From the NCBI GenBank assembly GCA_902789245.1, contig CADAND010000013.1, positions 1 through 47,938 on the forward strand: a DNA stretch of 47,938 bases. Reading direction: 5' to 3'. Shown one piece after another: positions 1 to 47,938 of the stretch. Position numbers and translations under genes: made by a program. This stretch comes from an uncultured Bacteroidia bacterium. Its GTDB lineage: Bacteria; Bacteroidota; Bacteroidia; Bacteroidales; UBA932. The number at the start of each line of letters is the position of its first letter. Position 1 is the first letter of the stretch. The notes under the pieces were generated by a model. The model saw only the letters and a program-made list of their open reading frames with translations. It made no database searches and was not told where the DNA came from.

Positions 1-100
1 CTCTCGCAGCATTTTTCCTTGGGCGCGCTGCGATACGCGATACACTTTGTAGTTCATAAAAAGTTACCTTTTTTGGTAAACTTTTTTCAGGACGATACAT
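1..100. other. Window edge: possible gene end or start plus stem-loop
   Basis: The first bases are too few to call a gene. On the minus strand an ATG at 57 opens 19 codons to the edge (MNYKVYRVSQRAQGKMLRE). On the plus strand, frames ending at stops 48-50, 55-57 or 118-120 are equally open. Bases 57-87 form a stem-loop (AAAAAGTTACC, six T, GGTAAACTTTTTT) with a T run in the plus direction. That would suit the terminator of a plus-strand gene ending at about 57, convergent with glnS. I cannot decide between the readings and assign no function. Confidence 0.3.
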
Positions 101-103
101 GTC

Positions 104-214
104 TTGTGAGCTGCAAGTAACTGTTTTTCAGTAGATTATATAATTATACTCCCCCAAAATTAGGGGGAGTATAATTACTTATTTTATTGATTTTTAATCA
201 GTTGCACCTCACAA
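104..214. repeat. 111-bp symmetric palindromic element, copy 1
   Basis: The outer arms are TTGTGAGCTGCAA (from 104) and its near-complement ending at 214. The centre is a perfect 15-bp stem (141-155 with 163-177, core ATACTCCCCC/GGGGGAGTAT) around a 7-nt loop. The hairpin centre (159) is exactly the centre of the element. It ends 7 bases before the glnS stop codon. The GC-rich stem flanked by A/T runs should work as a terminator for glnS, possibly in both directions. The other copies are at 13580 and 18666. Confidence 0.8.
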
Positions 215-221
215 CGGAAAG

Positions 222-1877
<1,656 letters not shown>

Positions 1878-1891
1878 AAGTCTCTATTCTC

Positions 1892-1928
1892 TTGAACGCG
1901 CAAAATTACGAATAAATCCGTAAATTTG
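1892..1928. promoter_or_regulatory. Divergent promoters of glnS and yicC
   Basis: TAATTTTG read on the minus strand (plus bases 1901-1908) lies 23 nt before the glnS start. TAAATTTG at 1921-1928 on the plus strand lies 23 nt before the yicC start. Both fit the Bacteroidota -7 box TAnnTTTG. The -33 boxes are not clear. Confidence 0.6.
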
Positions 1929-1951
1929 CGAAGCAAAAAAGAAACCTGCAG

Positions 1952-2827
1952 ATGATTAAGTCCATGACCGGCTACGGCAAAGGTATCGCCGAGCTTTCCA
2001 CCGGGCGTCTCACGCTCGAAATACGCACCCTGAACGGCAAGAATTGCGACATCAATATCAAATCTTCCCTCCTGCCCAAAGACAAGGAGCTGGAGGTCCG
2101 TAAAACCCTCTCCGATGTGCTTCAGCGCGGTACGGTGGACCTCCTGCTGAATTTTGAACCGAAGGCCGGTGCAGCTGCACGCCAGATCGATGCGGCGCTG
2201 GTGGAGAACTATTTCCGCCAGATCCACGCCATCGGATGCAAGGTCGGGATTGCGATGCCGAAGGAGGAGTATCTGGAGGCGATCCTCCGCTTCCCGGATG
2301 TGTTCGAGGGCGGGAAGCAGGACACGGTCCCCGAGGAGGAGTGGCCGAAGGTGCAGGCTGCGCTGCAGGAGGCCCTCTCCGCGCTGGACGCTTTCCGCAG
2401 CCGCGAGGGCGCCGCGCTCTACGCCGACGTGACCGGCCGCGTGAAGACCATCCTCTCCCTCTACGACGAGGTCGAGAGCCACGAGGCGGAGCGCCTGCAG
2501 ACGGTGCGCGAGCGCATCCTCAAGGCTGCCGAGGACCTGCAGGTCAAGCTGGACAAGGAGCGCTTCGAGCAGGAGATGATCTTCTATCTGGAGAAGCTGG
2601 ACATCAACGAGGAGAAGGTCCGTCTGCGCCAGCACTGCAAGTACTTCATGGACACGATTGACGGCGAGGCCTGTCCGGGCCGCAAGCTGGGTTTCATCAT
2701 CCAGGAGATGGGCCGGGAGATCAACACCACCGGCTCGAAGGCCAACCATGCCGAGATCCAGAAGCTCGTCGTCCGGATGAAGGACGAGCTCGAGAAGATC
2801 CGCGAGCAGTCGATGAATATCCTGTAA
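1952..2827 (+). CDS. yicC: YicC/YloC family endoribonuclease-like protein
   Basis: The 291-residue protein has the YicC N-terminus (IKSMTGYGKG) and the C-terminal DUF1732 block, with GRKLGFIIQEMGREINTTGSK near residue 245 followed by KDELEKIREQ at the end. E. coli YicC is linked to RNA turnover and has been described as an endoribonuclease, which is family knowledge rather than something visible here. Length is normal. In many relatives gmk follows directly; here the next kilobase is repeat DNA with no gene. The stop codon is itself the first bases of a duplicated repeat segment (CTGTAAC at 2822 and again at 3394). Confidence 0.92.
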   Translation: MIKSMTGYGKGIAELSTGRLTLEIRTLNGKNCDINIKSSLLPKDKELEVRKTLSDVLQRGTVDLLLNFEPKAGAAARQIDAALVENYFRQIHAIGCKVGIAMPKEEYLEAILRFPDVFEGGKQDTVPEEEWPKVQAALQEALSALDAFRSREGAALYADVTGRVKTILSLYDEVESHEAERLQTVRERILKAAEDLQVKLDKERFEQEMIFYLEKLDINEEKVRLRQHCKYFMDTIDGEACPGRKLGFIIQEMGREINTTGSKANHAEIQKLVVRMKDELEKIREQSMNIL

Positions 2828-2884
2828 CTGTTTAAGGCTTACTCTGTTCCGGAATCCGGGCAACTTGGTCTGGGGCGATGGGGT

Positions 2885-2983
2885 GCCGGGACGGCAGCTG
2901 CCCCTGCTCCGCTATCGGGCTCCGCTTCGCTACGCCCGACCCTGTCCGGGTGAACGGCTTCGCAGGGGCACTGCCGCTCCCGG
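2885..2983. repeat. Large hairpin element R1, copy a
   Basis: The left arm starts GCCGGGACGGCAGCTGCC and the imperfect right arm ends CACTGCCGCTCCCGG. Between them is an inner hairpin around CGGGCTCCGCTTCGCTACGC. It is nearly identical in its interior to copy b at 3452, but the arms have drifted apart. Confidence 0.75.
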
Positions 2984-3081
2984 TGTCCCGGTTTTTGTCC
3001 CGGAAGGAGCATTTTACCCCCTGTTTTGCTTCTAACGGGAAAGATTTTGGGACGCGGGGAGCGGGACGGAACGGTGTACAG

Positions 3082-3163
3082 CCGGGAGCAGAAAGGCCGG
3101 TATTTGCTCCCGGAAGTCGAAATAATCGTGTTCCGGGAGCGCTGAAGGCCCTCTCCGCTCCCG
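3082..3163. repeat. 51-bp tandem palindrome, intergenic array
   Basis: Two units start at 3082 and 3133, exactly 51 bp apart. Each is a hairpin CCGGGAGC...GCTCCCGG with GGCC in the loop; the stems are 3082-3089/3106-3113 and 3133-3141/3155-3163. Read on the minus strand the units give PGAERAFSAPG and PGANTGLSAPG, matching the 17-residue repeat translated inside the methyltransferase gene (15260-15411). A more diverged third unit may lie at about 3000-3060. Confidence 0.75.
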
Positions 3164-3202
3164 GCCCTGCTGTCAGGAGACGCTTCACTGACGCCCTACC
3201 CT

Positions 3203-3338
3203 GTCATCCTGAGCACAGCGAAGGATCTTGACCTGCCCGCACCGCTCGTCATCCCCGACCAGATCGGGGATCTCATAGTCATTCCGGGCTTGACCCGGAA
3301 TCTCCTGCCTGTCATGCCCGGCTCCGACCGGGCATCTC
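3203..3338. repeat. Array of four GTCAT...ATCT hairpin units
   Basis: Four short units lie at 3203-3227, 3248-3274, 3278-3304 and 3311-3338. Each opens with GTCAT and closes with ATCT or ATCTC. The last three enclose a 6-8-bp stem such as ATTCCGGG/CCCGGAAT. The stem sequence differs between units while the borders are kept. Related units occur at 26873, at 28199 and inside the PriA-like gene (41044-41112). Similar palindromes are known as REP-like intergenic repeats in many bacteria. Confidence 0.75.
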
Positions 3339-3345
3339 CCAATCC

Positions 3346-3400
3346 GTAACAGAAATCGGGCAGATTCTGTCCCAGAATCACGAATTTCCGATTCTGTAAC
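3346..3400. repeat. Nested stem-loop
   Basis: The outer arms GTAACAGAAATCGG (from 3346) and CCGATTCTGTAAC (to 3400) pair with one bulge and one mismatch. Inside, GATTCTG and CAGAATC (3363-3369 with 3373-3379) form a perfect 7-bp hairpin with a 3-nt loop. Confidence 0.55.
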
Positions 3401-3451
3401 AGTTTTAAGGCTGATTCTGTTCCGGAATCCGGGCCACTTGGTTGGGAGGGT

Positions 3452-3552
3452 GCCGGGACGGCAGCTGCCCCTGCTCCGCTATCGGGCTCCGCTTCGCTCA
3501 CGCCCGACCCTGCCCGGGTGAACGGCTTCGCAGGGGCAGCTGCCGTCCCGGC
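3452..3552. repeat. Large hairpin element R1, copy b, perfect 23-bp arms
   Basis: Bases 3452-3474 and 3530-3552 are perfect inverted repeats of 23 bp (arm starts GCCGGGACGGCAGCTGCC). They enclose 55 bases with an internal CGGGC...GCCCG hairpin, so a folded strand would be branched. A third, partial copy (right part only) follows at 3556-3628. Confidence 0.8.
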
Positions 3553-3555
3553 TCT

Positions 3556-3628
3556 GCTGTCAGGAGACGCTTCGCTACGCCCGACCCTGTCCGGGTGAAC
3601 GGCTTTGCAGGGGCACTGCCGCTCCCGG
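3556..3628. repeat. Partial copy of element R1 (copy c)
   Basis: This segment shares the interior and right arm of copies a and b (CGCTTCGCTACGCCCGAC through CACTGCCGCTCCCGG) but lacks their left arm. It is preceded by CTGCTGTCAGGAGACGCTTC, which also occurs at about 3168-3187. Confidence 0.65.
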
Positions 3629-3680
3629 CCCCACGGGATTCAGCCCGGATAGTCTTTTTCAGACAGTGCACAGATACCGT

Positions 3681-3734
3681 TTTGTCGCTAATTCACAAAT
3701 AAATCCCTATATTTGTCCTGTCCCCTCGGGGACA
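3681..3734 (+). promoter_or_regulatory. Promoter and early leader hairpin of the lipoprotein gene
   Basis: TATATTTG at 3708-3715 is a good -7 box, with TTTG at 3681-3684 as a possible -33 box (23-nt spacing). Just downstream, TGTCCCC (3719-3725) and GGGGACA (3728-3734) form a perfect 7-bp hairpin with a 2-nt loop at the likely 5' end of the RNA. Confidence 0.5.
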
Positions 3735-3743
3735 AACATATTG

Positions 3744-3815
3744 ATGAAAGTGTTTTCGCTTTTATCCTTGAAGAGAAATCAATGCATTCGTCTGCTGGAG
3801 CCTCTCTTCAGATAA
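3744..3815 (+). CDS. Possible 23-codon leader peptide
   Basis: An ATG at 3744 opens 23 codons ending in TAA (peptide MKVFSLLSLKRNQCIRLLEP then LFR), inside the 165-nt leader of the lipoprotein gene. The end of this frame overlaps the left arm (3797-3804, GGAGCCTC) of a stem whose right arm is 3849-3856. Translation would therefore disturb that stem. No strong ribosome-binding site is visible. It may be chance. Confidence 0.2.
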   Translation: MKVFSLLSLKRNQCIRLLEPLFR

Positions 3816-3881
3816 ACGAAAAATGCTCCACACTTTCGTGTTGTAAATGAGGCTCCGGAGCAGGCCTGCCACATAACCACG

Positions 3882-4811
3882 ATGATGACACAAAAATACT
3901 GGGGACAGCTGGTCTGCGCAGCGCTCCTCCTTCTGCTGGGCGCCTGCCAGAAGCCGCCGCAGATCACAATGACTACACCGGCGACCATCGACTTGTCCGC
4001 TGACTGCAGCGGGACCATCACCTTCACCGCCAACCGCGACTGGACTGCCAACTGCCCGGACTCCTGGATCCATGTCTTTCCGGCCTCCGGTCCGATGTCC
4101 AAAGACCCTGTGACCGTCACGGTCCGTTGCGACGCCACCTATGAGGACCGTCGTGCCACGATCACCATCATGGCTGAAGATGCCGTCCAGACCGTTACTG
4201 TCATTCAGGAAGTGACTGAAACAGTAGATCTGGGCCTTTCCGTGAAATGGCGGGGCTGGAACTTGGGTGCGACGAGGCCGGAGGAATACGGAGATTATTA
4301 TGCCTGGGGTGAGGTTGCGGTTGAGAAAAAGGATAACTACTACTGGCCAACATATAAATGGTGTAATGGAGCCTCCAATAGGCTCACCAAGTATTGTCCT
4401 GCAGACAGAGGAAATTATTGGGACGGGACGGGTGCCCCGGATGGCAAGACCGTCCTCGATCCCGAAGACGACGCAGCGCACGTAGTCCTGGGCGGCAAGT
4501 GGCGCATGCCAACCGACGAAGAGTGGACCGAAATCAGAACCCAGTGTACTTGGACATGGACGACACTGAATGGCGTGAATGGCTACATCGTGGAGAGCAA
4601 GTCCAATGGCAACAGTATATTCCTTCCCGCTGCAGGATACCAACTCGGTACGAATCGCAGCTCTTTGGGTTCCTACGGCTACTATTGGTCTTCTTCCCTG
4701 GGTACGGACGAACCGAACAAAGCGTGGTACGTGTACTTCTATTCCGACCTTGTCAACAGGGGCTACGGCTACCGTTACGTCGGGTTTCCTGTCCGTCCCG
4801 TCACAGAATAA
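3882..4811 (+). CDS. BACON-like and FISUMP-domain lipoprotein
   Basis: This is a 309-residue cell-envelope lipoprotein. The signal peptide ends in lipobox LGAC with the lipidated cysteine at residue 22. Residues about 28-110 look like a BACON/Ig-like domain (TIDLSADCSGTITFTANRDW, then TVIQE). Residues about 115-309 are the Fibrobacter succinogenes major paralogous (FISUMP) type: VDLGLSVKW, GATRPEEYGDYYAWGE, GGKWRMPTDEEW, YYWSSS and FPVRPV. The ligand is unknown; BACON domains are usually tied to glycan or mucin contact, which is family knowledge. It stands alone after a structured 165-nt leader and converges on the ABC-F gene with a 4-base gap and no visible terminator. Confidence 0.85.
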   Translation: MMTQKYWGQLVCAALLLLLGACQKPPQITMTTPATIDLSADCSGTITFTANRDWTANCPDSWIHVFPASGPMSKDPVTVTVRCDATYEDRRATITIMAEDAVQTVTVIQEVTETVDLGLSVKWRGWNLGATRPEEYGDYYAWGEVAVEKKDNYYWPTYKWCNGASNRLTKYCPADRGNYWDGTGAPDGKTVLDPEDDAAHVVLGGKWRMPTDEEWTEIRTQCTWTWTTLNGVNGYIVESKSNGNSIFLPAAGYQLGTNRSSLGSYGYYWSSSLGTDEPNKAWYVYFYSDLVNRGYGYRYVGFPVRPVTE

Positions 4812-4815
4812 CCGT

Positions 4816-6684
4816 CTAGTCCGAGAGTTCCAGCCAGCGTTCTTCGCGCTGGCTGATTTCGTTCATCAGCGTCTGGATGCGCTCGGAGGCGGCCTGGAGC
4901 TCGGTGTAGGGGAGGGTGCCGGAGGACATCTTCGCTTCCAGTTCCGCCTTCTCAGCTTCCAGTTTTGGCAATTCCGCCTCAATCGCCTCCAACTCCCGTT
5001 GCTCCTTCCACGTCAGCTTTCTGGGCTTGCCGTGCGTGGGCGTTGTGGAAGCGGCGCCGGTGTTGCCTGACGGCGAAGCCTCAGCCGCAGCAGGATTCGC
5101 TCCGCCGAATCCGGTTCCCGCGTCAGCGGGAAGCGAGGATGGAAGGCGAGACGCAGGCACACCGGGCCGCTTGTTGGCAGAGGCAAGCCCTGTGCGACCT
5201 TTTTCCAGGTCGCGGACGTAGGCGCGGTACTCGGAGAAGGAGCCGATGAAGTCCTTGACGCGGCCCTGTCCGACGAAGACCAGCAGGTGGTCCGTGACGC
5301 GGTCGAGGAAGTGGCGGTCGTGGCTGACGACCAGCAGGCTGCCCTGGAATTCCCGCAGGTATTCCTCCAGGATGTTGAGCGTGACGATGTCCAGGTCGTT
5401 GGTGGGCTCGTCGAGGATGAGCAGATTCGGCTCCTGCAGCAGGATGGTCAGCAGGTAGAGCCGCCGACGCTCGCCGCCGGAGAGCCGCTCCACGCGCGTA
5501 GAGAGCATGTCGTGCGGGAAGAGGAAGCGGCTGAGCAGTCGCGTGTCGGGCACGATGTCCAGCACCGTCTCGCCCGGCCGGAACTCCATGCCCTCCTGGC
5601 GGTAATACCCGATCCGCAGCGTCTCGCCCCGGTCGATGAGGCCGCTGTCCGGTGCGATGGCCCCGGTCAACAGGTCCAGGAAGGTGCTCTTGCCCACGCC
5701 GTTGCGCCCCACGATGCCGACCTTGTCGCAGCGCTGGAAGTCGTAGGTGAAATCGCGCAGCATCGGGAGCCCCTCCCAGGAGTAATTGACCCCCTTGCAG
5801 TTGATGATCTTTCCGCCGAGGCGCGCGCTGCCGCCCACGCCCTCGAAGCTGACCTGCTGCGTGTGGTACACCTGCGCGGCGCGGTCCGCCAGCTCGTGGA
5901 AGGCGTCGATGCGGTACTGCGCCTTGCCCGTGCGGGCGCAGGGCGTGGCGCGGATCCACTCCAGCTCGCGGCGGAGCAGGTTGCGGACCTTGTCGGTCTC
6001 GGCGTTGTAGTGGGCGATGCGCTCGTCGCGCTTCTCCAGGTAGTTCTGGTAATTCCCCTTATAAATATAGACGGCGCCGTGGTCCAGCTCCATCACGGTG
6101 TTGCACACGCGGTCCAGGAAGTAGCGGTCGTGCGTGACCATCAGCAGCGTGCAGCGGCTGCGCTTTAGGTAGCTTTCGAGGAACTCGACCGCCTCGATGT
6201 CGAGGTGGTTCGTGGGCTCGTCGAGGATGAGGAAATCGGCCTGCAGGGCAAGCAGCTCGCTGAGCGCCACGCGTTTGACCTCGCCGCCGGAGAGCGCCGC
6301 CATGGGCTTGTCGAAGTCCGGCAGGCGGAAAGAGGTGAGGATTTCGCGCAGGCGCTGGCGGTAGTCGCGCAGTTCCTCATCGTGGAAGGAAGCGAGCGTG
6401 GGCGCGGCGTGGGTGAGGATCTGGGCCTCGATGCCCAGCGCGGGATCGTAGTCGTAATCCTGCTGCAGGAAGGCGATGCGGATGTCTTTCAAGAAGAGCA
6501 CTCGTCCGCCGGAGTCGGACTTGTCCTCGCCGGCGAGGATGCGCAGCAGGGAGGTCTTGCCCGTGCCGTTCGGCGCGATCAGGGCAATCTTGTCGCCTTC
6601 GTTGATGTTGAAGCCGATGTGCTCGAAAAGGATCTTGGGGCCGTACGCCTTGGAGATGTTCTCGATCTGCAGGTAGCTGGGCAT
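4816..6684 (-). CDS. ABC-F family ATPase (Uup-like)
   Basis: A soluble 622-residue protein with two ABC ATPase domains and no membrane segments, as in ribosome-associated ABC-F proteins. Domain 1 has Walker A APNGTGKTS (about 37-45), signature LSGGEVKR and Walker B LILDEPTNHLD. Domain 2 has GRNGVGKST, LSGGERRR and LLILDEPTNDLD. The C-terminus (about 550-622) is a charged coiled coil, as in Uup. Before it lies a low-complexity linker rich in Ala, Gly, Pro and Ser whose DNA (5093-5132) holds two perfect hairpins. It starts one base after the ROK gene stop, so the two are probably one transcript. The subtype (Uup, EttA or resistance-type) cannot be fixed from sequence alone. Confidence 0.9.
   Translation of the reverse strand: MPSYLQIENISKAYGPKILFEHIGFNINEGDKIALIAPNGTGKTSLLRILAGEDKSDSGGRVLFLKDIRIAFLQQDYDYDPALGIEAQILTHAAPTLASFHDEELRDYRQRLREILTSFRLPDFDKPMAALSGGEVKRVALSELLALQADFLILDEPTNHLDIEAVEFLESYLKRSRCTLLMVTHDRYFLDRVCNTVMELDHGAVYIYKGNYQNYLEKRDERIAHYNAETDKVRNLLRRELEWIRATPCARTGKAQYRIDAFHELADRAAQVYHTQQVSFEGVGGSARLGGKIINCKGVNYSWEGLPMLRDFTYDFQRCDKVGIVGRNGVGKSTFLDLLTGAIAPDSGLIDRGETLRIGYYRQEGMEFRPGETVLDIVPDTRLLSRFLFPHDMLSTRVERLSGGERRRLYLLTILLQEPNLLILDEPTNDLDIVTLNILEEYLREFQGSLLVVSHDRHFLDRVTDHLLVFVGQGRVKDFIGSFSEYRAYVRDLEKGRTGLASANKRPGVPASRLPSSLPADAGTGFGGANPAAAEASPSGNTGAASTTPTHGKPRKLTWKEQRELEAIEAELPKLEAEKAELEAKMSSGTLPYTELQAASERIQTLMNEISQREERWLELSD
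5093..5132. repeat. Paired hairpins inside the ABC-F linker
   Basis: GGATTCG (5093-5099) pairs with CGAATCC (5106-5112), and TTCCCGC (5115-5121) pairs with GCGGGAA (5126-5132). Both are perfect 7-bp stems and are translated as part of the flexible linker (PADAGTGFGGANP). They resemble the palindromic insertions of the methyltransferase gene. Confidence 0.5.
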
Positions 6685-6685
6685 A

Positions 6686-7888
6686 CTACATCAGGCCCAG
6701 CACGCGGGAGCGGGAGAGCAGGCAGTCGCCCACGGACGCGGCCTTGCGGCCCAGCTGCGAGAGGACGAGGGTCGTGTCGGCGGAGACGCGCGGCAGGGAG
6801 AGGCGGTTCACCGCCGTCTTGATCGGGAGCAGGAGGTAATCCTTGCCGACGATCAGGCGGCCGCCGATCACCACGAGGCCCGGGTTGAAGACGTTCAGCA
6901 CGCCGGAGATGCCGCGGCCGAGCGTGTCGCCGATCTGGCCGATGGCGTCGATGGCGAGCACGTCGCCCTCCTCGACGGCGCGCAGGATCTCGTCCAGCTC
7001 CACGTCGCCCTTGGTGTTATAGGTGTCGGCCATCGAAGAGGCCTGGCCCTTCTTGAGTTTCTCGATGATCATGCGGTGCAGCGCCGAGCCGGACGCGCCC
7101 GTCTCGAGGCAGCCGACCTTGCCGCAGCGGCAGATGATGTCGTTGTCCAGGACGGGGAAGTGCCCCAGCTCGCCGGAGTAGCCGGACTTGCCGTAGTAGA
7201 GCTTGCCGTCCATGATGATGCCCATGCCGAGGCCCCAGCTGACGTTGATGAAGATCATGTCGCGGTCGGCCTTCTTGCCGAGTGACATGAATTCGCCGTA
7301 CGCCATGGCGCGGGAGTCGTTCTCGATCGTGACGGGAACGTTGAATTCCTTCTGGAAGATGCTGCCCAGGGGAAGGTCGTCGCTGACGAAGTAGGTGAGA
7401 CTGTAGCCCTTCTCGGGGTTGACGCGGCCGGAGAGGCTCACGCCCACGCCGAGGACCTTGATCCAGGGAATGCCGCTCTTGATGACCTCGTCCATGACCA
7501 TGCGGCACATGGTGCGGAAGGAGTTCTCGTTGGCCACGAGCACGAACTCGATGTCCTGGATATAGGAAATGACCTTGCCCTTGAAGTCGCTGATGGCAAT
7601 ATGGAAATGGTGACGCGCCACGTCCACGCCCACGAAATAACCGGCATCCGGGTTGAGGCCGTACACGCTGGGGCGACGGCCGCCGGAGGTGCCCACCTTG
7701 CCCTCGTCCTTGAGGTAATCCTCATCGATGAGCTCGGTGACGAACTTGGTGATCGTGGGGACACTGATTCCCAACGCACGGCTGAAATCTGCTATACTGT
7801 AGTTGTTGTGCGTGATGCACAGGCGCAAGATTTCCCGCTTCACAGTGGCACTCTTGCTGGTGGAGTCGTTGAGAAAAGAAGTTGTCAT
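6686..7888 (-). CDS. ROK family transcriptional regulator (NagC/Mlc-like)
   Basis: The 400-residue protein has an N-terminal winged helix-turn-helix (about 15-75; YSIADFSRALGISVPTITKF) joined to a ROK sugar-kinase-like domain. The ROK zinc motif reads CRCGKVGCLE. The glycine-rich ATP-site region is present (FVGVDVARHHFHIAISD), but proteins of this size act as sugar-responsive repressors rather than kinases. The linked sugar is unknown, since no sugar operon is adjacent. It leads the ROK to ABC-F transcript and diverges from the HAMP-like/trkH operon across a 77-base region with a promoter on each strand. Confidence 0.9.
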   Translation of the reverse strand: MTTSFLNDSTSKSATVKREILRLCITHNNYSIADFSRALGISVPTITKFVTELIDEDYLKDEGKVGTSGGRRPSVYGLNPDAGYFVGVDVARHHFHIAISDFKGKVISYIQDIEFVLVANENSFRTMCRMVMDEVIKSGIPWIKVLGVGVSLSGRVNPEKGYSLTYFVSDDLPLGSIFQKEFNVPVTIENDSRAMAYGEFMSLGKKADRDMIFINVSWGLGMGIIMDGKLYYGKSGYSGELGHFPVLDNDIICRCGKVGCLETGASGSALHRMIIEKLKKGQASSMADTYNTKGDVELDEILRAVEEGDVLAIDAIGQIGDTLGRGISGVLNVFNPGLVVIGGRLIVGKDYLLLPIKTAVNRLSLPRVSADTTLVLSQLGRKAASVGDCLLSRSRVLGLM

Positions 7889-7912
7889 GGCGGTTCTATT
7901 GTACAGTCAGTG

Positions 7913-7940
7913 CAAAAATATAAAATTTTCCTTATATTTG
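7913..7940. promoter_or_regulatory. Divergent promoters: ROK gene and trkH operon
   Basis: TATTTTTG on the minus strand (plus bases 7913-7920) is 24 nt before the ROK start. TATATTTG on the plus strand (7933-7940) is 25 nt before the start at 7966. Being so close, one bound repressor could affect both. Confidence 0.6.
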
Positions 7941-7965
7941 TCATTATTTTTGAAGAAATTTAATA

Positions 7966-8790
7966 ATGGCGTTCGGAAAATTCTTCAAACGGGCCCGGGA
8001 AAAGCGCCTGTCGATGCGTACGAAACTCATCCTGAGCCTTTCGTCTATCGCCGTCATCCTGCTCGTCTCCCTGTCGATTTCCGTGATGGAGTATTCCGGG
8101 ATGAGCGACTACGTGTCGGACCTCATCGCGGACGATATCAGCAGCATCAACGTGGCCAACCGCCTGGCCGACATGAGCAATACCTACAACCTGCAGATCC
8201 TCGAAGTGATCGGCGACGAGACCTCCGTGCGGGTGCCTTCCTTCGACGACGAATACTTCAAGTCCCACTGCGACTCGCTCCGTTCGAGCGTCCCGTCCAA
8301 CCAGGTCAAGCCGCTGGCGGACTCGGTGATGTATTCCTATTCCGCGTACATGCTGACTTCCCTGGAGCTGGAAGACGTCCTCCAGTCGGATTTCATCGAC
8401 TCGCGTTCCTGGTATTTCGAGCGGCTGCAGCCGCGCTACGACCGCCTGCGCACCGACCTCGGCGCCCTGTCGGAGGCCATCTACCAGGACCTGGCGAAGA
8501 ACTCCGCCACCTTCGAGGGCGGCTTCTACCGGAGTATCATTCCGGGCATCGTGGCGGTGGGCGTGGGCCTGCTGCTGGTCGTGATGCTGCTCTCCTTCCT
8601 GCTCGCATTCTATGTGAATCCGCTTTACCGGATGCTGGACGGGCTGGACGCCTACCGGTCCCGGGACAAGAAATACAGCGTCAAGTTCGACGGTGACGAC
8701 CAACTCGCGCAGCTCAACGAGGGCATCTCCGAGCTGGCCAACGAGAACCGGCAGCTCCGCAGCCGGATCAAGACCATGGGCAAGAAATGA
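7966..8790 (+). CDS. Two-TM membrane protein with HAMP-like tail
   Basis: The 274-residue protein has a basic start (FKRAREKRLSMRTK), TM1 at about 20-42, an extracytoplasmic helical domain of about 140 residues and TM2 at about 188-213. A short cytoplasmic tail follows with a HAMP-like pattern (NPLYRMLDGLDAY, DDQLAQLNEGISELANENRQLRSRI). This is the input half of a sensor kinase or chemoreceptor, but it stops after the HAMP-like part with no kinase, cyclase or signalling domain. The last four bases overlap trkH (ATGA), so it is probably translationally coupled to the potassium channel. I infer a regulatory or assembly role with TrkH; no family name is recognised. Confidence 0.7.
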   Translation: MAFGKFFKRAREKRLSMRTKLILSLSSIAVILLVSLSISVMEYSGMSDYVSDLIADDISSINVANRLADMSNTYNLQILEVIGDETSVRVPSFDDEYFKSHCDSLRSSVPSNQVKPLADSVMYSYSAYMLTSLELEDVLQSDFIDSRSWYFERLQPRYDRLRTDLGALSEAIYQDLAKNSATFEGGFYRSIIPGIVAVGVGLLLVVMLLSFLLAFYVNPLYRMLDGLDAYRSRDKKYSVKFDGDDQLAQLNEGISELANENRQLRSRIKTMGKK

Positions 8791-10244
8791 ACTGGAAGGT
8801 CATCAGCAGAAACATCGGCTATGCCCTCCTCGTCAGCGCGCTCTTCATGCTGCTGTCGGTGGGGGTTTCCCTGGCGAACGGGCACGATTCCGCGCTCGCC
8901 GCGCTGATGATTTCTTTCCTGATCACCTTTATCGTGGGCATCTTCCCCTTCATTTTCGTGCGTTCCACGACGGCCATCACGCTGAAGGAGGGCTATGTGA
9001 TCATCTTCCTGTCCTGGCTCCTGTCTTTCATTTTCGGCATGCTGCCGTACGCGCTCTGGGGCGGTCCGTTCACCCTGCAGAACGCCTGGTTCGAGTCCGT
9101 GAGCGGCTTTACGACCACGGGCGCGACCATCCTCGACAATATCGAAGCCCTGCCGAAGAGCCTGCTCTTCTGGCGGGCGTCCACGCATTTCATCGGCGGC
9201 TTGGGAGTCGTGGTCTTCCTGCTGCTGCTCATTCCGGGCTCCAACCAGATGAAGATGCGCCTGACGAACATGGAGCTGACCTCGCTCTCGCGGGGCGGCT
9301 ATTCCACCCGGACCAACAAGACGGTCTATATCTTCGCCTTCGTGTACCTGGGTATCCTGATCCTGTCGTTCTTCTGCTATATCCTTGCCGGGATGTCGGT
9401 CTTCGACGCGGCCTGCCACGCGATGAGCGTCAGCGCCACGGGCGGCTTCAGCTCGCGCAACGCCTCGATCGCCGCCTTCGACTCCCGCTGGGTCGAGGGG
9501 ATTACGATGGTGTTCATGTACCTGTCCTCGCTGCACTTCGGCGTCATCTACCTGTCCGTCGTCACGCGCTCCAACAAGCCCTACGACAACCCTGTGGTGA
9601 AGTTCTACACCGTCTGGGTGCTGATTATGGCGTTCATCGTGGGCGCGGGCCTGCGGCGCAGCGGCATCTGCCCGACCTGGGGGAACGCCCTCTGGAACGG
9701 CCTTTTCGAGACGCTCTGCGTCACGACGACTTCCGGCTTCGCCATCCTGGACAATGCCGAGTGGCCGCTCTGGATCATGATGGTGCTGATGTTTTCCGCG
9801 TTCATGTGCGGCAGCGCCGGTTCGACTTCGGGCGGCGTGAAGGTGGACCGCATCATCCTGCTCTTCAAGGCGACCGGCCGCCGCGTCAACGGCATTTTGC
9901 ACCCCTCTTCGGTGAATGAGGTCCGCATGGGCAAGCGTATCCTTCGCGACGAGGAAGTCGCGCCGCATCTGCAGTACCTGGCCCTGTACGGCCTGCTGAT
10001 CGCGGTGTCGGTGACCCTGAGCCTGCTGGTCGGCGTGGACCATCAGAACAGCTTCATCGCCTCGGTTACGAGCATGGGCAACGTGGGCCCGGCCTACGGC
10101 GCCCTCGGCACGATGGGCTCGTTCAACAGCATCCCCGCGCTGGGCAAGCTGGTTTTCTCCGTGGATATGTTCCTGGGCCGCATCGAAATCTATCCGGTGC
10201 TGGCCGTGGTGGCGATGATCTTCGACAAACGCGCCCGTGAATGA
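8787..10244 (+). CDS. trkH: TrkH family potassium uptake protein
   Basis: A 485-residue inner-membrane potassium channel subunit of the TrkH/KtrB superfamily, with about ten membrane segments. It shows the repeated selectivity-filter regions of the four-fold MPM architecture: SGFTTTGATILDN, SVSATGGFSSRNAS, VTTTSGFAILDNAEWP and VTSMGNVGPAYG. FIGGLGVVVF after the first filter is typical of TrkH. Length is normal. The regulatory partner TrkA is not in the window. It overlaps both the upstream HAMP-like gene and the downstream helicase by four bases. Confidence 0.95.
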   Translation: MNWKVISRNIGYALLVSALFMLLSVGVSLANGHDSALAALMISFLITFIVGIFPFIFVRSTTAITLKEGYVIIFLSWLLSFIFGMLPYALWGGPFTLQNAWFESVSGFTTTGATILDNIEALPKSLLFWRASTHFIGGLGVVVFLLLLIPGSNQMKMRLTNMELTSLSRGGYSTRTNKTVYIFAFVYLGILILSFFCYILAGMSVFDAACHAMSVSATGGFSSRNASIAAFDSRWVEGITMVFMYLSSLHFGVIYLSVVTRSNKPYDNPVVKFYTVWVLIMAFIVGAGLRRSGICPTWGNALWNGLFETLCVTTTSGFAILDNAEWPLWIMMVLMFSAFMCGSAGSTSGGVKVDRIILLFKATGRRVNGILHPSSVNEVRMGKRILRDEEVAPHLQYLALYGLLIAVSVTLSLLVGVDHQNSFIASVTSMGNVGPAYGALGTMGSFNSIPALGKLVFSVDMFLGRIEIYPVLAVVAMIFDKRARE

Positions 10245-11671
10245 TGGACCGCGCGGGCTTTCTGGAGCAACAGTTCCTCAAACGTTTCAAGGCGGAGCCG
10301 ACCCCCTGCCAGGCGCGGCTGTTCCGTGATGCGGCGGCGTTCGTGACCTGCGACGACGCGGACATCCTCGTGGTGAACGGCTATGCCGGCACGGGCAAGA
10401 CGACGGCTATCGCGGCGGTGATCGCCGCGCTCAAGGACGTCGGCACGCAGTCAGTGCTGCTGGCCCCGACGGGGCGCGCCGCCAAGGTCCTGTCCGGCAT
10501 CTCACACCGTCCGGCGTACACCATTCATAAACATATCTACCGCCAGAAGGGCGTCGGGAACGACGGCTTCGGGCAGTTCTCGCTCTCGCCGAACAAGGCC
10601 AAGGGGACGCTTTTCGTCGTGGACGAAGTGTCCCTGATCGGTATCGACGCGGCCTCCGCGCAGGGAACGGCCGCTTTCGGCACGGGCAACCTACTGGAGG
10701 ACCTGGTGAGCTTCGTGCGCAGCGGCGTGGACTGCCGCCTGGTGCTGATCGGCGACGCCGCGCAGCTCCCGCCCATCGGCCTGGACGCGTCCCCTGCGCT
10801 CTCGAAAGCGTTCATGGACGGCTTCGGCGGCGTGCGCTACAGCGAGCTGACGAGCGTGGTGCGGCAGGCCGCCGAGTCGGGGATCCTCCGAAACGCCACA
10901 CAGTTGCGGGAAATGATCGCCGGCGGCGGGGAAAGTTTCTCCGGCTGGAAGCTGGACCTGCGCGGGGCCGACGATGTGCAGCGCATCAGCGGGGGAGAGC
11001 TCATCGAGGCCCTCTCCGACGCCTACGGCCGCTACGGCGAGGACGGGACCGTGATCCTGTGCCGCTCCAACAAGCGGGCGATCCGCTACAACCTCGGCGT
11101 CCGCTCGACGGTGCAGTTCAAGGAGGAGCGCCTGGTGCGCGGCGACAAGCTGATGATCGTCAAGAACTGCTACCAGTTCGTGGAGGACGTGCCGGGGATG
11201 GACTACATCGCCAACGGCGACATCGCGAAGCTGGTGCGCATCGGGAACTACGAGGAGCGCTACGGGCTGCATTTCGCGACGGCGTCGCTCAGCTTCCCGG
11301 ACTATGACGACGTGGAGGTCCGCGCGAAGGTGTGCCTGGATACGCTGGAGTCGGAGTCCGCGTCGCTGACCTACGAGCAGAGCAACGCGCTCTACCAGGG
11401 CGTGTCGGCGGACCACGCCGACAAGGGGAGCAAGAAGAAAATCTGGGAGGCGGTGCGCGAGGATGCGTATTTCAACGCCCTCCAGCTCAAATACGCCGAG
11501 GCGATCACCTGCCACAAGTCGCAGGGTGGGCAGTGGGACTGCGTGTTCATCGACTGCCCCTTCTGGCAGGATGAGCAGACGCTCGACGACCTGAAATGGC
11601 TCTACACGGCGCTCACACGCGCCGTCCGGAAAGTATATCTCGTGAATTTCAATGACCGGTTCTTCGTATGA
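10241..11671 (+). CDS. RecD-like superfamily 1 DNA helicase
   Basis: The 476-residue ATPase carries the SF1B motifs in order: Walker A NGYAGTGKTT (about 46-55), FVVDEVSLIG (Walker B), LIGDAAQLPPIG (motif III), ELTSVVRQ (motif IV) and the C-terminal UvrD_C_2 part with ITCHKSQGGQWDCV and LYTALTRAV. It is shorter than RecD or RecD2 and lacks their long N-terminal domains, as in stand-alone Bacteroidota RecD-like helicases. It would act on DNA ends or recombination intermediates. Two in-frame ATGs (10241 and 10244) are possible; the first overlaps the trkH stop. It overlaps the S9 peptidase gene by four bases. Confidence 0.88.
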   Translation: MMDRAGFLEQQFLKRFKAEPTPCQARLFRDAAAFVTCDDADILVVNGYAGTGKTTAIAAVIAALKDVGTQSVLLAPTGRAAKVLSGISHRPAYTIHKHIYRQKGVGNDGFGQFSLSPNKAKGTLFVVDEVSLIGIDAASAQGTAAFGTGNLLEDLVSFVRSGVDCRLVLIGDAAQLPPIGLDASPALSKAFMDGFGGVRYSELTSVVRQAAESGILRNATQLREMIAGGGESFSGWKLDLRGADDVQRISGGELIEALSDAYGRYGEDGTVILCRSNKRAIRYNLGVRSTVQFKEERLVRGDKLMIVKNCYQFVEDVPGMDYIANGDIAKLVRIGNYEERYGLHFATASLSFPDYDDVEVRAKVCLDTLESESASLTYEQSNALYQGVSADHADKGSKKKIWEAVREDAYFNALQLKYAEAITCHKSQGGQWDCVFIDCPFWQDEQTLDDLKWLYTALTRAVRKVYLVNFNDRFFV

Positions 11672-13518
11672 AAAAGACCATCTTTATCCTTGTATTGGCG
11701 TGCCTGTCCTCCGGACTGCGGGCGCAGGACCAGAATGTGACGCCGTCGCCGGACGGCACGATGGAGGCGTTCACCCGCGGGGGTGACCTCTGGGTGCGCT
11801 CGGTGGCCGATTCCGTGGAGACGCGCCTGACCTTCGACGGGTCGGAGCTGATCCTGAACGGCTATGCATCCTGGGTGTATTACGAGGAGATTTTCGGTCG
11901 CCCGTCGCTCTACCGGGCCTTCTGGTGGAGTCCCGATTCGCAGCGGTTGGGTTTTTACCGTTTCGACAACTCGGCCGTGCCGATGTTCCCCATTTATTCG
12001 CCCTTCGGGCAGGACGGGACGCTGCACCGGACGCGCTACCCCAAGGCGGGGGAGGCGAATCCTTCCGTGCGCATCGGCCTCATCGAGGCCCGCGCCGGGG
12101 CGGAGCCCGTCTGGGCTGACTTCGACGACTCGCCGGAGCAGTATTTCGGTACCCCCTTCTGGGGAGCGGATTCCCGCGAGCTGTACGTCTCGCGCATGCC
12201 GCGTCGGCAGAGCGTGCTCGACCTCTACGCGGTGAGCGTGGCGGACGGCTCCAAGCGGCCGGTTTACCATGAGGAGTATCCGGACGCGTGGGTGGAATGG
12301 ATTGAGGGAATGATCTTTACGGAGAAGGGCCTGTACATGGCGCGCAATTTCGAGACGGGCTGGGAGCAGATTTATTTCCTGGGTTATGACGGGACTTTGA
12401 AACGCCTGACTTCCGGCGAGAACTGGAACATCAACCTGCTGAAGGTGGACGAGAAGAAGGGCGATGTGTGGTTCACCGCGAAGCGGGACGACCGCCTGCA
12501 CACGACGTTCTACCGATTGGACAGGAAGGGTCGGATCACGGCGCTGACGGATCCGGCGCTCAATATCGCCGGGACGACCATTTCCGAGGACGGGAAAACG
12601 TTCCAAGCCGCCGCTTCCACCGCCCGGATGCCCTGGGTGGCCGTTTCGGGCCGGACGGACAAATATACGATGAAGATTGACTCGACGCTGGTTGAGGCGT
12701 CCGACGTGCATCCGGATCCGCAGATCGTGAAGATCGAGAACGACGGCTTCGACCTGTACGGCCTGATGTCGCTTCCGGCGGGCTTCGACGCGTCGAAGAA
12801 ATATCCCGTGCAGATGCAGCTCTACGGCGGTCCCGGCACGCCCTACGTGCGCGATAGCTGGGGTGACCGCGACGCCTCCGACGCCTGGTGCTACGAGAAC
12901 GGTGTCATCTACATCGTCGTGGACCCCCGTTCGTCGGGGGAGAACGGGCGCCGGGGCATGGACCAGGCCTTCCGCCGGATGACGGTGATCGAGTTGCAGG
13001 ACTACATCGCCTGGGCGAAGTGGCTGCAGGCGCTGCCGTACGTGGACGGCTCACGCATCGGCGTGAAGGGCTTCTCTTTCGGCGGCACGACCACCGCCAT
13101 GCTGGTGCTGCGCTACCCGCAGTACTTCCGTTGCGGCATCGCCGGCGGCGGGGTGTATGACTGGCACCTCTACGACACGCACTACACCGAGCGCTTCATG
13201 GACACGCCGCAGGCCAATCCGGAGGGCTATGCCGAGGCCTCGGTGATGACCTGGGTTCCCGCCGTCTTCGCGGGCGACGGTTTGAAGCCGCTCCCGAACG
13301 CCCTGTGCCTGACGCACGGGACGGGCGACGACAATGTCCATTTCCAGAATACCCTGCAGCTGATCGACGCACTGCAGAAGGCCGGCTACCAGTTCGAGAC
13401 CCGCATCTATCCCGACGGGATGCACGGCTACCGCGGCAAGCAGCATGAACACGACGCCGCAGCCGAAGCCATTTTTTGGCAAAAATGGCTACTGGACAAG
13501 CCAGTAGCCATTGATTGA
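11668..13518 (+). CDS. S9 family dipeptidyl peptidase IV-like serine peptidase
   Basis: A secreted or periplasmic peptidase of 616 residues with a signal peptide (MKKTIFILVLACLSSGLRAQ). The N-terminal part is a DPP-IV-type beta-propeller (WVYYEEIFGR, FWWSPDSQRLGFYRFD). The C-terminal alpha/beta-hydrolase has the nucleophile in GFSFGG (Ser near 469), acid Asp in THGTGDDNVH (near 553) and His in DGMHGYRG (near 586). DPP-IV enzymes release X-Pro or X-Ala dipeptides. It is about 100 residues shorter than typical DPP-IV, mostly in the propeller. It ends the trkH operon. Its last codons contain a perfect 10-bp hairpin (13486-13495 with 13501-13510). Confidence 0.92.
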   Translation: MKKTIFILVLACLSSGLRAQDQNVTPSPDGTMEAFTRGGDLWVRSVADSVETRLTFDGSELILNGYASWVYYEEIFGRPSLYRAFWWSPDSQRLGFYRFDNSAVPMFPIYSPFGQDGTLHRTRYPKAGEANPSVRIGLIEARAGAEPVWADFDDSPEQYFGTPFWGADSRELYVSRMPRRQSVLDLYAVSVADGSKRPVYHEEYPDAWVEWIEGMIFTEKGLYMARNFETGWEQIYFLGYDGTLKRLTSGENWNINLLKVDEKKGDVWFTAKRDDRLHTTFYRLDRKGRITALTDPALNIAGTTISEDGKTFQAAASTARMPWVAVSGRTDKYTMKIDSTLVEASDVHPDPQIVKIENDGFDLYGLMSLPAGFDASKKYPVQMQLYGGPGTPYVRDSWGDRDASDAWCYENGVIYIVVDPRSSGENGRRGMDQAFRRMTVIELQDYIAWAKWLQALPYVDGSRIGVKGFSFGGTTTAMLVLRYPQYFRCGIAGGGVYDWHLYDTHYTERFMDTPQANPEGYAEASVMTWVPAVFAGDGLKPLPNALCLTHGTGDDNVHFQNTLQLIDALQKAGYQFETRIYPDGMHGYRGKQHEHDAAAEAIFWQKWLLDKPVAID

Positions 13519-13541
13519 TGAACGAGGGGGCGGACCCCCTC
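13486..13541. repeat. Two hairpins at the end of the S9 peptidase gene
   Basis: TGGCTACTGG and CCAGTAGCCA (13486-13495, 13501-13510) pair perfectly around ACAAG within the last codons. GAGGGGG and CCCCCTC (13524-13530, 13535-13541) pair around CGGA just after the stop. Neither is followed by a T run, so neither looks like a classic intrinsic terminator. Confidence 0.55.
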
Positions 13542-13579
13542 GAGCTCCCCTGCGTCGCTTCGCTCCGAATCTTCCTGTG

Positions 13580-13690
13580 CTGTGAGATGTAAGTGATTGA
13601 TTGAGTGATAGATAATAAAATATACTCCCCCAATTTTCGGGGGAGTATATTTATGTAAATAGCTGTATTTGAATTAGTTTTGGCTCACTG
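13580..13690. repeat. 111-bp symmetric palindromic element, copy 2
   Basis: The arms CTGTGAG (13580) and CTCACTG (to 13690) flank a perfect 14-bp central stem (13618-13631 with 13639-13652, AAATATACTCCCCC and complement) with loop AATTTTC. The hairpin is exactly centred at 13635. It lies between the convergent S9 peptidase and esterase genes and should act as a bidirectional terminator. Confidence 0.82.
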
Positions 13691-13700
13691 CCAAAATCGG

Positions 13701-16846
<3,146 letters not shown>

Positions 16847-16851
16847 CCCTG

Positions 16852-16888
16852 CAAAAGTAACACTTTCGCGGAAAAATCCGTATATTTG
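16852..16888. promoter_or_regulatory. Divergent promoters: methyltransferase and phosphohexomutase
   Basis: TACTTTTG on the minus strand (plus bases 16852-16859) is followed by five bases and then the methyltransferase ATG. TATATTTG at 16881-16888 on the plus strand lies 96 nt before the phosphohexomutase start. Confidence 0.65.
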
Positions 16889-16984
16889 ACCTGTTCCACC
16901 CGTCCGAGTCCGGACCCGTGCACAAAAACCAAAAACGACAGAGAAAAAGAAATAGAGACAAGACAAACTAAAAAAGATAACCAC

Positions 16985-18649
16985 ATGAAAGAATTTGAAC
17001 AGAGAGCACAAGCCTGGCTCGACGGCGATTTCGACCAGGAGACCAAAATCAAGATCCAGCAGCTCCGCAACGAAGACCCCGCAGGCTTCGAGGACGCCTT
17101 CTACAAGAACCTCGAATTCGGCACCGGCGGCCTGCGCGGCATCATGGGCGTGGGCACCAACCGCATGAACCGCTACACGGTGGGCATGGCCACCCAGGGC
17201 CTCGCGAACTACATCCTGACCCACTGCGACCAGGACGACCCGAAGGTCGTCATCTCCTACGACTCCCGCAACAACAGCAAGGAGTTCGCCCGCATTACGG
17301 CCGACGTCCTGTCCGCCAACGGCATCCACGTCTACATCTTCGACAACATCCGCCCGACGCCCGAAATGAGCTACGCGGTGCGGCTGAAGGGCGCCGTGGC
17401 CGGCGTGATGATCACCGCCTCCCACAACCCGAAAGAATACAACGGCTACAAGGTGAGCTGGTCCGACGGCGGCCAGGTGACCTCCCCGGTCGATAAGGAC
17501 ATCGTGGCCGAAGTGGCCAAGATCACCGACCCGTCGATGGTCAAGTTCAAGGCCGGCCTGCGCTGCGGCGAGATCGAGGCGATGGGCGCCGACGTGGACG
17601 AACAGTACCTCCGCGACCTGCTCTCCCTGAGCCTCAGCCCGGAGCTCTGCCAGAAGCACGGCGACCTGAAGATCGTCTACACCCCGCTGCACGGCTGTGG
17701 CGTGCGCATGATCCCCGAGATCCTCAAGCGCAAAGGCTTCAAGAACATCATCCACGTCCCCGACCAGGACGTCTCCGACGGCGACTTCCCGACAGTCGTC
17801 TCCCCGAATCCCGAAGAGCCCGCGGCCCTCAAGATGGCCCTCGACAAGGCTGACGAGACGGGCGCAGACCTCGTGATGGGCTCCGACCCGGACGCCGACC
17901 GCCTTGGCATCGCCGTGCGCGATAACGAAGGCAAGATGGTCCTGTTCAACGGCAACCAGACGGCCGCCATGCTGACCTACTACATCCTCAACCGCTGGAA
18001 AGACCTGGGCAAGCTCGGCGAAGGCAAGTACGTCGTCAAGACCATCGTCACCACCGAGCTGATCGCCGACATCTGCAAGGGATTCGGCGTGCCGGTGTAC
18101 AATGTCCTCACGGGCTTCAAGTACATCGCCGAGGTCGTCAAGCGCGAAGAGGCGAAGGGCGGCGAATTCATCTGCGGCGGCGAGGAGAGCTACGGTTTCA
18201 ATGTGGGCATGTTCGTCCGTGACAAAGATGCGCAGGTGGCCGCGATGATGGTGGCCGAGTGCGCCGCCTGGGCCCGGGAGCAGGGCCTCTCGCTCTACCA
18301 GCTGATGCAGCGCATCTACAAAGAGTTCGGCTACCGCAAGGAAGGCCTCGTGTCCGTGGTCCGCAAGGGCATCTCCGGCGCCCGCGAGATCCAGCAGATG
18401 ATGGTGGACCTGCGCGCCAACCCGCCCAAGGAGCTTTGCGGCTCGCCGGTCACGAAGGTGATCGACTACCTGGAGCCGGAGAAGACCGGCCAGCCGTCCT
18501 CGAACGTGCTGCAGTTCTTCGACGCGGCGGGCGACGTCGTGTCCGTGCGTCCGTCCGGCACCGAGCCGAAGATCAAGTTCTACTTCGGCGCCAAGGGCGA
18601 TGACGCCGACGAGAAGATCGCCGCGCTGAAGGAGCAGTTCTGCCAGTAA
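16985..18649 (+). CDS. Phosphoglucomutase/phosphomannomutase family phospho-sugar mutase
   Basis: This cytosolic enzyme of 554 residues interconverts hexose 1- and 6-phosphates. All four alpha-D-phosphohexomutase motifs are visible: catalytic phosphoserine loop ITASHNPKEYNGYK, metal loop GSDPDADR, sugar-binding GGEESYGF and phosphate-binding RPSGTEPKIKFYF. Its length fits the PGM2/PgcA-like group, longer than GlmM. The start at 16985 begins directly at the conserved MKEFEQRAQAWL; the 33 codons upstream are leader. It ends 16 bases before the third 111-bp element. A second mutase of the superfamily (GlmM) is at 37291. Confidence 0.93.
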   Translation: MKEFEQRAQAWLDGDFDQETKIKIQQLRNEDPAGFEDAFYKNLEFGTGGLRGIMGVGTNRMNRYTVGMATQGLANYILTHCDQDDPKVVISYDSRNNSKEFARITADVLSANGIHVYIFDNIRPTPEMSYAVRLKGAVAGVMITASHNPKEYNGYKVSWSDGGQVTSPVDKDIVAEVAKITDPSMVKFKAGLRCGEIEAMGADVDEQYLRDLLSLSLSPELCQKHGDLKIVYTPLHGCGVRMIPEILKRKGFKNIIHVPDQDVSDGDFPTVVSPNPEEPAALKMALDKADETGADLVMGSDPDADRLGIAVRDNEGKMVLFNGNQTAAMLTYYILNRWKDLGKLGEGKYVVKTIVTTELIADICKGFGVPVYNVLTGFKYIAEVVKREEAKGGEFICGGEESYGFNVGMFVRDKDAQVAAMMVAECAAWAREQGLSLYQLMQRIYKEFGYRKEGLVSVVRKGISGAREIQQMMVDLRANPPKELCGSPVTKVIDYLEPEKTGQPSSNVLQFFDAAGDVVSVRPSGTEPKIKFYFGAKGDDADEKIAALKEQFCQ

Positions 18650-18665
18650 GTGTAGGCGCTCTTTT

Positions 18666-18776
18666 CTGTGAGCTATATTTAGCTGAAACACAGTACTTTA
18701 TAAAAATATACTCCCCCGAAAAACGGGGGAGTATATTTTGCTATCTGTCAAACAGTCAATAACTTATAGCTCACAG
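18666..18776. repeat. 111-bp symmetric palindromic element, copy 3
   Basis: Perfect 12-bp outer arms (CTGTGAGCTATA, 18666-18677, with TATAGCTCACAG, 18765-18776) flank a perfect 16-bp central stem (18703-18718 with 18724-18739) and an AAAAA loop. The centre is exactly 18721. It lies between convergent genes and should terminate both. Its right end overlaps the nth stop codon (TGA at 18771-18773) and last codon. Confidence 0.85.
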
Positions 18777-19411
18777 CGAAGAAGCGCGTCCGGAATAGTC
18801 CTTGCACCAGGGGGAGAGGGGACAGTCGGCGCAGTGGGGCTTGAGGGCCGTGCAGACGTAGCGGCCGTGAAGGATGAGCCAGTGGTGGGCGATGGGGCGC
18901 AGCTCCGCCGGGGTGTGACGCTCCAGGTCGAGCTCTACGGCGCGCGGCGTCGTGCCGCGGGAGAGTCCCAGCCGCCGCGCCACGCGGAAGACGTGCGTGT
19001 CGACGGCGATGACCGGCTCGCCCCAGGTGATGGACGCGACCACGTTGGCCGTCTTGCGGCCCACGCCCGGCAGGCTCATCAGCGCATCGATATCCGTCGG
19101 CACCTGCCCGTCGAAGTCGGAGAGCAGCTTCTGCGCCATGCCGATCAGGTGTCTGGCCTTGCTGTTGGGGTAGGAGATGGAGCGGATCAGCTCGTAGACA
19201 TCCTCAAAAGAAGCCGCCGCCAGCGCCTCCGGCGTGGGGTAGGCGGAGAAGAGCGCGGGCGTGGTCATGTTCACCCGCTTGTCCGTGCACTGGGCCGAGA
19301 GCATCACGGCCATGAGCAGCTGGAAAGGGGAGTCGAAATGCAGCTCCGACTCGGCGATGGGGACGTTGTCCCGGAAGTAGCCGAGGATGGCGTCGTAGCG
19401 CTGCTTGAGCG

Positions 19412-19415
<4 letters not shown>
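18771..19415 (-). CDS. nth: Endonuclease III
   Basis: A 214-residue base-excision-repair DNA glycosylase/AP lyase for oxidised pyrimidines. The helix-hairpin-helix LPGVGRKTAN carries the catalytic Lys121; Asp139 lies in AVDTHVFRV. The iron-sulfur cluster ligands are Cys188, 195, 198 and 204 in the C-x6-C-x2-C-x5-C pattern. Length is normal. It overlaps the upstream ftsE gene by four bases (ATGA), so the two are probably co-transcribed. The end of the gene lies inside the third 111-bp element, which supplies its stop codon. Confidence 0.96.
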
Positions 19416-20098
<683 letters not shown>

Positions 20099-20129
20099 AA
20101 AGCAGGTGAAAAAGTTGGATGAACCCTAC

Positions 20130-20158
20130 AAATATAGCGCAAAAATGAGTAAATTTGT
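20130..20158. promoter_or_regulatory. Divergent promoters: ftsE and TPR gene
   Basis: TATATTTG on the minus strand (plus bases 20130-20137) serves ftsE-nth. TAAATTTG at 20151-20158 on the plus strand is 23 nt before the TPR gene. Confidence 0.65.
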
Positions 20159-20181
20159 CACTTTAGAAACAGAATAAGCTT

Positions 20182-23154
20182 ATGAGGTTGAAAACACTGC
20201 TGACCACGTTGCTCGCGCTGGCATGCTGCGCCTCGGCGCCCGCGGCCGCCCAGGACGGCGACCTGCGTTCCTGGGAGCAGGCGATGCGCCTTTACGATGA
20301 CGGGCTCTACGAACAGGCCCGCATTCGTTTCGAGGAGATGCCCGACGGCCCGCTAAGCGACGGCTACGAAGTGCTCTGCGCCCTGAAGATGCAGACGTCC
20401 GACAGCGACGCCCTGCTCTCGGCCTACCGCCTGCGCTATCCGTCGTCGCGCCTGAGCGGCGCGCTCCACCTGGAGCAGGCGCGCATCCTCTTCGACCGGA
20501 AGAAATATCAGCAGGCCGCGACTGAGTTCTCTTTCGTGAGCTCGGCGGACCTGGAGCAGGAAGAACTTGCGGAATACATTTTCAAGTGCGGCTTCTGCGC
20601 CTTCAGCCTGGGCCAGTACGCCGAGGCGACCCGCTTCTTCACCCTGCTGGAGTCGCTCCCGCTGTCGGACTACACGGCCCCGGGGCGCTACTTCACCGGC
20701 ATCATGCTGTATGAGAACAGGCAGTTCGCCGAGGCGGAGGCCAATTTCTGGCTGGCCTCGGCCGACAACCGTTTCCAGGCGCTGACGGATTTCTACATCG
20801 TCGACTGCGAATTCAACCAGAAGAACTATGACTTCGTGATCCGCGAGGGCTCGCGCATCTACGAGAGCCTCCCGCCCGAGCGCCGCGAGCGCGTGGCGCG
20901 CGTGCTCTCGGAGTCGTACCTGATCAAGGGCGAAAAGGAGAAGGCCCGCGAGTACTACGACGACCTCTCGCACGAGGACATGAACCGCAAGGACTTCTTC
21001 TACGCGGGCACGGTGCTCTACTCCGTGAACGATTATGCCGGCGCCATCGACAATTTCCTGAACATGGGCAGCCGGGCGGATTCGCTCGGCCAGGTGGCCA
21101 ACTACCTGCTGGCCAACTCCTACATACGCACGCATGACCAGGTGTCGGCGATGCAGGCCTTCTACGACGCCTCGAAGGTGGACTTCGATCCGGAAATCAC
21201 GGAGGACGCCGCGTTCAACTACGCCAAGCTGGCCTTCGACCTCAATAAGGACACCGCCGGCTTCGCCCGCTACATCGAGCGCTGGTCCACGAAGGCGCGC
21301 GGCGACATGATCTATGGCTACATGGCCCTGGCGGCCCTGGTGGACAAGGACTACGCCGGCGCGGTGGCGGCCTACGACAATATCGACGAGCTGACGCCCG
21401 ACATGCGGAACAACTACACCAAGGCCAACTTCCTGCGCGGCGAGCAGCTGTTCGCCAGCGGCTCGTACCGCGACGCGGCCCCGTTCTTCCGGGCCACGGC
21501 CTACTACGTCCCCCGTACGGACCGGCTCAACCAGCTGTCGCGCTACTGGATGGGCGAGGCCTACTACCGTTCCGGGAATTACAAGGACGCCGGCGACGTG
21601 TTCACCGAGCTGCACAACGCCGCCGCGCTGGACGACCGCATCGAGGGTCGGCTGCTGCCGTACAACATCGGCTACAGCTACTTCAAGCGGGGAGAATACG
21701 CCGCTGCGGCCCGCTGGTTCGACAGCTACATCGCCTTAGGCGACCCGACGGCGCGCGAGGATGCGATGAACCGCCGGGCGGACTGCGACTTCGGCCGCCG
21801 CGACTACAAGGCGGCCGTCAATTCCTACCAGAAGGTGATGACGGAATACTTCACGCCGGACAACATCTACCCGTACTACCAGCAGGCGGTGGCCTATGGC
21901 CTGGCGGGCGACAAGCGCCGCAAGGTGTCCACGCTCCTGCATGTCGAGGACGCCACCCCCGGCGTCCCCCTCTACGAGGAGGCGCTCTACGAACTGGGTC
22001 GCGCGCAGATGGACCAGAAGAACAATAACGACGCGATCCGCACCTTCACGCGGCTGCGCCACAATACCAAGGACAATACCTGGGTGGCGCGGGCGATGAT
22101 CGGCCTGGGCATGGTGTACCGCAATATGTCCGAATATGACGCGGCGCTGGAATACAACAAGGAAGTCGTCCGCCTGATGCCGAACAGCGACTACGCCGGC
22201 GAGGCGATGGCGGCGATCGAGTCCATCTACACCGCCCGGCGCCAGCCGGAGAAGTTCCTCGAATACGTGGAGCAGAATTCCCTCGCGCAGGGACGCAGCG
22301 ACGCCGACCGCGAGAAGATGTATTTCAACACCGCCGAGCAGCTCTACCTGGCCGGCAACCACCAGCAGTCCGCGGCCACGCTGCGCAAGTACCTGGAAGA
22401 GTATCCGGGCGGTGCCGACCGGCTGCTGGCGGAGTTCTACCTGGCCGAGTGCTACAACGCCCTCGGCGAGAAGGAGCAGGCCGTCAGCCACTACGCCGCC
22501 GCGACCGCGGGCGAGTCCGTCTATTCCTTCTCCGAGATGGCGCGCCTGCGCTATGCCGAGCTCTCGTACGGGCTGGAACGCTATCAGGACGCCTTCAAGG
22601 GCTATCAGGAGCTGCTCGCCACCGCGCGGATGGACGCCAACAAGCAGACCGCCCGCGTGGGCATGATGCGCGCCGCCTACCGGAGCAAGGACTACGCGAC
22701 GGCGATCTCCTCCGCCGACGAGGTGTCCGCCCTGCGGGGCCTCTCGGGCGATCTGAAGCGCGAGGCGTCCTTCGTCAAGGCGAAGTCCAGCCTGGCCACC
22801 TCGCAGCGCGAGCAGGCGATGCGCCTGTTCCGCGAACTCGCAAGCGATCCTTCGACGGCCATCGGGGCCGAATCCGAATACCTGGTGATCCAGAACCTCT
22901 ACGACACCGGCAAGTTCGACACCGTGGGCGATGAGGTGTATGCCTTCTCGCAGAAGGCCGGCGACCAGTCCTACTGGCTGGCGCGGGCGTACCTGACGCT
23001 GGGCGACTCCTTCGCGGAGCGCGGGCAGTATACCCAGGCCAAGGCCACCTTCGAGAGCATCCGGGACGGTTATGAACCCGAGAAGGGCGCTGACGACATC
23101 CTCGACAGCGTCAAGATGAGACTGGAACGTCTCGCCACCCTAATGAATGAGTAA
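20182..23154 (+). CDS. Large secreted tetratricopeptide repeat protein
   Basis: The 990-residue protein has a signal peptide (MRLKTLLTTLLALACCASAPAAAQ) followed almost entirely by TPR-like helical repeats (for example RLYDDGLYEQARIRFEEMP, YFKRGEYAAAARWFDSYIAL, NNNDAIRTFTRLR). It is expected in the periplasm or at the inner face of the outer membrane, as a scaffold. It has no transmembrane segment after the signal. The next gene, an outer-membrane barrel, starts four bases after its stop, so the two are probably made together and may form a complex. No enzymatic motif is visible. Confidence 0.85.
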   Translation: MRLKTLLTTLLALACCASAPAAAQDGDLRSWEQAMRLYDDGLYEQARIRFEEMPDGPLSDGYEVLCALKMQTSDSDALLSAYRLRYPSSRLSGALHLEQARILFDRKKYQQAATEFSFVSSADLEQEELAEYIFKCGFCAFSLGQYAEATRFFTLLESLPLSDYTAPGRYFTGIMLYENRQFAEAEANFWLASADNRFQALTDFYIVDCEFNQKNYDFVIREGSRIYESLPPERRERVARVLSESYLIKGEKEKAREYYDDLSHEDMNRKDFFYAGTVLYSVNDYAGAIDNFLNMGSRADSLGQVANYLLANSYIRTHDQVSAMQAFYDASKVDFDPEITEDAAFNYAKLAFDLNKDTAGFARYIERWSTKARGDMIYGYMALAALVDKDYAGAVAAYDNIDELTPDMRNNYTKANFLRGEQLFASGSYRDAAPFFRATAYYVPRTDRLNQLSRYWMGEAYYRSGNYKDAGDVFTELHNAAALDDRIEGRLLPYNIGYSYFKRGEYAAAARWFDSYIALGDPTAREDAMNRRADCDFGRRDYKAAVNSYQKVMTEYFTPDNIYPYYQQAVAYGLAGDKRRKVSTLLHVEDATPGVPLYEEALYELGRAQMDQKNNNDAIRTFTRLRHNTKDNTWVARAMIGLGMVYRNMSEYDAALEYNKEVVRLMPNSDYAGEAMAAIESIYTARRQPEKFLEYVEQNSLAQGRSDADREKMYFNTAEQLYLAGNHQQSAATLRKYLEEYPGGADRLLAEFYLAECYNALGEKEQAVSHYAAATAGESVYSFSEMARLRYAELSYGLERYQDAFKGYQELLATARMDANKQTARVGMMRAAYRSKDYATAISSADEVSALRGLSGDLKREASFVKAKSSLATSQREQAMRLFRELASDPSTAIGAESEYLVIQNLYDTGKFDTVGDEVYAFSQKAGDQSYWLARAYLTLGDSFAERGQYTQAKATFESIRDGYEPEKGADDILDSVKMRLERLATLMNE

Positions 23155-23158
23155 GCGT

Positions 23159-24805
23159 ATGAAAAGAATCAATCTGGCAATTGCCGTGATGGCGCTCTGC
23201 GCGCCGCTTTCCGCACAGAATATCAACCAGTCCGTGCAGGTGACCAACGATTACGTGTCCCGTTTCTCGGACTTCCAGAAGACGACCACGGGCCTGCAGG
23301 TGCCGGACTCGCTGTACCGCTTCGACTATGCGTTTGACTATTCGGTCTTCGAGACGCCCTACAAGGGCTCCTACGAGTTCTCCCCGTACCGGATCGCCGT
23401 GACGCCCGAGGCACGCCTGTATGACGGCAGCAAGTTCTTCCTGCGCGCCGGAGCGGGCTACTCCATCCATCCGCAGTTCGAGATGGCCTGGCAGATGTTC
23501 CAGTCCCAGGACTTCGCCATCGGCGTTTTCGCCGAAGCGGGGGGCTACGCGGGCAAGTACAGCCGCCGCGGGGCGGCCGACCCGTTCTCCGGCCATGACC
23601 TGAGCGGCCGCGTCGGCCTGGGCGGTCAGTACCTGCGCCCGGCGACGCGCCTGTCCTATCACTTCGGCTACGAAGGCATCTTCGCCGGCATGGACGGGGC
23701 GGATCCGTACTATCGCAGCGGCTTCAGCTCCGTCATCGCGGCGGGCCGCATCCAGTCGCGCGAGCGGCCGGGAAACCAGATGTTCTACGACATAGACGTG
23801 CAGTACCGTTACTCCAGTGACGAAGGCCGCGTGCAGGGGGAAGCCCGCGCTTCGGGCGAGAACAACCTCCGCGTGGCCCTGTCGGCCGGTCCGGTGCTTG
23901 CCAGCAAATACCGCATCCTGGTGGACGGCATCTTCGAGCTGGAATCGCTGCGCGGCGAGGATTTCCTCTCGGGTTCCGCCCTGCACGGCGAGATGTTCGG
24001 CGGCAGGCGGATGGCCTGTCTGGGGACCATCAAGCCGCACGTGGACTTCCTGCTGGGCCCGGTCCGGCTGGACGCTGGCGTCCGGGTGGATTACACCAAG
24101 GGAACGGAGCAGGGAGCTTTCACCGTCTCGCCGGACGTGACGGCCCGGATGGCGCTGCTGGACGCGGATATGGAACTGACGGCCAGCGTGAGCGGCGGAC
24201 AGTATATCCAGAGCCACTACGCCGTCAAGCAGATCAACCACTTCGCTTTCCTGAAGGGCTCTTCCGCCAAGATTTCCCGCGAGAAGCTGCACGTCCGTGC
24301 AGGCGTGCAGGGACATGTGCGGTCCCGCCTGCAGTATGAGATCCAGGCCGGCTATGTCTCCTACCTGGGCATGCCGCTCGCTTCGCTCTACGGTGTGGAG
24401 CCGGTGGACTACGATTCCGCTTACATCCAGGGCCGCTTCTCCTGGCGCGGCCCCCGGCTGGAGCTGGACCTCACGGGCGGATACAGCTACCTCCGCCTGT
24501 ACGGCAACTCCGCCGCCTACGCCCCGCCTGCAGCCACGGGCGAACTGCGCGGCCGTTACAACTGGGACAACCGCTTCTGGCTGGGTCTCTTCGTGGAGGC
24601 GCAGTCCTCGCGCCTGTCGCTGGCCGGAGACCGCGTATGGATGCCCTGGTTCGTGAATCCGGGCCTGACGCTCGAGTATCAGGCCAGCGCCCGCTGGAGC
24701 TTCTGGGCCGAGGCGGGTAACCTCCTGGGAATGGCCATCGAGCGGGCCCCGGGCTTCGTTGAAAAAGGCCAGTACGGGACTGTTGGTTTCAGCCTCAAAC
24801 TGTAG
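23159..24805 (+). CDS. Outer-membrane beta-barrel protein, TonB-receptor-like barrel
   Basis: This 548-residue protein has a signal peptide (MKRINLAIAVMALCAPLSAQ) and alternating amphipathic beta strands throughout, ending in VGFSLKL, a typical C-terminal barrel strand. There is no N-terminal plug domain or SusC-like carboxypeptidase-like domain, so it is not a full TonB-dependent receptor. An ATG at 23147 overlaps the TPR stop; 23159 is chosen because it gives a proper signal peptide. Coupling to the TPR gene suggests an outer-membrane export, assembly or anchoring pair. The cargo is unknown. Confidence 0.75.
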   Translation: MKRINLAIAVMALCAPLSAQNINQSVQVTNDYVSRFSDFQKTTTGLQVPDSLYRFDYAFDYSVFETPYKGSYEFSPYRIAVTPEARLYDGSKFFLRAGAGYSIHPQFEMAWQMFQSQDFAIGVFAEAGGYAGKYSRRGAADPFSGHDLSGRVGLGGQYLRPATRLSYHFGYEGIFAGMDGADPYYRSGFSSVIAAGRIQSRERPGNQMFYDIDVQYRYSSDEGRVQGEARASGENNLRVALSAGPVLASKYRILVDGIFELESLRGEDFLSGSALHGEMFGGRRMACLGTIKPHVDFLLGPVRLDAGVRVDYTKGTEQGAFTVSPDVTARMALLDADMELTASVSGGQYIQSHYAVKQINHFAFLKGSSAKISREKLHVRAGVQGHVRSRLQYEIQAGYVSYLGMPLASLYGVEPVDYDSAYIQGRFSWRGPRLELDLTGGYSYLRLYGNSAAYAPPAATGELRGRYNWDNRFWLGLFVEAQSSRLSLAGDRVWMPWFVNPGLTLEYQASARWSFWAEAGNLLGMAIERAPGFVEKGQYGTVGFSLKL

Positions 24806-24825
24806 GAAAATCCGGTAGAATTTCG

Positions 24826-24833
24826 TACCTTTG
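24826..24833 (+). promoter_or_regulatory. gyrB promoter -7 box
   Basis: TACCTTTG lies in the short gap after the barrel gene, 27 nt before the gyrB start, so gyrB probably has its own promoter. Confidence 0.6.
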
Positions 24834-24854
24834 ACGGATTTTAAGAGATACTAA

Positions 24855-26870
<2,016 letters not shown>

Positions 26871-26872
26871 TG

Positions 26873-26896
26873 TCATTCTGAGTGAAACGAAGAATC
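26873..26896. repeat. Short REP-like unit after gyrB
   Basis: GTCATTCTGAGTGAAACGAA followed by GAATCT matches the border pattern of the hairpin array at 3203-3338. Confidence 0.5.
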
Positions 26897-26906
26897 TAAA
26901 CCTGAT

Positions 26907-28169
26907 ATGTTGGATATTTTTGACAGAATCGAACGCGACAGCGGCGGCCCCATCGGACAGTATTTCGAGCAGGGCTTCGGCTATTATATGTATCCCCGCC
27001 TGGAGGGCGAACTCGGCCCCCACATGGTCTTCAACGGCACCCCGGTGCTTAACTGGAGCCTGAACAACTACCTGGGCCTGGCCAACCACCCGGCCGTCCG
27101 CAAGGCGGACGCCGAGGCGGCGGCGCAGTGGGGCCTGGCGTACCCGATGGGCGCCCGCATGATGAGCGGCCACACCCGCTATCACGAGCAGCTCGAGCAG
27201 ACCTTCGCCAAATTCGAGAAGAAGGAGGACGCCTTCCTCTACAACTTCGGCTACCAGGGCATCGTGTCCACGATCGACGCGCTGACCGCGCGCCACGACG
27301 TCATCGTCTATGACGCCGAGTGCCACGCCTGCCTGCTGGACGGCATCCGCCTGCACATCGGCGAGAAGTTCAAGTACCGCCACAACAACATCGCCGACTG
27401 CGAGAAAGTGCTCGCCCACGCCTGCCAGGTGGCGGAGGAGAACGGCGGCGGCGTGCTGCTGATCACCGAGGGCGTGTTCGGCATGACCGGCGCGCTCGGC
27501 ATCCTGGACCAGATCGCCGCACTGAAGAAGAAATACAAGTTCCGCATCCTGATCGACGACGCCCACGGCTTCGGCCTGCTGGGCGCGCACGGACGCGGCA
27601 CCTCCGAGCAGCTGGGCTGCATGGACGATATCGACCTGTACATCGGCGCCTTCGCCAAGTCGATGGCCTCGATCGGCGGCTTCGTCGCCGGCCCGCACAA
27701 GATCATCAACTACCTGCGCGCCAACATGCGCAGCCAGATGTACGCCAAGTCCCTGCCGATGCCGCTCGTGATCGGCAACATGAAGCGCATGGAGATCATC
27801 GATTCTCCCGAGGGCGACGCCCTCCGCGCGAAGTGCTGGCAGATCACCCACGCCATCCAGGACGGTTTCAAGAAGGAAGGCTTCGACATCGGCGAGGCCC
27901 AGGCCTGCGTGACGCCGGTCCACATCTTCGGCGGTGTGGCCCAGGCCACCAAGATGGCCAAGGACCTGCGCGAGAACTACAAGATCTTCTGCTCGATGGT
28001 CATCTACCCGGTGATCCCGAAGGGTATGATCATCTTCCGCATCGTCTCCACGGCCGCCCACACGATGGAGGACGTGGAGTACACGCTCAAGGCTTTCAAG
28101 GAGATCAAGGCGAAGCTCGACGCCGGCCAGTACGACGGCGACGACATCGCCTCCATGACCATCCAGTAA
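26907..28169 (+). CDS. Alpha-oxoamine synthase, probable serine palmitoyltransferase
   Basis: A PLP-dependent fold-type I enzyme of 420 residues that condenses an amino acid with an acyl-CoA. Landmarks are NNYLGLANHP, MGARMMSGHTRYHEQLE, DAECHACLLDGIRLH, IDDAHGFGLLG and the PLP-lysine motif GAFAKSMASIGGF. That last form resembles bacterial serine palmitoyltransferases (GTFSKSLASIGGF in Bacteroides, from memory) more than KBL or BioF. SPT makes 3-ketosphinganine, the first step of sphingolipid synthesis in Bacteroidota. The SDR downstream could be the following reductase. BioF- or KBL-like activity remains possible. It lies in the gyrB-to-tig run. Confidence 0.7.
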   Translation: MLDIFDRIERDSGGPIGQYFEQGFGYYMYPRLEGELGPHMVFNGTPVLNWSLNNYLGLANHPAVRKADAEAAAQWGLAYPMGARMMSGHTRYHEQLEQTFAKFEKKEDAFLYNFGYQGIVSTIDALTARHDVIVYDAECHACLLDGIRLHIGEKFKYRHNNIADCEKVLAHACQVAEENGGGVLLITEGVFGMTGALGILDQIAALKKKYKFRILIDDAHGFGLLGAHGRGTSEQLGCMDDIDLYIGAFAKSMASIGGFVAGPHKIINYLRANMRSQMYAKSLPMPLVIGNMKRMEIIDSPEGDALRAKCWQITHAIQDGFKKEGFDIGEAQACVTPVHIFGGVAQATKMAKDLRENYKIFCSMVIYPVIPKGMIIFRIVSTAAHTMEDVEYTLKAFKEIKAKLDAGQYDGDDIASMTIQ

Positions 28170-28198
28170 CCAGTCATTCCGCTTATTTATAGTCATTC

Positions 28199-28223
28199 CG
28201 GGCTTGACCCGGAATCTCCAGGC
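28199..28223. repeat. REP-like hairpin between SPT-like and SDR genes
   Basis: An AGTCATTCCGGG stem, a short loop and CCCGGAATCTC match the third unit of the array at 3278-3304. A partial unit precedes it at about 28174. Confidence 0.65.
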
Positions 28224-28226
28224 GCC

Positions 28227-29039
28227 ATGGTAGAACTGAAAGACAAAGTAATCATCGTCACAGGAGCCAGCTCGGGTATCGGGCTGGCCTCTGCGCGTCA
28301 ATTCGGCAGCGAAGGCGCCCGGGTCGTGATGGCCGCGCGCTCCCTTGGCAGGCTCGAGGAGCTGGCGCCCTCTGTCGCTCCGGCGGAGCGCGTGCTCTGC
28401 GTGCAGTGCGACGTGACGCGTGAGGAGGATTGCCGCGCCCTGGTGGAGGCGACCGTGGCCCGCTTCGGCCGCATCGACATCCTGGTCAACAACGCCGGCA
28501 TCTCGATGCGCGCGATGTTCAAGGACCTGGATCTCAAGGTGATCCATTCCCTGATGGACGTCAACTTCTGGGGAACGGTCAACTGCACGAAGTTCGCGCT
28601 GCCGTACCTGCTGGCGTCGAGGGGTTCCGTGGTGGGGGTGATCTCCATCGCCGGTTATTCCGCGCTGCCCGCGCGGACCGGCTACAGTGCCTCGAAGTAT
28701 GCCATCCGCGGCTTCCTGGACACGATCCGGATCGAGCACCTGAAGGACGGACTCAACGTCCTCGTGTTCGCCCCCGGCTACACATCTTCGAACGTCCGCA
28801 ACGCGGCCCTGACCGCCGACGGCTCCGCCCAGGGCGAGACGCCGCTCGACGAGGGCAAGCTGATGAGCGCGGAGGATTGCGCGAAGCGCCTTTCCCGTGC
28901 GCTGCGCCACCGCCGCTCGCAGGTCATCCTGACCCCGCTGGGGCGCGCGACCGTGCTGCTCCACCGCCTGTTCCCGCGCCTGCTGGACCGTCTGACCTAC
29001 AGTTACATCGCCCGCGAGGCGGGCAGCCCGTTCAAATAG
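28227..29039 (+). CDS. Short-chain dehydrogenase/reductase
   Basis: The 270-residue NAD(P)-binding oxidoreductase has TGASSGIG (cofactor loop), NNAGIS and the catalytic Ser and YSASK (ISIAGYSALPARTGYSASKYA). The C-terminal hydrophobic and basic extension (LLHRLFPRLLDRLTYSYIAR) could lie on the membrane, as in 3-ketosphinganine reductase-like enzymes. Placement right after the SPT-like gene supports reduction of 3-ketosphinganine, but this is inference; SDRs are too diverse for substrate assignment by sequence. It precedes the HDIG gene by seven bases. Confidence 0.85.
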   Translation: MVELKDKVIIVTGASSGIGLASARQFGSEGARVVMAARSLGRLEELAPSVAPAERVLCVQCDVTREEDCRALVEATVARFGRIDILVNNAGISMRAMFKDLDLKVIHSLMDVNFWGTVNCTKFALPYLLASRGSVVGVISIAGYSALPARTGYSASKYAIRGFLDTIRIEHLKDGLNVLVFAPGYTSSNVRNAALTADGSAQGETPLDEGKLMSAEDCAKRLSRALRHRRSQVILTPLGRATVLLHRLFPRLLDRLTYSYIAREAGSPFK

Positions 29040-29046
29040 CCGCCCG

Positions 29047-31071
29047 ATGAGACCTTCGCTCCGCATACTGTTCCCGCTCGGCATCGCGTTCCTTCTGCTG
29101 GTCCTGCTGATGCCGCGCAGCGCCAAGTTCGCTTACGACTACCATAAGGGGCGGACCTGGAAGTACGAGACGCTCTACGCGCAGTTCGACTTCCCGATCT
29201 ACAAGACCGAGGAGCAGATGCTCGCGGAGCGGGGCGAGGTGTCGGAGCCTATTCCTTATTTCCGCTATTCCGACGAAGTCGTCACGCGCAGCCTGCTCGC
29301 GGCCGAGCGCCTCGAGCTGAAGACGCTGCGCAGCGCGACCGTCTCCGCCCTTCGCGCCATCTATCAGAAGGGCGTGATGGCCGACGACCAGAATCGGAAG
29401 GACAGCGAGGCTGCTCCGGAAGTGATTTATATCCAGCGCGATAAGCGCGCCACCAAGGTGCCTTTCTCCGAGGTGTACCGCCTCACGGATGCGCGTGCGC
29501 GGCTGCTCTCCGAGCTGTCGGCGCTGTCCGACGCCAACGTGGACTCGCTGCTGCGCGTCTCCGGCGCCTATGCGCTGCTGGTGCCGAACCTGCTCTATGA
29601 CGAACAGACCACGGCGCTGGTGCACGCCGAATCCAACATGAGCGTGTCGCCCACGTCAGGCTACGTGAATGCCGGCCAGCTGATCGTCAGGGAGGGCGAG
29701 ATCGTGACGGGGGAGATCGCGCAAATGCTCGATTCTTACAAGCGCGAATTCGAGGCCAACATGGGCACCAACCGCTCTCCGGCCCTGATGCTGCTGGGCA
29801 ACATCCTGATCGCCCTGGTCCTCGTGACGCTGCTGTACCTGTCCATCCTGCTGAATAACAAGCGGATCCTGCGGGATTCCCGTTTCCCGTACGTGGTGAC
29901 CGTCTTCCTGCTGGGCGCGCTGACGGCGCTGATCCTGGTCCGCGTGGACGAGAAGATCCTCTACTACGTGCCCTTTACCCTGGTGGCCCTGCTGCTGCAG
30001 GCCTTCATGAAGAACCGCTTCGTGGTGCCGCTCTACGTGGTGTCGCTGCTGCCGCTGCTGATTTTCAGCCACGACGGGGCCGTGCTCTTCGTGATGTATT
30101 TCGTGGCCGGTATGGTGGCGACGCTCGTGTTCCGCTACTTCAACCGGGGCTGGAAGCAGTTCATCACCGCGCTGATCACCTTCGGTGTGCTGGCGCTCGC
30201 TTACCTGGGCTTCCACGCCGCCGAGCTGGTGGCTGGCAATGTCTGGTCCGCGCTGCTGAGCCTCTTCATCGGCTCGATGCTGACGGTGGCCGGCTATCCG
30301 CTGGTCTATCTCTTCGAGCGCCTCTTCAACCTGGTGTCCAATTCCCGCCTGATCGAACTCTGCGATGTGTCCAACCCGCTGATCCGCGAGCTGGAGCAGA
30401 AGGCGCCCGGCACGTTCCAGCACTCGCTGCAGGTGATGAATATGGTGGACGTCGTGGCGCGCGCGGTCGATGCCAATGCCGACCTGGTGCGCGCGGCTGC
30501 CCTGTACCACGATATCGGCAAGCTGTACAATCCGCTGTGCTTCGTGGAGAACGAATCGCTGGTCCTGCGGGACGGCAGTCCGCGCTACCACGAGGGCATG
30601 CCTCCCGAGCAGAGCGCCCGGGAGATCATCCGCCACGTCCCCGAGGGCGTGGAGCTGGCGCAGAAGCACCGCCTGCCGGAAATGATCATCGACTTCATCC
30701 GCACCCACCACGGCACCACCACGACCGGCTATTTCTACAGCCAGTTCCTCTCGGCCGGCGGCGATCCCGCCCGGGCGGACGAGTTCCGCTATCCGGGCAT
30801 CAAGCCGGAGACCAAGGAGCAGATTATCCTGATGCTCTGCGACAGCATCGAGGCCGCTTCCCGGACCCTGACCGAGTACACGCCGGAAGCGTATTCCGCC
30901 TTTGTGGAGCGCATCGTGGCCGGCAAGATGGAGGAGGGCCAGTTCGAGCACGCCGACATTTCCATCAGCGAGCTCGGCACGGTCAAGGAGACCATCAAGC
31001 AGTATATCGCGCAGACCCACCACGGGCGGGTCGCCTATCCCAAGAGAATAAACAAAAAGAACACAAAATAG
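29047..31071 (+). CDS. 7TM-HD (PgpH-like) phosphohydrolase
   Basis: The 674-residue membrane enzyme has an N-terminal TM, an extracytoplasmic 7TMR-HDED-type domain (about 30-245), seven membrane helices (about 250-430) and a cytoplasmic HD domain. The metal ligands are in HSLQVMNMVDVV and LYHDIGKLYNP, with IRTHHGTTTTGYFYS further on. The family includes PgpH, a c-di-AMP phosphodiesterase; c-di-AMP is the expected but unproven substrate. Length is close to Bacteroidota relatives. It lies between the SDR (seven bases) and the trigger factor gene (four bases). Confidence 0.9.
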   Translation: MRPSLRILFPLGIAFLLLVLLMPRSAKFAYDYHKGRTWKYETLYAQFDFPIYKTEEQMLAERGEVSEPIPYFRYSDEVVTRSLLAAERLELKTLRSATVSALRAIYQKGVMADDQNRKDSEAAPEVIYIQRDKRATKVPFSEVYRLTDARARLLSELSALSDANVDSLLRVSGAYALLVPNLLYDEQTTALVHAESNMSVSPTSGYVNAGQLIVREGEIVTGEIAQMLDSYKREFEANMGTNRSPALMLLGNILIALVLVTLLYLSILLNNKRILRDSRFPYVVTVFLLGALTALILVRVDEKILYYVPFTLVALLLQAFMKNRFVVPLYVVSLLPLLIFSHDGAVLFVMYFVAGMVATLVFRYFNRGWKQFITALITFGVLALAYLGFHAAELVAGNVWSALLSLFIGSMLTVAGYPLVYLFERLFNLVSNSRLIELCDVSNPLIRELEQKAPGTFQHSLQVMNMVDVVARAVDANADLVRAAALYHDIGKLYNPLCFVENESLVLRDGSPRYHEGMPPEQSAREIIRHVPEGVELAQKHRLPEMIIDFIRTHHGTTTTGYFYSQFLSAGGDPARADEFRYPGIKPETKEQIILMLCDSIEAASRTLTEYTPEAYSAFVERIVAGKMEEGQFEHADISISELGTVKETIKQYIAQTHHGRVAYPKRINKKNTK

Positions 31072-31075
31072 CGTT

Positions 31076-32080
31076 ATGAAAGTAAAAGAAAAGAAGATTG
31101 ACGATCTGAACCGCGAGCTGACCATCGAGGTGGCCGCGGCAGACTATGCTGAGATTGAAAAGAAGAAACTCGCCGACCGTCGCCGCACGGCCGAGTTCAA
31201 GGGCTTCCGCAAGGGCATGGTGCCCGCTTCCCTGATCAAGCGCGTCTATGGCGAGCAGGCGCTCGTCGAGTCCGTGAACCAGGTGATCGGCCAGGCCCTC
31301 GACAAGCACATCAATGACAAGAAGCTCCACATCCTGGGCGAGCCCCTCGCTTCTGCGAACCAGCCCGAACTGACGTGGGAGTCCGGCCAGGACTTCACCT
31401 TCGTCTTCGACCTGGGCCTGGCCCCGGAGGTGAACGTGGAGGTGGAGAAGGCGGACACCGTGCCGTCCTACACCGTGACCGTCGCCGCGAAGGACAAGGC
31501 TCCGATGATCGACAGCATGAAGAAGTACTATGCCGAGCATAAGGAAGAAGGCAAGGAGGAGACCAAGTCCGACGAGGACATCGAGAAGGAGGTCTCCGAG
31601 CGCCTGAAGAACCAGTACGAGAGCGAGGCGCAGTGGCGCCTGACCAAGGATATCCGCGACTTCTTCGTGAAGAAGGCCGACGTGAAGCTTCCCGAGGAGT
31701 TCCTGAAGCGCTGGCTCATCGAGGCCAACAACGGCAAGCTTTCCAAGGAGGATGTCGAGAAGGATTTCCCGGGTTTCGCCGAGGACTTCAAGTGGCAGCT
31801 GGTGCGCGGCTCCCTGATGCAGAAGTGGGGCTTCAAGGTGGAGGAGAAGGACCTGCACGAGCAGGCCGAGGCTTTCGCCCGCTACCAGTATGCGATGTAC
31901 GGCATCGGCAATGTGCCCGATGAGATGGTGAAGGAGATGGCCGTCAACATGCTTCAGGACCAGAAGCAGATCGACCGCCTGGTCGAGCAGGTCGAGGACC
32001 GCAAGGTGCTGGACAAGATCAAGGAGACCATCACCCTCAAGCCCACGAAGATCACCGCCGCGAAGTTCCGCGAGCTGTAG
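31076..32080 (+). CDS. tig: Trigger factor-like chaperone lacking the PPIase domain
   Basis: A ribosome-associated folding chaperone, 334 residues against about 430-450 in the usual family. The N-terminal ribosome-binding domain has the signature GFRKGMVP (E. coli GFRxGKVP), and the helical C-terminal chaperone arms are clear (AQWRLTKDIRDFF onward). The central FKBP-type PPIase domain is missing. In its place is a short charged linker (AEHKEEGKEETKSDEDIEKE, about 160-180). It is the last gene of the long plus-strand run and is followed by a strong terminator. Confidence 0.85.
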   Translation: MKVKEKKIDDLNRELTIEVAAADYAEIEKKKLADRRRTAEFKGFRKGMVPASLIKRVYGEQALVESVNQVIGQALDKHINDKKLHILGEPLASANQPELTWESGQDFTFVFDLGLAPEVNVEVEKADTVPSYTVTVAAKDKAPMIDSMKKYYAEHKEEGKEETKSDEDIEKEVSERLKNQYESEAQWRLTKDIRDFFVKKADVKLPEEFLKRWLIEANNGKLSKEDVEKDFPGFAEDFKWQLVRGSLMQKWGFKVEEKDLHEQAEAFARYQYAMYGIGNVPDEMVKEMAVNMLQDQKQIDRLVEQVEDRKVLDKIKETITLKPTKITAAKFREL

Positions 32081-32095
32081 TTAGTATCCAAAAGG

Positions 32096-32130
32096 AAAGC
32101 GGCAGGTTGCAAACGCATCCTGCCGCTTTT
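32096..32130. terminator. Bidirectional terminator between tig and M20 peptidase
   Basis: AAAGCGGCAGG (32096-32106) pairs with CCTGCCGCTTT (32119-32129), an 11-bp perfect stem with a 12-nt loop. T runs follow on one strand and A runs on the other. It sits between convergent genes. Confidence 0.85.
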
Positions 32131-32133
32131 CGC

Positions 32134-33483
32134 TTATTGCCAGTAGTCGTAGAACTTCGCGATGGATTCCATGCCGGCGAAGAACTGCGAGAGGAGGTAG
32201 CTCTCGTTGGGGGAGTGGATGGTGTCGCGCTCCAGGCCGAAGCCCATCAGGAGCGGGTCGATGTGCAGGATCTTCTGCATTTCGCCGAGGATGCCGATGG
32301 AGCCGCCGCCGCGCGCGGGGACGGGCTCGCAGCCGTAGGTCTCGCCGATGGCGCGCGCGGCGGCGCGGTAGGCGGCCGAGCTCATCGGGATGGTGAAGCC
32401 GTCGCAGCCCTCGCAGGGCGTGACTTCCACCTGGACGTATTTCGGGGCGATCTTCTTGAAGTGCTTCTCGAAGAGCCGGGTGATCTCGGCGCTGCGCTGG
32501 TCCGGGACCAGGCGCATGGAGATTTTGGCGTGCGCCTCGGAGGGGAGGACGGTCTTGGCGCCGGGGCCGGTGTAGCCGCCCCAGATGCCGCAGACGTCCA
32601 GGCAGGGGCGGATGGCGGTGCGCTCCATCGTGGTGTAACCCTTCTCGCCGCGCACCTCACGGATGCCGAGGAACTCCTTGTATTCCTGCATGTCGAACGG
32701 GGCCCGGGCGAGCATCCGGCGCTCGGCGCGGGAAAGCTCCGCGACGCGGTCGTAGAAGCCCGGCACGGTCACGCGCCCGTCGGCGTCGATGAGCGTCGCG
32801 ATCATCTCGCAGAGCACCTGGATGGGGTTGGCGACGGCGCCGCCGAAGTGGCCGGAATGCAGGTCCTTGTTCGGCCCCGTGACCTTGACTTCGAGATAGC
32901 TCAGGCCGCGCATGCCGCAGTTGATGGAGGGGACCTTGTCGCTGATCATCGTGGTGTCGCTGACGAGGCACAAATCCGCCTTCAGGAGCTTCTTGTGGGC
33001 CTTGATCCAGGCCGGCAGCGAGGGGCTGCTGATTTCTTCCTCGCCCTCGAACAGGAACTTGACGTTGTGCGTGAGCTTCCCGCTGCGCACCATGTACTCG
33101 AAAGCCTTGACATGCATGAACAGCTGGCCCTTGTCGTCATTGGCGCCACGGCCCCAGATGGCGCCGTCGTGCACCTGCGGGTCGAAGGGGTCGTGCTTCC
33201 ACTTGTCCAGCGGCTCGACCGGCTGGACGTCGTAGTGGCCATAGACCAGCACGGTCTTCGCCCTGGGGTCGATGATCTTCTGGCCGAAGACGACCGGGTG
33301 GCCGGCGGTCTCGCAGACGCCCGCCTCGTCAGCGCCCGCTTCGAGAAGCAGGTCGGCGAGGGTCTCGGCGCAGCGGTACATGTCGGCCCGGTGCTCAGGC
33401 TGGGCGCTGACGGAGGGGATGCGCAGGAGCGTGAACAGCTCCTCGAGGAAGCGCTCCCGGTTCTGTTCGATGTAGGCTTTCAT
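32134..33483 (-). CDS. M20 family dipeptidase
   Basis: This 449-residue metallopeptidase has the di-zinc ligand regions YGHYDVQP, GANDDKGQ, FEGEEEISS and SDT, and the late His in DTIHSPNES. The lid/dimerisation domain lies in the middle (YLEVKVTGPNKDLHSGHFGG). It has no signal peptide, so it acts in the cytoplasm, finishing peptides taken up after secreted S9 peptidases cleave them. It is the last gene of a four-gene minus-strand operon, four bases after the previous gene. Confidence 0.93.
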   Translation of the reverse strand: MKAYIEQNRERFLEELFTLLRIPSVSAQPEHRADMYRCAETLADLLLEAGADEAGVCETAGHPVVFGQKIIDPRAKTVLVYGHYDVQPVEPLDKWKHDPFDPQVHDGAIWGRGANDDKGQLFMHVKAFEYMVRSGKLTHNVKFLFEGEEEISSPSLPAWIKAHKKLLKADLCLVSDTTMISDKVPSINCGMRGLSYLEVKVTGPNKDLHSGHFGGAVANPIQVLCEMIATLIDADGRVTVPGFYDRVAELSRAERRMLARAPFDMQEYKEFLGIREVRGEKGYTTMERTAIRPCLDVCGIWGGYTGPGAKTVLPSEAHAKISMRLVPDQRSAEITRLFEKHFKKIAPKYVQVEVTPCEGCDGFTIPMSSAAYRAAARAIGETYGCEPVPARGGGSIGILGEMQKILHIDPLLMGFGLERDTIHSPNESYLLSQFFAGMESIAKFYDYWQ

Positions 33484-33487
33484 GGGG

Positions 33488-34612
33488 TTAGTTCCTTCTG
33501 AGGTTCTTGGAGGTGAGGTTGAGGCGGTACTTGAAGGTCCGGTTGCCGTGGTAGTAGGACATCGCGAGCGTGTTGGCGTCGTCGAAGGCGATGCTGTTCA
33601 GCAGGCGGTCGCGGTAGTGGTCCTGGCACTCGGGCTCGGCCCACGCGAGGACGTAGTTCTCGTCCGCCTTCTGGTACACGACGATCACGGTGTAGCCGCG
33701 GTGGTCGAACATCGCGGCCGTGTATTTTGAAGAATTCTTCTTCCCCTTGACATTGGCGAACTCCTCCACGAGGGAACTCTCCGGCTGGAGGATGTTGAAT
33801 TTCATGTGCGTGGCGGTGGTCAGCGCGTCCGGATTCTGCGTCAGCCACCAGTCGATGGCGGCGTCGGTCAGGTAGAAGTTCTCGGGGATCTGCTCCAGCG
33901 CGGGATTGTCCTGGATGTCCTTGAGCAGCAGGCGCATCCACGGGCGGTCCATGCCGCTGAGCAGGGCCTCGTCGGAGCGACCGCTCAGGCGGTAGGGCTC
34001 CCCGCCGCTGCGGATGTCCTTGCCGCGGAAGGAGACGCAGCCGAACTCGTCGGTCTGCGGCGCGTAGGCGGCCGCGACGTAGGCCGGCTGTGCGCCCTCC
34101 ATCAGGTAGTGGAAGAAGAGGTAGCGCGTCCCGCGGATGGAGACCACGGAAGTGCCGTCCACGAACGCGCGGGCGGTCATCCCCTCGGCGTCCGCCGCGG
34201 GTGCGTCATAGACGCCTTCCTGCGTCCAGTCGCTGCGCCCTTTCACGATGGTGACGATGCGCACCTGGTCCAGGGCGAGGCCCTCGCCGCTCAGGCAAAT
34301 CGCATAGATGCGGTCCACGGCCTCCCGGCGATCGGCGATGGCGCGGAACTCCGTGCCGGCGGGCAGGAGCGCTCCGGCGATGGCTGCCGCCTGCGCCTCG
34401 TCATAAGGCGTGATGTTGAGCAGCGTGTCCTTGCGTGCCAGGATGTCGGCTGCATAGACGGACGAAGGGTATTTCTTCAGGAACTTGTCGAAGGCGGCCA
34501 CGGAAGGGGCCGCGATGGTCTTGTCGTAGAGCTTGGTCTCCGCCTTCTTCTGCGCAGAGAGCGGTGCGGCACAGAGCAGCAGGAGCAGGGCGGCGAAAAG
34601 GAGTTTTTTCAT
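33488..34612 (-). CDS. Secreted protein of unknown function
   Basis: The 374-residue protein has a signal peptide (MKKLLFAALLLLLCAAPLSAQ) and no recognised domain. Residues about 35-70 (SVAAFDKFLKKYPSSVYAAD) resemble one TPR-like helix pair; the rest is mixed alpha/beta. It is translationally coupled to the upstream S9 peptidase (stop and start share one base, TAATG) and lies four bases from the M20 peptidase gene. It is therefore probably part of the same peptide-utilisation unit. No function assigned. Confidence 0.75.
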   Translation of the reverse strand: MKKLLFAALLLLLCAAPLSAQKKAETKLYDKTIAAPSVAAFDKFLKKYPSSVYAADILARKDTLLNITPYDEAQAAAIAGALLPAGTEFRAIADRREAVDRIYAICLSGEGLALDQVRIVTIVKGRSDWTQEGVYDAPAADAEGMTARAFVDGTSVVSIRGTRYLFFHYLMEGAQPAYVAAAYAPQTDEFGCVSFRGKDIRSGGEPYRLSGRSDEALLSGMDRPWMRLLLKDIQDNPALEQIPENFYLTDAAIDWWLTQNPDALTTATHMKFNILQPESSLVEEFANVKGKKNSSKYTAAMFDHRGYTVIVVYQKADENYVLAWAEPECQDHYRDRLLNSIAFDDANTLAMSYYHGNRTFKYRLNLTSKNLRRN

Positions 34613-36459
34613 TATAAGAAAGTTTCGAAATAGTCAGTAATCTTCTCGTAGAGGTGCACGCGGGCCTTGCCGCGCATGTTGTGCTCGTCGAGCGGGTAGG
34701 GGAACCAGTCCACCGGAATGCCCTCCTCGATGCAGGCCTGCACGAAGCTGAGCGAGTGCTGGGGCACGACGGTGCCGTCCTGGATGCCCTGGCAGATGAG
34801 CACGCGGCCGGTCAGGTCCTTGGCGCGGGCGATGAGCGAGGCCTCGGCGTAGCCCTCGGGATTGGTCTCCGGGGTGTCCATGTATCTTTCTCCGTACATC
34901 ACTTCGTACCATTGCCAATCAATAACCGGGCCGCCCGCCACGGCCACCTTGAAGAAGCCGGGATTGCGTGTGGTCAGCGACAGGGTCATGAAGCCGCCGT
35001 AGCTCCAGCCGTGCACGCCGATGCGCGAGCGGTCGATCCAGGGCGCGCGGTCCAGGAGCGCCCGGATGCCGGCCATCTGGTCTTCGGTCTCGACCGTGCC
35101 GCAGCGGCGGTTGATGGCCTTCTCGAAGGCCGCGCCGCGGTTGGAGGTGCCGCGGTTGTCCTGCACATAGACGACGTAGCCGCGCTGGGCCATGAGCATT
35201 TCCCACATCCGGATGTTCCCCAGCCAGGAGTTGTTGACCATCTGGGAGTGCGGGCCGCCGTAGACGTACACGATGAGGGGATATTTCTTCGACGGGTCGA
35301 AGCCGCGCGGGTAGAAGAGGCGGTAGTAGTTGTCGAACTGCCCGTCGGCGGAGGGCGTCGTGCCGAGCTCGACGCGGCACTGGGCGTACTCGTCCAGCGG
35401 GTCGAGGGCATTGAGGATCATCTCCCGGAAGGAGCCGTCGGCACCCCGCACCTGCGTGACGCCGGGCACGTTGAAGGAACTGAAGCGGTCGATGAACTGG
35501 CTGCAGTCGGGCGACATCGTGACCTGGTGCCAGCCCTCCTCGGGGGTGAGGCGCTGGGGTTTGCCGACAATTTTGCGGCCGTTCAGGCGGATGCGGAAGA
35601 GGTGGTTCTCGATGGGCGAGACCTCCGCGGAGGTATAGTAGACATAAGTCCCGTCGTTGGCCACGTACTCCACGTCCGCATCGACGGGCGTGATGCGCGT
35701 GATGCGGCAGAGCGTGTCACAGAGGTAGAGGTTGCGGTAGCCGTCGCGGTTGTCCGTGCGGTAGATGAATTCGTAGCTGTCCTTGAGGAAGTAGAGCGGG
35801 TCCTCCGGCTCCACCCAGGCGTCGTTGCTCTCGGAGAGGATGGTGCGCACGTAGCGCCCGTCGTCCGCCCGGTACATGTTGAGGTTCATCCAGCTCTGGG
35901 CCCGGTTGACGACCTGCACGAAGATATACTTGCTGTCCGGCGACCAGGTCACGCCCGTCAGGTAGCGCTCGTCGTCCAGGTCGTCGACCTGCAGGGTCGT
36001 GAGGATGTTGCCCTCCAGGTCCGTCACGCACAGGGAGACGTGTTCCGAGGCCATGCCGGCCATGGGGTAGCGGATCAGCATCGCCTCGCCGGTGCGGGAG
36101 GTGATGTTGTAGATGGGATATTGCGTAACGGCAGACTCGTCCTTGCGGTACACGGCGAGGCGCCGGCCGTCCGGGGCGGGGAAGACACCGCCGCTGATGC
36201 CGAACTCATTGCGGCTGACGGACTGGCCGTACACGATGCCCGGGCCCTCCGGGACGGGGAGCTTCCACTTCGGGGGCTCGCGCTTGGGCCGCTCCTTGGT
36301 CAGCTGGCTGTCGGCCGTCCAGTAGAGGGGGACCTGCTCCGGGTAGACGGAGTGCCCGCCCTGGCCGACGGACTCGGCCACGGTGAGCAGGCGGGCGTTG
36401 GGGTTGCCCTCGGGGTGCGTCGCAAGGAGGCCCGCGACGAGCAGCAGCGCGCCGATCAT
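34612..36459 (-). CDS. S9 family DPP-IV-like serine peptidase
   Basis: The 615-residue exported peptidase has an N-terminal beta-propeller (VTWSPDSKYIFVQVVNR, then FNVPGVTQV) and a C-terminal hydrolase domain. The nucleophile is in GVHGWSYGG (near 485), acid Asp in QGIQDGTVV (near 559) and His in LDEHNMRG (near 593). It resembles the S9 protein at 11668, including the YMDTPETNPEGYAEAS block shared by DPP-IV enzymes. The start codon overlaps the small membrane protein stop (ATGA). The signal peptide (MIGALLLVAGLLA) is short and lacks basic residues, so export may be inefficient or the true start uncertain. Confidence 0.92.
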   Translation of the reverse strand: MIGALLLVAGLLATHPEGNPNARLLTVAESVGQGGHSVYPEQVPLYWTADSQLTKERPKREPPKWKLPVPEGPGIVYGQSVSRNEFGISGGVFPAPDGRRLAVYRKDESAVTQYPIYNITSRTGEAMLIRYPMAGMASEHVSLCVTDLEGNILTTLQVDDLDDERYLTGVTWSPDSKYIFVQVVNRAQSWMNLNMYRADDGRYVRTILSESNDAWVEPEDPLYFLKDSYEFIYRTDNRDGYRNLYLCDTLCRITRITPVDADVEYVANDGTYVYYTSAEVSPIENHLFRIRLNGRKIVGKPQRLTPEEGWHQVTMSPDCSQFIDRFSSFNVPGVTQVRGADGSFREMILNALDPLDEYAQCRVELGTTPSADGQFDNYYRLFYPRGFDPSKKYPLIVYVYGGPHSQMVNNSWLGNIRMWEMLMAQRGYVVYVQDNRGTSNRGAAFEKAINRRCGTVETEDQMAGIRALLDRAPWIDRSRIGVHGWSYGGFMTLSLTTRNPGFFKVAVAGGPVIDWQWYEVMYGERYMDTPETNPEGYAEASLIARAKDLTGRVLICQGIQDGTVVPQHSLSFVQACIEEGIPVDWFPYPLDEHNMRGKARVHLYEKITDYFETFL

Positions 36460-36887
36460 AGCGATTCGCCGCCCGTGACGATCGGGATCTCGGAAACGGT
36501 CGAAGCCGGGCTCACGGACACGATGCGGTCCACGATATAGTGCTGCATGCCGCGCCAGGGCAGCATGCCGTTGTATTCCTTGTAGTGGAGCTCCACCTGC
36601 TTGCCGCTGCAGAGCATCAGCGAGTCGGCCACGGCCTTGTCCACGACGGAGAAGTTGAACTCGTTGGACTGCAGGCTGCCGCCGCTCTTCTGGTTGCTCT
36701 TGAAGCCGGTCTGGATGAGGCGCCCCTCGTAGGTCTTCCAGACCCAGCCCTTATAGACGATCTGGTTCAGCTCGCCGGCCTTGACGCCCTCGCCGAACAC
36801 GAAGTAGAACTTGAAATACACGAACACGGCGGCGGCCACCAGCAGGACGGCCGTGATCCAGGTGATGATTTTGCCCTTGGTTGTCAT
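36456..36887 (-). CDS. Small single-TM membrane protein
   Basis: This 143-residue protein has one N-terminal membrane segment (about 8-30; ITWITAVLLVAAAVFVYFKF) and a small extracytoplasmic domain with GWVWKTYEGRL and VELHYKEYNG. From memory, Bacteroidales homologues are often labelled 6-phosphogluconate dehydrogenase in public annotation; nothing here supports that. It starts the peptidase operon and overlaps the S9 gene by four bases. TATATTTG on the minus strand (36910-36917) is its -7 box, followed by a leader hairpin GTAGGT/ACCTAC (36894-36910). Function unknown. Confidence 0.75.
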   Translation of the reverse strand: MTTKGKIITWITAVLLVAAAVFVYFKFYFVFGEGVKAGELNQIVYKGWVWKTYEGRLIQTGFKSNQKSGGSLQSNEFNFSVVDKAVADSLMLCSGKQVELHYKEYNGMLPWRGMQHYIVDRIVSVSPASTVSEIPIVTGGESL

Positions 36888-36909
36888 AATGTTGTAGGTT
36901 ACTGACCTA

Positions 36910-36917
36910 CAAATATA
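36910..36917 (-). promoter_or_regulatory. Promoter of the peptidase operon
   Basis: TATATTTG on the minus strand lies 22 nt before the start at 36887. The leader carries a 6-bp hairpin (36894-36910). Confidence 0.6.
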
Positions 36918-36923
36918 ACAATA

Positions 36924-36948
36924 ATCCCGGACACCTGGTGCCCGGGAT
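36924..36948 (-). terminator. Terminator after rpmE
   Basis: ATCCCGG...CCGGGAT with an inner CACC/GGTG forms a 12-bp stem with one mismatch and a single-base loop, just after the rpmE stop. The downstream T content is weak but present (TATTGTTAT). Confidence 0.6.
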
Positions 36949-36977
36949 CGTTCAACCTATGATGACGCTCAGAAGGA

Positions 36978-37229
36978 TTACTTCTTGCGGCTCTTGTAAC
37001 GCTGATAGAACATATCAACACGACCGGCGCTGTCGACGATCTTCATCTTGCCGGTGTAGAAAGGGTGAGATGTGTTGGAGATCTCAAGCTTTACGAGGGG
37101 GTACTCGACACCGTCAATGGTGATGTTCTCCTTGCTGGTGGCGCAGGAGCGGGTGATGAACACGTCCTCGTTTGACATATCCTTGAAAGCTACAAGACGG
37201 TAGGTTTCGGGATGGATTCCTTTTTTCAT
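36978..37229 (-). CDS. rpmE2: Ribosomal protein L31, type B
   Basis: An 83-residue large-subunit ribosomal protein. MKKGIHPETYRLVAFKDMSN is the type-B L31 N-terminus, and SHPFYTGK followed by DMFYQRY the C-terminus. It lacks the zinc-binding cysteines of type A L31. The start at 37229 is fixed by the conserved MKKGIHP; longer upstream frames run into the promoter. TATCTTTG on the minus strand (37256-37263) lies 26 nt upstream. It diverges from glmM. Confidence 0.95.
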   Translation of the reverse strand: MKKGIHPETYRLVAFKDMSNEDVFITRSCATSKENITIDGVEYPLVKLEISNTSHPFYTGKMKIVDSAGRVDMFYQRYKSRKK

Positions 37230-37255
37230 TACACTAGTGTTTTTTGAATCGGGCG

Positions 37256-37284
37256 CAAAGATAAGAATTATTTTCGTAATTTTG
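37256..37284. promoter_or_regulatory. Divergent promoters: rpmE and glmM
   Basis: TATCTTTG on the minus strand (37256-37263) serves rpmE. TAATTTTG on the plus strand (37277-37284) ends six bases before the glmM ATG, so the glmM mRNA would be leaderless or nearly so. Confidence 0.65.
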
Positions 37285-37290
37285 CAAACT

Positions 37291-38712
37291 ATGACACTGA
37301 TAAAATCCATTTCCGGCATCCGCGGCACCATCGGCGGTGCCCCTGGCGAGGCCCTGACCCCCGTCGATATCGTCAAATTCACCTATGCATATTGCGCGTG
37401 CCTGAAGGTGCGCAAACCCACCCCGAACAGCGGCAAGCGCTACAAGGTGGTCGTCGGCCGCGACGCGCGCATCAGCGGCGCGATGGTCGAGCAGCTCGTC
37501 TGCGGCACCCTCGTCGCCTGCGGCGTGGACGTGGTGAAGTGCGGCTTCGCCTCCACCCCGACCACGGAGCTGGCCGTCGGCTTTGCCGGCGCAGACGGCG
37601 GCATCATCCTGACCGCCAGCCACAACCCGCGCCAGTGGAACGCCCTCAAGCTCCTTAACGAGCACGGCGAATTCCTCACCGCAGCCGAAGGCCAGGCCAT
37701 CCTGGACCTCGCAGAGACGGGCGACTTCGACTTTGCCCCGGTGGACGAGCTGGGCCGCATCGAGGAGCATGACTTCACCGACGAGCACATCGACGCCGTC
37801 CTGGCCCTGGAGGCCGTGGACGCGGAAGCGGTCCGCAAGGCCGGCTTCAAGGTGGTGCTCGACGCCATCAACTCCGTGGGCGGCATCATCATGCCGCGCC
37901 TGCTGGAGCGCCTCGGCGTGGAATGCATCACCCTCAACGGCGAGCCCACGGGCGACTTCGCCCACAACCCCGAGCCGCTGCCGAAGAACCTCGAGGAGCT
38001 CAGCAGCACGGTCGTGCGCGAGAAGGCGGACCTGGGCATCAGCGTCGATCCGGACGTGGACCGTCTCGCCTTCATCTGCGAGGACGGCAAACCCTTTGTC
38101 GAAGAATACACCCTCGTGGCCGTGGCCGACTATCTGCTCGAACGGGCGGAGAAAGCGGGCGTGACGCCGCGCAATACGGTTTCCAACCTCAGTTCCAGCC
38201 GCGCGCTGCGCGACGTGACGGAGGCCCACGGCGGCACCTACTACGCCGCCGCGGTGGGCGAGGTGAACGTGACCACCAAGATGCACGCCGTGAACGCGCT
38301 GATCGGCGGCGAAGGCAACGGCGGCGTGATCTATCCCGCCAGCCACTGCGGCCGCGACGCCATGGTGGGCGTGGCCCTCTTCCTCAGCCATCTGGCCCAC
38401 AAGGGACTGAGCGTCAGCGCCTACAAGGCCACGCTCCCGCCTTACTTCATCGCCAAGAACCGCATCGACCTCAGCGATGCGGCCATGATCGACCGCATCC
38501 TGGACGCGATGAAGGAGCAGTTCAAGAACGAGAAGGTGAACACCATCGACGGCGTCAAGATCGACTTCGAGGCGCAGAAGACCTGGGTGCACCTGCGCAA
38601 GTCCAACACCGAGCCGATCATCCGCATCTACTCCGAGGCGCAGACCGAGGAGGAGGCGCAGCGCCTCGGCGAAGAAGTCATCGCGCTGGCCCGGCGCATC
38701 ATCGGCGCCTAA
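37291..38712 (+). CDS. glmM: Phosphoglucosamine mutase
   Basis: This cytosolic enzyme of 473 residues converts glucosamine-6-P to glucosamine-1-P for UDP-GlcNAc, peptidoglycan and LPS. The phosphohexomutase motifs are ISGIRGTIGG (N-terminus), phosphoserine loop LTASHNPRQWNALK, metal loop VDPDVDR and phosphate loop RKSNTEPIIRIY. The N-terminus and overall length suit GlmM; phosphomannomutase activity is possible, as Bacteroidota enzymes of this type are sometimes named ManB. The start at 37291 follows a TAATTTTG box by six bases; an upstream in-frame start lies within the promoter and is rejected. Confidence 0.85.
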   Translation: MTLIKSISGIRGTIGGAPGEALTPVDIVKFTYAYCACLKVRKPTPNSGKRYKVVVGRDARISGAMVEQLVCGTLVACGVDVVKCGFASTPTTELAVGFAGADGGIILTASHNPRQWNALKLLNEHGEFLTAAEGQAILDLAETGDFDFAPVDELGRIEEHDFTDEHIDAVLALEAVDAEAVRKAGFKVVLDAINSVGGIIMPRLLERLGVECITLNGEPTGDFAHNPEPLPKNLEELSSTVVREKADLGISVDPDVDRLAFICEDGKPFVEEYTLVAVADYLLERAEKAGVTPRNTVSNLSSSRALRDVTEAHGGTYYAAAVGEVNVTTKMHAVNALIGGEGNGGVIYPASHCGRDAMVGVALFLSHLAHKGLSVSAYKATLPPYFIAKNRIDLSDAAMIDRILDAMKEQFKNEKVNTIDGVKIDFEAQKTWVHLRKSNTEPIIRIYSEAQTEEEAQRLGEEVIALARRIIGA

Positions 38713-38715
38713 CCC

Positions 38716-39780
38716 ATGTTCTCCTTCCGCACCACGCCGATCGACGAGCAGCTCGACAGGAGCCTGCGCGAGGGCCGCGTCGCGTGCTTCTGCACGCAGA
38801 ACTGCTGGGATCCCTCGCGCGGGCGCTACCTGTATGACATTTTCCGCGAACGCGGGAACCTGGAACGCATCTTCTCCCCGCGAGACACCGAGCTGACCCC
38901 CGACACCAACCACATCGACTTCTCCGCCGACGAACTGGAGGGGCTGGACGCCGTGGTGGTGGAGATCCAGGACGTGGGCACGCGCTACTTCAACTACACC
39001 CGCGACGTGATGCGCCTGCTGTCGATGTGCGCGCGCATGGACGAGAGTCCGTCGGTCTTCATCGTGGACCACATCAACCCCGCCGGCCGCGTGGTCGAGG
39101 GGACGATGCCCGCCGTGGAGTCCGACATCTGGACGCCCAAGGTGGCGCACCGCCACGGCCTCACGCTCGGCGAGCTGTGCCACCTGTACTGCAGCGAGAT
39201 CGGGGCGAAGTTCCCCCTGCACATCATCTCCGCCTTCGTCTCCGACGTGGGCAAGGACCTGCTGCCCTGGACCATCGCGCCGGCTTCCGACATCCCGGGG
39301 ATGTTTACCTGCGAGATGTATCCCGGCGGCGGTCTCTGGAACAACACCTCCATCACCCCGGCCATTGGCACGGCCCGGCCGTACGAGTACTTCGGCGCGC
39401 CCTTCATCAAGAGCGGCGACGTGCGCTTCCTGCCCACGCCGCCCGGCGTGATGATGCGCCCGTGCTCCTTCACCCCGGCCGCGGGCCGCTACGCCGGCGA
39501 GCGCTGCTACGGCTACCAGATCATGCTCCAGCCGGGCGTGCAGTACCACTCGCTGCTGCACACGCTCCAGCTGATGCGCTTCCTGTCGGAGCGCTATTCG
39601 CAGTTCGAGCTGTTCGATTCGCTGTTCGTGAAAGTGGCGGACCCCGTGATCGAGGAGTACCTGCGCGGCCGCCTGACCTTCGACGTGGTCCAGGAACACG
39701 TCAAGCTGGAGGAACAGAAGTGGATCCGCAAGGCCAAGCGCTACATTCTCTACGACGACGCGCCGTACCGGATGAAATAA
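38716..39780 (+). CDS. DUF1343 / NamZ-like exo-beta-N-acetylmuramidase
   Basis: The 354-residue protein of the YbbC/NamZ (GH171) family shows EIQDVGTRYFNYT, DHINPAGRVVEGTMP, RHGLTLGELCHLY and TPAIGTARPYEYFGAPFI. NamZ removes terminal MurNAc from peptidoglycan fragments. It lacks a signal peptide and the N-terminus is short (about 400 residues is usual), so it may act in the cytoplasm on imported muropeptides or be a divergent relative. It starts three bases after glmM, linking cell-wall recycling to amino-sugar phosphate metabolism. Confidence 0.82.
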   Translation: MFSFRTTPIDEQLDRSLREGRVACFCTQNCWDPSRGRYLYDIFRERGNLERIFSPRDTELTPDTNHIDFSADELEGLDAVVVEIQDVGTRYFNYTRDVMRLLSMCARMDESPSVFIVDHINPAGRVVEGTMPAVESDIWTPKVAHRHGLTLGELCHLYCSEIGAKFPLHIISAFVSDVGKDLLPWTIAPASDIPGMFTCEMYPGGGLWNNTSITPAIGTARPYEYFGAPFIKSGDVRFLPTPPGVMMRPCSFTPAAGRYAGERCYGYQIMLQPGVQYHSLLHTLQLMRFLSERYSQFELFDSLFVKVADPVIEEYLRGRLTFDVVQEHVKLEEQKWIRKAKRYILYDDAPYRMK

Positions 39781-39805
39781 TTTTTCCCGGGTGCGCTCAG
39801 AAATA

Positions 39806-39836
39806 TTTGGAGATTTCAAAAATATGCGTACCTTTG
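39806..39836 (+). promoter_or_regulatory. tRNA-Glu promoter
   Basis: TTTG (39806-39809), a 19-base spacer and TACCTTTG (39829-39836) match the full Bacteroidota -33/-7 consensus. The tRNA begins 11 bases downstream of the box. Confidence 0.8.
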
Positions 39837-39847
39837 CATTCCCAAAC

Positions 39848-39922
39848 GCTGGGTTCGTATAACGGTTAGTACTCGAGATTCTCAATCTCGCAATAGGAGT
39901 TCGATTCTCCTACCCAGTACCA
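39848..39922 (+). tRNA. tRNA-Glu (anticodon CTC)
   Basis: All four stems fold. The acceptor arm is GCTGGGT with ACCCAGT, giving a G1-U72 wobble. The D stem is GTAT with GTAC (G-C, T-A, A-T, T-G). The anticodon stem is CGAGA/TCTCG with loop TTCTCAA, so the anticodon is CTC, reading GAG. The T stem AGGAG/CTCCT has loop TTCGATT. Discriminator A (39919) and an encoded CCA (39920-39922) follow. Confidence 0.95.
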
Positions 39923-39926
39923 GAGA

Positions 39927-39951
39927 GGCTCGCCATCAGGCGGGCCTTTTT
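39927..39951 (+). terminator. Terminator of tRNA-Glu
   Basis: GGCTCGCC (39927-39934) pairs with GGCGGGCC (39939-39946), 8 bp with one G-T, loop ATCA, followed by TTTTT. Confidence 0.85.
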
Positions 39952-39957
39952 CATTTT

Positions 39958-41577
39958 TCAGTCGATGGGATCGACATCGGGGTAGGTGCCCCGGGCGAGG
40001 GTGTCGAGGAGGGCGGCCTTGCGGGCGGCGAGCTCGCGGTCGCGCGAGAGGAAGTGGCGTGCGAGCACCTCGCCGCTTCCCTGGCGTCGCACTTCGACGA
40101 GCCGCGTGTAGGGTGGGAAGCCGAACTGGCGTCGCTCCTCAAGTAGTTCGTCGGGGCCGCGCGAGCCGTCGAAACGGGCGGGTACGGCCGTCTGGACGAT
40201 GACGCGCGGGGCGAACTGTGCCAGCGTGCCGAGCAGCTGCGCCGCGCGCTCGTCGGCGCGGAAATCGTCGCGCGAGACCAGGGCGTCGGCCTGCAGCACG
40301 GCGAGCAGCGCAACGTCCGGTGCACCCTCGCGCTTCAGCGAGTTAAGGGTGCTGACGCGGATGTCCCGTCCGGGAAAGAGCGCGGCGATCTCTTCCTGCA
40401 GCGGCTCGGGCTTCTCCCAGCCGCGGATCAGCAGCACCGGAGCGTCGGTCTGGCGGACCGCCTCGATCAGTTTTCGGGAGAAGGTGCCGACGAGGCCGTT
40501 CTTGCGGCGCTCGGCGGCGAGGTCGATGACTTCGGCCGGGGATTCGCCGGACGGGCCGGCGAATGGGGAAGGGGTGCCGGCGAGGGCGTATTTCCCCAGC
40601 TTGACATTGAGCAGCGTCTCCAGCGAGGGGACGGCGGCGCCGAGCAGGACGCGGGCGCCGTGGATGCCCGCTAGGGCGATGGCGGCGTCGCGGCCGTGAT
40701 AGCGCGGTGCCGGATCGGCCTGTTTGTAGGCCGGATCCTGCTCCTCGTCCACGACGACGAGACCCAGCGAGCGGAAGGGGAGGAAGAGCGCGGAGCGCGT
40801 GCCGAGGATGAGGGTGGGCGCGCCGCGGCGCAGACGCTCGGCGGCGGCGCGGCGCTGCACCGGCGTCCGGCCGGAGTGGAAAAGCTGCAGCAGCGAGCCG
40901 AATTCAGGCGCGAAGAGCGCCTCCAGGCGGTCGCAGAAAGCGATTTCTGGCGTCAGGACCAGGACCTGGCGTCCGGCGGAGAGGGCTTCCCGCAGCGCAG
41001 GCAGATAATCCTCCCGTCGCGTTGCGGCCGTCAATACCTGCGGTTTGCCGGATTCTTCGCTTCGCTCAGAAAGACATGTACGGTCATTCCGGGCCTGCTC
41101 CGGAATCCCGTACCCTTCAATTTCCTTCGCCAGCGCATCCCGTTCGGAGCTCAGCCGCGCCAGGACGCGCTCGCTGTGCCGACCCGCAAGCTGCGCCTCC
41201 TTCTTCGCGAGCCGCTCGCGCAGCCGCGCCAAGATGTCGGCAGCCGTCTGCTCGCTGCGCTGCTTGAGCAGTGGATACGCCGCCTTGTACACCTCTCCCA
41301 GCGTGCAGAGATAGTATCCTGCGAGAAACTCCCAGAAGCGAAGCTCCGCCGCCGTGACGGCAGGCAGTTCGTCCTGCACGGCTACGATGTCCTGGATGCG
41401 CTCCGGCGGCAGGTCAGGGCGCGCGAGCACCTGCCAGACCACACCGTCGTAGCGGTGAGCTCCGAGCTCGACGCAGACACGCCGCCCGGGCTCCAGCGGG
41501 ACGGGAGAACTGTAGGTGGGGATCCACCGGAGTCTGACCGGCAGGAGAACCTGGATGTATGTCCGTGCTGCCGTCAT
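39958..41577 (-). CDS. priA: Degenerate PriA-like protein (primosomal protein N')
   Basis: The 539-residue protein aligns by eye along the length of PriA (about 730-820 residues). It has the N-terminal DNA-binding domain (YIQVLLPVRLRW, VCVELGAHRYDGVVW), then ALSAGRQVLVLTPEI, GTRSALFLPFRSLGLVVVDE and GAAVPSLETL. The Walker A motif (usually GVTGSGKT) is replaced by AATRRED with no lysine, motif II DEEH is DEEQ, the eight zinc cysteines and their domain are absent, and QVAGRAGR is lost. Residues about 155-178 are translated repeat DNA. It is probably not an ATP-driven helicase. The start at 41577 lies 13 bases after the msrA stop; an ATG at 41631 overlaps msrA. Confidence 0.8.
   Translation of the reverse strand: MTAARTYIQVLLPVRLRWIPTYSSPVPLEPGRRVCVELGAHRYDGVVWQVLARPDLPPERIQDIVAVQDELPAVTAAELRFWEFLAGYYLCTLGEVYKAAYPLLKQRSEQTAADILARLRERLAKKEAQLAGRHSERVLARLSSERDALAKEIEGYGIPEQARNDRTCLSERSEESGKPQVLTAATRREDYLPALREALSAGRQVLVLTPEIAFCDRLEALFAPEFGSLLQLFHSGRTPVQRRAAAERLRRGAPTLILGTRSALFLPFRSLGLVVVDEEQDPAYKQADPAPRYHGRDAAIALAGIHGARVLLGAAVPSLETLLNVKLGKYALAGTPSPFAGPSGESPAEVIDLAAERRKNGLVGTFSRKLIEAVRQTDAPVLLIRGWEKPEPLQEEIAALFPGRDIRVSTLNSLKREGAPDVALLAVLQADALVSRDDFRADERAAQLLGTLAQFAPRVIVQTAVPARFDGSRGPDELLEERRQFGFPPYTRLVEVRRQGSGEVLARHFLSRDRELAARKAALLDTLARGTYPDVDPID
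41044..41112. repeat. REP-like units inside the PriA-like gene
   Basis: Two units of the GTCAT...ATCT family lie here: GTCATTCCGGG...CCGGAAT at the right, and a CTTTCTGAGCGAAGCGAAG type (minus strand) at the left. They are translated as GIPEQARNDRTCLSERSEES, just upstream of where motif I should be. Confidence 0.75.
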
Positions 41578-41590
41578 GTCCGGAAGGGGA

Positions 41591-42115
41591 TTAATCGGTG
41601 TCGCCGGCTGCTTCGTTGGCGGTGCGGGCAAACTCCATCAGGGCCGGCGAAATGTGGCAGTAGCCCTGCGGGTTCTTGTCCAGGTAGTCCTGGTGCTCCT
41701 CCTCGGCCCGGTAGAAATTCTTGAGCGGCTTGACTTCCACGACCAGCGGCGCCTTGAGCTCGCCGGAGACGCGGTCGTAGATCCGCTGGATGGCGGGCAG
41801 GTCGGCAGGGTCGGTATAGTAGATGCCGGTGCGGTAGCGGGTGCCTTCGTCCCCGCCCTGCTTGTTGAGGCTGGTGGGGTCGATGGCCTTGAAATAGACC
41901 TGGATCAGGCGGTCCAGACCGAGCACGTCGGGGTCATAGACCACATGCACGGTCTCTGCGTAGCCGGTCCGGTCCGTATAGACCTCCCGGTAGGTGGGAT
42001 GCGAAATATTGCCGTTGGCGTAGCCGGTCTCAGTCTTGACGATGCCTCGGACGTGCTTGAGGTAGTGCTCGGCGCCCCAGAAGCAGCCGGCTGCCAGATA
42101 AATCTCTTTTGTCAT
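41591..42115 (-). CDS. msrA: Peptide methionine sulfoxide reductase A
   Basis: The 174-residue enzyme reduces methionine-S-sulfoxide in proteins. The active-site motif is GCFWGAEHYL (catalytic Cys near residue 11), with TGYANG, HPTYREVYT, EVYFKAIDP-type and GTRYRTGIYY segments typical of MsrA. It has no signal peptide, so it is cytoplasmic. TAATTTTG on the minus strand (42120-42127) ends four bases before the ATG, suggesting a leaderless mRNA. The PriA-like gene follows after 13 bases, probably on the same transcript. Confidence 0.96.
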   Translation of the reverse strand: MTKEIYLAAGCFWGAEHYLKHVRGIVKTETGYANGNISHPTYREVYTDRTGYAETVHVVYDPDVLGLDRLIQVYFKAIDPTSLNKQGGDEGTRYRTGIYYTDPADLPAIQRIYDRVSGELKAPLVVEVKPLKNFYRAEEEHQDYLDKNPQGYCHISPALMEFARTANEAAGDTD

Positions 42116-42119
42116 AATG

Positions 42120-42171
42120 CAAAATTACACGCAAAGGAAGAAAAAAGCAAGTTTATTTTTTTGTAAATTCG
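42120..42171. promoter_or_regulatory. Divergent promoters: msrA and flavodoxin
   Basis: TAATTTTG on the minus strand (42120-42127) lies four bases from the msrA ATG. TAAATTCG on the plus strand (42164-42171) is a one-mismatch -7 box for the flavodoxin gene. Confidence 0.55.
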
Positions 42172-42207
42172 TAGCCGGAAAACAAACAAATGACGTATCC
42201 ATATAGT

Positions 42208-42996
42208 ATGAAACATTTTATGATGATGGCAGCAACGCTGCTCCTGCTCGTCTCCTGCGGCGAGAAAAAAGATTCCAAGACCCTGGTCCTCTATTATTCA
42301 CAAGGCGGCACGACGAAACTCGTCGCCGAGGCGATCCAGCAGGCGCTTGGCGCCGACATCGAGGAGATCCTTCCGGTCGATCCGTACGATCCTGACTTCG
42401 GGGCGACCGTCGCGCGCGGCCAGAAAGAGATGAGCGAGGGGAATTTCCCGGAGCTCCAGCCGATCCAGGCAAATGTCCAGGACTATGACGTCATCTTCCT
42501 GGGCTATCCCGTCTGGTTCGGTACCTACGCCAACCCGATTGAGACCCTGTTGAATACCGTGGATTTCAGCGGCAAGCAGGTGGTTCCGTTCTGCTCCTTC
42601 GGCAGCGGTGGCCTGAATACCAGCTCCAAGGCCATTGCCGCGAAGCTGCCCGATGCGACCGTCCTGCCGGGCTACGGCGTGCGCGCCGCCCGCGCTGCGG
42701 CCATTCCCGCGGAGGTCGAATCCTTCCTGAAGGCCGGCGGCTTCCTCGCCGGCGAGTATGTGAAGCCGGCCGACTTCCCGGCCCCGCATGCGGTCTCCGA
42801 GGATGAGTCCGCGCTCTTCGACGCGGCCGTCAGCACTTATCCGATGATCCGCGCCAAGGCGACCGAAGTCGCAGGCCGCGAGGTGCAGAACGGCATGGAG
42901 TACCTCTTCACCGCCCAGGAAAACGGCGGTACCATCCAGGTCTGTGTCCTCGTTGAGGACGGTAAGGACCCTGTTTTCACGCAGGTCCTCCGATAA
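42208..42996 (+). CDS. Flavodoxin-like lipoprotein
   Basis: This 262-residue lipoprotein has signal MKHFMMMAATLLLLVSCG with the lipidated Cys at 17. It is followed by a flavodoxin fold: LVLYYSQGGTTKLVAEAI holds the FMN phosphate loop, and FLGYPVWFGTYANP the isoalloxazine loop. The C-terminal 90 residues form an added domain. It probably binds FMN and moves electrons or reduces quinones outside the cytoplasmic membrane. An ATG at 42190 adds six residues; 42208 gives the better signal. It precedes the acyl-CoA synthetase by 35 bases. Divergence from msrA suggests redox roles on both sides. Confidence 0.85.
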   Translation: MKHFMMMAATLLLLVSCGEKKDSKTLVLYYSQGGTTKLVAEAIQQALGADIEEILPVDPYDPDFGATVARGQKEMSEGNFPELQPIQANVQDYDVIFLGYPVWFGTYANPIETLLNTVDFSGKQVVPFCSFGSGGLNTSSKAIAAKLPDATVLPGYGVRAARAAAIPAEVESFLKAGGFLAGEYVKPADFPAPHAVSEDESALFDAAVSTYPMIRAKATEVAGREVQNGMEYLFTAQENGGTIQVCVLVEDGKDPVFTQVLR

Positions 42997-43031
42997 GTCC
43001 GGACGTTTGACTAAAACCTGCAGACCTGACG

Positions 43032-44765
43032 ATGAACCTTCACAAAAACTACCCCGTCTATAAAACGACTTTTATCGATGACATGCGCTCCCTCGTGGAG
43101 GAGGCTGCTGCCAATTTCCCCGACCGGACGGCGCTGTCGTACAAAGTGCACCCTTCCGACACCGAGGTTGTACGGGTAGGTTTCCCGCAGTGGCGCGACG
43201 ATGTCCGCAACCTGGGAACGGCCTTGATAGAAAAGGGCTTCCGGGAGAAGAACATTGCCCTCATCGGTGAGAATTCCTACGGCTGGTGCTGCGCCTTCTT
43301 CGCAATCATGGCCACCGGCTCCGTGGTCGTTCCCATCGACAAGGAGCTTCCTGCCGAGGACATCGCGGGAATCATGGATGCGACAGGATGTGTCGCGGCG
43401 ATCATTGGCAAGTCCGCCCGGGGCAAATGCGAAACTTTGCTGTCCGGGGACAGCTGCCCGACCGTCCGGACGGTCGTTCTCGTCGAGCCCGCCGCGGACG
43501 CCTCCTTCCCGGGCCGTGAGCTCTGCTCGCTGCAGCAACTCGAATCCGAGGGCGCCGCGCTGTTTGCCGCCGGGAACAACGCTTACTATGACTATAAGAT
43601 CGACCCGCACCGCCTGGCCTCCATCGTGTACACCTCCGGCACCACGGGCAAGGGCAAGGGCGTTATGCTCTCGCAGGCGAATATCGGCCTGGACATGACC
43701 CTGGGCATGTATAATTTCGACATCACGCGCAAGTCGCTGCATGTCCTCCCGCCGCACCACACCTTCGGCTCCACCGTCAACTATGTCGGCCATCTCTCGC
43801 AGGGTTGCGAGGTCTACATTTCCAGCGGCCTCAAGCATGTCAGCGACGAGATCCGCGAGCAGCACCCCACGCACCTGATCCTGGTTCCCGCCTTCCTGGA
43901 AGTAATGAACCGGAAGATCTGGGAGGGCGCCCGCAAGAGCGGGAAGCTGGGTCTGCTGAAGGCGATGATGGCCGTCAGCAACGGCCTGCGCAAGGTCGGT
44001 ATCGACGTGCGCCGCAAGCTGTTCAAGAGTGTCCTGGAGCCGTTCGGCGGCAAACTGGAGCTCGTCATCTGCGGCGGCGCCAAGTTGGATGAGGACATCA
44101 TTCGCACCTTCGATGCCATCGGCATCACCGTGCTCAACGGCTACGGCATTACTGAGTGCTCGCCGCTGATTTCGGCGAATCGCAACAAATACCAGAAGCC
44201 CGGCAGCGTGGGCCTGCCCATCATGGCCTGCCGCGTCAAGATCGACGCGCCGGATGCCAACGGCGAAGGCGAGATCTGCGTCAAGGGCCCCAACGTCATG
44301 CTCGGCTACTACAACAACCCCGAGGCCACGGCCGAGGCTTTCGACAAGGACGGCTTCTTCCATACCGGCGACTACGGCCGCCTGGACGAGGAAGGCTGGA
44401 TCTACATCACCGGCCGCAAGAAGAACCTGATCATCCTGTCCAACGGCAAGAACGTCTATCCGGAGGAGCTGGAAGCGGATATCCAGAAAATCGGGGGCGT
44501 GGCGGAAGTGGTGGTCTATGCCGGCGAGAGCCGCGTGAACAAGGACAAGGAGACCATCGTCGCCGAGATCTTCCCGGACGCCGACGCCATCCAGGCGCTG
44601 GGTGTCCAGGATCCCCAGGCCTATTTCGAGGAGCAGATCAAGAAACTCAACGCCAAGCTGCCGCCCTACAAGATCATCAAGCGGGTCAAGCTCCGGGACG
44701 TCGAGTTCCAGAAGAACACCTCTCGCAAGATCGTCCGCTTCACCATCGACAAGACGCTCGACTGA
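43032..44765 (+). CDS. AMP-dependent acyl-CoA synthetase (long-chain type)
   Basis: The 577-residue adenylate-forming enzyme activates a carboxylic acid to acyl-CoA. Motifs are YTSGTTGKGKGVMLS (P-loop, about 197-211), GYGITECSP (A5), GEICVKGPNVMLGYY, HTGDYGRLDEEGWIYITGR (A7/A8 hinge) and the C-terminal Lys in KNTSRKIVR. It is typical of FadD-like synthetases without membrane segments. Exact chain length is not predictable. It lies between the flavodoxin lipoprotein and an APH-like kinase gene, probably in one transcript. Confidence 0.92.
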   Translation: MNLHKNYPVYKTTFIDDMRSLVEEAAANFPDRTALSYKVHPSDTEVVRVGFPQWRDDVRNLGTALIEKGFREKNIALIGENSYGWCCAFFAIMATGSVVVPIDKELPAEDIAGIMDATGCVAAIIGKSARGKCETLLSGDSCPTVRTVVLVEPAADASFPGRELCSLQQLESEGAALFAAGNNAYYDYKIDPHRLASIVYTSGTTGKGKGVMLSQANIGLDMTLGMYNFDITRKSLHVLPPHHTFGSTVNYVGHLSQGCEVYISSGLKHVSDEIREQHPTHLILVPAFLEVMNRKIWEGARKSGKLGLLKAMMAVSNGLRKVGIDVRRKLFKSVLEPFGGKLELVICGGAKLDEDIIRTFDAIGITVLNGYGITECSPLISANRNKYQKPGSVGLPIMACRVKIDAPDANGEGEICVKGPNVMLGYYNNPEATAEAFDKDGFFHTGDYGRLDEEGWIYITGRKKNLIILSNGKNVYPEELEADIQKIGGVAEVVVYAGESRVNKDKETIVAEIFPDADAIQALGVQDPQAYFEEQIKKLNAKLPPYKIIKRVKLRDVEFQKNTSRKIVRFTIDKTLD

Positions 44766-44776
44766 GCTGATTAAGT

Positions 44777-45637
44777 ATGAGCCGGTATCCGCAAATCGAC
44801 CTCAGTGAATGGACCCAGGTGGGCGAAGGCTACAATGGGCAGGCCTTCGTGTCCGATGCGCATCCTGGCGTCATGCTGAAGCTGGTCCGTCGGGAAATGG
44901 GCGCCGCCGGCAAAGTTGAGCAGGAATTCCGCGCCGCGAAGACGGCCTATGAGATCGGCCTCCCGACCCCGCAGGTGTATGAGATCGTGCGGGATGGAGA
45001 GGATCACGGGTACCTCTGCCAGATTGTCGCGGGCAAGAAATCCTTCGCCCGCCTGTGCGCCGACCAGCCGGAGCGCATCCCGGAACTGGCCGCCCGCATG
45101 GCCGAATACGGACATGCGCTGCATGCCACGACTATCGGGACGAGCGGCAGTGTTCCTTGCATGAAAGAGCTGCTGCTGACCGCGCTGGCGGATTCGGTCC
45201 TGGTCACGGAGGCGCAGCGGGCGCTGCTGAAAGAGAAGGTGCTGGCCATGCCGGACGAGCGGACCTGCCTGCATGGCGACTTCCAGCCGGGCAACCTGCT
45301 CCTTGCGGAAGGAAAGTATTATTGGATCGACCTGGGCTGGCTGGCGCAGGGCTGGTACATGATGGACCTGGCGCACCTCTACAAGATGATGGTGGAGGAC
45401 AGCGTCATCCCGCAGGTGCAGGACCTGACACACATGACCCGCGAGCAGATGCTCGCGTTCTGGGACGCCTTCGCCCGCGCCTATACGGGGCGGGACGACA
45501 TCGAAAAGCTCAATCGCGAACTCCTGCCCTATGCGGTGCTGGACGTCATCCGCACGTTCCATCTCCACGCCCCTGACAACCCGGATCTTGTCGCCTTCCT
45601 GAAATCCTGGATCGCCCGGATCCTGGAGACGGCGTAA
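44777..45637 (+). CDS. APH-like phosphotransferase (TIGR02172-type), copy 1
   Basis: A 286-residue kinase-fold protein. The Brenner motif HGDFQPGN holds the catalytic Asp, and YWIDLGW the metal Asp. The N-terminal lobe has GEGYNGQAFVSD and the lysine VMLKLV. It resembles the Fibrobacter-type paralogous phosphotransferase family, whose substrates are unknown. There is no reason to call it antibiotic resistance. It is followed after 15 bases by a convergent paralogue. Confidence 0.82.
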   Translation: MSRYPQIDLSEWTQVGEGYNGQAFVSDAHPGVMLKLVRREMGAAGKVEQEFRAAKTAYEIGLPTPQVYEIVRDGEDHGYLCQIVAGKKSFARLCADQPERIPELAARMAEYGHALHATTIGTSGSVPCMKELLLTALADSVLVTEAQRALLKEKVLAMPDERTCLHGDFQPGNLLLAEGKYYWIDLGWLAQGWYMMDLAHLYKMMVEDSVIPQVQDLTHMTREQMLAFWDAFARAYTGRDDIEKLNRELLPYAVLDVIRTFHLHAPDNPDLVAFLKSWIARILETA

Positions 45638-45652
45638 AGTTCACTCGGACGT

Positions 45653-46516
45653 TTATTCTTTTGGAACGGCCTGCTCCAGAAACTGTTCTATCCGCCGGAA
45701 GGCGTCTTCCGGCAGGGCGCAATGGTAGGCCATGTCATAGACATAGGGCACCTTGACGGCATAGTAGGGGACCAGCCGCTGGGTGTATTCCCCGAGGATC
45801 CGGGGGTCCGACGTGCCCAGATAGGCCGGCAGGAAGTAGTTCCAGTGTGCTTTCATCTGCTCCGGAGTAATGTGGAACAACGTCCGGGCGCGTTCTTCGC
45901 TCATTCTTTGGCCCATGATCCACATGATGCTCAGATCCCATTCCGGGGTGCCGTGGCTGAACTCACCCACGTCGATCCACAGCGTGCGCTCCCCGTCGGT
46001 GATGATATTGCCGATCTGGAGGTCTCCGTGCAGGCAGGTGGGGGTGTCCGGAACCGTCTCCAGGAAGGCCAGGGCCCTCTGTTTGAACGTTTCCGTGACC
46101 AGCTTCTTCTCCTGGTAGAAACGGGTGAGGGCTTCCTTGTAGGAGCGAAGCTGGCCGGGCGCCACCGGCGTAGCGTGAAGCTTCTTGGCCCAGCCGGCAA
46201 AAGTGAGGGAGATTTCTTCCAGACGTTCGGGCTCCTCGGAGATGATGCGCGTGAAGGAGCGCTTTCCCGGCACCAGCTCATATTCCGCCCCGTAGCGCTC
46301 TCCGTCCGTGACGAGCCGCAGGGGTTCGGGCGTCGGGAGGCCCATCTCGAAGACCGTGCGCGCCGTGTGGTATTCGGCCTTGGCCCTGTCCGCTTCAAAT
46401 CCGGGATTGTAGAGTTTAGCCAGCGTGTTGCGCGTTTTGTGGGTATAGGATACGGCGGTTCCGCCCTCTCCGGAGCGCACGTAGTCGCTCAATTCTATTT
46501 TCTGGTAATCGTCCAT
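45653..46516 (-). CDS. APH-like phosphotransferase (TIGR02172-type), copy 2
   Basis: The 287-residue paralogue of the gene at 44777 has GEGGTAVSYTH and LAKLYNPG in the N-lobe, the Brenner motif HGDLQIGN and TLWIDVGEF. Shared blocks with copy 1 include FEMGLPTPEPLRLV against YEIGLPTPQVYEIV. The upstream gene on the same strand is a nitroreductase, 40 bases away, so they are probably co-transcribed. Substrate unknown. Confidence 0.82.
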   Translation of the reverse strand: MDDYQKIELSDYVRSGEGGTAVSYTHKTRNTLAKLYNPGFEADRAKAEYHTARTVFEMGLPTPEPLRLVTDGERYGAEYELVPGKRSFTRIISEEPERLEEISLTFAGWAKKLHATPVAPGQLRSYKEALTRFYQEKKLVTETFKQRALAFLETVPDTPTCLHGDLQIGNIITDGERTLWIDVGEFSHGTPEWDLSIMWIMGQRMSEERARTLFHITPEQMKAHWNYFLPAYLGTSDPRILGEYTQRLVPYYAVKVPYVYDMAYHCALPEDAFRRIEQFLEQAVPKE

Positions 46517-46556
46517 AAATCAGTTAGTTGTATTGTTGTAATATACTTGTGAAGGG

Positions 46557-47231
46557 TTATTTCCAGCTGAAATGTTCTTTTCCGGCGCCGATTTCAAAGT
46601 GATACTTCACGATGCCCAGATCGATGTTCACATACCCCGCCATGGAGAACGAAGTCCTCGCTTCCACCACGTTCCCGGGGTGCAGGATGAATTTGAACTT
46701 CTGCTGGTTGACGGCCGTGGGGGCGAGCAGGGCCGCATCAAGTCCGTCTTTGAACCACTGGGGAGGGATGCCCTCGCATTCGTAGAAGTTCTCCGCCGCC
46801 TTCTGCGGGTGCTGTGTGCCCGGGGTGGCCCCATAGCCGAGGGCGATGACGCAATGAACCACGTCACCCTCGCGCAGGGTAAATGTGCCGGGTATTTTCT
46901 TGTAGGTCAGCCCCACCCAGCAGCTATTCAGTCCCAGTGTCTGCGCGAGCAGAACCAGTTCTTCGCCGAAATAGCCGATTTTCTCCTCGGTTTCCCTGTC
47001 CTTGGGCGCGGCCATCACGAAGTAGTTCCGCACGCCGGAAAACTGGCCGTACTTCCACATGCCGGTGGAGAAGGCCTTAGGCTCGTCCAGGACCAGCTGG
47101 ATATTCAGGCCGGCCTGGGCGTTGATGCGCCCGACAGCGTCCTTCAGGATGTCGACTTTCGCCGTTTCAATAGGCTGCTCGCTGTATTTTCGCACGGAAT
47201 GCCGTGCCTTGATTGCATCTATAAGTTCCAT
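46557..47231 (-). CDS. Nitroreductase family protein
   Basis: This 224-residue FMN-dependent oxidoreductase fold has MELIDAIKARHSVRKYSEQP (FMN-binding Arg region), GEELVLLAQTLGLNSCWVG and HCVIALGYGATPG. The C-terminal part (APTAVNQQKFKFIL) suggests the TM1586-like nitroreductase subgroup. The start at 47231 is the only ATG; the longer frame would need TTG at 47237. TATCTTTG on the minus strand (47251-47258) is the -7 box. Confidence 0.88.
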   Translation of the reverse strand: MELIDAIKARHSVRKYSEQPIETAKVDILKDAVGRINAQAGLNIQLVLDEPKAFSTGMWKYGQFSGVRNYFVMAAPKDRETEEKIGYFGEELVLLAQTLGLNSCWVGLTYKKIPGTFTLREGDVVHCVIALGYGATPGTQHPQKAAENFYECEGIPPQWFKDGLDAALLAPTAVNQQKFKFILHPGNVVEARTSFSMAGYVNIDLGIVKYHFEIGAGKEHFSWK

Positions 47232-47250
47232 TTTCAAATCGTTGCTTGCG

Positions 47251-47279
47251 CAAAGATAATTAAAAACTCCATATATTTG
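47251..47279. promoter_or_regulatory. Divergent promoters: nitroreductase and NAD(P)-binding protein
   Basis: TATCTTTG on the minus strand (47251-47258) lies 19 nt before the nitroreductase ATG. TATATTTG on the plus strand (47272-47279) lies five bases before the ATG at 47285. Confidence 0.65.
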
Positions 47280-47284
47280 TGACT

Positions 47285-47923
47285 ATGAAAGCATTGGTAC
47301 TGGGCGCAACGGGCGCCATCGGCAAAGACCTTGTGGATCTTCTGCTCAAGGACAATTCTGTGGAACGTGTGGACATCTTCGTCCGGAAGGAGGTGCGTGT
47401 TTCATCGGCCAAACTCGTCACCCACGTCGTGGACTTCGACCATCCGGAGCTGTGGGCCGACCAGCTCGTCGGCGACGTCCTGCTCTCGGCGCTGGGCACC
47501 ACCATCAAGGCTGCAGGCAGCCAGGAGGCCCAGTGGAAGGTTGATTACACCTATCAGTACAATGCCGCCAGGGCGGCGCGTGAAAACGGTGTGCCGACGT
47601 ATGTGCTGGTCTCCTCCGTGGGTGCCAGCGCGGAGTCCAAGGTTTTCTATACCCGCATGAAGGGCACTCTGGATGATGCCGTCCGGGAACTGGGTTTCCC
47701 CGGCTGCTATATTCTCCGGCCAACGTCCCTGATCCGGAAGGGAAGCGACCGCTTCGGTGAAAAGGCCGGGGTCGCGGTGCTGAAGGCGCTCAATGCCATC
47801 GGCATCTTGCGCAGTCTTGCCCCCATGCCCACCGAAGCCGTCGCCGCAGCCATGATCCGTCTTGCGAAATCCGGCCGCCAGGGCGCTGCGATCATCACCG
47901 GCCAGGACATCTTGAAGGCGTAG
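47285..47923 (+). CDS. NAD(P)-binding Rossmann protein (HTATIP2/YwnB-like)
   Basis: This 212-residue atypical SDR/NmrA-like protein has the nucleotide loop LGATGAIGKDL, VLVSSVGA and YTRMKGTLDDAV (the usual Tyr-x3-Lys is replaced by Y-x3-K spacing YTRMK), then ILRPTSLI. It is similar to oxidoreductase-like HTATIP2/TIP30 relatives; catalysis is uncertain. The start at 47285 is chosen over a GTG at 47279 because that GTG falls within the -7 box. The promoter-to-start distance suggests a leaderless mRNA. Confidence 0.85.
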   Translation: MKALVLGATGAIGKDLVDLLLKDNSVERVDIFVRKEVRVSSAKLVTHVVDFDHPELWADQLVGDVLLSALGTTIKAAGSQEAQWKVDYTYQYNAARAARENGVPTYVLVSSVGASAESKVFYTRMKGTLDDAVRELGFPGCYILRPTSLIRKGSDRFGEKAGVAVLKALNAIGILRSLAPMPTEAVAAAMIRLAKSGRQGAAIITGQDILKA

Positions 47924-47938
47924 ACTGCATCCCGGCAG

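Follow-up and report, generated by a model that had tools for sequence, protein, structure and literature searches.

The window, by which we mean the whole stretch of 47,938 nucleotides from an uncultured Bacteroidia bacterium that was analysed here, carries a reduced PriA gene of 539 codons from its ATG (39958..41577, minus strand), recognised from the list of open reading frames and from matches to Pfam and TIGR00595. The first-pass annotation, made from the letters of the sequence, had the length of this open frame right and omitted the strand. An alternative TTG start at 41631 would give a frame of 557 amino acids (39958-41631, minus strand). The ATG lies 13 bases past the stop of the gene immediately upstream on the same strand (41591..42115, minus strand), which from its sequence we take to be msrA, and a convergent tRNA-Glu(CTC) gene is located downstream (39848..39922, plus strand). 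In the flanks that we fetched, msrA stands next to priA in 15 of 81 loci with a reduced gene and in none of the 31 others (G320 left out); this adjacency is a local trait of a subclade. The TAA at first taken for an internal stop in G008 terminates the upstream msrA, and an internal stop was therefore rejected.

The protein begins with the PriA 3'-DNA-binding domain (PF17764; 41272..41553, minus strand; E 9.7e-19, 67.5 bits against a cut-off of 22.7), the only Pfam domain above cut-off. It is followed, all on the minus strand, by a helical linker with two long predicted helices in the place of the winged helix (41116..41271, edges approximate), by a 72-base in-frame stretch that resembles an interspersed repeat, has a peptide containing RNDRTCLSERSEESG and lies directly ahead of the lost P-loop (41044..41115), by the first RecA-like lobe (approximately 40447..41019) and by the second lobe with the start of the C-terminal domain (40039..40320, edges approximate). 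Both lobes were placed by their motifs and by two separate stretches of TIGR00595 match: the first has lost the P-loop, reads DEEQ for DEEH and retains KQ..PAPRYH, and the second retains DFRADE and has neither motif VI nor a cysteine-rich region. The PriA order noticed at first reading is thus real, with the 3'-binding domain and two RecA-like lobes in the PriA arrangement.

In the window species, and likewise in G346, G331 and G143, the PriA linker contains a SERSEESG-type peptide in frame; G132 perhaps has it in another frame, and other close relatives are without it. Peptides of this kind are read from interspersed repeats, and it may represent a repeated in-frame insertion into a core gene.

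Loss of motor motifs and of the zinc domain

The main losses listed in the first-pass annotation, namely those of the P-loop lysine, of all zinc cysteines and of the arginine-finger motif, were borne out. At motif I, TAATRREDY stands in for the (H/D)GVTGSGKTEIY of full relatives, and Walker A (GxxGxGK[TS]) is absent; the cysteine-rich region has 0 cysteines against 8-9 in full relatives; and the place of motif VI is occupied by QFAP rather than GRSGR, leaving no GRxGR arginine. The winged-helix segment, replaced by predicted long helices, is a further loss that the annotation did not list, and the linker between the 3'-binding domain and lobe 1 measures 76 amino acids in the window protein versus 201 in G056. 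Overall, the TIGR00595 priA score is 166.3 bits, under the cut-off of 230.35. In G600 (L159), from a sister genus, the winged-helix linker is already short (45 amino acids) and the motor motifs and cysteines are intact.

The same annotation had counted the change from DEEH to DEEQ among the losses. Motif II does read DEEQ, but this is no sign of inactivation, since DEEQ occurs together with GKT, four CxxC pairs and GRxGR in three PriAs of Acidobacteriota (L223, L228, L233) and one of Chloroflexota (L234); we therefore rejected it as evidence of a dead motor. The PriA of a Leptospirillum (L231) has both GKT and DEEQ too.

The closest solved structures by sequence comparison are those of PriA (4nl4, 6dgd, 6dcr, 9zbu and 8fak). 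The best structural matches of an AlphaFold model of the window protein, which is only moderately confident and was built on a shallow alignment of 12 sequences, are also PriA, with Mfd close behind the PriA chains (Z 15.8 over 260 aligned residues).

Copy number

Protein and TIGR00595 searches of the species' own genome (2.28 Mb, a draft of 28 contigs, 95.44% complete) found no second PriA: the former led to one place, and besides two stretches of the window gene the latter returned only weak ones, six in all, spread over three genes, those of Mfd, UvrB and RecG. A second intact priA, for which the first-pass annotation had proposed to look, was accordingly rejected. The orthologues of sister species, its other proposed check, have the losses in common with the window gene, and their frames are open and under purifying selection. 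A decaying duplicate beside an intact priA can thus be set aside, as the gene is single-copy and its losses are common to sister species, and so can an assembly error that removed motif I, since the sister species share that loss.

The draft state of the genome leaves room for a wider artefact of assembly or annotation, or for an intact second priA in the 4-5% of the genome outside the assembly. However, the reduced form is found in dozens of separate MAGs, the own genome yielded no second copy, and such a copy would need to be missing in nearly all of these genomes, which makes this explanation extremely improbable. Two genomes with more than one PriA-type match each, G256 and G311, are contaminated drafts (7% and 4%, respectively), and their double matches are probably mixtures.

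Distribution of the reduced form

The named near relatives of the window species are MAGs; among 15 near loci, the titles mention rumen or omasum in five cases (of goat, yak or roe deer) and red deer in one. A first sample of 36 species of the genus, six of them without a match, gave uncut PriA frames from 492 to 841 amino acids, and in other families of the order PriA mostly has 770-860 amino acids, with one of 682. An even sampling of the genus, 400 genomes in size, contained 349 with a TIGR00595 match (1e-15 or better), 205 of them above the cut-off, and 346 with the 3'-binding domain; the distribution of TIGR00595 scores in the genus is bimodal.

Among 150 high-quality genomes of the genus (completeness of 90% or more, contamination of 5% or less), a PriA match was present in 142, and these were split by score into 54 reduced and 88 full-form, an assignment confirmed by sequence for 29 reduced and 17 full-form genomes, while some of the 25 reduced genomes assigned by score only could be full forms cut by contig ends. 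For the eight high-quality genomes without a TIGR00595 match, contig gaps may be the explanation. Four genomes with intermediate scores (G074, G166, G365 and G366) were placed with the full form because they retain the zinc cysteines; of these, G166 is a fragment at a contig edge, and in G366 (L087) the zinc-bearing PriA is broken over two overlapping frames, by either a real frameshift or an assembly error. Genomes with a reduced PriA are smaller, with a median of 2.2 versus 2.5 Mb over the 142 high-quality genomes, uncorrected for ancestry.

Strong reduction is rare in the surveys of the order and the phylum, where 285 of 295 and 294 of 296 genomes, respectively, were above the TIGR00595 cut-off (293 of the 296 at E 2.1e-143 or better); further weak scores in these surveys include G424, G430, G602, G626, G684, G685, G517, G664 and G953. 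As a clean detector of reduction the cut-off had to be rejected, since 31 of 32 genomes of one family, f83, pass it and the 27 aligned proteins of that family are without a P-loop. What the surveys establish is thus the rarity of strong reduction, and intact motifs in each genome do not follow from them.

Family f83, represented by two genera (L160, L166, L167, L171 and L239-L264), stood out in the order survey. In all 32 genomes the TIGR00595 match starts at profile position 5 to 69, past the P-loop start, and each of the 27 aligned proteins has 8-9 zinc cysteines but neither a P-loop motif nor motif VI; the linker after the 3'-binding domain has 123-207 amino acids in the four proteins measured. 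Like the window species, these are Bacteroidales that have lost the P-loop and motif VI, but they retain the zinc cysteines and have a longer linker, and f83 is an independent route to P-loop loss.

Order of loss and number of origins

We aligned 63 reduced with 23 full-form proteins, the latter including G056 from another family. The cysteine-rich region is deleted in all 63 reduced proteins at the same core columns, and their P-loop is shortened; the column of the lysine has arginine in 87% of the 63, and in a wider alignment of 82 proteins arginine in 61 and lysine in 17, and the residue assigned to this column varies with the placement of the shortened loop in the alignment. Among the reduced proteins there is no or almost no variation at many positions of the 3'-binding domain, KQ..P....R after motif II, DFR.DE and ER....PP..R. 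The zinc cysteine count in 112 assessable proteins was either 0 (81) or 8-9 (31), with no values between, and the span from motif IV to motif V was 6-61 residues in the 81 zinc-less and 102-160 in the 31 zinc-bearing proteins. G320, where the contig ends ahead of the cysteine-rich region, was removed from the zinc-less set (from 82 to 81).

Among the 81 zinc-less proteins, seven retain a GK[TS] P-loop (G078, G148, G164, G197, G241, G294 and G387), and G148 and G197 also retain motif VI by pattern. In the PriA tree these two are the first branches of clade A, the other 55 members of which are without P-loop and motif VI (SH-aLRT 68). By pattern, none of the 24 proteins of clade B has motif VI, and P-loop losses occur at several points within this clade. 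With these intermediates basal in one clade and P-loop losses scattered in the other, the zinc domain was most likely lost first and the P-loop eroded later.

In a tree of seven ribosomal proteins from 60 genomes, the genomes with a reduced PriA fall into two separate clades, A (ultrafast bootstrap 88) and B (99); the latter lies inside full-form lineages, with the full-form G005 nested in it at a low support of 60. The PriA tree contains the same two reduced groups, with G005 outside clade B, and in another ribosomal tree, built from 80 genomes, G148 falls close to the base of the genus (support 9) and G005 within clade B, on very short branches. One origin of the reduced form followed by its spread was rejected by AU tests on both data sets (p = 1e-40 for the ribosomal proteins, p = 0.006 for PriA), with the qualification that a fast search was used for the constrained trees, which makes the likelihood gaps upper estimates and may account for much of the ribosomal gap. 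These results argue for a minimum of two origins within the genus. Gene transfer between clades A and B seems unlikely because of the PriA tree, and exchange or further losses inside clade B are possible. PriA is a single-copy gene whose tree follows the species tree, with disagreement in clade B (G005) and on G148, and vertical inheritance of the window gene forms part of the joint explanation that we consider probable.

Constraint on the reduced protein

Nei-Gojobori dN/dS was 0.12-0.32 for reduced pairs (median 0.16, 19 of 21 scored) and 0.08-0.24 for full-form pairs (median 0.10, four of nine scored), the unscored pairs being too saturated and some pairs lying within one species. In every region where both could be computed, dN was smaller than dS. 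Ratios so far below 1 speak against a pseudogene and, together with the open frames in sister species, they justify the earlier remark that the gene is not a simple pseudogene.

Could the gene instead be a slowly decaying remnant, under weak constraint before its loss because restart no longer needs PriA? The graded shrinkage of uncut frames within the genus, from 841 to 492 amino acids, would agree with this, as would the higher dN/dS of the reduced pairs, which fits relaxed constraint, the broken frame in G366, albeit in a zinc-bearing PriA, and the eight high-quality genomes without a match, although contig gaps may account for these. However, a C-terminal [DN]xDP signature is present in 79 of 81 reduced proteins (G331 differs and G371 has Ns there), dN/dS is well below 1 for all scored pairs, many columns are invariant among the 63 proteins, and the clade of 55 without P-loop and motif VI has persisted over many species. 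We thus regard gradual decay as improbable.

We also judge it unlikely that the protein was recruited to another task, e.g. as a regulator or as a scaffold of another DNA repair complex, with another pathway running restart. The loss of the cysteine-rich region does remove the best known primosome surface, which according to an E. coli study is the PriB dock and contributes to the lagging-strand pore (PMC10175261). Yet the invariant residues sit in the 3'-binding domain, the lobes and the C-terminal body of PriA, and msrA, the sole neighbour tested, is adjacent in one subclade alone.

Comparison with known PriA pseudohelicases

An actinobacterial lineage of the window protein was rejected, as ordinary PriA models score up to 200 bits and those of PRK14873, the NCBIfam entry for actinobacterial PriA, up to 60. 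The actinobacterial forms retain the zinc ligands. Their helicase motifs are reported as absent in database annotation, and like the window protein they belong to the PriA lineage and presumably have no helicase function.

Helicase-dead PriA as such is already known: according to Lopper et al. (2015, PMC4504706), PriA of Deinococcus radiodurans is a pseudohelicase. Like the window protein, it has lost the P-loop lysine (there to arginine), has an altered motif II and retains the PriA body, and for both a use in restart without unwinding is presumed. Two features of this type, PriA ancestry and a lost P-loop lysine, are found in the window protein; of the fork-DNA binding and DnaB contact that also belong to the type, its sequence shows the DNA-binding domain only. 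The replacement by arginine reported there for Deinococcus-Thermus is the same as that in most of the 63 reduced proteins. The Deinococcus trait is described for a phylum, whereas here it varies within one genus, with full-form sisters and intermediates; moreover, the P-loop of the window protein is shortened and its cysteine-rich region is entirely gone. This loss of the zinc domain is the new element. In the literature searched, as far as its texts were available, we found no PriA that lacks the cysteine-rich region, and neither a pseudohelicase PriA from Bacteroidota nor a genus with repeated losses in PriA.

According to the same paper, ATPase-less laboratory forms of E. coli PriA mutated at K230 retain primosome assembly, and E. 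coli with an ATPase-dead PriA is viable (PMC4504706). The structure of a winged-helix-deleted E. coli PriA has also been solved (6dcr). In contrast to the window protein, the K230 mutants and 6dcr retain the cysteine-rich region, and its PriB dock is described as needed for DnaB loading in E. coli (PMC10175261).

Proposed role in replication restart

We believe it probable that the gene encodes the only PriA of its species, a vertically inherited pseudohelicase acting as an ATP-independent fork-docking platform that reloads DnaB, probably via DciA. That a gene with these losses is nevertheless maintained by selection in many related gut bacteria suggests that its job is marking broken replication forks rather than unwinding DNA. 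A structural or fork-binding protein without helicase activity was among the possibilities raised at first reading, together with an intact priA elsewhere and assembly errors as what would speak against it. Neither of the latter was found, and with the losses shared by sister species and purifying selection acting on them, this is the best reading, as a prediction.

Gone from the protein are the P-loop, and with it presumably ATP binding, the arginine motif that senses ATP, the winged helix and the entire cysteine-rich domain; what it keeps are the domain that binds 3' ends, the two RecA-like lobes and a C-terminal domain. Through these three it would recognise an abandoned fork; it would not unwind the lagging strand, and duplex lagging strands would be cleared by another helicase such as RecG, or the step would be skipped. 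RecG is present in the own genome and could do the remaining fork remodelling. DciA was found in 29 of the 30 genomes searched, the exception being a full-form genome (G152), and is the likely loader; a Caulobacter study suggests that DciA may act with PriA (PMC9825169).

In E. coli, according to two studies, the cysteine-rich region bears the unwinding wedge and docks PriB, forms the lagging-strand pore with lobe 2 and the C-terminal domain, and turns by about 80 degrees upon fork binding, which uncovers a DnaT site on these same two parts (PMC10175261, PMC13377028). Without this region, a pore or wedge of the E. coli type could not form and the partner face would be permanently exposed. If the wedge was lost first, the ATPase may have been left without use, and the erosion of the P-loop could be due to this. 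A review states that in E. coli neither primosome assembly nor the contacts with partners can do without the zinc fingers (PMC7290993), and PriA variants altered at the interface of cysteine-rich region and PriB are reported not to load DnaB (PMC10175261); a zinc-less form might therefore not load DnaB in the usual way.

More tentatively, and with somewhat less than even confidence, we suggest a joint reading for the genus and f83, in which the motor was stripped at least three times in one order by two routes, with the zinc domain going first in the window's genus and the P-loop going without zinc loss in f83. The product would be an ungated, ATP-free platform for fork recognition, its partner face always open, that feeds DnaB through DciA. 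If this is true, helicase activity and the zinc gate would be dispensable for restart in DciA-type bacteria. The genus offers a natural experiment here, with close species that have a full, a zinc-less but P-loop-positive or a fully reduced PriA. Comparing these species could show which PriA parts are truly required for restart, and if having DciA as the loader makes unwinding and a cysteine-rich gate unnecessary.

Two further PriAs were noted among the comparison sequences. L230 was rejected as a zinc-less PriA, as a run of N covers that region. In L232, a Candidatus Omnitrophota MAG, an open PriA frame of 617 amino acids (2584-4434, plus strand) with four CxxC pairs and DEEQ has no GKT P-loop and no GRxGR, and is perhaps a further pseudohelicase in another phylum.
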